NCBI GenBank assembly: GCA_963575645.1
Contig: OY754469.1
Location: forward strand, 47,450,753 to 47,514,752
From: Xanthostigma xanthostigma
Lineage: Eukaryota > Arthropoda > Insecta > Raphidioptera > Raphidiidae
DNA: 64,000 nucleotides
Direction: 5' to 3'
Both the position numbers and the translations under genes were made by a program. Below, piece by piece: positions 1 to 64,000 of the stretch. The notes under the pieces were generated by a model. The model ran no database searches. It was not told the DNA's origin and was given only the letters and a program-made list of their open reading frames with translations. Positions within the stretch are counted from its first letter, which is position 1. Every line of letters begins with the position of its first letter.

Positions 1-573
1 GTTACGTCATACTTACAGACTATTTATAATAATTGTATTCCTGTAACTCTTTAATGGCCATATTCACCGAATTTATTCGGTTCATTTGTTCTTCAGTTAA
101 CTATTCCTCCGAATAAATAATTCACCAACCATAATTATGTTTACTGCAGGTATAAATCTTCCAGGCTATAAATATTTATTCGCCTGATAAAATAATAATG
201 GCCGCCACATAGATAATACCTAACCTATAAACGTGGAGTATTATATCTATAGTTTACTCTTGTGAATTTATTTATGTGTTGCTTATTAACCTTTTGTGAA
301 GTGTATAGTTGTAAAACATTAAAGTTAGTGGAAGTTTTGTGTGCAATTGGATTAGGATAAAACATTATTTTGTGAAACTTTTTTTTGGCGGTTGCACTAA
401 CTCCATCTGTCGGATTTTTAGGTGAACGTAAAAAGCAAGGAGTATAGTGTATATAACTAACTTTTTTACCTGATAATTTGCTTGGTGAATTAAAAGTAAA
501 ATTTATTCTAACGAATATATTTGTTCCAAATGGGTATAAGTGTTGGTACCTGAGTTATATAGACGATTCCATT
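1..573. other. Unassigned AT-rich DNA at the left edge
   Basis: No supported gene, RNA or repeat copy. It could be single-copy intergenic DNA or an intron. Confidence 0.4.
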
Positions 574-633
574 TTTAGGGTTCCGTACCCGAAGGGTGCT
601 CAAACGGGACCCTATTACTAAGCCTCCGCTGTC

Positions 634-668
<35 letters not shown>

Positions 669-775
669 CTGTCAGCGGGCTGTATCTCAAGAACCGTAAT
701 AGGTAGAGAGTTGAAATTTTCACAGAGTGTGTATTTCTATTGCCGCTAGAACAACAAATAATTAAAAACCCCCCA
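574..775 (-). mobile_element. Lepidoptera GGGTTCCGTACCC repeat, right half (split copy)
   Basis: TTAGGGTTCCGTACCCGAAG, ACGGGACCCTATTACTAAGC and a (GTCT)n run. This is the 3' half, read in reverse, of a repeat common in Lepidoptera; the other half is at 1994-2103, with ER1 copy 1 between. Confidence 0.75.
631..674. repeat. (GTCT)n microsatellite
   Basis: About ten GTCT units with two C substitutions, an ordinary internal part of this Lepidoptera repeat. Confidence 0.9.
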
Positions 776-1993
776 AAACTCCCAAAAGAGGAGCAAACTA
801 AGTTTTTTGCTTATAATTCGCTCAATTTAAATCAGATCGTTTCGAGACCTGTCTTAAACGAAAGAGGAGAAAATTTTACATAGATTTTGTATAACAGAAT
901 TCGTCGAAACACTTTTTTTGTACAGCTTTATATAGAAATATAATGTATAAATTCAATTTTGTCTAATCCATAGCATACACGGAGATCGTCTGTCTTCGTT
1001 TGTTGCATAGTGTACTATGGGAATTTAAATATTGCGTATGTTTTGTCTTAAAAAAAAAGATTGCATTTGTTCAAAAACGAATGTCATTTCAAATATTAGT
1101 CAGTCTTTTGACATTAGTATTTTGTGAAAGGCAACGCCTTCTGAGTTAACGATTTGAATAACTAATTTTAATTATTAGAACATATTGCTTTGACAGATGC
1201 AAACGTCATTTTTTACATTTTTTACCATTCCAACACCATGGATGAGCGGAATGAAACCAAATTTTGGGAGGATGTTTGATATGCAAATATGAAGAGGCCT
1301 ATTGTTTTTCAGAGACGTCGGCGCAAGCGCAAAAGAAATATATATTATAATGTTGTTTTTATAAGATAATAGTATACTTTTCATAAAGGCGTATTATTTT
1401 GTTTTACAGGAGTTTTGTAAAATAAATTTTTGAAAAAAATCGGCGCATGCGTAGAAGAAATATATACTATAAGGCTGTTTTTTATATAATAACGGTATAC
1501 TTTTCATTACGGTTTATTATTCTATCTATGTTTACAAAAGTTTTGTAATTTTTTTGGGAAAAATTGGCGCATGCGCAAAAGAAATATATGCAATAACGTT
1601 GTTTTATATAGTAATAGTATATATTTCATAATGGTTTATTATTCTATTTTAAAAGAAAGTTTTGTAAAAAGTTTTAGGGGGAAAGGCGGCGCATGCGCAG
1701 AAGAGATATGTGCTATAACATTGTTTTTATATAATAATGGTATATGTTTCATAATGGTTTAATATTCTAAAGTTTTGTATTTTTTTTTTTTTTGGGGAAA
1801 TCGGCGCATGCGCAACAGAGATATTTGCCATAACGTTGTTATTTGATATAATGGTATATTTATCAAAACCTTATATTATTTTATTCTACAAGAAATTTTT
1901 GTAAAAAAAGTGTTTATAATATAAAAACGCCGGGGTGAATTATGTAAAATTTCACGCCTTGAAATTCTTGAACTACTTGCATACTCCCACTGG
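775..1993. mobile_element. Composite element ER1, copy 1
   Basis: Collinear with copy 2 without the 120-bp satellite: CGCTCAATTTAAATCAGATC near 831, ACGAAAGAGGAGAAAATTTT at 858, five 122-bp units (1315-1925), then CGCCGGGGTG and CATACTCCCACTGG. The left end is missing. The whole copy lies between the two halves of a Lepidoptera-type repeat (574-775 and 1994-2103). Confidence 0.7.
1315..1925. repeat. 122-bp minisatellite with GCGCATGCGC palindrome, 5 units
   Basis: Units start near 1315, 1438, 1565, 1687 and 1802. Each opens with CGGCGCATGCGC or a one-base variant, then ATATATGC..ATAACGTTG and GGTTTATTATTCTA. The palindrome matches the NRF-1/Ewg consensus; use as a binding site is inference. 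Confidence 0.85.
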
Positions 1994-2103
1994 TTACATA
2001 TTGTTATAGCGCCTCTCTTGTTTCTTTTACAAAAGTATTTAAAAAGTACATAGTGTACGGAACCCTTCGTGTGCGAGTCCGACTCGCACTTGACCGGTTT
2101 TTA
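1994..2103 (-). mobile_element. Lepidoptera CGGTCAAGTGCGAGTCGG repeat, left half (split copy)
   Basis: GTACGGAACCCTTCGTGTGC then GAGTCCGACTCGCACTTGAC: the inverted start of the same repeat that appears whole at 28483-28993. Confidence 0.75.
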
Positions 2104-2720
2104 TTTTAACACTTTGTATGATTGATTTTACGTACAATGTGTAGATGTTTTCATAAATATGCAAATGTTTTAAAACCGCCTGTATCTGAAGAATATTTTA
2201 ATAAAGATATATAGATATAATTTTGACATATTAAAAGTTAGTTCCGAAGCAGTTACATTTTTAAAGAAGAAAACTTTTAACTTCCCACTGTCAGTGAGTA
2301 TGCAAATATTTCAGCTACTTATTGACATAATATAATACCAAAGCGAAGCATGAAAAGTGTATAAAAACGCAAAGAAAGCATAATTAATGAACGTCGAAAG
2401 ACTATATTAAAAAATATGAATTTTAATTGGAAAATACTTCCGCTTTTTGAAAAGCTATAATAAAAATTCAACGCAACTTGCAAATTACTTCTCGTTGCCA
2501 TAGCCAGACAACCGGCGAGATAAAATTTCACTTAGTGAGAGGTGTTACACGTTTTACCTGTGGGGCATATTTTAGATTCTCGCACACAAAGAGCGTCTTG
2601 CACCTGGACGAATTTCCAAACTTATATTACACGAATTCGGAAACTATGTTGACACAGCTATTTAAAATACACTGGAACTTCGTTAATTCGAAGTTGAAAG
2701 GATCGGCCCAAAACTTCCAA
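2104..2720. other. Unassigned DNA with one 114-codon chance ORF
   Basis: The ORF at 2478-2822 runs into family Y sequence and shows no domain, so I do not call it a gene. Confidence 0.4.
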
Positions 2721-3192
2721 TTAAGGAGGTTGAGCCGTTTTACGAAGATAATGAAAAAAATAATAGATTTTTTTATGACAAAATTTTCTGTAAGAAATCC
2801 AAAATCATTAGGAGATTTATAAAGTTAAAAATTAAAAAAAACTTTTACAGTTAGTCTTATGGAAAATATGTCAACCTAGCATGCAAACGGTACATTTTCA
2901 TTTTTTGCTAATAACCAAATAATGTCAGCAGTCCCAAAAACTAACTATGTAAAGCATCGATGTCTTACACATATTTTAATATTTTTTCCAATTTAATTAG
3001 GAGACTTTTAATCAATAAAAAAAAATTATTAAACCTTAGCACTTTTCGATTATGGACTTTTATTCTTGACAATTTTAACAATTTTACCTGAATTTTCAAC
3101 TTTTTAATGATTTAATTTTAATTTTTATTACTTCTAATGTCTTTTTTAGGCGCGAATAGCGTAAGCTAAAGCGCCTATATGTACTCGCTTTG

Positions 3193-3256
3193 TCTGTGAA
3201 TCTGTGAATCTGTGAATCTGTGAATCTGTGAATCTGTGAATCTGTGAATCTGTGAG
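3193..3256. repeat. 8-bp tandem repeat (TCTGTGAA)8
   Basis: Eight perfect or near-perfect TCTGTGAA units inside the left part of ER1 copy 2; the last reads TCTGTGAG. Confidence 0.95.
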
Positions 3257-4051
3257 TCACGCTTTTTGTATCCAGCGTACAGCCCAAACGACTTAACCGA
3301 TTTTAAAAAACTTTTTTTTGTTCGATTTGTCTCCGGGTAACTTAAATCCTAACGTCGCCCGATTTTTGAATTTTTGCTCCAGAGGGGAGCAATTTAGAAA
3401 AAACGAAGTTTTTCGCTTATAACTCGCTCAATTTAAATCAGATCGGTTCGAAACCTGTCTTAAACGAAAGAGGAGAAAATTTTACATAAATTTCGTACAA
3501 CAGAATTCGCCCAATCACTTTTCTTATACACATTTATATAGAAATAAATTCAATCTGATATAACCGATAGCAAACATCTTTCGGTTATCTCTCTCTGTTG
3601 CACGGTATAACATGGTAATTTAATTATTGCGTATGTTCTGTCTTAAAATAAAATTGGACGATAATTTTATTTATGACAATAATAAAACAAAGGAGATAGC
3701 ATTTGTTCAAAAACGGATGCCATTTGAAATATTTATCAAATGCAACGCCTTCTAAGTTAACAATTTGAATAACTAATTATTAGAACTTAATACTTTGACA
3801 GAATATGCAAACGTCACTTTTGACATTTCTTATCATTCCGACATCAAGGAAGAGCGGATTGAAACCAAATTTTGGGAGGATGTTTGATATGCAAATATGA
3901 AGTGGCCTATTGTTTTTGGGGAACATCGGCGCATGCGTAAAAGAATATATCTCTTATAATGTTGTTTTATATAATAATAATATAGTTTTTAAAACGGTTT
4001 TTACTCTATCTATTTTTACTAGAAATTTTTGTAATTTTTTTGGGGAAAATC

Positions 4052-7000
4052 AGTGACGTCACTATAAATCCAATATGGCGGACTTCTAAAGATGGCGGAC
4101 TTATTTTATTATGCTTTCCTACAATATGGGTATCAAATGAAAGGGCTTGCTGAGAATAACTCGAAAAATAAAGTGACGTCACTCTACATCCAATATGGCG
4201 GACTTCTAAAGATGGCGGACTAATTTTATTATGCTTTCCAACAATATGGGTATCAAATGAAAGGGCTTGCTGAGAATAACTCGAAAAATAAAGTGACGTC
4301 ACTCTAAATCCAATATGGCGGACTTCTAAAGATGGCGGACTAATTTTATTATGTTTTCCTACAATAATATATGGGTATCAAATGAAAAGGCTTGCTGAGA
4401 ATAACTCGAAAAATAAAGTGACGTCACTCTAAATCCAATATGGCGGACTTCTAAAGATGGCGGACTAATTTTATTATGCTTTCCTACAATATGGGTATCA
4501 AATGAAAGGGCTTGCTGAGAATAACTCGAAAAATAAAGTGACGTCACTCTACATCCAATATGGCGGACTTCTAAAGATGGCGGACTAATTTTATTATGTT
4601 TTCCTACAATATGGGTATCAAATGAAAGGGCTTGCTGAGAATAACTCGAAAAATAAAGTGACATTACTCTAAATCCAATATGGCGGACTTCTAAAGATGG
4701 CGGACTAATTTTATTATGTTTTCCTACAATATGGGTATCAAATGAAAGGGCTTGCTGAGAATAACTCGAAAAATAAAGTGGCATTACTCTAAATCCAATA
4801 TGGCGGACTTCTAAAGATGGCGGACTAATTTTATTATGCTTTCCAACAATATGGGTATCAAATGAAAGGGCTTGCTGAGAATAACTCGAAAAATAAAGTG
4901 ACGTCACTCTAAATCCAATATGGCGGACTTCTAAAGATGGCGGCCTAATTTTATTATGCTTTCCTACAATATGGGTATCAAATGAAAGGGCTAGCTGAGA
5001 GTAACTCGAAACATAAAGTGACGTCACTCTAAATCCAATATGGCGGACTTCTAAAGATGGCGGACTAATTTTATTATGCTTTCCTACAATATGGGTATCA
5101 AATGAAAGGGCTTGCTGAGAATAACTCGAAAAATAAAGTAACGTCACTCTAAATCCAATATGGCGGACTTCTAAAGATGGCGGACTAATTTTATTATGCT
5201 TTCCTACAATATGGGTATCAAATGAAAGGGCTTGCTGAGAATAACTCGAAAAATAAAGTGACGTCACTCTAAATCCAATATGGCGGACTTCTAAAGATGG
5301 CGGACTAATTTTATTATGTTTTTCTACAATATGGGTATCAAATGAAAGGGCTTGCTGAGAATAACTCGAAAAATAAAGTGACATTACGCTAAATCCAATA
5401 TGGCGGACTTCTAAAGATGGCGGACTAATTTTATTATGCTTTCCAACAATATGGGTATCAAATGAAAGGGCTTGCTGAGAATAACTCGAAAAATAAAGTG
5501 ACGTCACTCTAAATCCAATATGGCGGACTTCTAAAGATGGCGGGCTAATTTTATTATGCTTTCCTACAATATGGGTATCAAATGAAAGGGCTTGCTGAGA
5601 ATAACTCGAAAAATAAAGTGACGTCACTCTACATCCAATATGGCGGACTTCTAAAAATGGCGGACTAATTTTATTATGTTTTCCTACAATATGGGTATCA
5701 AATGAAAGGGCTTGCTGAGAATAACTCGAAAAATAAAGTGACATTACTCTAAATCCAATATGGCGGACTTCTAAAGATGGCGGACTAATTTTATTATGCT
5801 TTCTAACAATATGGGTATCAAATGAAAGGGCTTGCCGAGAATAACTCGAAAAATAAGTGACGTCACTCTAAATCCAATATGGCGGACTTCTAAAGATGGC
5901 GGACTAATTTTATTATGTTTTCCTACAATATGGGTATCAAATGAAAGGGCTTGCTGAGAATAACTCGAAAAATAAAGTGACGTCACTCTAAATCCAATAT
6001 GGCGGACTTCTAAAGATGGCGACTCATTTTATTATGCTTTCCTACAATATGGGTATCAAATGAAAGGGCTTGCTGAGAATAACTCGAAAAATAAAGTGAC
6101 GTCACTCTACATCCAATATGGCGGACTTCTAAAGATGGTGGACTAATTTTATTATGTTTTCCTACAATATGGGTATCAAATGAAAGGGCTTGCTGAGAAT
6201 AACTCGAAAAATAAAGTGACATTACTCTAAATCCAATATGGCGGACTTCTAAAGATGGCGGACTAATTTTATTATGTTTTCCTACAATATGGGTATCAAA
6301 TGAAAGGGCTTGCTGAGAATAACTCGAAAAATAAAGTGGCATTACTCTAAATCCAATATGGCGGACTTCTAAAGATGGCGGACTAATTTTATTATGCTTT
6401 CCAACAATATGGGTATCAAATGAAAGGGCTTGCTGAGAATAACTCGAAAAATAAAGTGACGTCACTCTAAATCCAATATGGCGGACTTCTAAAGATGGCG
6501 GACTAATTTTATTATGCTTTCCTACAATATGGGTATCAAATGAAAGGGGTTGTTGAGAATAACTCGAAAAATAAAGTGACGTCACTCTACATCCAATATG
6601 GCGGACTTCTAAACATGGCGGACTAATTTTATTATGTTTTCCTACAATATGGGTATCAAATGAAAGGGCTTGCTGAGAATAACTCGAAAAATAAAGTGAC
6701 ATTACTCTAAATCCAATATGGCGGACTTCTAAAGATGGCGGCCTAATTTTATTATGCTTTCCTACAATATTATGGGTATCAAATGAAAGGGCTTGCTGAG
6801 AGTAACTCGAAACATAAGGTGACGTTACTCTAAATCCAATATGGCGGACTTCTAAAGATGGCGGACTAATTTTATTATGCTTTCCTACAATATGGGTACA
6901 AATGAAAGGGCTTGCTGAGAACAACTCGAAAAATAAAGTGACGTCACTCTAAATCCAAAATGGCGGACTTCTAAAGATGGCGGACTAATTTTATTATGCT

Positions 7001-8546
7001 TTCCTACAATATGGGTATCAAATGAAAGGGCTTGCTGAGAATAACTCGAAAAATAAAGTGACGTCACTCTACATCCAATATGGCGGACTTCTAAAGATGG
7101 CGGACTAATTTTATTATGCTTTCCAACAATATGGGTATCAAATGAAAGGGCTTGCTGAGAATAACTCGAAAAATAAAGTGACGTCACTCTAAATCCAATA
7201 TGGCGGACTTCTAAAGATGGCGGACTAATTTTATTATGCTTTCTAATAATATGGGTATCAAATGAAAGGGCTTGCTGAGAATAACTCGAAAAACAAAGTG
7301 ACGTCACTCTAAATCCAATATGGCGGACTTCTAAAGATGGCGGACTAATTTTATTATGTTTTTCTACAATATGGGTATCAAATGAAAGGGCTTGCTGAGA
7401 ATAACTCGAAAAATAAAGTGACATTACGCTAAATCCAATATGGCGGACTTCTAAAGATGGCGGACTAATTTTATTATGCTTTCCTACAATATGGGTATCA
7501 AATGAAAGGGCTTGCTGAGAATAACTAGAAAAATAAAGTGACGTCACTCTAAATCCAATATGGCGGACTTCTAAAGATGGCGGACTAATTTTATTATGCT
7601 TTCCTACAATATGGGTATCAAATGAAAGGGCTTGCTGAGAATAACTCGAAAAATAAAGTGACGTCACTCTACATCCAATATGGCGGACTTCTAAAGATGG
7701 CGGACTAATTTTATTATGCTTTCCAACAATATGGGTATCAAATGAAAGGGCTTGCTGAGAATAACTCGAAAAATAAAGTGACGTCACTCTACATCCAATA
7801 TGGCGGACTTCTAAAGATGGCGGACTAATTTTATTCTGTTTTCCTACAATATGGGTATCAAATGAAAGGGCTTGCTGAGAATAACTCGAAAAATAAAGTG
7901 ACATTACTCTAAATCCAATATGGCGGACTTCTAAAGATGGCGGACTAATTTTATTATGTTTTCCTACAATATGGGTATCAAATGAAAGGGCTTGCTGAGA
8001 ATAACACGAAAAATAAAGTGACATTGCTCTAAATCCAATATGGCGGACTTCTAAAGATGGCGGACTAATTTTATTATGCTTTCCAACAATATGGGTATCA
8101 AATGAAAGGGCTTGCTGAGAATAACTCGAAAAATAAAGTGACGTCACTCTAAATCCAATATGGCGGACTTCTAAAGATGGCGGACTAATTTTATTATGCT
8201 TTCCTACAATATGGGTATCAAATGAAAGGGCTTGCTGAGAAGAACTCGAAAAATAAAGTGACGTCACTCTACATCCAATATGGCGGACTTCTAAAGATGG
8301 CGGACTAATTTTATTATGTTTTCCTACAATATGGGTATCAAATGAAAGGGCTTGCTGAGAATATCTCGAAACATAAAGTGACGTCACTCTAAATCCAATA
8401 TGGCGGACTTCTAAAGATGGCGGACTAATTTTATTATGCTTTCCAACAATATGGGTATCAAATGAAAGGGCTTGCTGAGAATAACTCGAAAAATAAAGTG
8501 ACGTCACTCTAAATCCAATATGGCGGACTTCTAAAGATGGTGACTA
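4052..8546. repeat. 120-bp satellite array, about 38 units
   Basis: Tandem head-to-tail units of 120 bp, mostly a few per cent apart. Each unit has a GTGACGTCAC palindrome (perfect TGACGTCA core in about 26 of 38 by eye; others read GACATTAC or similar), then CCAATATGGCGGAC, then AAAGATGGCGGAC, then an AT-rich half. Units 3, 16, 17 and 23-24 carry small indels. Because 120 is divisible by 3, the minus strand stays open for up to 540 codons as a 40-residue repeat; that is a by-product of the period, not good evidence for a gene. The array sits inside the second ER1 copy and is followed by an M1 element. Confidence 0.97.
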
Positions 8547-8551
8547 AGTTT

Positions 8552-8745
8552 TTGACGTGATAACGTGTTATGAATTGATGAAACACCAGCTGCACGCACG
8601 AAAAAGTGTAACGTTCCATAACGTTCTGCCTGACCCTGTGCGTGTAAGCGAGAGCGCAGTAATGTATTATTAAATATGATATTCGAGCGGAATACGTTAT
8701 CACGTAAAACTATCGTCCGTAAACCGACTTTACAGACAACCAATT
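8552..8745 (+). mobile_element. M1 element, copy a
   Basis: GACGTGATAACG near the left end and CGTTATCACGTAAAAC near the right are inverted, followed by CCGACTTTACAGACAACCAA. It carries the GCACGCACGAAAAAGTGTAA block. It sits exactly between the satellite and the next minisatellite unit. Confidence 0.75.
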
Positions 8746-9430
8746 TTTTTATATAATAATGGTGTACTTTTTATAATGTTTTATTATTCTACTTTACAAG
8801 AAAGTTTTCTAAAATGTTTTTTGAGGGAAAGTCGGCGCATGCGCAGAAGAGGTATAAGTTATAAAGTTGTTTGTATATAACAACGGTATACTTTTCATAA
8901 CAGTTTATTATTCGATTTATTTTTACAAGAGTTTTGTATAATTTTTGGGAAAAATCGGCGCATGCGCAAAAGAGATACAAGCCATAGTTGTTTTTTATAT
9001 AATAATGGTGTACTTTTTATAATGTTTTATTATCCTACTTTACAAGAAAGTTTTGTAAAATGTTTTTTGAGGGAAAGTCGGCGCATGCGCAGAAGAGGTA
9101 TAAGTTATAAAGTTGTTTGTATATAACAATGGTATACTTCTCATAACAGTTTATTATTCGATCTATTTTTACAAGAGTTTTGTATAATTTTTGGGAAAAA
9201 TCGGCGCATGCGCAAAAGAGATACATGCCATCGTTGTTTTTTATATAATAATGGTGTACTTTTTATAATGTTTTATTATTCTATTTTAAAGAAAGTTTTG
9301 TAAAAAATTCTTTGAGCTAAAGTCGGCACATATATGTTATAAAGTTGTTTTTATATAATAATTGGGTACTTTTCATAACGGTTTATTTTTCTATCTGTTA
9401 TTACAAGAAAGTTATGAATTTTTTTTTCTA
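8746..9430. repeat. 122-bp minisatellite with GCGCATGCGC palindrome, about 5 units
   Basis: Same units as 1315-1925, with palindromes at about 8837, 8959, 9081 and 9206 and a degenerate unit near 9322. One further unit lies on the other side of the satellite at about 3925-4050. Pairs of units are nearly identical (8760-8985 against 9005-9230), showing recent duplication of a two-unit block. Confidence 0.85.
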
Positions 9431-10122
9431 AACTCATAATTTCAGAAATATTTTGAAAACAAATCTGTTATTCTTTTGTTCTGAAGATGTTAGTTATGTT
9501 TAATTTTTGCATGACACAATAACATATTACATAGAGAACCATGATTTTATTAAAATTATATTTTCCTTTCTGTGTTAAATTATTTTCAACTGTTATTTTT
9601 ACTTAGAATAAGTAAATTAAGTTATACTATATTATTCTCCAAGTGTCGTTAAATATATACACCGATTTTCAAGCAAAACACCGGGGTGTATGACGTAAAA
9701 TTTCGCGCCTTGTAATTCTTGAATTACTTGGGCATATACTCCCACTGGTTTAATTATTTACTGCAAAAAATATGTAAAATACAGATATTTACATATATTT
9801 ATATTTTCCAGCCTAACTTTGTACAAAAAATTCAAAAGTTAGTCCATTAAGTAAAATACTGAAATAATTAATTAACATTAAAAAAAATATTTATTTATGC
9901 CTTTATGACAATAACTTATTAGTATCATCGACTTATAACCTTTTGTAAAAATTTATTATGGAAAAGTTCCCATTTAGAACTCGACTTACTTTTGACTGGA
10001 ACTGTAACGCATCAACCTCCTTAAAGAGATTTTAAATTTGCTATACAGGGGGAGCAGGACAACGAGGGGGAGACAAATTATTTCCCTTCCTATTTTTTAC
10101 AGACTTTATAAGACATCTTCCT

Positions 10123-10530
10123 AAGGCCGCTGCACACGAGGCTAGAAACGCTGCTAGATTTGCCTACTAGTTTTCTAGCGCTGGTTTTCTTGATTGCTGT
10201 TATGTGGTCGCTTCACACGAGACGTCTTTTTAAGCTAGTTCTGTGAATAAATCTGGTGCGCGCGCAGTGACAGTTCAAATATAAACACAGAGCAAAACGT
10301 GTCTTTTGTCTGACTCTGAGCAGAATGACGCCGTGTTGGTTTGTGGGCGTTTGAATCGTGTCGCCCACGTGACAAGATACTGTTTCCTGATTGGTTTCTT
10401 GCACATACCTAGCAGCGGACCTAACAAGGAAAATAGCCCCTGTTCTAATTTTAAAACCTATCTTGTGAGCTAGCAGGCGAGCCCGCAGTGTGATGTCATT
10501 TCCGGAAGAACTCCAAGCAGTCTGTTGAAA
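10123..10530 (+). mobile_element. Family W element, truncated copy
   Basis: Left end GGCCGCTGCACACGAGGCTA; the body (GCGCGCAGTGACAGTTCAAA, ATCTTGTGAGCTAGCAGGCG) matches the W copies at 20929 and 22303. The right terminal repeat is missing and V sequence begins instead. Confidence 0.7.
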
Positions 10531-10770
10531 AACTACAAACTCGCAACTCAACAAAACTAAAGTAACAATAACAACTTGACAATAGCGTACTCGACTCTAA
10601 AGCAGGAAAGCGATAAGTGACAAAGGCAACGAGCGATCACGGCCAATCACCGACGAGCGCACGTTCCGTGCAGGTAGCTGGGAGGTGCTGGTGGTCTCAA
10701 CGGCTCTAAAATATGCCTTTACGACGCTGTTTGTGACTAACTTTTGAACCTTTTAGATCCGTGGCGCGTA
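10527..10770 (-). mobile_element. Family V repeat, copy 1
   Basis: AACTACAAACTCGCAACTCA, ATCACCGACGAGCGCACGTT and CTTTTAGATCCGTGGCGCGT match, inverted, 17870-18140. Class unknown. Confidence 0.6.
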
Positions 10771-11296
10771 TTATACGTCTTATCTCGCAGGAAATGTGTA
10801 TGCAGCTTTATCTATAATACATCTATCAACAAGATAGCAGCGGTTTTATATTATTCCATATACAGGTTTGCTGCAGGTATATTATATATAATAGATGTGC
10901 CTACTTAATACAGAAAACTTAGCGAGCTGAATATATTATAATTATATTCATAAGATACATAAAAGTATTTTATACGACAGGTTTTATATTTAAGCAAGTT
11001 GAAATTGTCACGCCGGTATGAGGAAAGAAAATTACATTTCCAATTCATGAAACGACACGAGCACAAAACTCATGAAACGTGTGTGGAAAAGGAAGATGTT
11101 CTCTTTTTCGCTCTCTCTCTCTTATTCTCTTTTTATCTATATATGTGCCTACCTGTATCCATTCACTTAACATATTACAGTGAAATATTTCTTAACTGAA
11201 GATTTCAGAGCTATATAAAAAAATTTTCCGTTCATCCAATAAAAATGATCAATGTGCTTATGACAAATTCATCACTAGGAAGAATAAAATATGTTT
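10771..11296. other. Unassigned AT-rich DNA
   Basis: Nothing supported beyond a TATA-rich tract near 10880-10960 and a (CT)n run near 11109-11130. Confidence 0.4.
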
Positions 11297-11473
11297 AACA
11301 AAAAAATTGAACCGACTTCACACTAAAAAGTAAAAAATAATTGCGTATTGAAATGTTTTGGAGTCGGTGTCAGCCAAAATGAAATCTATTCCGAGAACTA
11401 CACCGACTCCAAAACATTTCAATACGCAATTATTTTTTACTTTTTAGTGTTAAGTCGATTCAATTTTTTTGTT
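11297..11473. repeat. Inverted repeat (foldback MITE)
   Basis: Arms of about 74 bp: ATTGCGTATTGAAATGTTTT and GGAGTCGGTGT at left against ACACCGACTCC and AAAACATTTCAATACGCAAT at right, with a loop of 29 bp. CCGACTTCA near the left edge is a frequent Lepidoptera MITE terminus. Confidence 0.85.
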
Positions 11474-11728
11474 AAAAATATTTTATTTTTCTCTTTTTAG
11501 TGTTAATCTAACACTAAAAATCGGTGAACATACATAAAAAACATTATGCGTGCCTTTGAAATTTGAGAGTTTCCCTCGATTTCTCCGGATTCCACCATCA
11601 GATCCTGACTTGGTTCCGATGGGACTACCTCTGAGGTGCACTCTATCGAATAAAAAAAAATTGAAAATCGGTCCATAATTGACAGAGAAATCGGTGAACA
11701 TACATAAAAAATAAGTACATAAATAAAA
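11474..11728. repeat. Direct repeats of CGGTGAACATACATAAAAAA
   Basis: AATCGGTGAACATACATAAA occurs twice (about 11519 and 11690), enclosing CGATTTCTCCGGATTCCACC and CAGATCCTGACTTGGTTCCG. It looks like part of a CCGACTTCA-type MITE between the foldback and M1 copy b. Confidence 0.5.
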
Positions 11729-11932
11729 AAATTGGTTGTCTGTAAAGTCGGTTTACTGACGATAGTTTTACGTGATAACGTATTCCGCTCGAATATCATA
11801 TTTAATAATACATTACTGCGCTCTCGCTTGCACGCACAGGGTTAGGCGGAACGTTAAGGTGGAACGGAACGTTACACTTTTTCGTGCGTGCAGCTGGTGT
11901 TTCATCAATTTATAAGACGTTATCACGTCAAA
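11729..11932 (-). mobile_element. M1 element, copy b
   Basis: Reverse of copy a: ATTGGTTGTCTGTAAAGTCG at left, CGTTATCACGTCA at right, with TTTTTCGTGCGTGCAGCTGG inside. Confidence 0.75.
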
Positions 11933-14605
11933 AAAAAATAAACAGACGAACATAGAACATCCTCCTTTTTGTTGAAGTCGGTTAAAAAAGGAGTCTGGGA
12001 GCACTACGAATTTTGATGTTTTAGTTGAAAGGGTACATAATAACGTAAAAAAAGTTATGTACGCTCGTTAAAAGTTGAATTTTTGGTAAACTTGCTTGAA
12101 ATCCAAATATTTAACTTCACCTGTTGATATCGTAAAAATTCACTCTCATCAGAAGAAGTATAACTTAAAAAATAAATTGCTGCTACCTTCGATTTTTAAA
12201 AGAATCGGCCATTAAAAACAAAAAAAAGCAGTAACTTTTGATGAACGCAGGGTGGAAACACTTTCATTTTTTTATGTTATTGAGTAATCTTTAGCTAAAA
12301 TATATCATAAAAAGTGCATAGTTCTTCCAGGTTTTTTAGAAGAGCTGGGTTATGCATGATGATTCAGATACCAAAAAATAAAAATAAAATTTATTAACTT
12401 AAAATACAATTTTATACAATGAAAAAGAAAACAATTTAAAAAGCCTTTCACGAAACCTGCTGTCTAAAAGTAAAAGAAAAATATTGCAATTAATATGCTG
12501 ACATAGACTTTTTCATTTGGGAAAAAATCAGTTAAAAAACCCAAAAGGTGTAGATACCAAATAAAATAGCCTTAAATAATTACAATCCTAAAATATTAAA
12601 GAAATCAGCAGGTTTATTAGCGAGAAGAAAAATGAAAAAGTTTTGTACCCGCCACTGGATTATTATCTAAATTTCAAGAACTTACGAAATATAAACCTTG
12701 TTCGCCGATTATGCAACTACTATAAAATTTGGATAAAATACGTAATTTGATAATCAGTTATTAGCGATTGCTCTGCCGTGATAGTCATAAAATAGTATGG
12801 CAATTTTTTTTTACCCGGGCGCCGTGTTTCTGAAAAACGCACTTTTAATAAAATTGTGCAAAATATGTGAATTTCATCGTTTAGTAAAGTTACTAAGTTT
12901 TGTGTGTATTTTATTGTGTATTTCTTTTCTTTTAATTTTGTGTTCGTTTCACAAGAGTATAATAATAAAAGTAAAAAGGCATTAAATTACTACTAGTCAA
13001 AGTTCCCCAGAATTTGGAAAATGTTGACATCTGGGATTTTTGACACAAGGCGAGAAATTTAACAATGAATGTGAGTATATTATTTATTATAATACATTAT
13101 TAAACAATTATATGCCGTTTGTACAAAAATTATCAGTGGTTTTATATTACATTAGTTATAAATATTATCAAAAAAATTTCCTCGTTATTTATTTTCTTAT
13201 TTTCTTGCGTTTAGACAATATAAAAATAATAAAATTATGAATTATTTTATTTTTATTACGTATCCATATCGGTTACTTTGTAGATACCTTTAAATTTATG
13301 AAACGTTACATAATTTCTAATTTAATGAATAAATAAAAATTATTGATCATTTCTGTTGCCAGACACATTTTTCATAATTAAAATCGTATAAAATTAATAT
13401 AAAAAAAATGTAAAATTTAAATGTAGATTTGTAAAGTATGTTGTAAAAACATTAACTCCAGTGAGTAAACTAAAAACCGAGCTTTGCTAAAAATATCCCG
13501 GCGCATTACTACGGGCGCCATATCCAGGAGCGTTAAAACGCCCCCGGGGCGCGGCGAGAAATCGTAAAGTTCTTTCATAAATTTATCAAACTTAATTTAG
13601 ACAGAGCAATAAATTGGCTTTTAATGAAAGTCAGATAAATTAATCTGTGACTTGAATATTGACGTCATTAATTACGCGCTAAAATATGAAAATAAAACAC
13701 GGTGCACTCGATAATGGCTTTTTACTAATTATACTTACCCAAGTCGAAAGACAGCAAAAGTGGATTTTATTTGAGGTTAAAAATAACTAAATTAAAACTG
13801 TAGAAAACTTGTTGACCTTAAAATGAAGAAGAAGAGGAAGAAGCGCAAAAGTAAAGACATATAAAATAAGACGAGAGTATACGAAAAGCTTTAAGGTAAC
13901 GAAATTAAAATTTTTAATGGTATTAAATGCAATCGAGATAGAAAATTAAACATAAAACGCTCTCGTATAATGAAATTAAGTACTATCAAATATATTAAAC
14001 CGGCCTACGAATGATCAAGCATTATATACAACACCGTGCCAAAAACATAGAGCCATCGTATCACAGTTTAAACTCGAAGACTCAGTTTTTTCACGTGTGA
14101 TTTAAACTCCAATAATCCAGATTTCTGGTACGACTTTCAACGTACAAAAATCTCGAACGGCCTAATACATGTCTACGTAGTAGCGAAAAAGGTATAAAAA
14201 AAAATATTTTAATATTTTTGGCATAGCATTGTATTAAACAATATTGTGAATCAAATGGTTCTGTTTTAGATCAGACCAGAACTTGTATATTATAGTTGTA
14301 CACAGATCAAGGCGATCCGAGCACATAAGAACAGACATGCAACTAAAAAGCCTTATTTACAAGAAAACAAATGCATTTTGATTAAAATGCGTATAGAAAA
14401 ATGTTTGTTTTGAACTGAAAATTAAAAGAAAAGTACGTTAAAACATATACAGTTTTTAAAAAAAGTATCTTTTCAACCGATCAATTTTTTTTTCTATAGC
14501 ATGATCAATTAATATATCTACTACGCTTTTCTTTTAGAGAAATTTGTGTGATCTCTTTCAAATCAGATTTTCCGACATCGCTTTCTACAATAATTTTATA
14601 TTAGA
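11933..14605. other. Unassigned DNA, 2.7 kb, with one GC-rich patch
   Basis: No gene seen. A CG-rich patch at about 13495-13560 has GGGCGCC and GCGTTAAAACGC palindromes, and CCCGGGCGCC occurs again near 12823; they may be two ends of an unrecognised element of about 0.7 kb. Confidence 0.35.
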
Positions 14606-14619
14606 AATATTAAACTGAA

Positions 14620-15055
14620 CTCTTTGATTAACGTCTGATTAGAACTCTTCAATAAATAAAATTATCGACCAATTTTTCAGACAATATATTAACAAAAAAT
14701 ATCAATAATACATTAAACGATTAACGTTTCGATCCGGATTTGGATCTTCTTCAGAACGGATCTAAAAATATAAAAAAATAATTAATAATTAGTTTCTATT
14801 TATTTTTAATGTAATTCGTGAAAGATTTTTTTGATATATAAATATTGAAAAAATAATATATATTTATATATCAAAAAAATCTTTCACGAGTAACATTAAA
14901 AATAAATAGAAACTAATTATTAATTATTTTTTTATATTTTTAGATCCGTTCTGAAGAAGATCCAAATCCGGATCGAAACGTTAATCGTTTAATGTATTAT
15001 TGATATTTTTTGTTAATATATTGTCTGAAAAATTGGTCGATAATTTTATTTATTG
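14620..15055. mobile_element. Hammerhead-bearing foldback (Penelope-like, non-autonomous)
   Basis: Flanked by the perfect 14-bp duplication AATATTAAACTGAA (14606-14619, 15056-15069). A 30-nt tail (CTCTTTGATTAACGTCTGAT...) is followed by two inverted arms of about 200 bp, from CAATAAATAAAATTATCGAC to its reverse complement. Each arm carries CTGAAGA, a GATCC/GGATC stem and GAAACGTT (plus strand 14951-14982; mirrored on the minus strand near 14720-14752), the order of a hammerhead ribozyme core (CTGANGA - stem II - GAAA - NTH). Penelope-like elements are known to carry hammerheads in their terminal repeats and to have a short tail; the assignment is inference from this layout. Confidence 0.7.
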
Positions 15056-15220
15056 AATATTAAACTGAATATACGAATTGGTACTAAAGCCCAAATAACT
15101 CTTACCTTAAATTTCAAATTTGGTAAATTAGTGAAAACTCATCACTTTGAAATAAGATTGAATAAGGTTTATTACTATGAAGATAATATGTAAAAATTAG
15201 CACAGTAACATCATCTCTCG

Positions 15221-17353
15221 CAGGGCCGGATTAACCTTGTCCGGGCCCCTAGGCAATGCAATCAGGTCTTTTCAAGTTGATGAAGGGATGTGAGTAACTT
15301 CCAGATGATCGGCTCCAGGCATCCTGTTACTTCAATGTTAAATGCAATAAATTACAATAAACAACGAAAGAAAATAATATTGTTGTTGGGAAATAACCAG
15401 AGACATTTAATATAAGGAGACACAACATCCCATTCATAAAACACGATTTGTTTATAATCATACATAGTTTCACAGTTTTAAATAAGTTGGAAAGAGATGG
15501 CTTTAAAAAGGCAACGTTGTAACGGAAGCTTCTTCAGCATTATCTTAACCAGGGGCGTATGGTTTTTTCGGGATTATTAAAAACAAGAATTTTTAACGTA
15601 AATTAAAAATATATTTTGTGTTAATGGAATATTCATATAACATACCTAACAATTGTAAAGCCAGGTTTTACAATATTTATTTAATAAAAGGAGCAAAATT
15701 TACTTGAATATCAGTTAGAAGTAATTAATACTGGAGAGGTTCTAGACGCAATAGAAACTGATTTTACGTTTTATTAAAATAATTTACTCTAGAAGATAAA
15801 ATTTGGTATGTAATTTGAATCATAAAGATTTTAACGTGATTTGTTTTATCGCATATAATCTGGTGGTCAAGGCATTTTAATTGCCAAACGTCACTGTGTA
15901 GTAAAGTGGCATTTTACTAAACGATTTTAAATGCAATAATGTGCCTTTACTAACAAATGAGAATAATAAACTGGCCACGTGCGAGTAGAACTTGCGAGGA
16001 GAGGGTATGTACCATTCCGTTTTTTGTGAAAACTTTAATACTTAAGATTTTCGTTTTAGTTTTCCTGTAAACTATAAGAGGGGGCCCTATATTCGCTATT
16101 TTTTCCAAATTTTAGACTCAGTAGTTTTGGAGTGAAGGATTTCGGTACATATTAAATATTTATTCTTTCTTTTGTACCTGACCGCTAAGGTAGGGCAATT
16201 TCCGTATCTATATATTTTTTAGTTATTTTGAGTAGGTAATAAAAGACAACATCGGATTTTTCTTATATTATTTATTACATATTATCACAAGAATTTTTTA
16301 GACAATAATCAGTCTTAAATATAATAATTATTAATGGCATAATTAAAGATTACTGCAAATAAGTTGAGTTTATTTGTTTTACCTGTAAGATAAACGATCA
16401 GTAAAAACTGTGGTATTAAATTGGGGATCAGCATCTGGTCTTATTTGCCTTCGTCCAGTTAGTTGAGTAGTCATAATATCGCTCCGATCAAAATAATCTG
16501 AACAAATTTGAGCAAACTTTTTGACATGCTGGTTTCGTAAATCCAAAATATCATCCATCTTTGTCTGCGCTCATGATTTACTGGAAAGCGAGAACAATAT
16601 AAATAAACATTAAAGTATACTAAAATGTGCTGTAAAAGGTAAACGAAATGTTTACCTTCGAAAAATCTAGGTTTAGTAAATAAGTCCAACAAAATTATCT
16701 ATTCAGCTTAAAGATGGGAAATCTAGCTTAGAATTTAACAATCATTTTTTTAATCCTCCATCAAGATATTTTTTAAAGAAGTGCACATGTAAAATTGTTT
16801 TTGCAATAATTTAATAAAAATAATTTTTAACTACGTCTACACCACTGCTTAACTTAAAAAAACATAATCTTACTTACCGCCGAAATATCAATCCGGGATT
16901 AGAATAATCCATTTTTTTGCAAACTACGCACTGCCGAACCATTGTAAATTGTCAATACTAATAAAAAAAATGAAAAATACTTGATTTTCGCAAAATGTCA
17001 CACAAAGCACATAGCAACACTGCAACTTCCGTAATGACAATAAAAGGAATGCATTGAATGAAAAGTGAATCATGCGTTCATGCAGTGTTGTCACATGTAT
17101 TTTCCAACAGATGCATTTAATATAAGTTATATACCCTTCGTCTTCAGCTCGCCGAAGTTTGTCAACGTTGAATTCTGATAGAAACGGTGTATGATCAGGT
17201 TAAAATGTAAACAGTTGGATCTGCTTATATTAAATATCTCTGGAAATAACATAAACATTTTCAAATAAAATTTTCGTTCAATGAAAAGTTTTTTTTCTTG
17301 GTGCAGGGCCCCTAAGCAGCTGCCTACTCTGCCTAATGATTAACCCGGCACTG
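15221..17353. mobile_element. hAT-type DNA transposon, 2.1 kb, with perfect 8-bp target duplication
   Basis: The ends are CAGGGCCGGATTAACC and, inverted, CAGTGCCGGGTTAATC. They are flanked by identical 8-bp direct repeats ATCTCTCG (15213-15220 and 17354-17361). The 8-bp duplication and C-A-G-x-G termini are hAT hallmarks. The interior is AT-rich with no intact transposase; the one exon-like ORF (16379-16558, minus) is listed separately. It is probably non-autonomous or decayed. Confidence 0.85.
16379..16558 (-). pseudogene. 59-codon ORF inside the hAT element, exon-like
   Basis: A minus-strand ATG in good context (AAAGATGG) opens 59 codons, beginning MDDILDLRNQHVKKFAQICS and ending in ...FTDRLSYR. 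The stop TAA lies inside a donor-like CAG|GTAAAA, and an acceptor-like TTTCCAG sits just upstream of the start, so it could be an internal or 5' exon. Composition is protein-like (mixed charged, polar and hydrophobic residues). I do not recognise the family. It may be a piece of the element's transposase or a captured host exon; neither is shown. Confidence 0.3.
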
Positions 17354-17869
17354 ATCTCTCGGTGTAAAAATGAAAATCCAAAATGTATCTGCACGCCTGT
17401 AAATTTTAGTAGATCGTCTATCCCTACGCACTCGGCGCTCGCTTTGACATGCATATTAGTTAAAACTTAAATTCCTAAAAATCACATTTCAATTGATCAT
17501 ACTGTATAAATGGTTACGTTTAGTGTTTGTTCAGGTATTTTTAGCAGGTCTATGTATTTTAAGTCTGCGAATAATCCGGCCCTGCGTATGTATATGTGCG
17601 TACATGGAGGGTTTTGCCGCAGTGCTTAAGGTTCAAATTTTCTTAATCGGTTTAAAATTGAGTATATATAAGAAGAGGGAATTAGCTCGCTCTTTAAAGA
17701 AGGAATTCTGTTGAAGTTTTCGGAGTGTGCGAAACGAAGTGCTCTCTTCATCTCGCGTATGTCCTTTGCTACCCCTTGCATCACAGACTGTTCCTTCTAA
17801 TACAAAAGAAATTTAAAAAAAGCGCTAATTAAACTGATTCGATTCTTTTCCAAAAGTTTTATGTATAGT

Positions 17870-18140
17870 ACGCGCCACGGATCTAAAAGGTTCGGAAGTT
17901 AGTCACAAACAGCGTTGATACTCCCACCAGCTACCTGCACGGAACGTGCGCTCGTCGGTGATTGGCAGTGATCGCTCGTTGCCTTTGTCACTTGTCGCTT
18001 TCCTGCTTTAAAGTATAGTCGAGTACATTATTGTCAAGTTGTTATTGCTATTTGAGTTTTGTTGAGTTGCGAGTTTGTAGTTTTTCAACAGACTACAAGC
18101 GCAAGCCCGCATTCGCATATAACTTCCGAGCTTTTTAAAT
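17870..18140 (+). mobile_element. Family V repeat, copy 2
   Basis: ACGCGCCACGGATCTAAAAG to GAGTTTGTAGTTTTTCAACA, the inverse of copy 1. A further partial V-like piece with CTTCCGAGCCTTTTA is near 18340. Confidence 0.6.
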
Positions 18141-18810
18141 TCGTGACACGTATTGTACCATTCGCAGAGAAATTGGAACAGAGCTAGTATAGGAATTTTA
18201 TGGGTAACAACGCAATGTTTTCAACAGATCTATTAAAGAAACGGAGAAAGAAAATTTGACATTGCTACGTTTTCCTCCAATTGATGATCATTATCCATGC
18301 ACTGTTATTGAAGTTGGCCCAGCCTGCATTCGCATCTAACTTCCGAGCCTTTTATATTAACGTACAAAGTTAATTCCTAAATGAATGAATGAAACTAGCG
18401 TACGTCTTTTTCAAAAAGATTTTACTTACTATATTAAAATCGTATTCTCGGAATTCTAAATTAATAATATTATTTCTGATTTTCCACATTAGATCGAAAT
18501 TGCATCTTTGCTTGGGATTTGCCAGAGTATCTCTTCAGATTTAATTAAATTTAACTTCTGCAATATATAACATTCTAGGTAAAGTTAGTAGCATATATGT
18601 ATAATATTATCTGTCTATATCCCATTTTTATTATCTATGAGGTTAAGATGAAATTAAATTATAGCTGCATGATTTTCATTTATATCAGATTATATATTCT
18701 ATTATTAAAATAATATCAAAGACAGGTACGTAAATGATAAAAAATATAAATATCGGAAATTATCTACTAACTACCCTTTACCCACTTTACTCGAATTATT
18801 ATAATATTTT
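18141..18810. other. Unassigned AT-rich DNA with a V-like scrap
   Basis: CTTCCGAGCCTTTTATATTA near 18340 echoes family V. Otherwise nothing is supported. Confidence 0.35.
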
Positions 18811-19101
18811 TGAAGTAAAACTTCTTTAGGCACGCTTGACTTGGGGAGTAAGCTGGTGAATGCCTGACAAAAGCGTTTACGGAAGGTGCGTGATCGGACG
18901 AGGCGAACGGTAGTTGAGAGGGAGATATAAGTTAGTGAAGATAGTAAGAGAGAGAGAGAGTTACGTTTCGTCTCTTCCTAGTACTCTTTGTATTATTCTA
19001 CGTTTAAAGTGAATAAAATTGTAAATTCATTTTATAGTTCATATTTTGTGAATTTTCGGGTGCATAATAACAAATTATGGCAGGAAGAAGTTTTACTTCA
19101 G
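18811..19101. mobile_element. Lepidoptera MITE with TGAAGTAAAACTTCTT ends
   Basis: TGAAGTAAAACTTCTTTAGG at left and GAAGAAGTTTTACTTCA at right are inverted. CTTGACTTGGGGAGTAAGCT and GGAAGGTGCG are recurrent in moth and butterfly genomes. A (GA)n stretch lies at 18946-18959. Confidence 0.7.
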
Positions 19102-19296
19102 TCGTGTAGTCTAAAGCACACTCGTTTTTTTTTAATTTTAATATTTTTACCTGACTACGGCGAAGCCAAAAGGAAGGGTTATGAGTTTAGCAATCTATTT
19201 TGATAAATAAGGTGTCAATCGATTCGTTATTATGGCCCGGGTAACATAAGCTACATTTGCAAATTGAAAACAAATAAAAAATAAGTTAAAAAAATA

Positions 19297-19594
19297 ATTT
19301 AAATAAAAAATAGTTCAAAAACTAAAACCCGACTACTGAAAAGTACGAAACAAGAAAATATTCTCATCTGAGGGTAGCCGTGGTCGTATGCCATCTCATA
19401 TATGTATATGAGGCCCCTCTAGATGTATAGCGCGTGATGCACAGAACTTATGATCGCTTACTACTGTTAAAATGTAATGTTTTGTTAGGGTAGTTGGCAT
19501 AATATGACCACGGCTATCCTCAGATGAGAATATTTTCTTGTTTCATACTTTTCAGTAGTCGGGTCTTAGTTTTTGAACTTATTTTTTATTTAAT
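19297..19594. repeat. Inverted repeat (foldback MITE)
   Basis: Arms of about 95 bp: GACTACTGAAAAGTACGAAA and ATATTCTCATCTGAGGGTAG at left, inverted at right as CTATCCTCAGATGAGAATAT and TTTCATACTTTTCAGTAGTC. Confidence 0.85.
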
Positions 19595-20550
19595 TTTCAA
19601 TCATTCCCGAATTACATTCTCGTTTCGTGTTAATATATTCATTCAAACTGTTCAAAATCTATTTTTAATTATTCCTTTTCGGAATAACCAGCAGACGCAA
19701 TTAAAAATCATAAAAAATCACGTCCCGGAAAAAAAACGCGATTCCATCATCTAACACGTCACAAACCAGTTTGTCCGCTCGGCTCGCCTTTGGCAATTAA
19801 TTACCTCCGAGCATAAACAGCCGCGCATATAGAATTTTGATTTGAGCAGCGCCGCGACGGCGATGTTATAAAACAGAACATTTAACAACATTATACATGT
19901 CGGTAAACAGCAGGGTAAACACTAAACACAGCCAAACGTACACGAAATGGGTAATCTGTGCCGAGTGCCGCGCTATACTGAGCTGAACCAAACCAATGAC
20001 TGAGCTAGCACAACATCAAACCCTTTTAGCCAATGTCTTCTTTACATATAAACGTACTAGGTACGTTACATCTCTAAGCCGATTCCATATACTGGATGCC
20101 TGCTGGCAGCAAATAATATTTCTCTTAAGAAACTGCTCTGTCTCGACAGGGCTGGAATTCCACTCATTTATAAGTATGTTTCTGTTTTTTTTTTGCGCCA
20201 TATTTCTTATATAACGCTCCGGCACGTCGTGGTTGCATTAAATTTTTTTGAAGAAAATTGCCACGTAGGTATAGAAAAATTTGCCACCCCCTGGACTATA
20301 ATAATAATATTGAAAATAAAATTTCACTATATTTCTTGTTTAGTTATTTTATTATACTAGTGTGACCTGTGCGAATTATTCGCACTAAATAAGTTTAATA
20401 ATTATCACTTTACAAAATTATTTTTTAAATATGATTGCAGGTATTCAATTCGTTTCTAATTTTGCACACTGCTTATAACGTTCTTCTTTTTGTTGTATTA
20501 CAATATGAAGCTCAGATGACAGATCGAAGAAATATTTTACTAAAATTGTC
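19595..20550. other. Unassigned DNA
   Basis: A moderately GC-rich stretch at 19745-19990 (GCCGCGACGGCGATG and neighbours) stands out. No ORF or repeat is supported. Confidence 0.35.
20369..20385. repeat. Perfect short palindrome
   Basis: GTGCGAA TTA TTCGCAC. It may be the end of a transposon, but no partner was found. Confidence 0.6.
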
Positions 20551-20820
20551 ATATAGAGGCGCAAGTAGCAAAAGCGTTGACAGTTCGAAGTGTTGACGTT
20601 GTTTAAAAATTAAAACCGTCAGATGGCAGACGTTGTTCAGCGTTGCTGTATTTTAATTAATTTACAAAAACAAAGCAATAATACATTTTTTAGGTGTCGA
20701 TGTCAGTAGAGCAAGCAATTATCTGTAAAATGATATATAATTTATGTGGAGAAATTGTGAGGTTTTTTCTAAAAAGGGAGGCAAACATCTTAAACCGTAG
20801 CGTATTAATATATATGATAT
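20551..20820 (+). repeat. Family U repeat, copy 1
   Basis: TATAGAGGCGCAAGTAGCAA, GTCAGATGGCAGACGTTGTT and GGGAGGCAAACATCTTAAAC. The same blocks recur at 21934 and 23010, all in one direction. Confidence 0.7.
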
Positions 20821-20928
20821 TAATACATATAATATATGATGAAATAATTTCTTTGAATATCGTCTCTGCGAGATCGCGATAATTTAATCTTGATTTCGTC
20901 TCGAAGTTCAGGACGACACAAACCTTAA

Positions 20929-21414
20929 GGCCACTTCTCTCGACTACTAGTTTTCTAGCGCTGGTTTTCTCAATTGCTTTTATGTGCTCGCTTCACGCAC
21001 GAGACGTCTTTTCAAGCTTGTATTGTGTATAGATTGATTGCTGTTGTGTGCTCGCTTTACACGAGACGTCTTTTCAAGCTAGTTTTGTGAATAAATCTGG
21101 TGCGCGCGCAGTGACAGTTCAAATATAATCACAGAGCAAAACGTGTCTGTTGTCTGACTGGACAGAATGACGCCATGTTGGTTTGTGGGCGTTTGTTCAT
21201 GTCGCCCACGTAAAAAGATACTGCTTCCTGATTGGTTTTTGCTCATACCTAACAGAGAACCTAGCAAGAAAAAATAGCCCATGTTCTAATTTTATAATCT
21301 ATCTTGTGAGCTAGCAGGCGAGCTAGCAGTTACGTCATTTCCAACCTCGTACCCAGCCTACCGACTAGCAGAAGTCCAAGCAGTGTTTCCAGCCTCGTGT
21401 GCAGCGGCCTTTAA
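20929..21414 (-). mobile_element. Family W element, copy 2
   Basis: Left end decayed (GGCCACTTCTC); right end CCTCGTGTGCAGCGGCC followed by TTTAAA. It has an internal duplication of CTCGCTTCAC...GAGACGTCTTTTCAAGCT (about 20988 and 21052). Confidence 0.7.
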
Positions 21415-21933
21415 ATAGCATCTCGATATTTCTTGACTGCGACACTGTGGTTAGAAAGGTATACAATATTATACAGCTACACATAGATATCATTATCGTT
21501 TTGTGCTAATACAACACTGGGTAATTTAACACAAGTTAGTCGGCGCTCTGGCTGGATTGTAATTAAACGAGCCTAGAATGGGTTTGATTGTCGATGGAAA
21601 CTTCAAACTTGGTAATTTCTCTGGAGAGCTGTGAGGAGTGAGTTGTAAGCGAGCATCGACTTTCCCCGTTACAGACTGCTGTTGATGGTTGGTTTGGCTG
21701 TGCCGTGTGGTATGGTGTGGTTCAGTGCGGCACGCTCTGGTGTGGTGCACTGTTAAGCTGCCGACAAGATACATAACGCGTCAGTGGCGGAGACTGATCT
21801 AGCCGTTACCCGCAGCTTCGCACACCCGAACACGGATGCATTCTCATTATTTGGCATAGTTACTCGTGTGTCGACGTAGACCCCCCTAATAAATTTCAAA
21901 ATTGATGACATTCACGTGATCAACGTTCTTAAA
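21415..21933. other. Unassigned DNA between W and U copies
   Basis: CTAGCCGTTACCCGCAGCTT near 21799 is the start of a common Lepidoptera retroposon (compare 45251). The rest is not recognised; an 82-codon ORF on the minus strand has low-complexity His/Gln/Thr content. Confidence 0.35.
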
Positions 21934-22297
21934 ATATAGAGGCGCAAGTAGCAAAAGCGTTGAGCTAAGCCGTCAAATGGCATCATGCAGCATTGCTGTG
22001 ACGTTGTTCAGCGTTGCTCGCTGTTTCAAAATTAAAGCCGTCAGATGGCATCATGCAGCATTGCTGTGACGTTGTTCAGCGTTGCTCGCTGTTTCAAAAT
22101 TAAAGCCGTCAGATGGCAGACGTTGTTCAGTGTTGCTGTATTTTAATTTTTTTCAAAAACAAAAGCAATAATAAATTTTTTAGTTGTCGATGTCAGTAGA
22201 GCAAGCAATTATCTGTAAAATGATATATAATTTATGTGGAGAAATTGTGAGGTTTTTTTCTAAAAAGGGAGGCAAACATCTTTAACCTATAATATAT
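21934..22297 (+). repeat. Family U repeat, copy 2, with internal tandem duplication
   Basis: Contains about 65-bp units (CAAATGGCATCATGCAGCAT...GTTTCAAAATTAAAG) two to three times in tandem, then the normal U body to GGGAGGCAAACATCTTTAAC. Confidence 0.75.
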
Positions 22298-22302
22298 ATG
22301 AT

Positions 22303-22742
22303 AAAGGCCGCTGCACACGAGGCTAGAAACGCTGCTAGGAGTTCAGCTAGCCGGTAGGCTGGTTACGAAGCTGGAAATGACGTCACTGCGGGCTGGCCTG
22401 CTAGCTCACAAGATAGGTTTTAAAATAAGAACAGTGGCTATTTTTCCTGCTAGATTTGCTGCCAGGTATGAGCAAGAATTAATCAAGAAGCAGTGTCTTG
22501 TCACGTGGGCACTTGAACCAACATGGCTTCATTCTGTTCAGACAACAGACACGTTTTGCTCTGTGTTTATATTCGAACTGTCATTGCGCGCGCACCAGAT
22601 CTATCTACAAAACACGCTTGAAAAATAGTCTCGTGTGAAGCGAACACTTAATAGCAATCAAGAAAACCAGCGCTGGAAAACTTATAGTAGGCAAATCTAG
22701 CAAGGAATCTAGCAACGTTTCTAGCCTCGTGTGCAGCGGCGT
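22303..22742 (+). mobile_element. Family W element, copy 3 (both ends intact)
   Basis: GGCCGCTGCACACGAGGCTA at left and AGCCTCGTGTGCAGCGGC at right form terminal inverted repeats of about 35 bp. The body is inverted relative to the copy at 20929. An 83-codon ORF across it (22377-22628) is not conserved as protein in the other copies. Confidence 0.8.
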
Positions 22743-23972
22743 CAATTTTATATTAAACATTTTGAGAAACTCTGTAGATGTTTTCTAATTAGGGATTATC
22801 GTTTGAATTTGGAAAAACCCAAAGATTTTAAAGTAATCAAAGTTGACATTAGAACAACCCTTAAATAATAAATAAAAGTATTTATTCTAGAGATCTATTA
22901 TGTAGGGTTAATAAGAGGTCAGTTGCTTCTGTTAAATTTTTGTCACTTTCTAACAAATTAAATATTACATATTATGTCCAAAAGAGACAAAAATTTAATC
23001 ACTGTATGTGGCAGACGTTGTTCAGTGTTGCTGTACTTTAATTTTTTTCAAAAACAAAAGCAATAATAAATTTTTTAGTTGTCGATGTCAGTAGAGCAAG
23101 CAATTATCTGTAAAATGATATATAATTTATGTGGAGAAATTGTGAGGTTTTTTCTAAAAAGGGAGGCAAACATCTTTAACCTTAGCGTATTAATATATTT
23201 ATATGATTAAATCACGGAATAAATATTTCGATACCTATACTCGTATGTTGTTTTTTTAACATTCTGAAATAATATTCATTGATTAAAAATATTCTTGAAT
23301 AGATGAAATCTTTATTCTTGTACTTGTATCTGGTACGCCCCTGGTATAAAATGAGAATATTCGACAAGTCGATGTTCGCAAGCAGTCAACAAGAACAACC
23401 AGCGATATGATTGTACGTCTGTATGTGAACAGGGAAGCTCTTAGCGGCCGTTGAACGCCAAGAAGGACCATCGAAGGCCCCCGCAGACACAACCTATAAT
23501 AACGGTTTATGACGCCGCTTATTCTTGTTATTTATGTAGATAACTCAACTTCAGTATTACTATGTAAATTATTTTACTTCGGATTGTTTAGTCTTCTAAT
23601 TAACAGCACTCAACTTGAATGCGGAACTACCAACTAAACAAAAATATTATTATTGTCGAATGTATAAAAACAGTTAACTTGTATATACGCTCCAAATTAA
23701 ATATTAACGTCGCTTTTATGTTTCTCAAATTGATATTTTAAATCTCAAACAAAGTTTAATTGCTCAGTTATTGATTTCATGTTTGTTTCGTAAGCTTGTA
23801 AGTATATATTTTAATAAATTAGAACTCTAAAACTTCTTTACGGCTTTAATTAATATTCGTACTGCTAAAGTTAGTGTAGTGAGCTTTCGTGCAAAGATAA
23901 TGGCAAAACCTGTAGTCAATATTATTAACGTATTTTCCTATTTAAATTTTATAAATTTGAATTTTTTTATAT
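22743..23972. other. Mostly unassigned DNA around U copy 3
   Basis: TTTTTGTCACTTTCTAACAA at 22935 recurs at 59384, so both are fragments of one unnamed repeat. Nothing else is supported. Confidence 0.35.
23010..23207 (+). repeat. Family U repeat, copy 3 (5'-truncated)
   Basis: Starts at GGCAGACGTTGTTCAGTGTT and runs to GGGAGGCAAACATCTTTAAC. It lacks the GAGGCGCAAGTAGC head. Confidence 0.7.
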
Positions 23973-23979
23973 ATAGGTA

Positions 23980-25218
23980 CTAGGGTGGTTAAAAAAATAT
24001 TTTTGTTCTTTTTCTCTTACCCTCTCAAATGTTTCTATTTATCTAATGTAAAAAAATCCTCATAAAAAATATTTTAGTTTCCCGTTTAATTAACATGGGA
24101 ATTTTTTTAATATTATTTAAGGAGGTTGATCCGTTACAGTCCCATTCAAAAGTAAGTCGAATTCTAAATGGGAACTTTTCCATAATAAATTTTTACAAAA
24201 GGTTATAAGTCGATGATACCAATAATATTATTGCCATAAAAGCATAAATAAATACTTTTTTTTAATATTAATTATTTCTAACTTTTAAATTTTTTGTACA
24301 AAGTTAGGTTAAAAAAAATAAATTTATGTAAATATCTGTATTTTACATATTTTTTTACAGTAAATAATTAAAAAAAGAAATTAGAAGTAATAAAAATTAA
24401 AATTATATCATTAAAAAGTTGAAAATTCAGTTAAAATTGTTAAAACTGTCAAAAATAAAAGTCCATAATAGAAAAGTGCTAAGGTTTAATGATTTTTTTA
24501 TTGATTAAAAGTCTCCTAATTAAATTGGAAAAAATATTAAAATATGCGTAAGACATCGATGCTTTACCCAGTTAGTTTTCGGAACTGCTGACATTATTTG
24601 GTTGTTTTCAAAAAATTAAAATGTACCGTTTGCAGGCTAGGTTGACATATTTTCCATAAGACTACATGTAAAAGTTTTTTTTAATTTTTAACTTTATAAA
24701 TCTCCTAATGATTTTGGATTTTTTACAGAAAATTTTGTCATAAAAAAATCTATTAAAAAAACTTTATTTTAGATTTTTTTCATTATCTTCGTAAAACGGC
24801 TCAACCTCCTTAAATTTAAATTACCTGTAATTAACTCATTTTTTTACAAATAGCCATTATATATTCTTGCAGCTAACTCTTTAAGCTTTCAAAAACTTTA
24901 AAATAACGTATGATTATCATAATCAGAAGATCAGTTACAGCCATCTGAAAATTACTGAATTTCTGACTACGGACGAATTGTAGATAATAATCATTTTTTG
25001 AAAGCTTAAAGAGTCAGTTTCAAGAGTATTTATTGATAATTTGTAAAAAAAAATGAATTACAGATACTTTCAATTAAAAAAAAAATAAAAAAAATTCCCA
25101 TGTTCATTAAATGGGAAACTAAAATTAAAATAGCGACCTCTATTTTTTTTACATTAAATAGAAACATTTGAGAGGGTAAGAGCAAAAAGAAAAAAATATA
25201 TATTTTTTAATCAGCCTA
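23980..25218. mobile_element. Foldback element X with long inverted ends
   Basis: The ends pair over about 140 bp: TCTTACCCTCTCAAATGTTT at left against AAACATTTGAGAGGGTAAGA at right, and AACATGGGAA against TTCCCATGTT. ATAGGTA flanks both sides (23973-23979, 25219-25225). A second inverted pair, AACTCTTTAAGCTTTCAAAA against TTTTGAAAGCTTAAAGAGT, lies in the right half. Y copy 2 is inserted in it. Confidence 0.7.
24121..24809 (-). mobile_element. Family Y element, copy 2 (TTAA-flanked, complete)
   Basis: A full 689-bp copy, inverted relative to copy 1: starts GGAGGTTGATCCGTTACAGT, ends CGGCTCAACCTCC, TTAA at 24117-24120 and 24810-24813. It sits inside foldback element X. Confidence 0.85.
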
Positions 25219-25338
25219 ATAGGTAGGACCTACAAAAACTTGTTTAGGTTACTGACAGGATTATCTATTTTCGAAAGGCAAAGTTAAAAAATCGAGACTC
25301 GATTGCCATGATGGACGAACTATTTACATACCTACAAG

Positions 25339-25737
25339 CAGCGCTGGATGTATACTAGGGGCAGTAGGGGCTAGTGCCCAGGGCGGCAAATTTTCAGGGG
25401 CGTGGGAAAAAATGTTTCGCGTTACAGAAAATTCTTCGGAGTGATCGTGTTGAAATTATAAATAATTTTTTTTCAGTCAGACGCGTTTGCCCTCGAAAAT
25501 GTCTCGCAATTGATGAGCACTCGTTTTGTTTGTCAATTTATGGTTTTTAATTCTAAAAAGAATGTTTTTTTGTCTAATTATCCCATTAGTAAAAAAAAAG
25601 ACTTTTGACATAAATGAATCTTTTTATTTATTTGAAAATTGTATACCGAACCTTTACTCCATTTTATGTAGGATTTAGGTAATGGGACGGCATTTTTCAC
25701 GCTGCCCCAGGGCGGCACTTGACTAAATCCGGGCCTG
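25339..25737. mobile_element. hAT-type MITE, 399 bp
   Basis: Starts CAGCGCTGGATGTATACT and ends ACTAAATCCGGGCCTG. It is flanked by the perfect 8-bp direct repeat CCTACAAG (25331-25338, 25738-25745). There is no coding capacity. Confidence 0.85.
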
Positions 25738-26111
25738 CCTACAAGTGTGTACGGAACCCTCGGTGCCAATTTACACTTTTACCAGCTCTGTGGTAAGAAG
25801 CGGGGAATCGGTGGCTTCGTATATTTAGCGTCAGCTAATATAATATAGTTCCGCACGGTATAAGCATTAGTGCTGCAGTGTTCATCGAGGTTTTATGACG
25901 CGAGCTGCCGTTACCAGCGTATACAACAAACAGCCTTTATACACATAGCAGGACGATGTACTCAGCGATACTTTATCGTTATATGCTGCAGAGAACCGTA
26001 CATATTACTATTATAGAGCAGGACTGTAGAGCTAGTGGGGCACTAACGATTATGTCGATCCTACAATCTAACCTACCTACGGCGACCTACTATTGAGCCT
26101 AATAGATATAG

Positions 26112-26402
26112 AAACAAACCAACACTAAAATAGTACTATACATCAAGCAAAATCTACACAAAGTTAACTTCAACAATGATATTCACAATTATAATACACG
26201 GAACAACAATTACATTCACATTAATAAATATAACAGTACAAGGTACAGCAACAGTCCATTATGTAAAGGTGGACAATATTTCAATATGTTACCAGATAAT
26301 TTAAAAAAAATACAAAATTTAAATACATTCAAAAAACAGGTCAGGGATTATTTTTCTCAGCTATGTCTCTATAATAAGTTTGAGTATAGTACCAATTCAT
26401 AG
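26112..26402 (+). pseudogene. C-terminal fragment of a non-LTR retrotransposon ORF2
   Basis: An open frame of 96 codons bounded by TAG stops. It contains YNTRNNN, then GGQYFNMLPDNLKKIQ, then TFKKQVRDYF, the pattern (YxTR ... FNxLPxxLK ... FKxxVxxYL) found at the C-terminus of reverse-transcriptase polyproteins of Jockey/CR1-type LINEs. There is no upstream RT domain, so this is a 5'-truncated copy. About 135 bp of 3' UTR and a microsatellite tail follow (26541-26565). It has no ATG-initiated gene of its own and is not a host gene. Confidence 0.65.
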
Positions 26403-26540
26403 GCATACATTGCGGATTGGTTAATATAAATTTTAAAATTTTTATTGTAACTTTTAATATCATTATTTTTTTTTTTTTGTTCTTCGTGTATATATGACGT
26501 ATTTATAGCATTTTTTATATGCTCCACAAATAAAATATTT

Positions 26541-26565
26541 ATCTATCTATCTATCTATCTATCTA
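26541..26565 (+). repeat. (ATCT)n microsatellite at LINE 3' end
   Basis: Six ATCT units directly after AATAAAATATTT. Short tandem tails of this kind mark the 3' end of CR1/Jockey-type insertions and fit the LINE fragment upstream. Confidence 0.75.
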
Positions 26566-26574
26566 CCAGTCAGC

Positions 26575-27095
26575 CAGCGTTGCGAGTTTTTTTTTTTTGC
26601 CAAGTCGGTATTTTGGAACTCTGTGAAAACAGTGGGATTCTTTCGTCGAAAGCGGGACATAGTAAAAAAACGTATATAATCAGAAGTTTTCAAATACCTA
26701 TTTACCTTTTTATTTGAATTAAAATTACGTTTACGTGACAATAGATAGCAAAAATAGCCATAGAAAATGTATTTTAATAAAAATATAATATTTTAAATCA
26801 GATTTACCCTATCGTTAAATAAAAAAATAAACAGAAATCAAAATCAAAAAAGTTTTATTCATTAGAAAAATATGGCGTTTCAAACAATAGTCTGTGGAGT
26901 GAGTGTTACAAATTGCAACTTACAATAAGACAATAATTATTTATAAGAATTACTTATTCATGATATTTCTGAGAAGATTTAACTTCTTTTAAAGTTATCC
27001 CCGAAAAGCGGGACTGAGCCTGTCCCGCGCGGGACATTTAATTTTGATTTAAAAATCGGGACGTCCCGCCAAAATCGGGACGTCTGGCAACGCTG
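26575..27095. mobile_element. hAT-type MITE, 521 bp
   Basis: Terminal inverted repeats are CAGCGTTGC / GCAACGCTG, with the perfect 8-bp duplication CAGTCAGC (26567-26574, 27096-27103). The interior has repeated GCGGGAC / GTCCCGC blocks. It landed immediately after the (ATCT)n tail of the LINE, so it is younger than that insertion. Confidence 0.85.
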
Positions 27096-27235
27096 CAGTC
27101 AGCATACTTGCATCAATAGTAGAGCTGTAACACACCGTATGTATTCGTTACTGAGTAACGGGTACATCGTCTGACTCGAAGTAACGAATCGTTACTTACA
27201 AATTAATTTAATCGAGTTAAATTAGAGATCCCTAC

Positions 27236-27405
27236 GAAAACTCCAATAATGTAACCCAAGATGTAAAAAATATATAAAAACTTTTGAACGGTAACTCCGA
27301 TCAACATAAAATTTGGACACAACATTCATCTCGGTAAAATAAGATGAACGTGCGTACTTATGTTCCCCCATTCGTCCTTTTGCAATCGGGATGGACCACT
27401 AGTTG
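27236..27405 (-). mobile_element. Family Z repeat fragment
   Basis: Inverse of the Z blocks ATGATCGGAGTTACCGTTCA, GAATGTTGTGTCCAAATTTC and TGCAAAAGAACGAATGGGG. It is a decayed piece. Confidence 0.55.
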
Positions 27406-27922
27406 ATCCTAAAACCAGAAGCTATTTATTTTTGAAGTAAATATTTTTACGGTATTGTTTCTGACTGTTCACGCTGTCTTTATTGAGTGTAAAATTGCGA
27501 AAGATTTGCATGTTTGTTGATTATCAGAAAACATCAATGATATTGTGAAAGAATGTAAACGTTGCACATGAAATTTAGAGCACGTGCAGCACTGATCAAG
27601 TTAGTACTAACTTTTTTCATTGTTGCTTGACAACCTGCACCACGTACTGTTTGCAAATACAAGTTCGCGTGTACGTCTTTCGTCTGTGATACAGAAGTAT
27701 ATATAGCAGCCCGCCCGTTTGCAATCTCAACAACTCGACACAAACAGAGCTGTTTGCATTACAGCATCTTGTTGATTTTATGCAGAACTTTTTCGAAACG
27801 TCGATTTTTTGCAAAGTCATTTTGCACGTTATCTATAGCTGTGTTTCAAGCTCTCTGAGAACGGTAACAGAACCGTTTGTAGTCATGCACAATAGCTAAA
27901 ACGAAACTGTATCAGTACATTT

Positions 27923-28045
27923 GTACTTGAAAAAGTCTAAATCTATAGACGAAACGTCGTACAATTAATAAATCTATTATTTGTCCACAATCCTGCGATT
28001 TTTTATTTATTAATATCTCGATGGACACGATATCTAATATATATT
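27923..28045 (+). mobile_element. Decayed hammerhead-bearing terminal repeat plus tail
   Basis: GTAC (stem I), TTGAAAAA (a decayed CTGANGA), GTC/GAC stem II, GAAACGTC, then GTAC closing stem I (27923-27962). The next 60 bp match the right arm of 40428-40580 (CAATCCTGCGA(T/A)TTTTTATTTATTA) and end in its inverted tail (TCGATGGACACGATATCTA). This is a direct, not foldback, arrangement of the same end. Confidence 0.5.
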
Positions 28046-28482
28046 TATAAGATATAAATTAATGCATTAAAGGTTATAATATCTGTATAATAAATACTGT
28101 ATGTATAGACAAGTATATACAAAAAATCGAAGAAAGATTCTTTTATAAATTTCACAAGAAAACTTTCTATAAATGCCACTTAACTCTGGAAAAAACGTCT
28201 GCAAAACGTACAATGTATTGATTCAGTTTGGCTAAAAACCAAATTTATTCAGTGTAATCTTTTGTTTTCTGAAAGTGTCTGATTGTTCCGCGGCTGTAAA
28301 TATGTTGAACTCCTTACCTCATACGTGTAAATTGTAGAACTTAAAGCAAAGAATAGATATTTTATGAAAGAGGCGACACTCATACGACGAAAACTAGTTT
28401 CGACACAAATGGACGATCCCAATGACCTTTGATTCCATGTCTACTGGATCTGAAGTGCCTCCCTTTAGGAAAGTGATTAAAT

Positions 28483-28993
28483 AAAAACCGGTCAAGTGCG
28501 AGTCGGACTCGCACAAGAAAGGTTCTGTACCATCGTACCAGATATAACGCACTATGTACTTTTTACACGCCTGACCAATAACAGCATAATCGTATTTTTT
28601 TTAATTTACATGGCGACCATTTTGAAATTTGCCGTTTTTGTCTCTATTTTTCAATCTTGTATAATTTTAATAGCTCTGAAAAACATGCCCAATATTAGCG
28701 TAATCGGAGATTTTTTTTCTAATCTGCATGGCAGCCATTTTGAAATTCGCCATCTTTTTTCTTTCATTTTCGTATATTGTTAATAGGACTGAACACTAAT
28801 GCTTAATATCAGCTTACTTGGAGATTTTTTTTTCTACTTTGCATGGCGGCCATTTTGAAATTCGCCATCTTGGTTTTTCATTATCTGTTGTAGCGGCAAT
28901 AGAAATACACACTCTGTAAAAACACAGACGGATGGACGGACGGACATCGGAGGCTTAGCAATAAGGTCCCCTTCGAGTACGGAACCCTAAAAA
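28483..28993 (+). mobile_element. Complete Lepidoptera CGGTCAAG...GGAACCCTAA repeat
   Basis: Starts AAAACCGGTCAAGTGCGAG and ends GTACGGAACCCTAAAAAC. Before the end lie AGCGGCAATAGAAATACACA and GACGGATGGACGGACGGACA, all diagnostic of this repeat. The middle holds three tandem units of about 117 bp centred on CATGGCGGCCATTTTGAAAT. No ORF of note. Confidence 0.85.
28590..28875. repeat. 117-bp tandem repeat, about 2.5 units, with ATGGCGGCCAT core
   Basis: CATGG(C)(G/A)(A/G)CCATTTTGAAATT recurs at about 28610, 28727 and 28843, the last two followed by CGCCATCTT. The inverted ATGGC...GCCAT pair resembles YY1/Pho recognition boxes. Confidence 0.8.
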
Positions 28994-28996
28994 CGT

Positions 28997-29482
28997 CGTA
29001 AAAATTAAATAAATATCTACTAATATGGGAGAGCACGCGTATTCAGTTTTTAAATTCTTACACAATACTAACTTAAAAACATTGAAACTTGATTCAAAAC
29101 ATCAAAAGAACTCCTTAATACATCGCCGTTCATAGAACTTGTCTACTCTTTCCTTAAAGTGTAGACAGTATAGTTACATTTTGAACATTCTACAGTTAGT
29201 GACAAGATCAGTATACACGTGACATACGGCACCCAGCATCCTTCTCGCATAGTTCCATATAGCAAAGCAATGTACATTGAGTTCTTATGCCGCATTCAAT
29301 ACCCACAATGCAGCACTATTGAAATAAGAAAATGCAGGAGATTTCAGAGGGTATTTGTTACATTTACTGGTGAAAAGTGCCCGCCGACAGTACAGTGTCT
29401 ACGTATAACCTATAGTTAATTGCAGACAACAATAATTAATTTGTATACATTGTATATATTTCAACAGGTAATGTTATAAAAA
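28997..29482. other. Unassigned DNA
   Basis: A 66-codon ORF at 29219-29419 has ordinary residue composition but no recognised motif and no splice context that convinces me. Confidence 0.3.
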
Positions 29483-29529
29483 AAAAGACGGGTTGCACTC
29501 CGGGAGTGCCGGCGGAAGTGAAAACCTAG

Positions 29530-29838
29530 ATGTACTTAAACTAAATTTCGCTAGTAGCAATATAAGTTAGATGTAGTGCAAAAAATTATAAGCTATAAGC
29601 TTTGACAAAACATTAAGAGATGTCGCTATGCATCCAGGTCTCGTAAAACTACACATTTATAAAATTACATGCAGCCAGTCACTGGATGTAATTTTTTAAA
29701 TTTGTAGTTTTACGAAACCTGAGTACATGGCGACATCTCTTAAGGTTTTGTTAAAGCTTATAGCCTATAATTTTTTGCACTGCATGTAACTTATATTGCT
29801 ACTGACATCTAGCGAATTTTAGTAGGTATATGTACTGC
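29530..29838. repeat. Long foldback in a Lepidoptera-type MITE
   Basis: Arms of about 145 bp: TCGCTAGTAGCAATATAAGT, GTGCAAAAAATTATAAGC and AAGAGATGTCGC at left, inverted at right as GCGACATCTCTT, GCTTATAGCC and ACTTATATTGCTACTGACAT. It is preceded by GGGTTGCACTCCGGGAGTGC and followed by GGGTCACGTGACCC, AACGCCGCTAAAGAAG and TTTTCACTTCA, recurrent in Lepidoptera. The whole MITE probably spans about 29483-29984. Confidence 0.75.
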
Positions 29839-30156
29839 CGAAGCAAGTACGGTAGACCGTCTCAACAACTCGTCAGGGTCACGTGACCCTGACGCCTGAC
29901 GCGTCAGATTTGACGCGAGTTCAACAGTTTTTACCCATTACAAAAAAAGTGTACAACGCCGCTAAAGAAGTTTTCACTTCAATTAAATCAATCTATCATC
30001 GAATTGATGTCCTCCATCATATTATCTAATATCTTCTAAATTCACTATTAACATTTTAGTAGTGTGGTCCAGTATACTTTTATACTGTGGGAAATAAATC
30101 TTAATATTCTTTTGTGCGTTCGGCTTCCATATTATTTTTAAAATATACGTGTGTAC

Positions 30157-30785
30157 TAGTGATGTGTCCACATGACTCTTTATTGAGAGCTGGCCCCGTG
30201 CGCTCCGCTCACTAAAAAGAGTCGCTCAGAGCGAGTCGTTCAAAGGAGCGACACCAGACAGTACGAACTACACAAGAGAGCAGACTACAGAGGTGTGAAC
30301 TGTCATTATACATGCTCAGGAGGCATGTAACATTGCACAATGCACAGCACAATACACACACTCAGCTCTGAGCTCATTTTAATATGATTCTGATCTTATA
30401 TTATTATTCGCATTTCGTATAAACTATAAAGTATAATAAAAGCTTAACAATAATAATGTTTATTGTTACAATATTATATCTTTGTCAACGACGTCAATGT
30501 GAATGGTTTAAGTCAATGTAAGCTTAGTACTATACACTTACAGTGTGTCATTCAACATTAAATGACTCAGCGAAGATAGGTAACTCCGTACGTGCAAAAT
30601 TCACAAGTGCCTCTGTGGCCTGTGCTGTGTGCACTCTGTAAATGTGCGAATGCAACAGTACAGAATAGCTCAGCACAGAGCAACGGCGCTCGGAGTGAGT
30701 CATTCACAAAAAAAGAGCAACTCGCTCCGCTCCGAGAAAGGAGTGGTTTATTATGAACGACTCGCTCAGGAGCGACACATCACTA
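30157..30785. mobile_element. hAT-type non-autonomous element, copy 1
   Basis: Same family and orientation as 41826-42412: starts TAGTGATGTGTCC and ends GGAGCGACACATCACTA. It shares the CAGAGCGAGTCGTTCAAAGG block and the CTCAGCTCTGAGCTC core. The flanking octamers GTGTGTAC and CTGCAAAC match at only four of eight positions, so this copy is older or its flanks have changed. Confidence 0.75.
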
Positions 30786-31185
30786 CTGCAAACCGTTCTT
30801 ATCTCATTACAGTAATGCAGGTGTATAGTGTATATAACTACGACGTTGCTTATCTAGAATCACTCGGAGATTGACTTCCTCCGATGCTATTCACTCGCTC
30901 AAATGAGTTCCTTTGATAACTGTTGTGTGTATGTGATCGAATGAGGTGTGTGGCGATGACGCCTCAAACTACGACCTCTGACACCTTCACAACCTCTTTG
31001 TGTTGTTGAATACGCGCCCGCGGGAGAGCGGTGTCTCCAGACGTCCAGACGTTTAGATACAAGGTATATATGTAGATCTATATATGTGTTACGGTCTATA
31101 CCCGAATTCTGTCAATGACCGAAATAAATGCGCAAAACTAGTTTTGACCAAAGAATATTGCCCAAACCCGAAATCTTACATTTAA

Positions 31186-31855
31186 GTAGGTTGAGCCGTT
31201 TTACGAAGATAATGAAAAAAAACTGAAATAAAGTTTTTTTAATAGATTTTTTTTATGACAAAATTTTCTGTAAAAAATCCAAAATCATTAGGAGATTTAT
31301 AAAGTTAAAAATTAAAAAAACTTTTACATGTAGTATGGAAAATATGTCAACCTAGCATGCAAACGGTACATTTTAATTTTTTGCAAATAACCAAATAATG
31401 TTAACAGTTCCGAAAACTAACTATGTAAAGAATCGATGCCAATTTAATTACGAGACTTTTAATCAATAAAAAAAATATTAAACCTTAGCGCACTTTAGCG
31501 GACTTTTATTCTTGATAATTTTAACTGAATTTTCAACTTTTTAATGATTTAATTGTAATTTTTATTACTTCTAATTTCTTTTATTAATTATTTACTACAA
31601 AAAATATGTAAAATACAGATGTTGACATAAATTTATTTTTTCTAACCTAACTTTGTACAAAAAATTCAAAAGTTAGTCCATTAAGTAAAATACTGAAGTA
31701 ATGAATTAATATTAAAAAAAAAAAATTATTTATGCCTTTATGACAATAATTTATTGGTATCATCGACTTATAACCTTTTGTAAAAAATTATTATGGAAAA
31801 GTTCCCATTTAGAATTCGACTTACTTTTCATTGGGACTGTAACGCATCAACCTCC
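31186..31855 (+). mobile_element. Family Y element, copy 3
   Basis: A 670-bp copy starting GTAGGTTGAGCCGTTTTACG and ending CGCATCAACCTCC. TTAA is kept on the left (31182-31185) but the right flank reads GGGTA, so that side has changed. The start has one substitution in the terminal repeat. Confidence 0.8.
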
Positions 31856-32261
31856 GGGTATTGAGTGTTATAAAATGAGCAAAACTAGTTTTGTGAAATA
31901 TTGTAAAATTTTGAAAAGTTAATTTTGTCTTAAAATAGAACCATTTTCCAATTGTGGAGTTGAAACGGTAAAACGAGATTAAAGCTAAATATTTAAGACC
32001 GGTTGAAAACAAATGCACATAAGTTTGTGTTAGATTATAGCTCGACGCGAAATCGGTCGACTGAGAAGTTCAAAGATCCAAATGAAGGTGAAAGGTTTTA
32101 GTAACTACAAAATACATATATATGCAAGTGGCATGTAAGTATTCGTGTGAATAATAGTGATATTACACAATATGTATATTGTATACTGTGTGTTAAAAAA
32201 ATCGCGTAGTTTCCAATCTGATCGCAAATAATTATGCGTGCGATATATAAAATACTAGCGG

Positions 32262-32845
32262 TTCCGCCCGGTTTCACCCGGGTGCAAAAGAACGAATGGG
32301 GAAGGAAGGGACATGAGTACGCACATTCATCTTAGTTTACCTAGATGAATGTTGTGTCCAAATTTCAAGATGATCGGAGTTACCGTTCAAAATTTTTTGT
32401 CGATAAAAAGCAGTTTTTTACTTTTTTTAATTAATTAAATAAAATTAAAATAAATTTTAATGTAAGCCTTAGAAGAAAGCAATGTAGAAAATAAAAAAAA
32501 AATAAAAATGCATTCTCCCAACGTAGGGCTCGAACCCACGACTCTGGTATTTACAGTCGTGTGCTCTACCGATTGCACTAGCCGGCGTTGTATTCTTACA
32601 TCGCTAATATGAGTATACTTAGTGCATTTCACCTGAATAAAAGCTTATTTTTTAGATACATTTGGAACATTTTTTATTAATGCTTCGCTCCTAATGGTCG
32701 CAGCCTGATTTTATATAGCCTATAGCCTTCCTCGATAAATGGGCTATCCAACAATTTTTTTTTTTCAATTTGAACCAGTAGTTCCTGAAATTAGCGCGTT
32801 CAAACAAACAAACTCTTCAGCTTTATATATTAGTATAGATATAGA
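32262..32845 (+). mobile_element. Family Z repeat, with embedded tRNA-like sequence
   Basis: Starts ACTAGCGGTTCCGCCCGGTT and CACCCGGGTGCAAAAGAACG, passes GATGATCGGAGTTACCG, and ends AACCAGTAGTTCCTGAAATT and CAAACAAACAAACTCTTCAG, a layout common to many insect retroposons. A tRNA-like segment (32516-32587) lies in the middle. Confidence 0.6.
32516..32587 (-). tRNA. tRNA-like sequence (Lys-type), probable pseudogene
   Basis: On the minus strand GGCTAGTGCAATCGGTAGAG (box A region) and GGTCGTGGGTTCGAGCCC-like AGTCGTGGGTTCGAGCCCT (box B), ending GTTGGGA, closely follow tRNA-Lys. The acceptor stem has two mismatches and the anticodon arm does not pair (loop CTGTAAA), so it is not a working tRNA. 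It is probably a tRNA-derived piece carried in a repeat. Confidence 0.6.
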
Positions 32846-32999
32846 TTCATTGAACAGGCAATCGGAACAAATGAAATTGTATGACCGAGCGAGCCCGATC
32901 GTAATTATATCGATTGTTTCGCTCGAAGAGATCACATAATAGTTGTTTACAGCATCCTCAGTCACTCTGAATTTACTAAAACTTCGTAAGTTATTATTA

Positions 33000-34271
33000 A
33001 TTCATTTTATTTATTTTCTTTCAATTTTTTTTTCAATTCATATTTTGAAAATATACGCTACAAATACCTTATATATTGTAAAATATTTTGTTTCCTGCCC
33101 TGGAACTGGCTCTGCCAAGTTGGGTAGGAAAACTTACATATTATAATTATATTTTGTAAAAATAATGTAAAAGTAAGTAAATAAATTCAAATCAAATCAT
33201 TCTAACATATTGTGTTTGTACACAGATGGCGCTACAATTCAGATAAACTAAGAAAGAGACATCCCAGTGCCATCTCACGTCAGATTATATCATAAAGTTC
33301 AAAGTGAATACGAATTGAAGTGCAATCACGGGTGGGAGATCCTGATTCTTCTTCCCTTTACCATTTAATGGAACAAGGCTTAGGTTGAGGGTGATCTCTT
33401 CGAGCGAAACAGTCGAGTGCCTTCGGGACTACGCGAAACTAGAGTCATAAAATGAGCTGTTAGTCTCTTTTATCTGTGAACAAGATCTGGACAATAAAAA
33501 ATCTCATAAATTTAATACCTAATTTACTATATGAATCATTGTCTGTCTACTCAATGTGCGGTGAGTGAAGGCAACAAAGCGTATCGAAAATATATCTGCG
33601 TCTCTTTCTTTGATGTATATCCCTGATTTCTCCGATGATGGGATTGGTTGATATACTTGCATTCAATCCGAAGTATCTCTGTTTCAAAAACTTTGTCTTT
33701 TTCTATGACGTTTACATAGGCGTACCCAGCCTTTGGCCCAGGAGAGGGCAAATTAGAAATTTCTTGAGCCGGGTCCCCCGTGCTTGTTTTTCCCTCGTGG
33801 ATACGCCAGTGCTTACTGCTTAAAAAAAGATAGAAGTATATGTTTGCACCCTAATGGTTCGATTGCGATTTTATTCCTATGCCTCAGTATAGAATAAAAA
33901 CTCTTGGAAAGCCCTACTAGTTATATAAATACAGGAATTATTTAACACACGGTATAGTGTTTAAACTTCACATCTTCTTCACGTGTGTTTATGAGTATGT
34001 GTGTGTGTTTGTTTATGTGTGTGCACATAGATACGTGCATACGTTCATAAGACGTCTCTCTACCTACATCTAATTACCTCTCTGGAGATTCATTAATCAC
34101 AAACTCGTGTAATTACATTCACTCAGCCTGTATATATTTATTATACAGACTGTTCATGAAGCTCTTTCTTTTTTTGTGTCGTATGGAATTAAAATTTAAT
34201 TTTAAAATCTCCGTTTTTCTTTCTTTTATTAAAAAATAAATACGTAATATGAAAAGTATTTTTTTTATTGA
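33000..34271. other. Unassigned DNA with retroposon-tail scraps
   Basis: GTAAAAGTAAGTAAATAAAT near 33170 looks like a retroposon 3' end. An imperfect TG-rich tract lies near 33990. No gene. Confidence 0.35.
33716..33812. mobile_element. Small terminal-inverted-repeat relic
   Basis: CATAGGCGTACCC near the left edge and GGATACGCCAGTG at the right form an imperfect inverted pair resembling hAT MITE ends. No matching target duplication was found. Confidence 0.35.
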
Positions 34272-34279
34272 TGTCTAAT

Positions 34280-34460
34280 CAGTGGCGTAACTATACCACC
34301 AGGGTCCGCGGCAAATTCATCGGATGGGGCCCTCCCTTAATATAAAAAGGTTTCATTTTGTAGGTTCATCTTTATAAATGCTGGGTTCGTCCTGTCCTCT
34401 CAGGGGCTCCAGCGATCCGTGGGATTTTGCCCGTTCAGTCACCCTATTGTTACGCCACTG
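34280..34460. mobile_element. hAT-type MITE, 181 bp
   Basis: Ends are CAGTGGCGTAACTA and GTTACGCCACTG. The flanking octamers TGTCTAAT and TGTGTAAT agree at 7 of 8 positions, as expected of an aged hAT target duplication. Confidence 0.8.
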
Positions 34461-34492
34461 TGTGTAATAGGAGTTTATATATCTGGAATGAC

Positions 34493-34882
34493 AGACCGGT
34501 GTAGCTTAGTGGTGAGAGTACTAGACTCGCATTCGGGAGATACCGGGTTCAGATGTGGCTGGGAGTTTTTCCTGCTGTCTCTCGCCGAGTAATCCCTGTA
34601 CCGGCCATCTTGTTGAGGTTTTCTATGATTTCCTTCAACAATTCCAGATGAATATCGAGATGGTTCCTTATTCAAGGCCATGGTCGATTACCTGTCAAAC
34701 TCCTGTGCTCAAAATTTGCATACCTTAATTTAATGTCCTAAAAATTCCTTCATTGGTCCATTAAATTAAGTTGAAGTTTAAAAATGTAGAAAATAGTATG
34801 GTAGATGGAAAATAGTAATGCTGTCTGTTATGACATAAAGTCGAGAAACGGACGTTAAACGCATTATAATAATTATTATTAT
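34493..34882 (+). mobile_element. tRNA-derived SINE, copy 1
   Basis: The tRNA-like head has GTGTAGCTTAGTGGTGAGAG (box A) and ACCGGGTTCAGATG (decayed box B). The body runs GGGAGTTTTTCCTGCTGTCT, CGGCCATCTTGTTGAGGTTT, GACATAAAGTCGAGAAACGG, and ends in an AT-rich (ATT)n tail. Confidence 0.85.
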
Positions 34883-35991
34883 ATATAGAGTGAAAGAATT
34901 ATATTACTCACGCGAGCCAGCGATTTTCAGTCTAAATATCGATCTGCCAGAGACAATTACTATATCCCTAGCAAGCACTCCTTCTAAAATACCTAATTTT
35001 CACTTCATTTTCAAAATTTTTGACAGTGCACTTTTAAGCAAACTTCACTTTTAATACTAGGGTAGGTTCAAGTACAACAGACGAACAAACATTGATTTAG
35101 TATGGAAGTAGTATAACTCGACTAGTTTTTTCATTACAGCACTAGTGCTTTATAGGTCACTTTACTTGCAATTAAAATGGCTATTTTAAGGGTGGTGCTA
35201 GAACATCTTTACACCCGCTCTAATAGTATTGAAATAACAAAAAAATCCAAAAAATAATATATGGTGGAAGTCCTGGTGCTGGTGGTGGAAGGACGGGTCT
35301 ATGTCGTCTTTATTAACTGTTTGCATGCAAAGTAAGATCCGGTCTGTAACTATAATATAAATTATTATAATGACCAAAAATTTAAAAATATAGAAATTTT
35401 TATTAAAATGTAGGTAGGTACTGGCTAAAAAGAGAGAATAGTATTTAATTTAGGCTCATAAGTACAAAAATGTGGGTCGTATCAGTATAATAAACTATCA
35501 TAGAGTTTACGAGTCACGCTTTTATAATTAACTATTGTGCTTTGAAAAAATATATTCTACTACACCACTGTTTTCACGTGTCAAGAAAGAAAAATACAGG
35601 CTATAAATAATTTATAGTAGGTACCTAAAGTTGAGATTTTTTGTAAGGAATTTAGACGACAAATATCTCGACGTAAATCCGTCACTGACAACTTTGGACT
35701 ACAGTAATGCTAATTTAAATAATATCTTATTCCTTTTTTAAGAGAAAGGTAACATCTCAAAACGTATAGTAAGCAGACACATCCAGTGGTAAACATTAGA
35801 GGTTTTCATGACGCTTTTATTCTTTTTCAACCATCTTCTACTTCGTGTTTCATCGTTACTCTTTTGTATTTATTCGCTATGTAAATTCAACCGCAACTCC
35901 TTCTGTCACAGAACTGTAACCAGCTCCAGAGAAAGGATGCAATTGATTGCCTGTTACATATTGATGACTTTGTCTTTATACTTCTTTCCAC
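34883..35991. other. Unassigned AT-rich DNA between SINE copies
   Basis: No ORF with recognisable content; the 70-codon frame at 35808-36020 enters the SINE. Confidence 0.35.
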
Positions 35992-36002
35992 ATATTGAAC
36001 AT

Positions 36003-36430
36003 TTCTACCGAACGTGGTAGCGTAGTGATGAGAGCACTATAGACTCGCATTCTGGAGGTACCGGGTTCGAATCCCGGCGGGGGCAGATGTGACTGGGACT
36101 TTTTCCTGCTACCTCTCGCCGAGAAACGGTAATTCCTGTACTGGCCGTCTTGTTGAGGTTTACCGTGATTTCCCTAAACTTAATCCAGATAAATATCGAG
36201 ATGGTTCATTATTCAAGACCACGGCCGATTACCTGTCAAACTCATATGCTCAAAATTTGCCTACCTTATCCTAATGTCCTGAAATTCCTTTATTCGCCCA
36301 TTGCTATTAAATAAGTTGAAGTTTAAAAATAACGGGAAGTGTGCAGATAGATGGAAAATAGTAATGGTGCGAATGGCGTCTGTTATGACATAAAGTCGAG
36401 AAACGGACGATAAACGCATTATTATTATTA
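36003..36430 (+). mobile_element. tRNA-derived SINE, copy 2, with target duplication
   Basis: Head GTGGTAGCGTAGTGATGAGA (box A) and ACCGGGTTCGAATCCCGGC with perfect box B; body and (ATT)n tail as in copy 1. It is flanked by the 11-bp duplication ATATTGAACAT (35992-36002, 36430-36440), the mark of LINE-driven insertion. The head most resembles a tRNA with anticodon CGC (Ala), with one mismatch in the anticodon stem. Confidence 0.9.
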
Positions 36431-36779
36431 TATTGAACATATCTTCATTTGAAAGTTTGTCATGGTTTTCTCATATTTTTTTCTTTATCAAAAACTTTTA
36501 CTTTGATATACAATTCGATGATACTAATAGTCGCATCACATTGTGAGATATTCTAAATTTTGCACAATTAAAAAGTGTAAAGGGTGAGCTATTTCAGTAG
36601 CTCTACTTGACCGATTTCGATAAAAAATAAAGGCGCTATTCGACTGCGCGCTGTAAATTTTTCGAGAAAATGTCGAGTATTATTACTATTTCCTGTATCC
36701 TGTATAATTTCAAACATATTAGCGAATCATATGAGACGACATATTTAACTATATTTTAATTTTCACTTATATTTCGGCG

Positions 36780-36990
36780 ACTATTTTTATTGTCCCAGTT
36801 TAGCTCCTAGCAGAGCTCCGCGAGCTCTTTAAAACGACACCCGAATCAACGCGCATTAACAAAGCTAATTTGTACTACAATCACGCGCATGCGCGATGAC
36901 GTCACACGCAAAACAAATCGTACGCGACGAACTCGTAAACACATGCTCTACTCGCTGTCGGTTCAAGCGTTGTTATTAAACGCATTATTA
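36780..36990. promoter_or_regulatory. Candidate CpG-rich promoter with NRF-1 and CRE sites
   Basis: In AT-rich surroundings this 200-bp stretch is rich in CpG. It holds GCGCATGCGC (36885-36894; NRF-1/Ewg-type palindrome) and, two bases on, TGACGTCA (36897-36904; CREB/ATF site), plus GAGCTCCGCGAGCTC near 36813. No repeat copy is seen elsewhere in the window. No coding exon is near, so it might serve a noncoding RNA or a distant gene. Motif identity is known biology; promoter function is inferred. Confidence 0.35.
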
Positions 36991-36999
36991 ATCTCGTAG

Positions 37000-38930
37000 T
37001 TATTAGCGATTGAATTTTAAGGGTATTTAATAGTAATTAACCGTTATAAAGACCGTAAATTATTTACACGTTAAAGAAATTGAAAAGAAATATAAAATGA
37101 ATAGCAAGTGACACAAAATCAGATTACAATTAACGACTTCAAAATTCCTAATCGCAGATAATTGCGACGTGTTCAAAGATTAGTTCGTTTAAATTCAGTT
37201 TTCAACAATGATGTCAGACCATCGAAATAATCTGCTTAGTCATAAATCGTGATCATTGAATATACAATGACGTTTAAGTGTATTATGTATGTGCAGCAAA
37301 CAATAGAAAAAGAAATAGTCAATGTGTCTACGAGTCATATTTTGCGCTCCGTTGATCCTGAAAACTACATTTGGTTGGGGTTGAACGCGGTTGTATAATG
37401 TTTGAGCCCCAGTACCGATCAACAATTACTGCACCCTGACTCAATAACGTAGATATATATTGTTACAGTCAAAGCCTGACCGGACATTCATGGAAGCACT
37501 ATTTAGAGTTATTGTTTCATTGCCGGATTTAATGGTGTATCTAAAAAAGTCACCAGACTGAAACAGTAAATTGATAATGTAATTCCTATATAACTCAGTG
37601 GACTTGCTACAGTGAACTCTTGTATAATAGTCTTAGAACCCGATTTGGCTCGATCTTCATCCATCGTGTTTTCTGATCAAATTTAATAATATAATGCATT
37701 AATAAATAAAAATTGATTTGGTTGACATTGAATTTCCTGGCACAGCTATTTTTAATAAAACATTAAAGTTGTTAATTTTATTGTATTTATTTAGTTCGTT
37801 GCCATGGTTACCTACATATAATATATTCCACGTGTTCGCAATAAAAGTATCTACATGTTTTCATACAGTATCTATGTAAGCGCGTAAGGTGCACATAGGG
37901 AAATTAGCATTGGGAAAAAATACTTGGATCAGAGTTAGCCATGACAGCATTAATTGTTATTTCTATTGAATTATCGTGGTAATCTTGAGGATTGCTATTT
38001 TATTTTGATTTATTTTTATTTTACTTGGCTTTTTTAATAATAAAAAGCTCTTATAAATCATTATTTTAATTTTTTTGTACAAAAATAAAACAAAAAAATA
38101 ACTCCATCTGTATGGAAACATTTCATTCAAAAATTGTCTGACTGGTATTACGTATGCACGTTGGTAAATCAGTGAGCCAATGTCTTTAGGTTCAACACGA
38201 ATAGGCGGAGATATTTGATCTCGCACCATATTTAAGTATTTTTGGGAATTTAATGTCCCATTAATAAAAAAAGTCCGATTATGTTGTAATCATTTGAATA
38301 TTTTCTTCGGTAGTACCTATACACATTCATTTTGCAAAAGAATATTATCTGTCAAATTGAAAAACAAGATTTCAAGGCTCACTCTGATCCAGTCATTTTT
38401 TCCCAATGTTAATTCCCCTATGTGCACCTTACGTGTTTACATACTGTATAATATGACAATATAGAAAACCCTACAACTGCAAAATACTAATTCGAAGGTG
38501 CCTGTCTATTATGCCAGGAATCAAAATGTCGACCAAACTTTGGCATTTTATATATTTTACTTTCGATTGGTAATAAATTTATCTGAAAACTCGATAACTA
38601 CATTTCAAAAATAAAATTAATTTTTTATTAAAAATAGCTGTGCCAAGAAATTGAATGGCAACCAAATCAATTTTTCTTTATTAATACATTATATTATCAA
38701 AATTCTACTTTCATTAAAAAAATCGATGGATGAAGATCGAGTCAAATCGGGATCTTGTACTATAAAGATTTGTTTTCACCGAATTCGTTTAGATTGTGAT
38801 TAGTTGCAAGCTGCAAAAAATGTGAGCATAGCTATATCTTCAATTATTTATCTAAATAACAAATATTTTTTTAATAAAAATGTTATTCTCCAATTTCTAT
38901 AGAAAAGTATACGCAAAGTACTTTTATATA
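37000..38930. other. Unassigned DNA downstream of the candidate promoter
   Basis: Contains a pair of similar inverted segments: GCGTAAGGTGCACATAGGGA near 37881 and TCCCCTATGTGCACCTTACG near 38414, and AAATTGATTTGGTTGACATT near 37710 against GGCAACCAAATCAATTTTTC near 38658. They suggest a foldback of about 1.1 kb (roughly 37630-38770). Confidence 0.45.
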
Positions 38931-39679
<749 letters not shown>

Positions 39680-39840
39680 TAACAATATAATATGTATTAT
39701 ATGGATATGTAATATGTATATGTTTTGTAGAACTGATCGGGCTTTTCGGATTACATTTTCAAGTTGAGAGTGCAAGTGTTACTAGTTGGAAGCTTTAGCG
39801 CCCCGGCTCTTAGTATCCCTGCCCGCACTAACACATGCAC

Positions 39841-39864
39841 GCAAACACACACACACACACTAAG
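39841..39864. repeat. (CA)n microsatellite
   Basis: CAAACACACACACACACACA; an imperfect (TG)n lies near 33995-34022. Confidence 0.85.
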
Positions 39865-40269
39865 CAACAAAGATCACCGTTTTGCTTTTAAGTGGGATCC
39901 TTTTACCTTTTATACTTAACAGCAAACCAAAAAGATAAGTTGTATATTATCAGATTTGAGAAGCGAAAAATAATTTGAATGGCGAGAAAAATGAAGTAAC
40001 CTATACTTACTGTGAAAAAATCAGCCAAAAAATGTTCTTTTAAAGTTATTTGACAAAATGCAGCGCGTATATGGAAAAACCGTTGAGAGAAAGAAAACTA
40101 TATTATCTAAAACGAATATTTTAACCGCGGAAAAAGTTATTTACTATAAAGTGTGAATTTTAATTTTATTGATTCAATGTCCTTATATATCATTCCAACT
40201 CCACAAGTGTAGAATGGTACTAATTTAGGTCAAAATTAACTTTTCAATATTTCACTATTTTGGAAAAAT

Positions 40270-40850
40270 GTGTGCGTCTATATGTTAGTCCATGGTACAG
40301 ATCAAACGGATGAGCGGATTGAAACCAAATTTTGGGAGGATGTTTGGTAGACAAATACGAAGAGCCCTATTGTTTTTGGGGGAAAATCGGTGCATGTATA
40401 GAGAAGAGATATATGCTATAACTTTATGTTAGATATCGTGTCCATCGTGATAATAATAAATAAGAAATTCGCAGGATTGTGGACAAAAATATTAGCTTTA
40501 TTAAATGTCGGACGTATCGCTCATTTACTAAAGCTAATATTTTTGTCCGCAATCCTGCGAATTTCTTATTTATTATATAACGTTGATTTTTAAGTAATGA
40601 TGGTATACTTTTCATAACGGTTTATTATTCTATTTATTTTTACAAGAAAGCTTTGTAAAATCATTTTTTTCTCAACTTTATAGTTTCGAAAATCAGCTGT
40701 TCTTTTGCTCTGTAGATCTGTCAAAAAGAAATTATTAAGAGAGCTGACAAGCATGCTTTGGTTAATTTTTACATGACGTGATAACATATTATTATGTATG
40801 TAACCATGCAAAAGAATAACAAATATCATAATATTGTTAATAATATCCCT
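40270..40850. mobile_element. ER1 relic (partial), interrupted by a foldback
   Basis: GAGCGGATTGAAACCAAATT, TTTGGGAGGATGTTTGGTAG and one minisatellite unit (GGTGCATGTATAGAGAAGAG) match ER1 copies 1 and 2. The unit is split at 40427-40580 by an inverted repeat, then resumes at ACGTTGATTTTTAAGTAATG. Confidence 0.6.
40428..40580. repeat. Foldback with tail, related to the hammerhead group
   Basis: Arms AATAAATAAGAAATTCGCAG and its inverse enclose a short loop. A tail of about 28 nt (GTTAGATATCGTGTCCATCG region) precedes the left arm only. TATAAC lies on both sides as a possible short duplication. It is inserted in an ER1 minisatellite unit. Confidence 0.6.
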
Positions 40851-40996
40851 TATGGACTTGAGAGCTGACTACGGAGAAAATGGGTGACTCGGTGCAGAGC
40901 TGAAAATTTGCAGAATAATAGGAGATAGTACAAATAAGTAGGGAAAAAATTGCGTCGCTAAAGAAGTTTGACTTCAAAAATTCAAAATAAAACAAA

Positions 40997-41406
40997 AAAT
41001 TGGTTGTCTGTAAAGTCGGTTTACGGACGATAGTTTACGTGATAACGTATTCCGCTCGAATATCATATTTAATAATACATAACCTAAATTTTAGTAGCTG
41101 TCAAACTATATTTTTACCGACTAATAATTTGATCAACCAAAGCAAAATACATATTTTTAAGCAATTATAAAAGACATTTAAAAGAATGTATATATATTTG
41201 TTAACAAACCGTATAATTTATCTGGCCATCTGTCAGATGTAGCTTTCGCTGGAACAGCCGAAAAAATGTTGAACGCATACTACTCTCTGACGTCACGCGA
41301 GAAGAGAGAGACTATCGCTTATATCGCGCTCTCGCTTGCGGAACGTTACTCTTTTTCGTGCGTGCAGCCGGTGTTTCATCAATTTATAAGACGTTATCAC
41401 GTCAAA
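40997..41406 (-). mobile_element. M1 element, copy c (long form)
   Basis: Same ends as copy b. The interior is longer and includes CTGACGTCACGCGAGAAGAG, also present in copy e, so these two keep sequence lost from the short forms. Confidence 0.75.
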
Positions 41407-41817
41407 AACTAAATTTAGATACAAAGATGATTTCCACAAGTTGATCATTGAATAGGTGATCCAGATTGCTTAGGAGAAAGAGAATGCAATGTAGACATTA
41501 TGCGGTGGTATCCGGCTCTGTGAGCATGTCGCGGGCGACAAGTCTCCGACACATGTCGCAAAGACGCAGTGTTCCCACGGCGGATTGTGTACTGCTGTAT
41601 AGAGTATACTGTAAGAGTAGAATATAGACCTAGAGCTCTGGCGCGGCTAGCTCACGCTTTCTGCTAGCGTGCCATGCCTATTCTATACAATATATGCGTA
41701 CATATATAATACTTACACGCGTCGCTTGCTCGCTTCTACCTTGCTCTGCCTTTTCTCGCTATCAATGTCGGCTCTAGACTGAGGGTTCCCAAGAAATTGC
41801 AATACTGACGTAAGGGC
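41407..41817. other. Unassigned, relatively GC-rich DNA
   Basis: GC content is visibly higher than around it (GCATGTCGCGGGCGACAAGT, CTGGCGCGGCTAGCTCACGC). No ORF or repeat copy is recognised. Confidence 0.35.
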
Positions 41818-41825
41818 TTGTGAAT

Positions 41826-42412
41826 TAGTGATTTATTGAGAGCTGGCTCCGTGCGCTCCGCTCATCAAAAAGAGCCGCTCAGAGCGAGTCGTTCAAAGGA
41901 GCGACACTAAACAGTACGCACTACACAAGACTGTAGACCTCAGACGTGTGAACTGTCATCATGCATGATCAGGAGTCACGTAGCATTGCACAGCACAATA
42001 CAAACACTCAGCTCTGAGCTCATTTTAATATGATTCTGATCTTATATTATTCGCATTTCGGATAAACTATAAAGTATAATAAAAGCTTAACAATAATAAT
42101 GTTTATTGTTACAATATTATATCTTTGTCAACGACGTCAATGTGAATGGTTTAAGTCACTGTAAGCTTAGTACTATTACACTTACAGTGTGTCATTCAAC
42201 ATTAAGATAACTCCGTACGTGCAAAATTCACTAGTGCCTCTGTGGCCTGTGCTGTGTGCGCTCTGTAAATGTGCGAATGCAACAGTACAGAACAGCTCAG
42301 CACAGAGCAATGGCGCTTGGAGTGAGTCACTCACAAAAAATTAGCGACTCGCTCCGCTCCGAGAAGGGAGTCGTTCATTATGAACGACTCGCTCAGGAGC
42401 GACACATCACTA
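41826..42412. mobile_element. hAT-type non-autonomous element, copy 2 of a pair
   Basis: Ends are TAGTGAT... and ...CACATCACTA, with the perfect 8-bp duplication TTGTGAAT (41818-41825, 42413-42420). The subterminal regions are full of short inverted blocks based on GAGCGAGTCGTTC / GAACGACTCGCTC, as expected of transposase-binding repeats. A diverged sibling lies at 30157-30785. No intact ORF. Confidence 0.85.
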
Positions 42413-42420
42413 TTGTGAAT

Positions 42421-43589
42421 AGCCGAGCTCGTAGCCACATGCCTTTATAGTATGTCTATCGCAAGGCCCCCGACATCATAGATCCTAATTTGAAAACTGG
42501 TAAAAATATAAATTGATTTTTTCAAATATTTTTCAAACGGCGCGGCGTTCTAAAAAAATTGCCGCTAGAAAACGAGTATCATAGCGGCAGGTGTGTTTTC
42601 ATAAAAAGTGAGTTAAATAATTCTCTATTACCCACTAACGGCGCTATAGTAGACTTCATGCACACAGCCTATGCAGCGAAGTAAATGATAAGTCTTGGTT
42701 TAAAATTAGACTCGCAGCTTTGCAGAAACAACGGTATTGTCAAACCTTTATATATCAGGGATATATTATTATGAAGTAAGAGAGCAATTATTATTGGTGT
42801 TTTCCTAACAAAGCCCGTACCTCCCCTGAGCCCTGAGGAAGCACTTGCCCCCTGTTAAGAACCATTACGTTCTTCAACAGAAATGGTAATTTTTTTCTCG
42901 CATATTTATTTTAATTTTATTTATATATTTACCTTTAAAAACAACAGTATGTTGTCAGCCCTGTTTATAAAATATACTTTATACAATCCTTGTATCTCAT
43001 TTCTGTAATTAATTATTTAACGCTTCAAATAAAGCAAGTTTCAAAAGAGGATATTAATGTAGAGTATAACTATTGTAGTTGGAATAATACATACAAATAT
43101 TTGCTGATTTACATTTCATTGTAACTATTTCCAGAATTATTTTAAAGATAAACAGCAACTTTAAGAAAATTAACAATTTTATTATATTTTTTTAGAATTC
43201 TACAATATGGATTACAATACAATAATAATAAAATTAACACAATGTCTTAACAAAAACAAATTATAAATCTTAAATTAAGGAATTTCACTTAAGTCAGTGC
43301 TAGGGTATGTATTTACATTTTACGTCTTTTTTTTCACTCATTTTTTAATAAATTTGATTAGGCGATAAGAAATTAAGTGTTGACAATGACAATAATCCTT
43401 TATTTAGCAATTCATTATTAGTATTTCATTTCATCAAATTGGCCCACGGGGATTTTGTGAATTTTCCTGGTAGGCCGGGGCCCGCCTAAATGCCAGTGCA
43501 CGCCTAAAAATGTATCACTTCAAAAACGTTAAACTGAAATATTTATAATCTTCTATGCAACAGACGACACAAATTTAAAATGATTTTTA
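42421..43589. other. Unassigned AT-rich DNA
   Basis: No gene; GGTAGGCCGGGGCCCGCCTA near 43471 is a transposon-like scrap. Confidence 0.35.
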
Positions 43590-44000
43590 ATCGGGGGGCA
43601 CGGTAGTGCCCCCGCCAAGTCGAGCGCGAAGCAAACACTGCCGTACCATCCTTTACTGGAACCATTTCGCCGCATTTTCAGGCCGCTATTTGAGAACCTC
43701 TGGATAAGACCAGAACGCAGAAATTTTCGTCATCCACTAAGCTATAATCACATACTTAAAATCCAAAATTTCAAGTCTGTAGGTCATTTAGTTCCGAAGT
43801 TAAGCGAAAGTAAAGTTTCGCATTTATGACACTCACTCACTCATGATCATCAAAATAGAACTAGTACTTCCCATAAACTCAGAGAGCTGAAATTTGGTAC
43901 AGAGTTAGGGTTTAATGGCCACATAAAGGGAAAACTATAAAAACTAGGATAATAATAATAATAAAAATAAAATAATAATAATAATAAAAAACTACTCCTA
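43590..44000. mobile_element. Lepidoptera GGGGCACGGTAGTGCCCCC repeat
   Basis: GGGGGCACGGTAGTGCCCCC then CGCCAAGTCGAGCGCGAAGC, a sequence common in Lepidoptera. The 3' end runs through GAGCTGAAATTTGGTACAGA to an (AAT)n tail (43949-43990). Confidence 0.65.
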
Positions 44001-44072
44001 AAAAGAAAAAAACTGTGTCAAATAAGAAAACCTAATAAAATAAATCAATATGTCCACGGTTCCTTACTGCGA

Positions 44073-44123
44073 TTTCTTTATTATTATAGGTAGTTAATAT
44101 AATAATAAAGAAATCGCAGTAAG
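44073..44123. repeat. Small inverted repeat
   Basis: TTACTGCGATTTCTTTATTA...GGTAG...TAATAAAGAAATCGCAGTAA, arms of about 24 bp. Confidence 0.85.
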
Positions 44124-44773
44124 TATTATTTAGTAACCTTAGACTTGGCACGGCTTTGTCTAGATTTCATTACTTTTTAGAGATAAACAGCAGCTCCATC
44201 GAGACTTGGCTAGTTTTGTAAAGAATGTTTTTGGTGGGATAATATTTGCGTGTTCTATTAAGTAATGAATAGAGATTAAGTATAAAATTAATATTAAATC
44301 GATAAAAAGTATTTATCAAGCTCAAACAATAATGTGTTGTTGACATCAACTGGAATAAACAGAAACAGGTACCTTGCCGCTGTCCCAAAGGACAATTTAA
44401 AGTCTGTAAATTAAGTTTTCGCTCGAGGCAAGGAAAAACTTTAAGACGGGAATGACAAAATTACTATAGACGTTGAAAATGGAAAAGAGGGAGATTTTCC
44501 TCATCGTCGAGGTAATTGTGAAGTTTTCACTTTTTAGTTTCCCTTCAGTCTAAATCATTTTGTTACCAACTTGTGTATTGTATACAATGATGCACTGAAA
44601 GTTTGTTAATCGAAATTCTTCGATTAAATAAAAATAGATGTTTTTATTCTGGTCGTCAGTTTTTAGAAATGATACATTTTGATTTTTTACTCATATTCAA
44701 ATTAAGGCTTACGACATCTAATCAATTTTTATGTGATTCTACATTAGAAATAAGTATTGTTAAATTGATAAAT

Positions 44774-45048
44774 ATATTGTAACAGAGACCCCCCAGCAGG
44801 CGACGACAATCGGCTCGTCATTCTAACAATGACACACAGATTATTGTGGGACAACAATCGGCTTGTTGTTCTAACAATGGTACACAGATTGTTGTCTCGC
44901 GAAATTCTTAACAATTTGTGTATCATGCTAGAACAACAAGCCGATTATTGTTCCACAACAATCTGTGTGTCATTGTTAGAAAGACGAGCTGATTGTTGTC
45001 TTACGAAAATCTTTATCGTCCCCTGCTGGGGAGTCTCTGTTACAATAT
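44774..45048. repeat. Foldback MITE with internal duplication
   Basis: ATATTGTAACAGAGAC at left and GTCTCTGTTACAATAT at right. Each arm holds two similar units (CAATCGGCTCGTCATTCTAA and CAATCGGCTTGTTGTTCTAA), so arms can pair with each other and within themselves. Confidence 0.85.
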
Positions 45049-45229
45049 TATGCAATCGACCAATTTTATAGAATAAATTAAGGAATTAAAATAATTGCAA
45101 CGTTATAATTTTCAATCGCTGGTTTCATTTGAAATTTCAAATTAAAAGGTTCACCAAATAACTAAAAGATTAATAAATGTGAAGGTTTTTTCACCTTTTA
45201 GTTATTTCTGTCCACGTCCCTTAGAAACT

Positions 45230-45235
45230 TTTAAT
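45230..45235 (-). promoter_or_regulatory. Possible polyadenylation signal of the gustatory receptor gene
   Basis: ATTAAA, the common variant hexamer, reads on the minus strand about 80 bp past the receptor's stop codon. It is a weak signal in AT-rich DNA. Confidence 0.25.
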
Positions 45236-45316
45236 TAGAACATTGATAACTAGCCGTTACCCGCGGCTCCGCACACGATTGAGATGAAACACGGCAACAC
45301 GCGAACGAATATATTT

Positions 45317-47457
45317 TTAGACTTTTTCAAATTGCATAATTATGACTTGATAAGAAATCAGAATTTGCACAATGTTAATTGCCGTTTTCATATTGACGGG
45401 AAAAAATCCAAAAGCAGTTATTTTTATGTCATAGTTATCCACTTGTGTCTGAAGTAATAAAAGCTGATTACGCTGCATTTTGTTCCTATTTAACAATTCT
45501 GAATCATTTGTCAGAAAATCCCAAAGCTCTTTAGCGATATCTCCTGTCCGTTTTCCTTCGCGTACAATAAATTCGCAAAACAATCCAATCGCCGTTGTAG
45601 CTATCTGAAAATAAAATTATTGTTTAGTCTTATTCATAAAATTAAATTATATCACTATTGAATAAAAAGTATTTTTTACATTTTAGTCCATATTGCTAAT
45701 TGCTATAAACTATAATTTTATAGTTGTAACCCTAAAAAACCAGCACCCAATGACTACGTTTAATATAAATATTTATATAAATTACTAACGGTCCCGACCG
45801 GTTCCACCAGGGTGCAAAAGAACGAATGGAGGGAGGTAAATAAGTACGCACGTTCATCTTAGTTTACCGAGATGAATGTTGTCTCCAAAGTTTAAGTAGT
45901 GTTGATCCAATAGAATATTAAGATTAAGGAAAGTTTTGGTGGAGGATCATAAAATAAGCTTTACCAGTGTTTCGCTAGTGGCCAACGTTTCGAAAAATTT
46001 ATTTTCATCTTCAGCTTGAGGCCCTGAAGATGAAAATAAATTTTTCGAAACGTTGGCCACTAGCGAAACACTGGTAAAGCTTATTTTATGATCCTCAACC
46101 AAAACCTTTCTTCATCTTAGTTGTCTCCAAATTTCAAGATGATAGGAGTTACCATTCAAACGTTTTTATCGGACGGACAAATTTTGAGTTATATTTTGCA
46201 ACATTTTTCATTGATGCTCTGCTCCTATTAGAAGGCTATATAGCCTTCCTAAATAAATGGACTATCCAACAAAAAAACATTCAATTCGAACCAGTAGTTC
46301 CTGAGATTAGCACGTTCAACCAAACAAACAAACAAACTCCTCAGTTTTATACCTATACTTCGATTGTATTTTCATGAGTTCTGAATACGTGGGCAAAATT
46401 TCAAATTCGTCTGGAAATGGGTGAAAATGAATTTGAAAGTTTCCACTAGATAGATACAAACATACATACACACAAGTGAAGTTAATAAAAGAGTGTCAAA
46501 AAAGTTTAGTTTTTTTTTACTTACCAATGCAAATATTGTTAATATTGAGAAGAAAATATATGCCCTTAGCGGTATCGAAGCGATGGTTGAGTGATCGCTT
46601 AAACTTGAAATAACCATGTTATTGTTTCGTAAAGTAAACATACCGAGTGCGAAAAGTACAAACATTACGTCTAATCCGTAGGCCTTGTTGACATCGTTAA
46701 TTCCTTCACATAGCAAAATATGACTCAGAGACAAACATGAAATTCTTTTTGAAAAAACGCGACCTTTACGAACCATTTCGTATGAGTTAAAAAAATCTCT
46801 ATCATTTGTTGTGTTTAAGAGAAATTGTGTTTTCAAACCTTTAAGTTTTTTATTTATGACATAAAATCTATGCAGGGCATAAGATCCTAACAATACCAGA
46901 ATAATAAAATACACAAACATATAAAAAAAGGAAAACACCTCCAAGCTAATGAAAAAAGCTAATTTTGCATCGAAGAAATTAAGATTGGCATAATAATAAA
47001 AACATGAAAAAAATGTGGTGTATGTGACCACGCCAATAGATAAGAATTGAACTGTTCTTCTATATTTTCTGTATTGAGATTTTGTATTCATTTGAAGATA
47101 ATTTTCAATAAGCGCAACTGACTTTAAAAGTTTTTCTATATATTGACAACTAAAAGTTGCCGATCCAATAATAAAAAATACTTCAAAGAATGTATATGCT
47201 ATCAAAACGCACATATTCATAACGACCGCAGCTACTGAAAAATTTTGGATAATGTAATCCTTGAGTCCAAATACCAAGAAGTAAGATTGAATAAAAATAA
47301 TGAAAAGCCACAGCAACGAGTAAAACTTCTGTTGTTTTGATTTTTTGATAGCAGCACAATTTTTAATATCAAAAGGATTTACAGCAAATATTTTTGCAAG
47401 AATAATAATAGGTTCCCAGACACTAACGATATTGTGCTCAATAATAACTGAAGTCAT
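45317..47457 (-). CDS. Gustatory receptor (insect 7tm_7 chemoreceptor), two exons
   Basis: Insect gustatory receptor, a seven-transmembrane ligand-gated channel of taste neurons. Exon 1 is 47457-46525 (311 codons, phase 0) and ends in TTG|GTAAGT. Exon 2 is 45604-45317, follows TTTTCAG, and gives 95 residues plus TAA; total 406 residues, normal for the family. Hydrophobic segments lie near residues 46-66, 76-97, 137-157, 168-195, 262-280, 299-320 and 375-403. Family signatures seen: INDVNKAYG (about 253-261), GFFPVN near 376-381, and SYQVIIMQF (395-403), the counterpart of the C-terminal TYhhhhhQF motif. A phase-0 last intron just before the final exon is usual for these receptors. The 920-bp intron holds a Z repeat and a hammerhead-like foldback. 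No stop or frameshift is seen, so it looks functional. The ligand (bitter, sugar, CO2) cannot be told. Upstream 5' noncoding exons are possible. Confidence 0.9.
45782..46370 (+). mobile_element. Family Z repeat in the receptor intron
   Basis: Same order as 32262-32845 (GGTGCAAAAGAACGAATGG, ...GATGATAGGAGTTACC, AACCAGTAGTTCCTGAGATT) but without the tRNA-like insert. It is split by the hammerhead foldback at 45890-46119. Confidence 0.65.
45890..46119. mobile_element. Hammerhead-bearing foldback in the receptor intron
   Basis: Same plan as 14620-15055: 12-bp duplication GTTGTCTCCAAA (45878-45889, 46120-46131), a 29-nt tail (GTTTAAGTAGTGTTGATCCA...), then arms of about 95 bp. On the plus strand CTGAAGA (46024-46030), stem GAAAA/TTTTC and GAAACGTT are flanked by GGCC/GGCC as stem I; the other arm repeats the core on the minus strand. 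It is inserted in a Z repeat. Confidence 0.7.
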
Positions 47458-49177
47458 TTTTTTCTAAATTTTTATTTAATTATTTTGTGTTTTCAAAATA
47501 TTAAAATGTACGTCTTTTGCAGTGTAGCCTACGAATGAATAATAATATTAATAATATATGGCGGTTAACCTATATCAGCGATAACGCTATACAAATTATT
47601 ATTAATGTTGATTGAATAAAAGGTTATAGAGTTATAAGTTCTATATTAAAAATATAGGTATACCTACCTACTTAAAATAGCGACATGTTCTTGACAACAC
47701 ATTTTATCTAACATTAGCCCCCCCCCCCCGCCCCGTCCGGATTTATATAATATGGCTTTTACTTGCGATTTATTATTATTATAGCGTGGTATACTTAGAT
47801 GATAGTCAAATTTTCTAATATGAAACCCACCCTTGGCCCATTCGGGCAGTTTTTCAAAAGATCGTTAAACTTGTATTTCTTTATTTTCTAAGAAGATATC
47901 CACTCCCGATTTTACACTTTCGGATAGGAATTTAGATAATTAAACACCGACGTCTTCGATTCGAATCAAATTTCGTATTTTTAACTCAAAGGCCATTTTT
48001 TGTAATTCCCCTTTTCATCACCTTAAAAGTTGATTAAAAAAAAAATTATAGAACATGTATTTGCTTATTTTTAGTGAAAAGTTCGTATCTTGAATTCATT
48101 ACCTCCCACTTTGACTAGGCGTGAGATATAAACATTTTGTCTCTAAACCCTCTTTTGATTGCAGGTGTTTGCTTAATGTGGGCCACTCCCTTAAATAAGA
48201 TTACCTTTACGAACAGGTTTTTTGCCCCGCGCTAAGCAGGTCGTGCAGGCTTATGCTTGACAAGGGTGCGCGATCTTTTAAGGCATTCTAATAATTGTTT
48301 TTATTAGTTACGAGGTATTGTCTACAAATCTATCGATATGTAATGTGTATGCTATAAAAGAAGACAAGTAAAAAACGTACATGAAAATATTATGTTTAAT
48401 CTATATCCAATAACATGTTTTATAATTAAACATTATTATTATTAGAAAATGGATTCAATTATTTCATTTATTTTTAATGACCAAGTCCATTAGTATAGTT
48501 TCATAAACCTGTAATGATTTTGCATTTTACTTTAGCTCCAACTAATACTACCAGTGAATAGTGATTATGATGAAAGCAAAAATATGTAGATACAGTAAAC
48601 TTCTTTTTGTTGCGTAACGCAGATCAGCACCCTCCGGCCGACAACTACTTAAAAATTACAAATTGAAAGAGCACCCCCTTTAAAGTACGTTAGGTACAAC
48701 AAAAATTGGTCAGAATACTTTCCTAGGATATCAAAACGTCGAGATCTAATGAAAACTCGATGTTCTAAAATAGAACCAAGACCAATTATAACCCCTTTTG
48801 ATTTGAGAATTTTCAATAACGAGAAGTTAATAAAAATTAACTTTTTATGACTGCTACATCATTGCCTCAACCCTGACTAGTTCTAATACATGTCGGTAGA
48901 TTGTAGCACACATTACGCTTACAAGTACGGACGTCTAGGAGCACATACGGTAAACTTAAAATCAATGAGCTAGAGCTGTTACGTGTTCTTTCTTTCTAAC
49001 ATACGATCTTCATAGCACTAAAACGAGATAGAAATACTTGACATGAACATAGTGTGCTAAATTACGAATTGCAAGTTGTGGAATTTATGCTTATCTGTCA
49101 AAACATTAATATTTATTTAGGAGATAAATATCAATAAATATTACAGTTCGATTTCAATCACAATTCAGCAATCATTT
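47458..49177. other. Intergenic region between divergent receptor and nucleotidase genes
   Basis: 1.7 kb separates the two start codons and must hold both promoters unless they have distant 5' exons. I see a C-rich run near 47717-47732 and a transposon-like relic near 48180-48260 that resembles 59262-59345 (both contain CGAACAG and GGTCGTGCAGG). No clear TATA box can be fixed. Just before the nucleotidase start an initiator-like TTCAGCA lies near 49163, too weak to annotate as a promoter. Confidence 0.5.
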
Positions 49178-52100
49178 ATGCGATCTTTTTCTAGGGTAAT
49201 AATGAATACATTCATTAAAGATATTCCAGAACTTCAAACAAAAAATGTGTATATGAAACATCCTAAGGAAGTAGAAAATAAATTAAAAATTCTAATTGAA
49301 GGAGGAAGCTCAAAATTGCAGTTAGTTACAGATTTTGATCAAACTCTAACCAGACAGTGGAATGAAAATGGTAAAAAGCCGTTGAGTAGTTTTGGTAAAT
49401 ATTTCATAATAGTTATTAGAAATAGAATATACTTATACACTATACAGTATTTAAATGGATCTCGATGAAATTATTTCAGGTATGCTTGAAGAGTGCCCTT
49501 CTGTTCCAAATGATTATAGAACGGAAGCAAAAAGATTATACAACCTTTATCGTCCAATGGAATTAGACCCTACGATACCAAATGTAGAAAAGGTTAAACA
49601 TTTTGAAGATTGGTGGGGTCAAACACTCGATTTATTAAAGTAAATTATACAGCAGTATCGATATTGGTTTTAATTATCAGTACATTTTCAAAGTTTTACG
49701 TTTTTTTCTTTTACAGAGGGTATCGTTTACCTTTAGAAGAATTAGATAAAGTCGCGGAGGGGTCAGGCACTTCTTTAAGGTAATCAACGTTCATGTTAAC
49801 AAATTATCCATCTCGGCAACCTGTATTTTATTTTAAAAATAATTGTGATCTCAAATCTGATTATTTCTGTATCGTTTTAGAGATGGTACTATAGAACTAC
49901 TGAAAAAACTTAATGTAGCTGGTGTTCCAGTTTTAGTATTTTCGGCAGGCCTGGGAGACTCGGTTATGGCAGTACTGAAACATCACAATGTGATGCTACC
50001 CAATCTGAAGGTATTAAAGTTGACGATATTTGGTGTCTTTGGCTGTATTTATTGTAGATCTAAAATTTAGAAAAACGAAAAAACCGTATTTTTAAAAGAC
50101 AATTATGAATTACATCAAATACTTTTGACTAGAGTTCGGCCAAAGATCAGGTTTTACTCAAAGCCGAACATCTATTTTTTTCTCACCTTTTGGTCAAAGT
50201 CGTAGGACCTAAACAAAATACTTATGGAAAAGTGAATGGAATTTTAATTTTGCAGAATTGTGTGTGATTTAAGGAGGTTGAGCCGTTTTACGAAGATAAT
50301 GATAAAAATCTGAAATAAAGTTTTTTTAATAGATTTTTTATGACAAAATTTTCTGTAAAAAAATTGATTGTCTGTAAAGTCGGTTTACGGACGATAGTTT
50401 TACGTGATAACGTATTCCGTAATACATAACCTAAATTTATATAATAATTATAATAATTCGAATCTATGATATTGCATCTTTCGCTTCAAATTTAGGTTAA
50501 TTTTATTTATTTAAATTACTCACCACCTATAATATAATTGTTTTTTTTAACTTTCTTTCTTTCGTATTTATTTTAAGTCTCAAAGATTAGCTGTCATAAT
50601 ATTTTGAAAACAATTGTTTCACTGTTTATATAAAATTCCAAAACCTACTTACAATTTTTAAGTATTTTCATACGTCAAAAAATTGATTTTTATAATGATA
50701 AAATTTGTAAGAAAACGATTTTTTCGAGAGATGAGACCTAGCTAAAACGATTTTTTGCCCCCCAAAATCCCTTTTCAGTAAATTTCATCCAAATCGTTAG
50801 GGCCGTTTTCGAGAAAAGCACGCACAGGGTCAGGCGGAACGTTAGGAACGTTACACTTTTTCGTGCATGCAGCCGGTGTTTTATCAATTTATAAGATTGG
50901 TGATTCATTAATTTATAAGACGTTATCACGTCAAAAATCCAAAATTGTTAGGAGATTTATAAAGTTAAAAATTAAAAAAAACTTTTACATGTAGTCTTAT
51001 GGAAAATATGTCAACCTAGCATGCAAACGGTACATTTTAATTTTTTGCAAATAACCAAATAATGTCAACAGTTCCAAAAACTAACTATGTAAAGCATCGA
51101 TGTCTTACGCATATTTTAATATTTTTTCCAATTTAATTAGGAGATTTTTAATCATTAAAAAAATTATTAAACCTTAGCACTTTTCGATTATGGACTTTTA
51201 TTCTTGACTATTTTAACAATTTTAACTGAATTTTCAACTTTTTAATTATTTAATTTTAATTTTTATTACTTTTAATTTCTTTTTTTAATTATTTACTGCA
51301 AAAATATGTAAAATACAGATATGTACATAAATTTATTATTTTTAACCTAACTTTGTACAAAAAGTTAGTCCATTAAGTAAAATACTGAAATAATTAATTA
51401 ATATTAAAAAAAATATTTATTTATGCCTTTATGACAATAATTTATTGGTATCATCGACTTATAACCTTTTGTAAAAATTTATTATGGAAAAGTTCCCATT
51501 TAGAATTCGACTTACTTTTGATTGGGACTGTAACGCATCAACCTCCTTAAATAAAATTATTCAATAACTACAACATTCAGCAAAATCTTCGACCAGATTT
51601 TGATCAAAGGTCACCAAAGTCGAATTCAAAGTATCGATTGGACTTTACTTTTGAGTTTTGACTCTACTAAGCAGATTTTAATAACATATTTTATTTTTTT
51701 TAAGGTTATATCCAACTTCTTAAAATACAACAAAGATGGCACTGTAAGCGGAACACACGGTGAAATCATTCATACTTTAAATAAAAACGAGCAGTCACTC
51801 CATGACACAGAATATTACAAATTAGTTCAAGATCGTGGAAATGTGTTACTAATGGGAGACACCGTAGGGGATGCAAGCATGGCCGACGGCGTACCACATT
51901 GTAACGTTGTGCTCCGAATAGGCTTCTTATACGATAAGGTAAGTCGAACTGTATTTTTCATTTTGAGGGGAGTGTTCTTCGCTATGATTGAGTTTTTTTC
52001 AAACAGACTTGGTAATTTTGTATGCAGGTGACTTAAAATAACGCTTATATACAGGGTGTCCAATTAAGAATGGGACATAGAACAACCGCAGATTCTCCAA

Positions 52101-53820
52101 TTCAAAATAAAACGATTAAGCGAAATATGCTTAGATTAAATGTTACTCGTTTCCGAAATACGGGGTGTTGAAGTTGAAAACTGAAAAATTACTAATGTCC
52201 ATAATTTTTTTAATACACCGTATAATTTTACTCAAATCGGTACACTTGTTAAATATCATAAAATGCACCTAACAATAAAAAAATTAGTTCAGTACGCTCT
52301 ACCAGTGGCGTACGGCCGGAGTAAGTAATGCTTGTACCCCTTCTAAATGTTACGCCGCTGTCTAAATTTTTATTTTGACTATAATTTTAATTTTTTTGAT
52401 ATTTTCTAAGTCAATAATGTACACTTGTTAGTTTGTTGTAAAGTCATTGGTTTTCGAGATATTCTTAATGGGACACCCTGTAGATACTGTTGATGATTAT
52501 TTTTAATTGTATTTTACAAGAAGTAACTTCAAAAAGAATCGTTTTTAGTTCTGAAATACCCATATTTTTGTATCGCTACACAATAGTAATTACAGTACCA
52601 TGATGAAAAAAAATCAAGGCAAACTTAACCTACATTCTAGTCGATAATGTCAAAGAACCCTTGACAATACATTAATGGACTGTTCACGTCATACCTTCAA
52701 ATAGAACCAGCATAATTATCATAAATATTTATATTTAATAGATTGCGGATACACTAGCGCCTCCTGTACCTTTTAGAAGCCATTTTGTACGTGGAAAACG
52801 CCGTTAAAGCGCGCGAGATTAAAAAATATTTATTATTTTATAATATGATTTTATTGAGAAAAACGACAAAACTCACAGTAAACAGTGATATTTCGCTCCA
52901 AAACCTATTTTTATACTGAAACGTTTCAAAAATTACAAAATTGAGCATAAATATAATGTAAAAGCTTAGAACATTTTACATTGTCAATTTGTTCTAAGCT
53001 TTTATATTATATTTATGCTCAGTTTTGTAGTTTTTGAAACGTTTCAATATAAAAATAGGTTTTGGAGCGAAATATCACTGTTTACTGCGAATTTTATTGT
53101 TTTTCCATTAACATCATATTATAGAATATTTAATCTTTTTGAATCCCGCGCGATTTTTACGGCGTTTTCCACGTACAAAATGGCTTCTAATTGGAACCAT
53201 TACGCACAATGCTCAAGGATAGGCATCCGCTATCTATTAATATAATATATATCTATGATAATTATCAATATAACGAAATCTAATAGACTTCTAATTTACA
53301 ATTCACTATTTTGTGGTCATAAATACTTCCGCAAAATTGATGAAAAGTTAAATGAAGTTTCACTAACTGAATGCTAGTCAATACTACAACCTCGAAGTCT
53401 GTAACCAGGAGACCCGGCCCAAGCGTCAGCTACTGGGTAACGCACACACGTTAATGGCTTACATGTGTGTAGTGTCTGTGAAGTTAAACAACTTTGGTAA
53501 CTATGGCGAAAACAGGTTGGAAAGAGCCGAAGTTTTCCCAGGTAGTGATAACAGCGCCATCTCGCGTGCGCCAGAAAACGGTCCAGCTCGAAACACAGCA
53601 AGCATAGGAAGCTAAGTCTCCTGGTTACAGACTTCGTGAATCGTGACTAAAACAATAGTAATAATCAAATGACAACGTCGAACTATTTAATCTGTATTTT
53701 TTTTTTACGTAGGTGCAGGAACATTTAGACGGATTCATGGAAAGTTTTGATATTGTTTTGGTTGATGATCAAACAATGGACGTTATAACTGCTATTGTCA
53801 GATTAGTACTTAGATCCTAA
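49178..53820 (+). CDS. NT5C3: Cytosolic 5'-nucleotidase III (HAD superfamily), six exons
   Basis: Cytosolic 5'-nucleotidase III family, which dephosphorylates pyrimidine monophosphates and/or 7-methylguanosine monophosphate in the cytosol. Exons: 49178-49394, 49480-49639, 49717-49779, 49881-50010, 51705-51938, 53713-53820; 912 nt, 303 residues plus stop, matching the family's roughly 300. All introns are GT-AG and the phases (1,2,2,0,0) join. HAD motif I is DFDQTLT with nucleophile D52 and acid D54; motif II is VFSAGLGDS (S168); the lysine loop is near K217; motif IV is GDTVGDASMADG with D242 and D246. Other family blocks are LSSFG, YRPMELDP and WW. ATG at 49178 opens the frame; a second in-frame ATG at 49202 is an equally good start. 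Introns 4 and 5 (1.7-1.8 kb) are swollen by transposons. Which substrate (cN-IIIA or cN-IIIB type) is not decided here. Confidence 0.93.
50273..51546 (+). mobile_element. Family Y element, copy 4, in nucleotidase intron 4
   Basis: Starts GGAGGTTGAGCCGTTTTACG and ends CGCATCAACCTCC, with TTAA on both sides (50269-50272, 51547-51550). It is interrupted by an M1 element at 50361-50935. It supplies most of the 1.7-kb intron. Confidence 0.85.
50361..50935 (-). mobile_element. M1 element, copy d, nested in Y copy 4
   Basis: ATTGATTGTCTGTAAAGTCG at left, CGTTATCACGTCA at right. About 300 bp of unrelated AT-rich sequence lies in the middle. It splits Y between TTTTCTGTAAAAA and AATCCAAAAT. Confidence 0.75.
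52050..52482. mobile_element. TIR element with ACAGGGTGTCC ends, in nucleotidase intron 5
   Basis: TATACAGGGTGTCCAATTAA at left and TTCTTAATGGGACACCCTGT at right are inverted, the terminus seen in many insect DNA elements. A second relic with CAGTGGCGTACGGCC and ATGTTACGCCGCTG lies within (52307-52366). Confidence 0.75.
52738..53242. repeat. Large foldback MITE in nucleotidase intron 5
   Basis: Arms of about 230 bp around a short loop near 52975-53000. Pairs include AGCCATTTTGTACGTGGAAA / TTTCCACGTACAAAATGGCT, GATATTTCGCTCCAAAACCT / AGGTTTTGGAGCGAAATATC and AATTGAGCATAAATATAATG / its inverse; ends AATAGATTGCGGAT / ATCCGCTATCTATT. Confidence 0.85.
53393..53636. mobile_element. MITE with perfect 21-bp TIRs in nucleotidase intron 5
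   Basis: CGAAGTCTGTAACCAGGAGA(C) at left is exactly inverted at right. The interior of about 200 bp is GC-richer than its surroundings. It ends 76 bp before exon 6. Confidence 0.8.
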
Positions 53821-53990
53821 TAATATTGTTGTATATATCTGCACTTATCAAAATTTTCAGTGTATGGTTTTCTGTAGTACTTTTCTGTATTAGTTTTTGT
53901 TACAAACTAATTTCATTGTATTATTTTTAACTTCTATTAACAAATTCTTTTAAGCAATATTTTAATAGAACTTGTGTTGCGACACAACTC

Positions 53991-53996
53991 AATAAA
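53991..53996 (+). promoter_or_regulatory. Likely polyadenylation signal of the nucleotidase gene
   Basis: AATAAA lies 171 bp past the TAA stop at 53820. It is the first canonical hexamer downstream on this strand, which would give a 3' UTR of about 190 nt. The position is inferred. Confidence 0.5.
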
Positions 53997-54313
53997 ACCA
54001 GAGGGTCTCTAAGATCCGTTTGATCCATTACACGATAAATTATTTATTTGCCTTTATAGTCAGAGTGCCCGTCGGAAAAAATTTTACTGACACATACTCT
54101 CCCCAAACTTTGTATATGGCTTCATTAGGCCTAGTTTGACACCTATTTCTTCTATGACTTTTCTTGATTTTGGGGCGTTTTCCCTCTAAATTTTCCGAAA
54201 GATGTCGTTTTGACGACATGTAAAAATTTATAGATACTGTTTGTTTTTTTAATTGGATAGCTTAAAAACTTCAACCAAAACGCTAAAATAATGTTCTCTG
54301 ACAAATAACATGA

Positions 54314-54381
54314 ACCATTTAAAATGTCTGACACCTCGAATATGTGTCGACATATTCGAGGTGTCAGACATTTTAAATGGT
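54314..54381. repeat. Perfect 32-bp inverted repeat with 4-nt loop
   Basis: ACCATTTAAAATGTCTGACA...ATATGT / ACATAT...TGTCAGACATTTTAAATGGT around GTCG. No mismatch in 32 pairs. It lies about 300 bp beyond the predicted nucleotidase poly(A) site. Confidence 0.9.
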
Positions 54382-57300
54382 AGTATCCCATATATCATTA
54401 TTCAGTCTCAGGCCCCGGCCTTGTGAAGAGCCGCCCGGGCCCTTCCGGCCCACTCACTGTATAAACTAGGCGACTTTGAGGCCCGTGCAATGTTGAAATG
54501 AAAAAACGCGCCTTTTGCAGATGTATTAAATAGGTTAGAATTTAATTTATTATATTTTGCTTCAAATAAAACTAATACCAAGTCCAACTAATTCATTGAA
54601 AACATTTGAAGAAATCGGCAAAACGTGGTACTGGTAGAAAGTTTACTCGTAAAGAAAATGGCTGTTGAATAACAGCTGATCGGTTTTACCAAAGCTTTAT
54701 TTATTCCACAATTTAACACTCACAAAAGCATTGACATTGGAATAATATATCAGTCATACTCAAACTTTTTTTCTCGGGCCATGTACGAGTACATAATATG
54801 TCTGTTGATTGCGTGAGCCAAATTTAGTACAGGGCGTTGCCGACCAATCGATTGTTTCCACGCATTTCAAAGTTTATAAAACTTAGATTGCTACATATTT
54901 AAAAAAAAATACCTAGGTACATAATTATGAGTGTGATTATATGTTTCTCTTGAGACGCCGAGAATTGCAACACGAAAGTTGTTTGTAAATTGATAGTAGG
55001 CCCAGATGGTCTTAAAAAAATCGATTGGTTTTCTTGGGACGAAGAAATTGACAAAATACGTCATAATTACTAAACTAGTACTTACATGATTACATGAACA
55101 ATAAAAAAAGCTATTAAATAGGTACTTTGTGTTAATCGCAGTTTTTATTTATTTACAAGCTATAAAATATTTTCGTCCTATAGATATATTAACAGTAGTG
55201 TTGTTATAATAACAGGAAAGAAAATTACTTAAAGAATACTTATGTAAGATAATAATATAAGAGTTTATTTAAGAAAATGTCTTTCAAAATAAAAAAAATT
55301 AAAGAATTGAATTATTCAAAAAATGTCAATTTATTTTAGCATTGTGTGACAAAAATCAAAAAGGATTTTGTGATTTTTATGCCACTAAACCGTTTTGATG
55401 ATTCTAAGCAAATCTGTTCTATTTTCCCCCCCGATTTGGATTTTTCTTATTTCAAACATTTTGTAACAAAATTTTAAATTTATACCTAATTATTGAGAAA
55501 TTGAGATGTATTATTTTCCCTGATTGTAAATGAGTGATTTATTGCCGTCCGGTGTTTGAAAATATTGAAAGCCATTTTTTGTTTAAATACAGTAGGACCA
55601 CGCTTAACGCTGGTTCAGTGTTACGTTATTTCTAAAAAAAAAGTTCATGAACGTTTTTAAAACAATGCATAAAACTTTTTGATATGACCTCGTTTAGCGC
55701 TTGCAACGTATCCCCCGCGTTACTTATTATAGTTCAGAACGGTGTGAGATTGGGCATAAAAACGCTCCTTATAAATAGTTTTGTATTTATTCGAATGACA
55801 AATATTAAATTGTATTACAAGCAAGAAAATTATTTTAATAAAAAATTCAGCACTGCAGTACATTTTTTTTATGTAGTCCAGCATAGGTAAGTTTATTCCT
55901 TGTTCTCCTTAAAAAAAAACTAGGCGGGGCGTATTGCTGCATGCAAAGGTTAATTAAAGATTATTACAATGCATAAGTCTTATTTTTTGATATTGCATAA
56001 TATTAATTGACATTTAATTGTGTCAGTCTACCGGATTATGAATTTTAGTATTTTAATCATTTCATTGTACTATTGTAGTAATGTTATTCTCAAAACATAA
56101 TTTAGTGAATATTCTCATCATAAATGGATAACAACAGCCAATATATTAATTAAAAAAAACGAGTTACAACCTCTTTATTTTGCACAATTATTGGAATGAT
56201 AATTTTTCATAAGTTTATACTGTATCTACAACATTGTTAGTGCTGATATAGTACTATAAACACATTGCATTATGAATATGTTTGTTTAAATGTCTAAAAA
56301 AATAGTGTAAGGAAAAGTTTTTTTTGAGCGAAGTGTAGTGATAAAGTAATAATTGTACATATTTTTACCAGTTATCAATAGACGTTTTCATAATTGAAAA
56401 TTTTTTGTGCGCATGCACCGTCATCTTTCAGGCAGCTTTAACGGGTGAAAAGTGATTACTTTTAAAAAAAAGTAAATAGTAATTAAGGAAGTGGTACAAC
56501 ACCGTGAAAACAGTTTTCACTACTAAGATAAATTTTCTGATAGTCAACGATTTGTGACAGGTAAGACTATAATCTTTCAACAATTTTTCGTTTAATTCCA
56601 CTGGTTTTTCCGATCGTGACGCTTTTCTTCTACTATTTTGTGGACTAATTAAGCATTGTCAATAATATTTTCATCTAAATTAACATTGAAAAGCATTGCT
56701 GTGTCAGCAATTGCGTTTAAACTTGCCCGAAACTTTTGAATGCCGTGATCATAATCATGCGTGAAAACGAAATACAGCACTTTTTCGATTTTAATGACTA
56801 TTGCATTTGTCAATTTTTCCTTTTGAGACAGTGGTTCTTAACCGGTGGTGTGTACTTTCGTAGGGATGGTGATTACCAATACAAAGGAAGTAACGCGCTA
56901 AACAGGGACTCCCAAACGCAACTGATTTTGAAGCCTCCCCTAAAAACTATACATTTTTAACCATCAACAAAATGCTAAAAATAGTTGGCAAAACCAAAAG
57001 TGCACATCCCGCAATTTTCCACTGTATGATAAAAAAATAACAATTAAAAAATATTTTTAATAAATTTAACAAGATTTAAAAATTTAAAGAAATAAATAAT
57101 TAAAAATTGAAAAAATATTTTTTTTTAAGTTTGCAAAAATAAAAAAAAAAAAACTCGGGTCGCAGTGCGAAACCCTGCCGACAATATAGTGTATTTGCTT
57201 TCACTGGCAGTATAACTTTATTATGTGAACTTAACCCTTTTGTTTTTGGACAAAATAAAAATTTTAACCCCTTAATACATCCCTTAAAATAGTATTTTTT

Positions 57301-57399
57301 TTCTTAATTTTAATATTACTATCAATTTACCAAATTAAATTAACCCTTCACTAAGTAAATCCATATCTACAAACTAACGTTTTCATAAATTTTTTAAGT
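54382..57399. other. Unassigned AT-rich DNA, 3 kb
   Basis: No ORF with motif content, no RNA and no repeat copy that I can match within the window. It could hold UTR or intron of an unseen gene. Confidence 0.35.
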
Positions 57400-57663
57400 T
57401 CGGTCCTGTTGGGCCGATTTTAATAAAAATTTGGTAGCACATTTTAATCACTACTAAAAGGTTAAATTTCAATTTTGAAACGATTCGGAGAAATTTTTCG
57501 GTATTTTTGGGCCCAAAAATATTTTTCAACCCCTAAAACCCACCCTTAAAGTGGCCCGATCGGGCCCATTTTAAATAGGCTTCGTGCGGTGATGGATTTC
57601 AACATGTGGTCCAAATTTCGTTAAAATCAATTAACTCCTTCGAAAGTTATTGCCCGCACACTT

Positions 57664-57700
<37 letters not shown>

Positions 57701-57830
57701 CATATATATATAAACATTTCCAAAAATGGTGCCAAACTTCTTAGGAGGCTATGAAACGTCGAGAAATTTTGGTCCGACCCCTAGGTCCCGCCATCCGACC
57801 GACGCCAATAGTGTAAGTGCCTTATGGCAA
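57400..57830. mobile_element. Unclassified dispersed repeat with (TA)n tract
   Basis: CGGTCCTGTTGGGCCGATTT, AAAGTGGCCCGATCGGGCCC and CTCCTTCGAAAGTTATTGCC, then (TA)n at 57664-57714. Wording of this type (cell-wide homopolymer blocks and GATCGGGCCC palindromes) is usual for insect non-autonomous transposons. Confidence 0.5.
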
Positions 57831-57933
57831 ATACACTAATTAAGAACTAAGTATACATAATATAATATATAATTAATATCAAGTGGAATAAAATAAAACA
57901 AAATAAAAAGAAAAAAAAAAGAAAAAAATCAAT

Positions 57934-58006
57934 GATATCGTTAGGATTCGAACCCAGGACCTTGCCCTTGGGGATCCGACGGCATAACCATTGCGCCACG
58001 GCTGCC
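57934..58006 (-). tRNA. tRNA-like relic
   Basis: The minus strand reads GGCAGCCGTGGCGCAATGGT (box A) and GTCCTGGGTTCGAATCCTAA with a perfect box B (GGTTCGAATCC). The acceptor and anticodon stems do not close. It is a degenerate tRNA or SINE head next to a repeat that ends in (TA)n. Confidence 0.55.
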
Positions 58007-58264
58007 TAATACGTCTAGTGGTGTTATCACGGTATACAAGTGTAGCACTTGTTTTATGGATTACACTGTATTTACCAGCAATTATTATATTGTTTTAAAC
58101 TATTACCTAGCTGTCAAAAATAATAAAAAATAAAACTGTTTATAAAAATTAAACTACTGAACACATTTTAGTGAATTTAAATAGGGTTCTGGTCTGATAG
58201 TAAACAAAGTGAATAAAATATAACCCAAGGCAATCCGACCAAAATTGCGATCTGTAGAGTCGTG

Positions 58265-58310
58265 ACGTACGTACATACGTACGTACATACGTACGTACGT
58301 ACATACGTAC
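58265..58310. repeat. (GTAC/ATAC)n microsatellite
   Basis: Alternating ACGTACGTAC and ATACGTAC units over 46 bp. Confidence 0.9.
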
Positions 58311-58519
58311 AGACCAACCGACAACTGCTGTTTGTGATTTTCAATTACAATTTTAATAGTATTTATGAACTCAAATTGATTTAAAAATGGTTCTATTTTA
58401 TAGATTAGAATCTCCTCTTTTCAAAAAGCTTCAATTTGAATGGATTTCGTGTGAAATTAACTTAGATATAACTTCTTATATGAACGAAAGTCAGCTCTGA
58501 CGCACAAAGCGATAATAAA

Positions 58520-58548
58520 GCACATACCGCTAGTTTAGCGGTATGTGC
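58520..58548. repeat. Perfect 12-bp hairpin
   Basis: GCACATACCGCT - AGTTT - AGCGGTATGTGC. Confidence 0.85.
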
Positions 58549-58925
58549 AATAAGTACTGTCGACGTTCTTTAAGTCAACGCCTTATAACGACGCTGTTGA
58601 AAAAGAAAACATCTCATCCTTTTTCTTTATTTCTCCTTCAAACCAAATACTGTGAGATCTCCCGAGTTGCGCCGCAATCTTACTAGAGTGGGGAAACCAC
58701 AGAAAATTACTGTTCTGTGGGGGAAACAAATAAAGACGAGGAGAAGAAATAATAGAGCTGCCTTTTTATGGTCAATGCAGGAATTCTTTGATATCAAGTC
58801 AAAAAAGATTAAATTTTATTTTTTACTGAACCTAATGACCGCGCACAACTAGTCCAGCATAGCTTTTGGTGAAATTTCGTAATGTGCAGTTAACATTTTA
58901 CAGTTTTCAAGTAGTTATATCAATT

Positions 58926-59138
58926 CGGAACCCAAAGGAATAGTGAAACCTCTGGTGAGAAATGCGCCGAACTGTCCTAAGGGGGGTTTTTGACAGGTAA
59001 ACATTGATTTAGATGGAGGCTAACTTAGCCTGTATCAATGTTTACCTTATGCCTCCATAGTTTAACTGTCAAAAACCTCCCTTTGGACTGTTCGGCGCAT
59101 TCCTCACCAGATGTCTCACCATTCCTTTGGGCTCTGAA
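58926..59138. repeat. Inverted repeat (foldback), about 85-bp arms
   Basis: CCCAAAGGAATAGTGA, AATGCGCCGAACTGTCC and GTTTTTGACAG at left pair with CTGTCAAAAACC, GGACTGTTCGGCGCATT and ATTCCTTTGGG at right, with inner arms GTAAACATTGAT / ATCAATGTTTAC. Confidence 0.85.
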
Positions 59139-60639
59139 TACAAAGTAGTTAATGTAAACGACACATCGCTAACAAACTGATCGGCCCTGCAAGGCTGGAC
59201 GGACATTGCAGGCAACCGACTGACGGTGCTGGCTGCTGGTCTAGTGTGTGCTGCTTCGTTAAATAACACGGAACCTTCACGAACAGACTTATTAGCTACG
59301 TGCTATGCTGGTCGTGCAGGTTAATGATCGGTCTTGTATGTCCTTTATACCCAATACCAAAGAATTTAGAGTGCTGTTGAGTTTTTGTCACTTTCTAACA
59401 AATTTAATATTACTTGAGTTAAACAGGGACAGAAATTAAACAGCGCTGTTTTTTTTGTCCATACAGAATAGCGTGATTAATGAGCATCTACTTAAAAAGA
59501 GACTACTGTACTTATGCATTCTACTTACCTTTAAGTATACATCTTATCTGAGTTATCAGTTATTCATTTATGAAGGCCAAAATTCGATCAACGATTTCCA
59601 ATATTATTGTGTTTTTACTGTTGCGATTAAAATGTTTTATACAATTTGTAAAAAAAATATTCTTGTTTAGCCTATTGGAAAACTGCTGTAAATATTAAAT
59701 TTCGTGAATATAATTTTCGTCGTTATTTTATATATTTATTTCAAGTATGTATATAAACATTCATCGGATTAGTTAATTGTTAGTTTATATACTGATTAGC
59801 TCGATATTTCTTAAGTATATTAATTATTTTACATGAGATTGATCTTTGTTTACCCGATATATTGCTAGAGCGTGTATTCATCCAAAAAGGGGCAAACCCG
59901 GGCACCCGCCCCGGATGGCATTTTCAGAGGGCGCCAAAATATGGTATAATAGATAATAAAGAATGCAAATTTGTTAAAGGGTTCGTATTGTTCCGCTCAC
60001 CAACAATGCCAACCATTATATATTTGTGAGTTTTTTTTAAGCAATTTATCTCAAACGAGAGAGGGGACGCCATTATCAAGTTTCTGGTTCGATAAAATCG
60101 TAGATCCGGGGCTGAAAGGGGATAATCTACATTCTGAAGAAACAATACAGACGCTAATAGAATTTTCGTATCATTCATAAATTCAAATGAATACATAAAT
60201 TAATTATTATAATAGATTCAATTATTATATTATTAGGTATTCTCATTTAAACCGGGAAAATCCAACATGTTTTTTGTTACGATTTTTTACGCATCTTTAT
60301 AAGTTTCCAATACATTAGTTTTGTACAATTAACAGTTAAAAAAATGCTCATATCTTACAAATAGATCGTTATTTAAACGAAGTAGTTTTTTTAAACTTAT
60401 TAATTATTTTTTACCTGTTTGTATAAGATTGGACTGACCCACCGAATAAATCCAGGTGAACCAATCATCGTTATTACAATCGTACTGTGAAAAAATTGCA
60501 AGTATGTCAAATTGCACAAACAGCAAAGCAGTTTCGAGTTTAACTTCAGATAAATAGCTTTCATTTTTTAAACCAACTTCAAAAAAAGAATTGTATTTTT
60601 TTTTTAGTATAAAATTATTGAAACGCTTTCTCGCAAATT
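59139..60639. other. Unassigned DNA with retroposon scraps
   Basis: ACGAACAGACTTATTAGC and GGTCGTGCAGG near 59278-59320 resemble 48210-48260. The open frames at 59924-60196 are on both strands of the same stretch and show no domain. Confidence 0.35.
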
Positions 60640-60652
60640 AAGAATTACTTTA

Positions 60653-60708
60653 AATCTTTGATTAACGTCTGAATAGAACTCTTCAAATAAATAAATTTTA
60701 TTTATTTG
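60653..60708. mobile_element. 56-bp minimal insertion of the same tail family
   Basis: Flanked by the 13-bp duplication AAGAATTACTTTA (60640-60652, 60709-60721). It consists of a 31-nt tail nearly identical to that at 14620 (CTTTGATTAACGTCTGA(A/T)TAGAACTCTT) and 12-bp inverted arms CAAATAAATAAA / TTTATTTATTTG. The hammerhead part is absent. Confidence 0.7.
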
Positions 60709-60890
60709 AAGAATTACTTTAGATACCATTTTTTTATAACTGATAATTTTGTATAAAAACCTATTATGAGCATAGGAAACGATATACTATCTATTATATA
60801 TGACCTTTCATAGGGCAACATAATAAACATTAGTCGTACGGACAATGTCAAATTTTAAGATGTTTGCTCCTAAAATTTAGTTTTTGACTT

Positions 60891-61144
60891 TTGACGTGAT
60901 AACGTCTTATAAATTGATGAAACACCGGCTGCACGCACGAAAAAGTGTCACGTTCCGCCTGAGCCTGAGCGTGCAAGCGAGAGCGCGGTATAAGCGATAG
61001 AGAGGCACGATCGGCCCAAGCGTCGGCTTGTACGCATTTCTCTCTCTTCTCGCGTGACGTCAGAGAGTTCATCAATGTTTCTTTATGACGTTATCACGTA
61101 AAACTATCGTCCGTAAACCGACTTTACAGACAACCAATTTTTTT
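60891..61144 (+). mobile_element. M1 element, copy e
   Basis: GACGTGATAACGTCTTATAA at left and CCGACTTTACAGACAACCAA at right. The interior has GTGCAAGCGAGAGCGCGG and CTCGCGTGACGTCAGAGAG. Confidence 0.75.
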
Positions 61145-61288
61145 AAGAAATACCAAGCGCGTGGGCAAGGTGGTATACTTGCTCGCTCCCCTTGGTTCAT
61201 GTAAAAATTACGTAATTTTGAACATTTTCAATTGAAATTTTTTATAAGAATTTTTTTGTTAAGTTTCCTTGTTTTTCACTCCCCTAAA

Positions 61289-61327
61289 GCGTGGTATGCC
61301 AGCATTCTACCACTGAGCTACCAATGC
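61289..61327 (-). tRNA. 5' half of a tRNA-Gly-like sequence
   Basis: The minus strand reads GCATTGGTAGCTCAGTGGTA then GAATGCTGGCATACCACGC, matching the first 39 or so bases of tRNA-Gly (D arm GTTCAGTGGTAGAAT) and stopping in the anticodon arm. No T arm or box B follows. Confidence 0.6.
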
Positions 61328-63180
61328 TTACAAAGAATAATTGTTTATGTAGGGTTACTAATAGTACAATTTCGTGACAAAATCCGTTACATATAGGGAA
61401 ACGAGTTTATCCCCGTTTTTAAAGAAGTATTCACTTCAATAAATAAAGCTATGTTCCGTAGATATAAAACTAAAAATTTTCAAATTATTTAAACGTCTGG
61501 AAGTAAATGAAAATTAATTTGAATGAGTCCGTAACACAGATACTAATAAAACTAATTAAAAACGTTGTTAAAACAGTAACTGATTTAAAAATACGTATAG
61601 GACAAAACATAAATAAATAACAAACAGATCCTAATTGCGATTTCTAGAAATATTTGAACTACCCACCTTTAAAATTAAATATAGAAACTGATTAGAGACG
61701 TTTTACGTTCAACAATAAATTAATATTAATTGTGCGAATTGAACTTACAATATTCAACCTTGCACAAAGCTATCGATGATCTTTGAAAATAAAATATGCA
61801 TTACTTTTTACAGTCAATTTTATACGGTCAATGCTTTTGCTTTTAAAATATATAATAAAAGTATGCAACAAAAGAAAATAACTATCGTGTAATTAAAAAC
61901 ATGCGGCGTCTTTAAGCGGTGTTCTAATTGTTTGCAAAGAAAGTGCAGTCGTGATTTGATATTTATAATAGAACATTCCTATCGACTGTGAGTTTATTAA
62001 TTCTGTTTACAATTTAAACTTTAAAAAAAGGTGATTTAAGTATTAAAATGTGTTGTGATAATTATTATAAATATGTAATAAATTGATTAGTTATCACACA
62101 ATTGTGCGTGGCTTCTTTTTTATTGTAAAACGCGGCATTTTATTATCTTGTTCATACCTCAAACAGTCCGCAATATAATAAACACGGAAATATAATTGTA
62201 AAACAAAATAAAAAATATATGTGAAATATCGATTTTTGCTAAACAGTTTTTAAATAATGTTTTGGAATATTTATTAAAATCAACTGGTGTTATCATGCTA
62301 GAGTAAGTTTAGTTTATAAAAATAATTATCGCTGATTTCATAAAATTACTTAGTATGTTTTAATAGTTATTTCAAACTAAAAATTCGTTACTAACCGCCG
62401 CGCTGGTGCGTCTTTTGCAAAGTAGATTTTTGGTCACTATATTTTGGGGTAGCCGTAATGTCAAAACTGAAATTTGAAGTATAATATAAACAAAAAAAGG
62501 TACCTAATTGTTTAACGAATAAAAGAGAGGTTATTAATTCCAATAATTAATGGTTTAGAAAAGCTATGTCTTTAAAAGTTTTAAAAATACATAGCTATAC
62601 AGGACGGTGAACTGCCCACGTGTAAATAGGAATTTTACATGTAAAATAAAAAATATGCAATTTCCTGATTTCCCGATTTTTTGGGGCAAAAATGCATTAA
62701 ATAAAAAATGATCACTGTTAAATTATCTACACTTTGTATTAAACGAATCTTTTCTCTAAAAAAATCAGTTGAGCAGGAAATTGTATATTTATGATTTGAC
62801 ATATTTATAAATTCCTATTTACACCTGGACAGTTCACCAGACCAGACAGAATAATAGCTACCCCTTCTCAGTTTTCCACACGAGTATTGCAAAAAAAACA
62901 AAACAAATTGTGTACTTCGATAAGCGAGTACAAGGAAAAATTTATGTGGTAAATAATTAAAGTGTAACATTTTTTTTACATATATTTATAACAAAATCAT
63001 TCTTGTACTGCAGAGCGCACACTGATCTATAATCGTATGGATTGTGGTCAATCGACTAGTCTGCAAGGACACCGTGACAAGGCATGAGCATTGAGCACGA
63101 CCGTCTATCAATCGAAATAATGAAACAATTTTTTTTCAAAGTAGATAATAGCCGTATTTTGTTTTCAAACTTTTTGTAAA
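61328..63180. other. Unassigned AT-rich DNA upstream of the possible first exon
   Basis: A foldback is present around 62610-62830: CTGCCCACGTGTAAATAGGA and AATTTTACAT against TTCCTATTTACACCTGGACAG-like sequence on the right. Otherwise nothing is supported. Confidence 0.4.
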
Positions 63181-63247
63181 ATGAATGCATTTAATAATAC
63201 TAACCAAGGCACCAGCGACAACAATATCACACAAAAAACTTTTTCAG
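63181..63247 (+). CDS. Possible first coding exon of a gene running off the window
   Basis: ATG in context AAAATGA opens 22 codons (MNAFNNTNQGTSDNNITQKT, then F-S) and ends at a strong donor, TTTTCAG|GTAAGT, in phase 1. The peptide is polar with two N-glycosylation sequons (N-N-T, N-I-T) and no hydrophobic segment, as in the extracellular N-terminus of a receptor whose membrane segments lie in later exons. That reading is inference only. No matching next exon is visible before the window ends at 64000. A chance ORF next to a chance donor is a real alternative. Confidence 0.3.
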
Positions 63248-63868
63248 GTAAGTGAAATACTAATAACAATATATTAACGCTAATTGATAACATCCAGTGG
63301 CGTAGCTACGTTTGAAAAGCCTTCGAACAAATAAGTCGTTTTTATTTATTTTTTAGCAAGGTCAGTAGATCACAGATGTTGCCTCGTTTCATTTGGCGGA
63401 TCGCTCAAATTTTCACCAACCTATGACTATGTCAAAAATGTCAGTTTGGAACTATACTTAAATCTCTTGCCTTGAAATTTCAATTTATTGAAAAAATTAA
63501 CAATATTCAGCTGTATTTTGGTTTCTTATAGATATTTGTTCAGCTACCATTAAACAGCCGTTTTCATGCACTTACTTAATTGACAAGTTTTTCTCGTATA
63601 TTTTCTTATGTAACCTTACGACAACTTTATATGAATTTATAGAGAAAAAAATAGAGAATTTGAAAATGTATAAAAAGTATTTATGTTACATATTTGAAAA
63701 AAAAGTATGTACAATTTCGGTTGAGTTTCAAGTACAAAAAAATATACCTATTCAGTTTCCGATAGTAAATTTCAAGTTGAATAAACTATCCAGACTTTTG
63801 TTTGTATCTAGTAGGGTATCCGAATTATTCATCAGTGAACACACTGTATTTCGTTTAAACATCTTTTA

Positions 63869-64000
63869 CCGAGCGGGGTATCGTAGTGGTGAGAGCACTA
63901 GACTCGCATTCGGGATGTACCGGGTTCGAATCCCGACAGGGCTGATGTGGCTGGGACTTTTTCCTGCTGCCTCTCGTCGAGAAACGGTAATTTCTGTACC
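63869..64000 (+). mobile_element. tRNA-derived SINE, copy 3 (cut by window end)
   Basis: Head GGGGTATCGTAGTGGTGAGA and ACCGGGTTCGAATCCCGACA with perfect box B, then GGGACTTTTTCCTGCTGCCT and GAGAAACGGTAATTTCTGTA. It is the closest of the three to an intact head. Confidence 0.85.

Follow-up and report, generated by a model that had tools for sequence, protein, structure and literature searches.

A short inverted-repeat insertion in Xanthostigma xanthostigma as a probable two-cDNA product of a Penelope-like element

It is not established how Penelope-like elements (PLEs) finish inserting, and two of their traits, the inverted repeats and an optional tail of 30-40 nt at one end, are oddities of long standing. 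The small hammerheads of these elements are reportedly lacking in helix III, a description said to go back to Lunse et al. in 2017. With respect to the insertion reaction, the portion of an anole PLE study available to us (PMC11167929) describes an enzyme that cuts and extends both strands in vitro, with reverse transcription starting at two internal sites that bound the tail and with no start-site difference between the top and bottom strand. The same portion states that the anole hammerhead cleaved only with protein, and that core mutants left in vitro insertion unchanged. Minimal PLE hammerheads without helix III also appear in the accessible part of PMC6155905, and the authors of a report on bdelloid rotifer Penelope elements (PMC3846280, likewise available in part) favored self-priming on an antisense template.

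Here, we analyzed a 64-kb stretch of X. xanthostigma DNA (hereafter, the window), in which a preliminary description had singled out an insertion at 14606..15069, designated element A (Table 1). The layout given in that description was recovered in each of its parts. Specifically, the 14-bp direct repeat is exact, the 30-nt tail separates the left duplication from the left arm, with no counterpart on the right side, and the inverted arms of about 200 bp correspond to 14648-14845 and 14860-15057, which are 198 nt in length, 99% complementary and 14 nt apart. CTGAAGA, the GATCC/GGATC stem and GAAACGTT are present in both arms, in opposite orientation. Where tail meets arm and where arm meets duplication, a few bases are assignable either way, and this microhomology renders the border positions uncertain by 1-3 nt.

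Table 1. Parts of element A and of two related foldbacks in the window.
Feature	Position	Strand	Remarks
Element A, left target-site duplication, AATATTAAACTGAA	14606..14619		Exact match to 15056-15069
Element A, 30-nt tail between two inferred reverse transcription start sites	14620..14649	- (RNA sense)	Same tail in 39/39 genome copies and window copy B
Element A, left arm, putative pseudo-LTR cDNA begun at tail side	14650..14845	-	Inverted repeat with 14860-15057
Minimal hammerhead-like core, left arm, CTGAAGA-stem II-GAAACGTT	14719..14754	-	
Element A, arm-arm junction	14846..14859		Unequal arm ends, AT-rich point; varies among copies
Element A, right arm, putative second pseudo-LTR cDNA begun at inner site, tail-less	14860..15055	+	
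Minimal hammerhead-like core, right arm	14951..14986	+	
Element A, right target-site duplication, AATATTAAACTGAA	15056..15069		Exact match to 14606-14619
Copy B, same family as element A	60640..60724		Duplication 15/16 nt, same tail, arms ~9-14 nt
Foldback C, second family, same layout	45878..46138		Duplication 17/19 nt

The pattern CTGANGA-N8-30-GAAAC occurs four times in the window, twice in element A and twice in foldback C, against 0.40 expected, and four occurrences were reached in none of 100 window shuffles; none of 100 Markov-resampled windows contained the core with stem II and GAAACGTT. Among 1500 random flank pairs from the window, 108 had a direct repeat scoring at least 13; 105 of these score at least 18 and would be attributable to the satellite array at ~4-8.5 kb, so that 3 remain. 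Of 11 window palindromes compared, three had a flanking repeat of this strength (element A, copy B and foldback C). Taken together, the shuffles and random flank pairs make chance an unlikely source of the element A cores and duplication. A 9-nt stretch, ACGTTAATC, is common to the tail in RNA sense (14620-14649) and the hammerhead cleavage region (14951-15000); this match is weak, with 70 of 5000 random pairs sharing as much, and is possibly due to chance.

Foldback C, which gave no BLAST match to element A, has a one-sided stretch of ~20-25 nt and 103-nt arms (93%), each containing CTGAAGATG..CGAAACGTT. Its core takes the hammerhead form by folding energy, with a GGCC/GGCC stem I, and an ATG is located at the start of stem II, 25 nt ahead of the expected cut. 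Elsewhere in the window, a 25-nt match (96%) to the element A arm end at 3650-3674 is possibly an old fragment of the same family, and long open frames of a repeated peptide (KHNKISPPSLEVRHIG..) on the - strand at ~4006-8543 are evidently part of a minisatellite or satellite array. Close palindromes at 29553-29803, 52858-53105 and 11279-11491, with arms of 92-122 nt (87-96%) and without long flanking duplications, are probably remnants of other mobile elements. An exon-like frame at 51555-52031 matches the pyrimidine 5'-nucleotidase UMPH-1 (4.7e-31), and a 363-aa frame at 46372-47463 (- strand) had no Pfam match; the latter may resemble an insect chemoreceptor.

The genome (623 Mb, 28 contigs) was searched for copies with the whole of element A as query, and the best 40 of 1636 first-look candidates were scored as element A and 39 further loci, all taken with their flanks. 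Within this best 40, all 39 further copies share the tail and arm ends of element A, with the tail leading each one and a second tail on the right in none. The tail start falls mostly within 5 nt of one place, and the other arm ends at a second place that is likewise constant to a few nt. In 35 of the 39 copies the insertion is flanked by a direct repeat scoring at least 9 (at least 13 in 29), its sequence being individual to each of the 35, and a clear duplication was not found in L019, L048, L051 and L052. The tail-side flank is 79% A+T (39 x 18 nt). Because these copies were ranked by whole-query similarity, their similar lengths are partly a selection effect. A second sample, obtained with a 71-nt tail query, comprised 27 other loci, of which 14 had both ends located via a flanking repeat scoring at least 10, with inserts of 60-950 nt, and 13 had no clear right end. 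Among these 14, L055 seems to consist of one cDNA and to lack a second arm.

In terms of parentage, a longer locus found with the tail (L066) contains, inside its two ends, the terminal part of an open frame that includes a GIY-YIG domain (22.9 bits against a cut-off of 22.6), and next to it a pseudo-LTR carrying the hammerhead core. The L066 protein piece gave 3083 first-look candidates, the best 150 of which match at 80-100%, and several of these best 150 endonuclease (EN) matches sit in stop-free frames of at least 822 codons. Identity of the element A arm to the pseudo-LTRs of these elements is 90-92% for L124/L125 and L126, at both ends, and 80-83% for L122 and L123. One element on contig C9 (L124-L127) has two head-to-head 728-codon frames, one tail and a 13-bp duplication. 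An alignment (A1) of four PLE frames of this genome, L127 and three others, displays a reverse transcriptase (RT) core with invariant YVDD and a C-terminal endonuclease; within it, L127 is 91% identical to L110. In Pfam, PF00078 was matched in two of the four members (best 1.8e-11) and GIY-YIG in three, and all 16 solved-structure matches of the A1 profile are reverse transcriptases. Taken singly, the 728-aa frame of L127 had no Pfam match, and GIY-YIG was likewise not matched in Pfam by the L060 or L122 pieces.

Four of the relatives with RT/GIY-YIG frames thus bear terminal repeats 80-92% identical to the element A arm, which identifies the parents as PLEs, and from these comparisons it is well settled that the parent of element A was an endonuclease-bearing PLE. 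The Penelope-like origin put forward in the preliminary description is thereby upheld, and the genome-wide search it had proposed returned both the 39 copies with common tail and arm boundaries and relatives with RT and GIY-YIG frames. Neither of the contrary outcomes it had named, a lack of same-ended copies or DNA-transposon parents, occurred. Several further PLE families are present in the same genome (L082-L101), whose endonuclease pieces have 32-55% identity to the L066 piece.

The single tail was also evident in 12 elements with both ends read that were found without the tail as query (L103, L106/L107, a short element in L109, L108/L109, L111, L113, L114/L115, L117, L118, L121, L126 and L124/L125). 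In all 12, exactly one end is tailed, an outcome whose probability would not exceed 0.5 to the 12th power if each end chose independently, and the duplication scores at least 13 in 11 of the 12, the exception being the short L109 element. L102 was kept out of this set because it and L066, a tail-query find, represent one insertion; L102 is counted among ten EN-bearing elements discussed below. Nine EN loci for which both element ends were not obtained were excluded (L104, L105, L110, L112, L116, L119, L120, L122 and L123). Among the best 150 of the 3083 matches, EN neighbors within 8 kb form 18 pairs, of which 17 are head-to-head, one is tail-to-tail and none is in tandem.

For the comparison of arms, 52 copies were mapped, namely the 40 A-query copies, copy B and 11 of the 27 tail-query loci; L066, L072 and L075, in which the sequence is longer or of another kind, were not counted, and the 13 loci without a clear right end fall outside this set. 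Mapping of arm ends is approximate in AT-rich sequence, with poor scores for L055, L065, L071, L076 and L081. Both arms of a copy come from one source. At five diagnostic columns, the left and right arms are identical in 188 of 189 comparisons, and over the outer 165 nt the within-copy difference has a mean of 2.1% (max 11.5%), as opposed to 5.4% between copies. In a permutation test, none of 10000 shuffled arm pairings was as similar as the real within-copy pairs. Nearest-neighbor pairing, in which an arm's own partner was nearest for 27 of 80 arms, is not decisive since several copies share near-identical arms, and the diagnostic columns and permutation test were used for this reason. As the two arms begin alike, each insertion holds an inner clock.

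Building from these observations, we consider element A to be, with good probability, a short Penelope-like insertion composed of two head-to-head pseudo-LTR cDNAs, one for each cut target strand. This reading draws on what can be read from the genomic copies, namely the parentage, outer boundaries that are fixed, a single tail in each insertion, unequal arms of which either may be the longer, and one source for both arms. In the reaction we envisage, the element enzyme would cut both target strands with a stagger of ~12-17 nt, and each target 3' end would prime reverse transcription inside the element RNA. The cDNA begun at an outer site would include the tail, and the second cDNA would begin at an inner site, ~30 nt closer to the RNA 5' end. 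The two would extend in the direction of that end and stop at different points, after which the truncated cDNA ends would be joined at AT-rich spots to yield duplication-tail-arm-junction-arm-duplication. We infer the cutting and priming steps, which have an in vitro precedent in the anole PLE as presented in the available portion of PMC11167929. The joining step would belong to the same scheme, with either one RNA copied twice or two RNAs used. Overall, a two-ended mechanism for the element A family is well supported but indirect, as it is deduced from genomic footprints. Observations that speak against it are the four copies without a clear duplication, the 13 tail-query loci without a clear right end, the single-cDNA look of L055 and the nearly symmetric elements described below.

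Arm length bears directly on a snapback route, in which a single cDNA from one target strand folds back and copies itself to form the inverted arm, and which has its source in the self-priming idea found in the accessible part of PMC3846280. Such a route accounts for the identical source of both arms, as well as for the near-symmetric centers of three of the ten EN-bearing elements and of L127, and it may act in some insertions of this kind. An arm formed by snapback cannot exceed its template, yet 28 of the 52 mapped copies have a tail-less arm that exceeds the tailed one (the reverse holds in 23, and one copy has equal arms). Among the 40 A-query copies, each arm is the longer in 20, by >5 nt in 17 for the tail-less and 16 for the tailed arm. 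The remaining seven EN-bearing elements have an unpaired middle of 159-1780 nt, which resides in the tailed arm in three and in the tail-less arm in four, where the excess reaches 1780 nt. Moreover, the tail cannot come from a tail-less cDNA, and the fixed inner end of the second arm is left unexplained. Snapback is accordingly an unlikely origin for element A, and the copies argue against self-priming as a general route.

The preliminary description had viewed the insertion as a separate non-autonomous element replicating as a tail plus inverted repeats. Long palindromes are prone to asymmetric deletions, and a foldback copied whole with later erosion of its center would be in keeping with the similar lengths of the 40 A-query copies, which come in part from the ranking by whole-query similarity. 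A fixed-length family was our own first reading of these copies, and was dropped once their centers proved different. The 52 mapped copies have 52 different arm-length pairs, and no exact junction is common to two of them (four pairs lie within one base), with arm ends clustering in A/T tracts at a small number of lengths, among which 175 and 201-204 nt stand out. The outer arms are identical in seven of the 40 copies, yet in six of these seven the arm ends are unequal by 7-42 nt, each differently. Same-ended copies also include some of 55-158 nt (B, L079, L080 and L081) and others of 773-950 nt, and arms agree within a copy rather than by side. Copying of a whole foldback is therefore decidedly improbable; since junctions differ from copy to copy, each insertion more probably formed its palindrome afresh, from PLE RNA. 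A MITE or foldback DNA transposon would also have long inverted repeats and a target duplication, but we regard this origin as barely credible given the asymmetric ends with a tail on one side, the lack of a fixed duplication length and the same-ended relatives with RT and GIY-YIG frames, whose identity as parents contradicts it. Palindromes can arise from library chimeras, and a false hairpin in the assembly could be explained in this way; 39 copies elsewhere with differing flanks, 35 of them with a flanking duplication of their own, make such an artefact extremely improbable.

Returning to the two-cDNA reading, a broader form of it is quite possible, though we advance it tentatively: PLE insertion may be regularly two-ended, with a dimeric enzyme that primes from both cut strands, copies one RNA twice and leaves exactly one tail, the foldbacks being short by-products. 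The genomic record suggests that each start site is used once per insertion, and a dimer copying one RNA twice with its polymerases ~30 nt apart would provide both the common source and the single tail. With start sites that would be close to the 5' end of the transcript, ordinary messages would give pseudo-LTR foldbacks only. If this is true, foldbacks are the expected short products as opposed to a separate element family. With many insertions in one genome serving as a record of the reaction, the two-ended mechanism is directly testable. Two-ended, one-tail priming was not found in the titles and abstract openings of the Penelope papers listed on head-to-head arrangement, terminal inverted repeats, GIY-YIG, target-primed reverse transcription, twin priming or both strands, and may exist in print.

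As to the ribozyme, 76 of the 80 arms of the 40 copies (best 40 of 1636 candidates) retain the core pattern; since these copies are close relatives, this conservation says little about selection. The Rfam check proposed earlier came out negative, with no hammerhead family matched in the whole window or in both foldbacks. The best sub-threshold matches in the foldbacks were mostly to microRNA-precursor models, which we take as a response to long palindromes. In the element A family, folding energy predicts that the core is covered by a competing hairpin. The putative ribozyme may cleave when made from either strand, or in dimeric form. The earlier notion of the arms as a device for making a ribozyme from either strand is less well supported than their incidental formation during two-ended reverse transcription.

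Retrozymes have a circular RNA stage and consist of hammerhead units in direct repeat, and this assignment was rejected as the arms are inverted in element A and in all 39 further copies. A scan of viral contigs for the tail gave 0 stretches. The corresponding scan for the hammerhead-like core gave five contigs with long ORFs and no inverted repeats of at least 25 nt in the five loci, and was taken as chance.

Comparison with known systems places element A close to several described elements. Animal retrozymes, in the accessible part of PMC7229834, are, like element A with its putative cores, short hammerhead-bearing units without a coding frame; the arms of element A differ from them in being inverted and in ending at putative PLE start sites. 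The small PLE hammerheads, as presented in the available part of PMC6155905, have the same CTGANGA-stem II-GAAAC arrangement with GTT and no closed stem III, and differ from the element A family in its predicted covering of the core by a competing hairpin. Bdelloid rotifer Penelope elements (PMC3846280, available portion) provide a further likeness in that one of their two inverted pseudo-LTRs carries a 31-bp tail, and these families also have target duplications and inverted junctions, the duplications being 8-10 bp in contrast to ~12-17 in the element A family. The anole PLE (PMC11167929, in the portion at hand), an endonuclease-bearing element of the Penelope/Poseidon type, shares with the element A family an RT and GIY-YIG frame, a pseudo-LTR with a minimal hammerhead core (putative in the element A family) and AT-rich targets, as well as a tail bounded by two internal reverse transcription start sites, which for element A are inferred. 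Anole pseudo-LTRs occur in tandem arrays, whereas none of the 18 neighboring EN pairs does so here, and the element A family further differs in having one tail per insertion and two unequal cDNAs. As the start sites described in that portion are alike on the top and bottom strand, a strict one-tail rule is not predicted from it. The two-cDNA reading would extend the published anole biochemistry (PMC11167929, as far as its available portion goes): the kind of element is already known, and the one-tail, two-cDNA rule is the new part.
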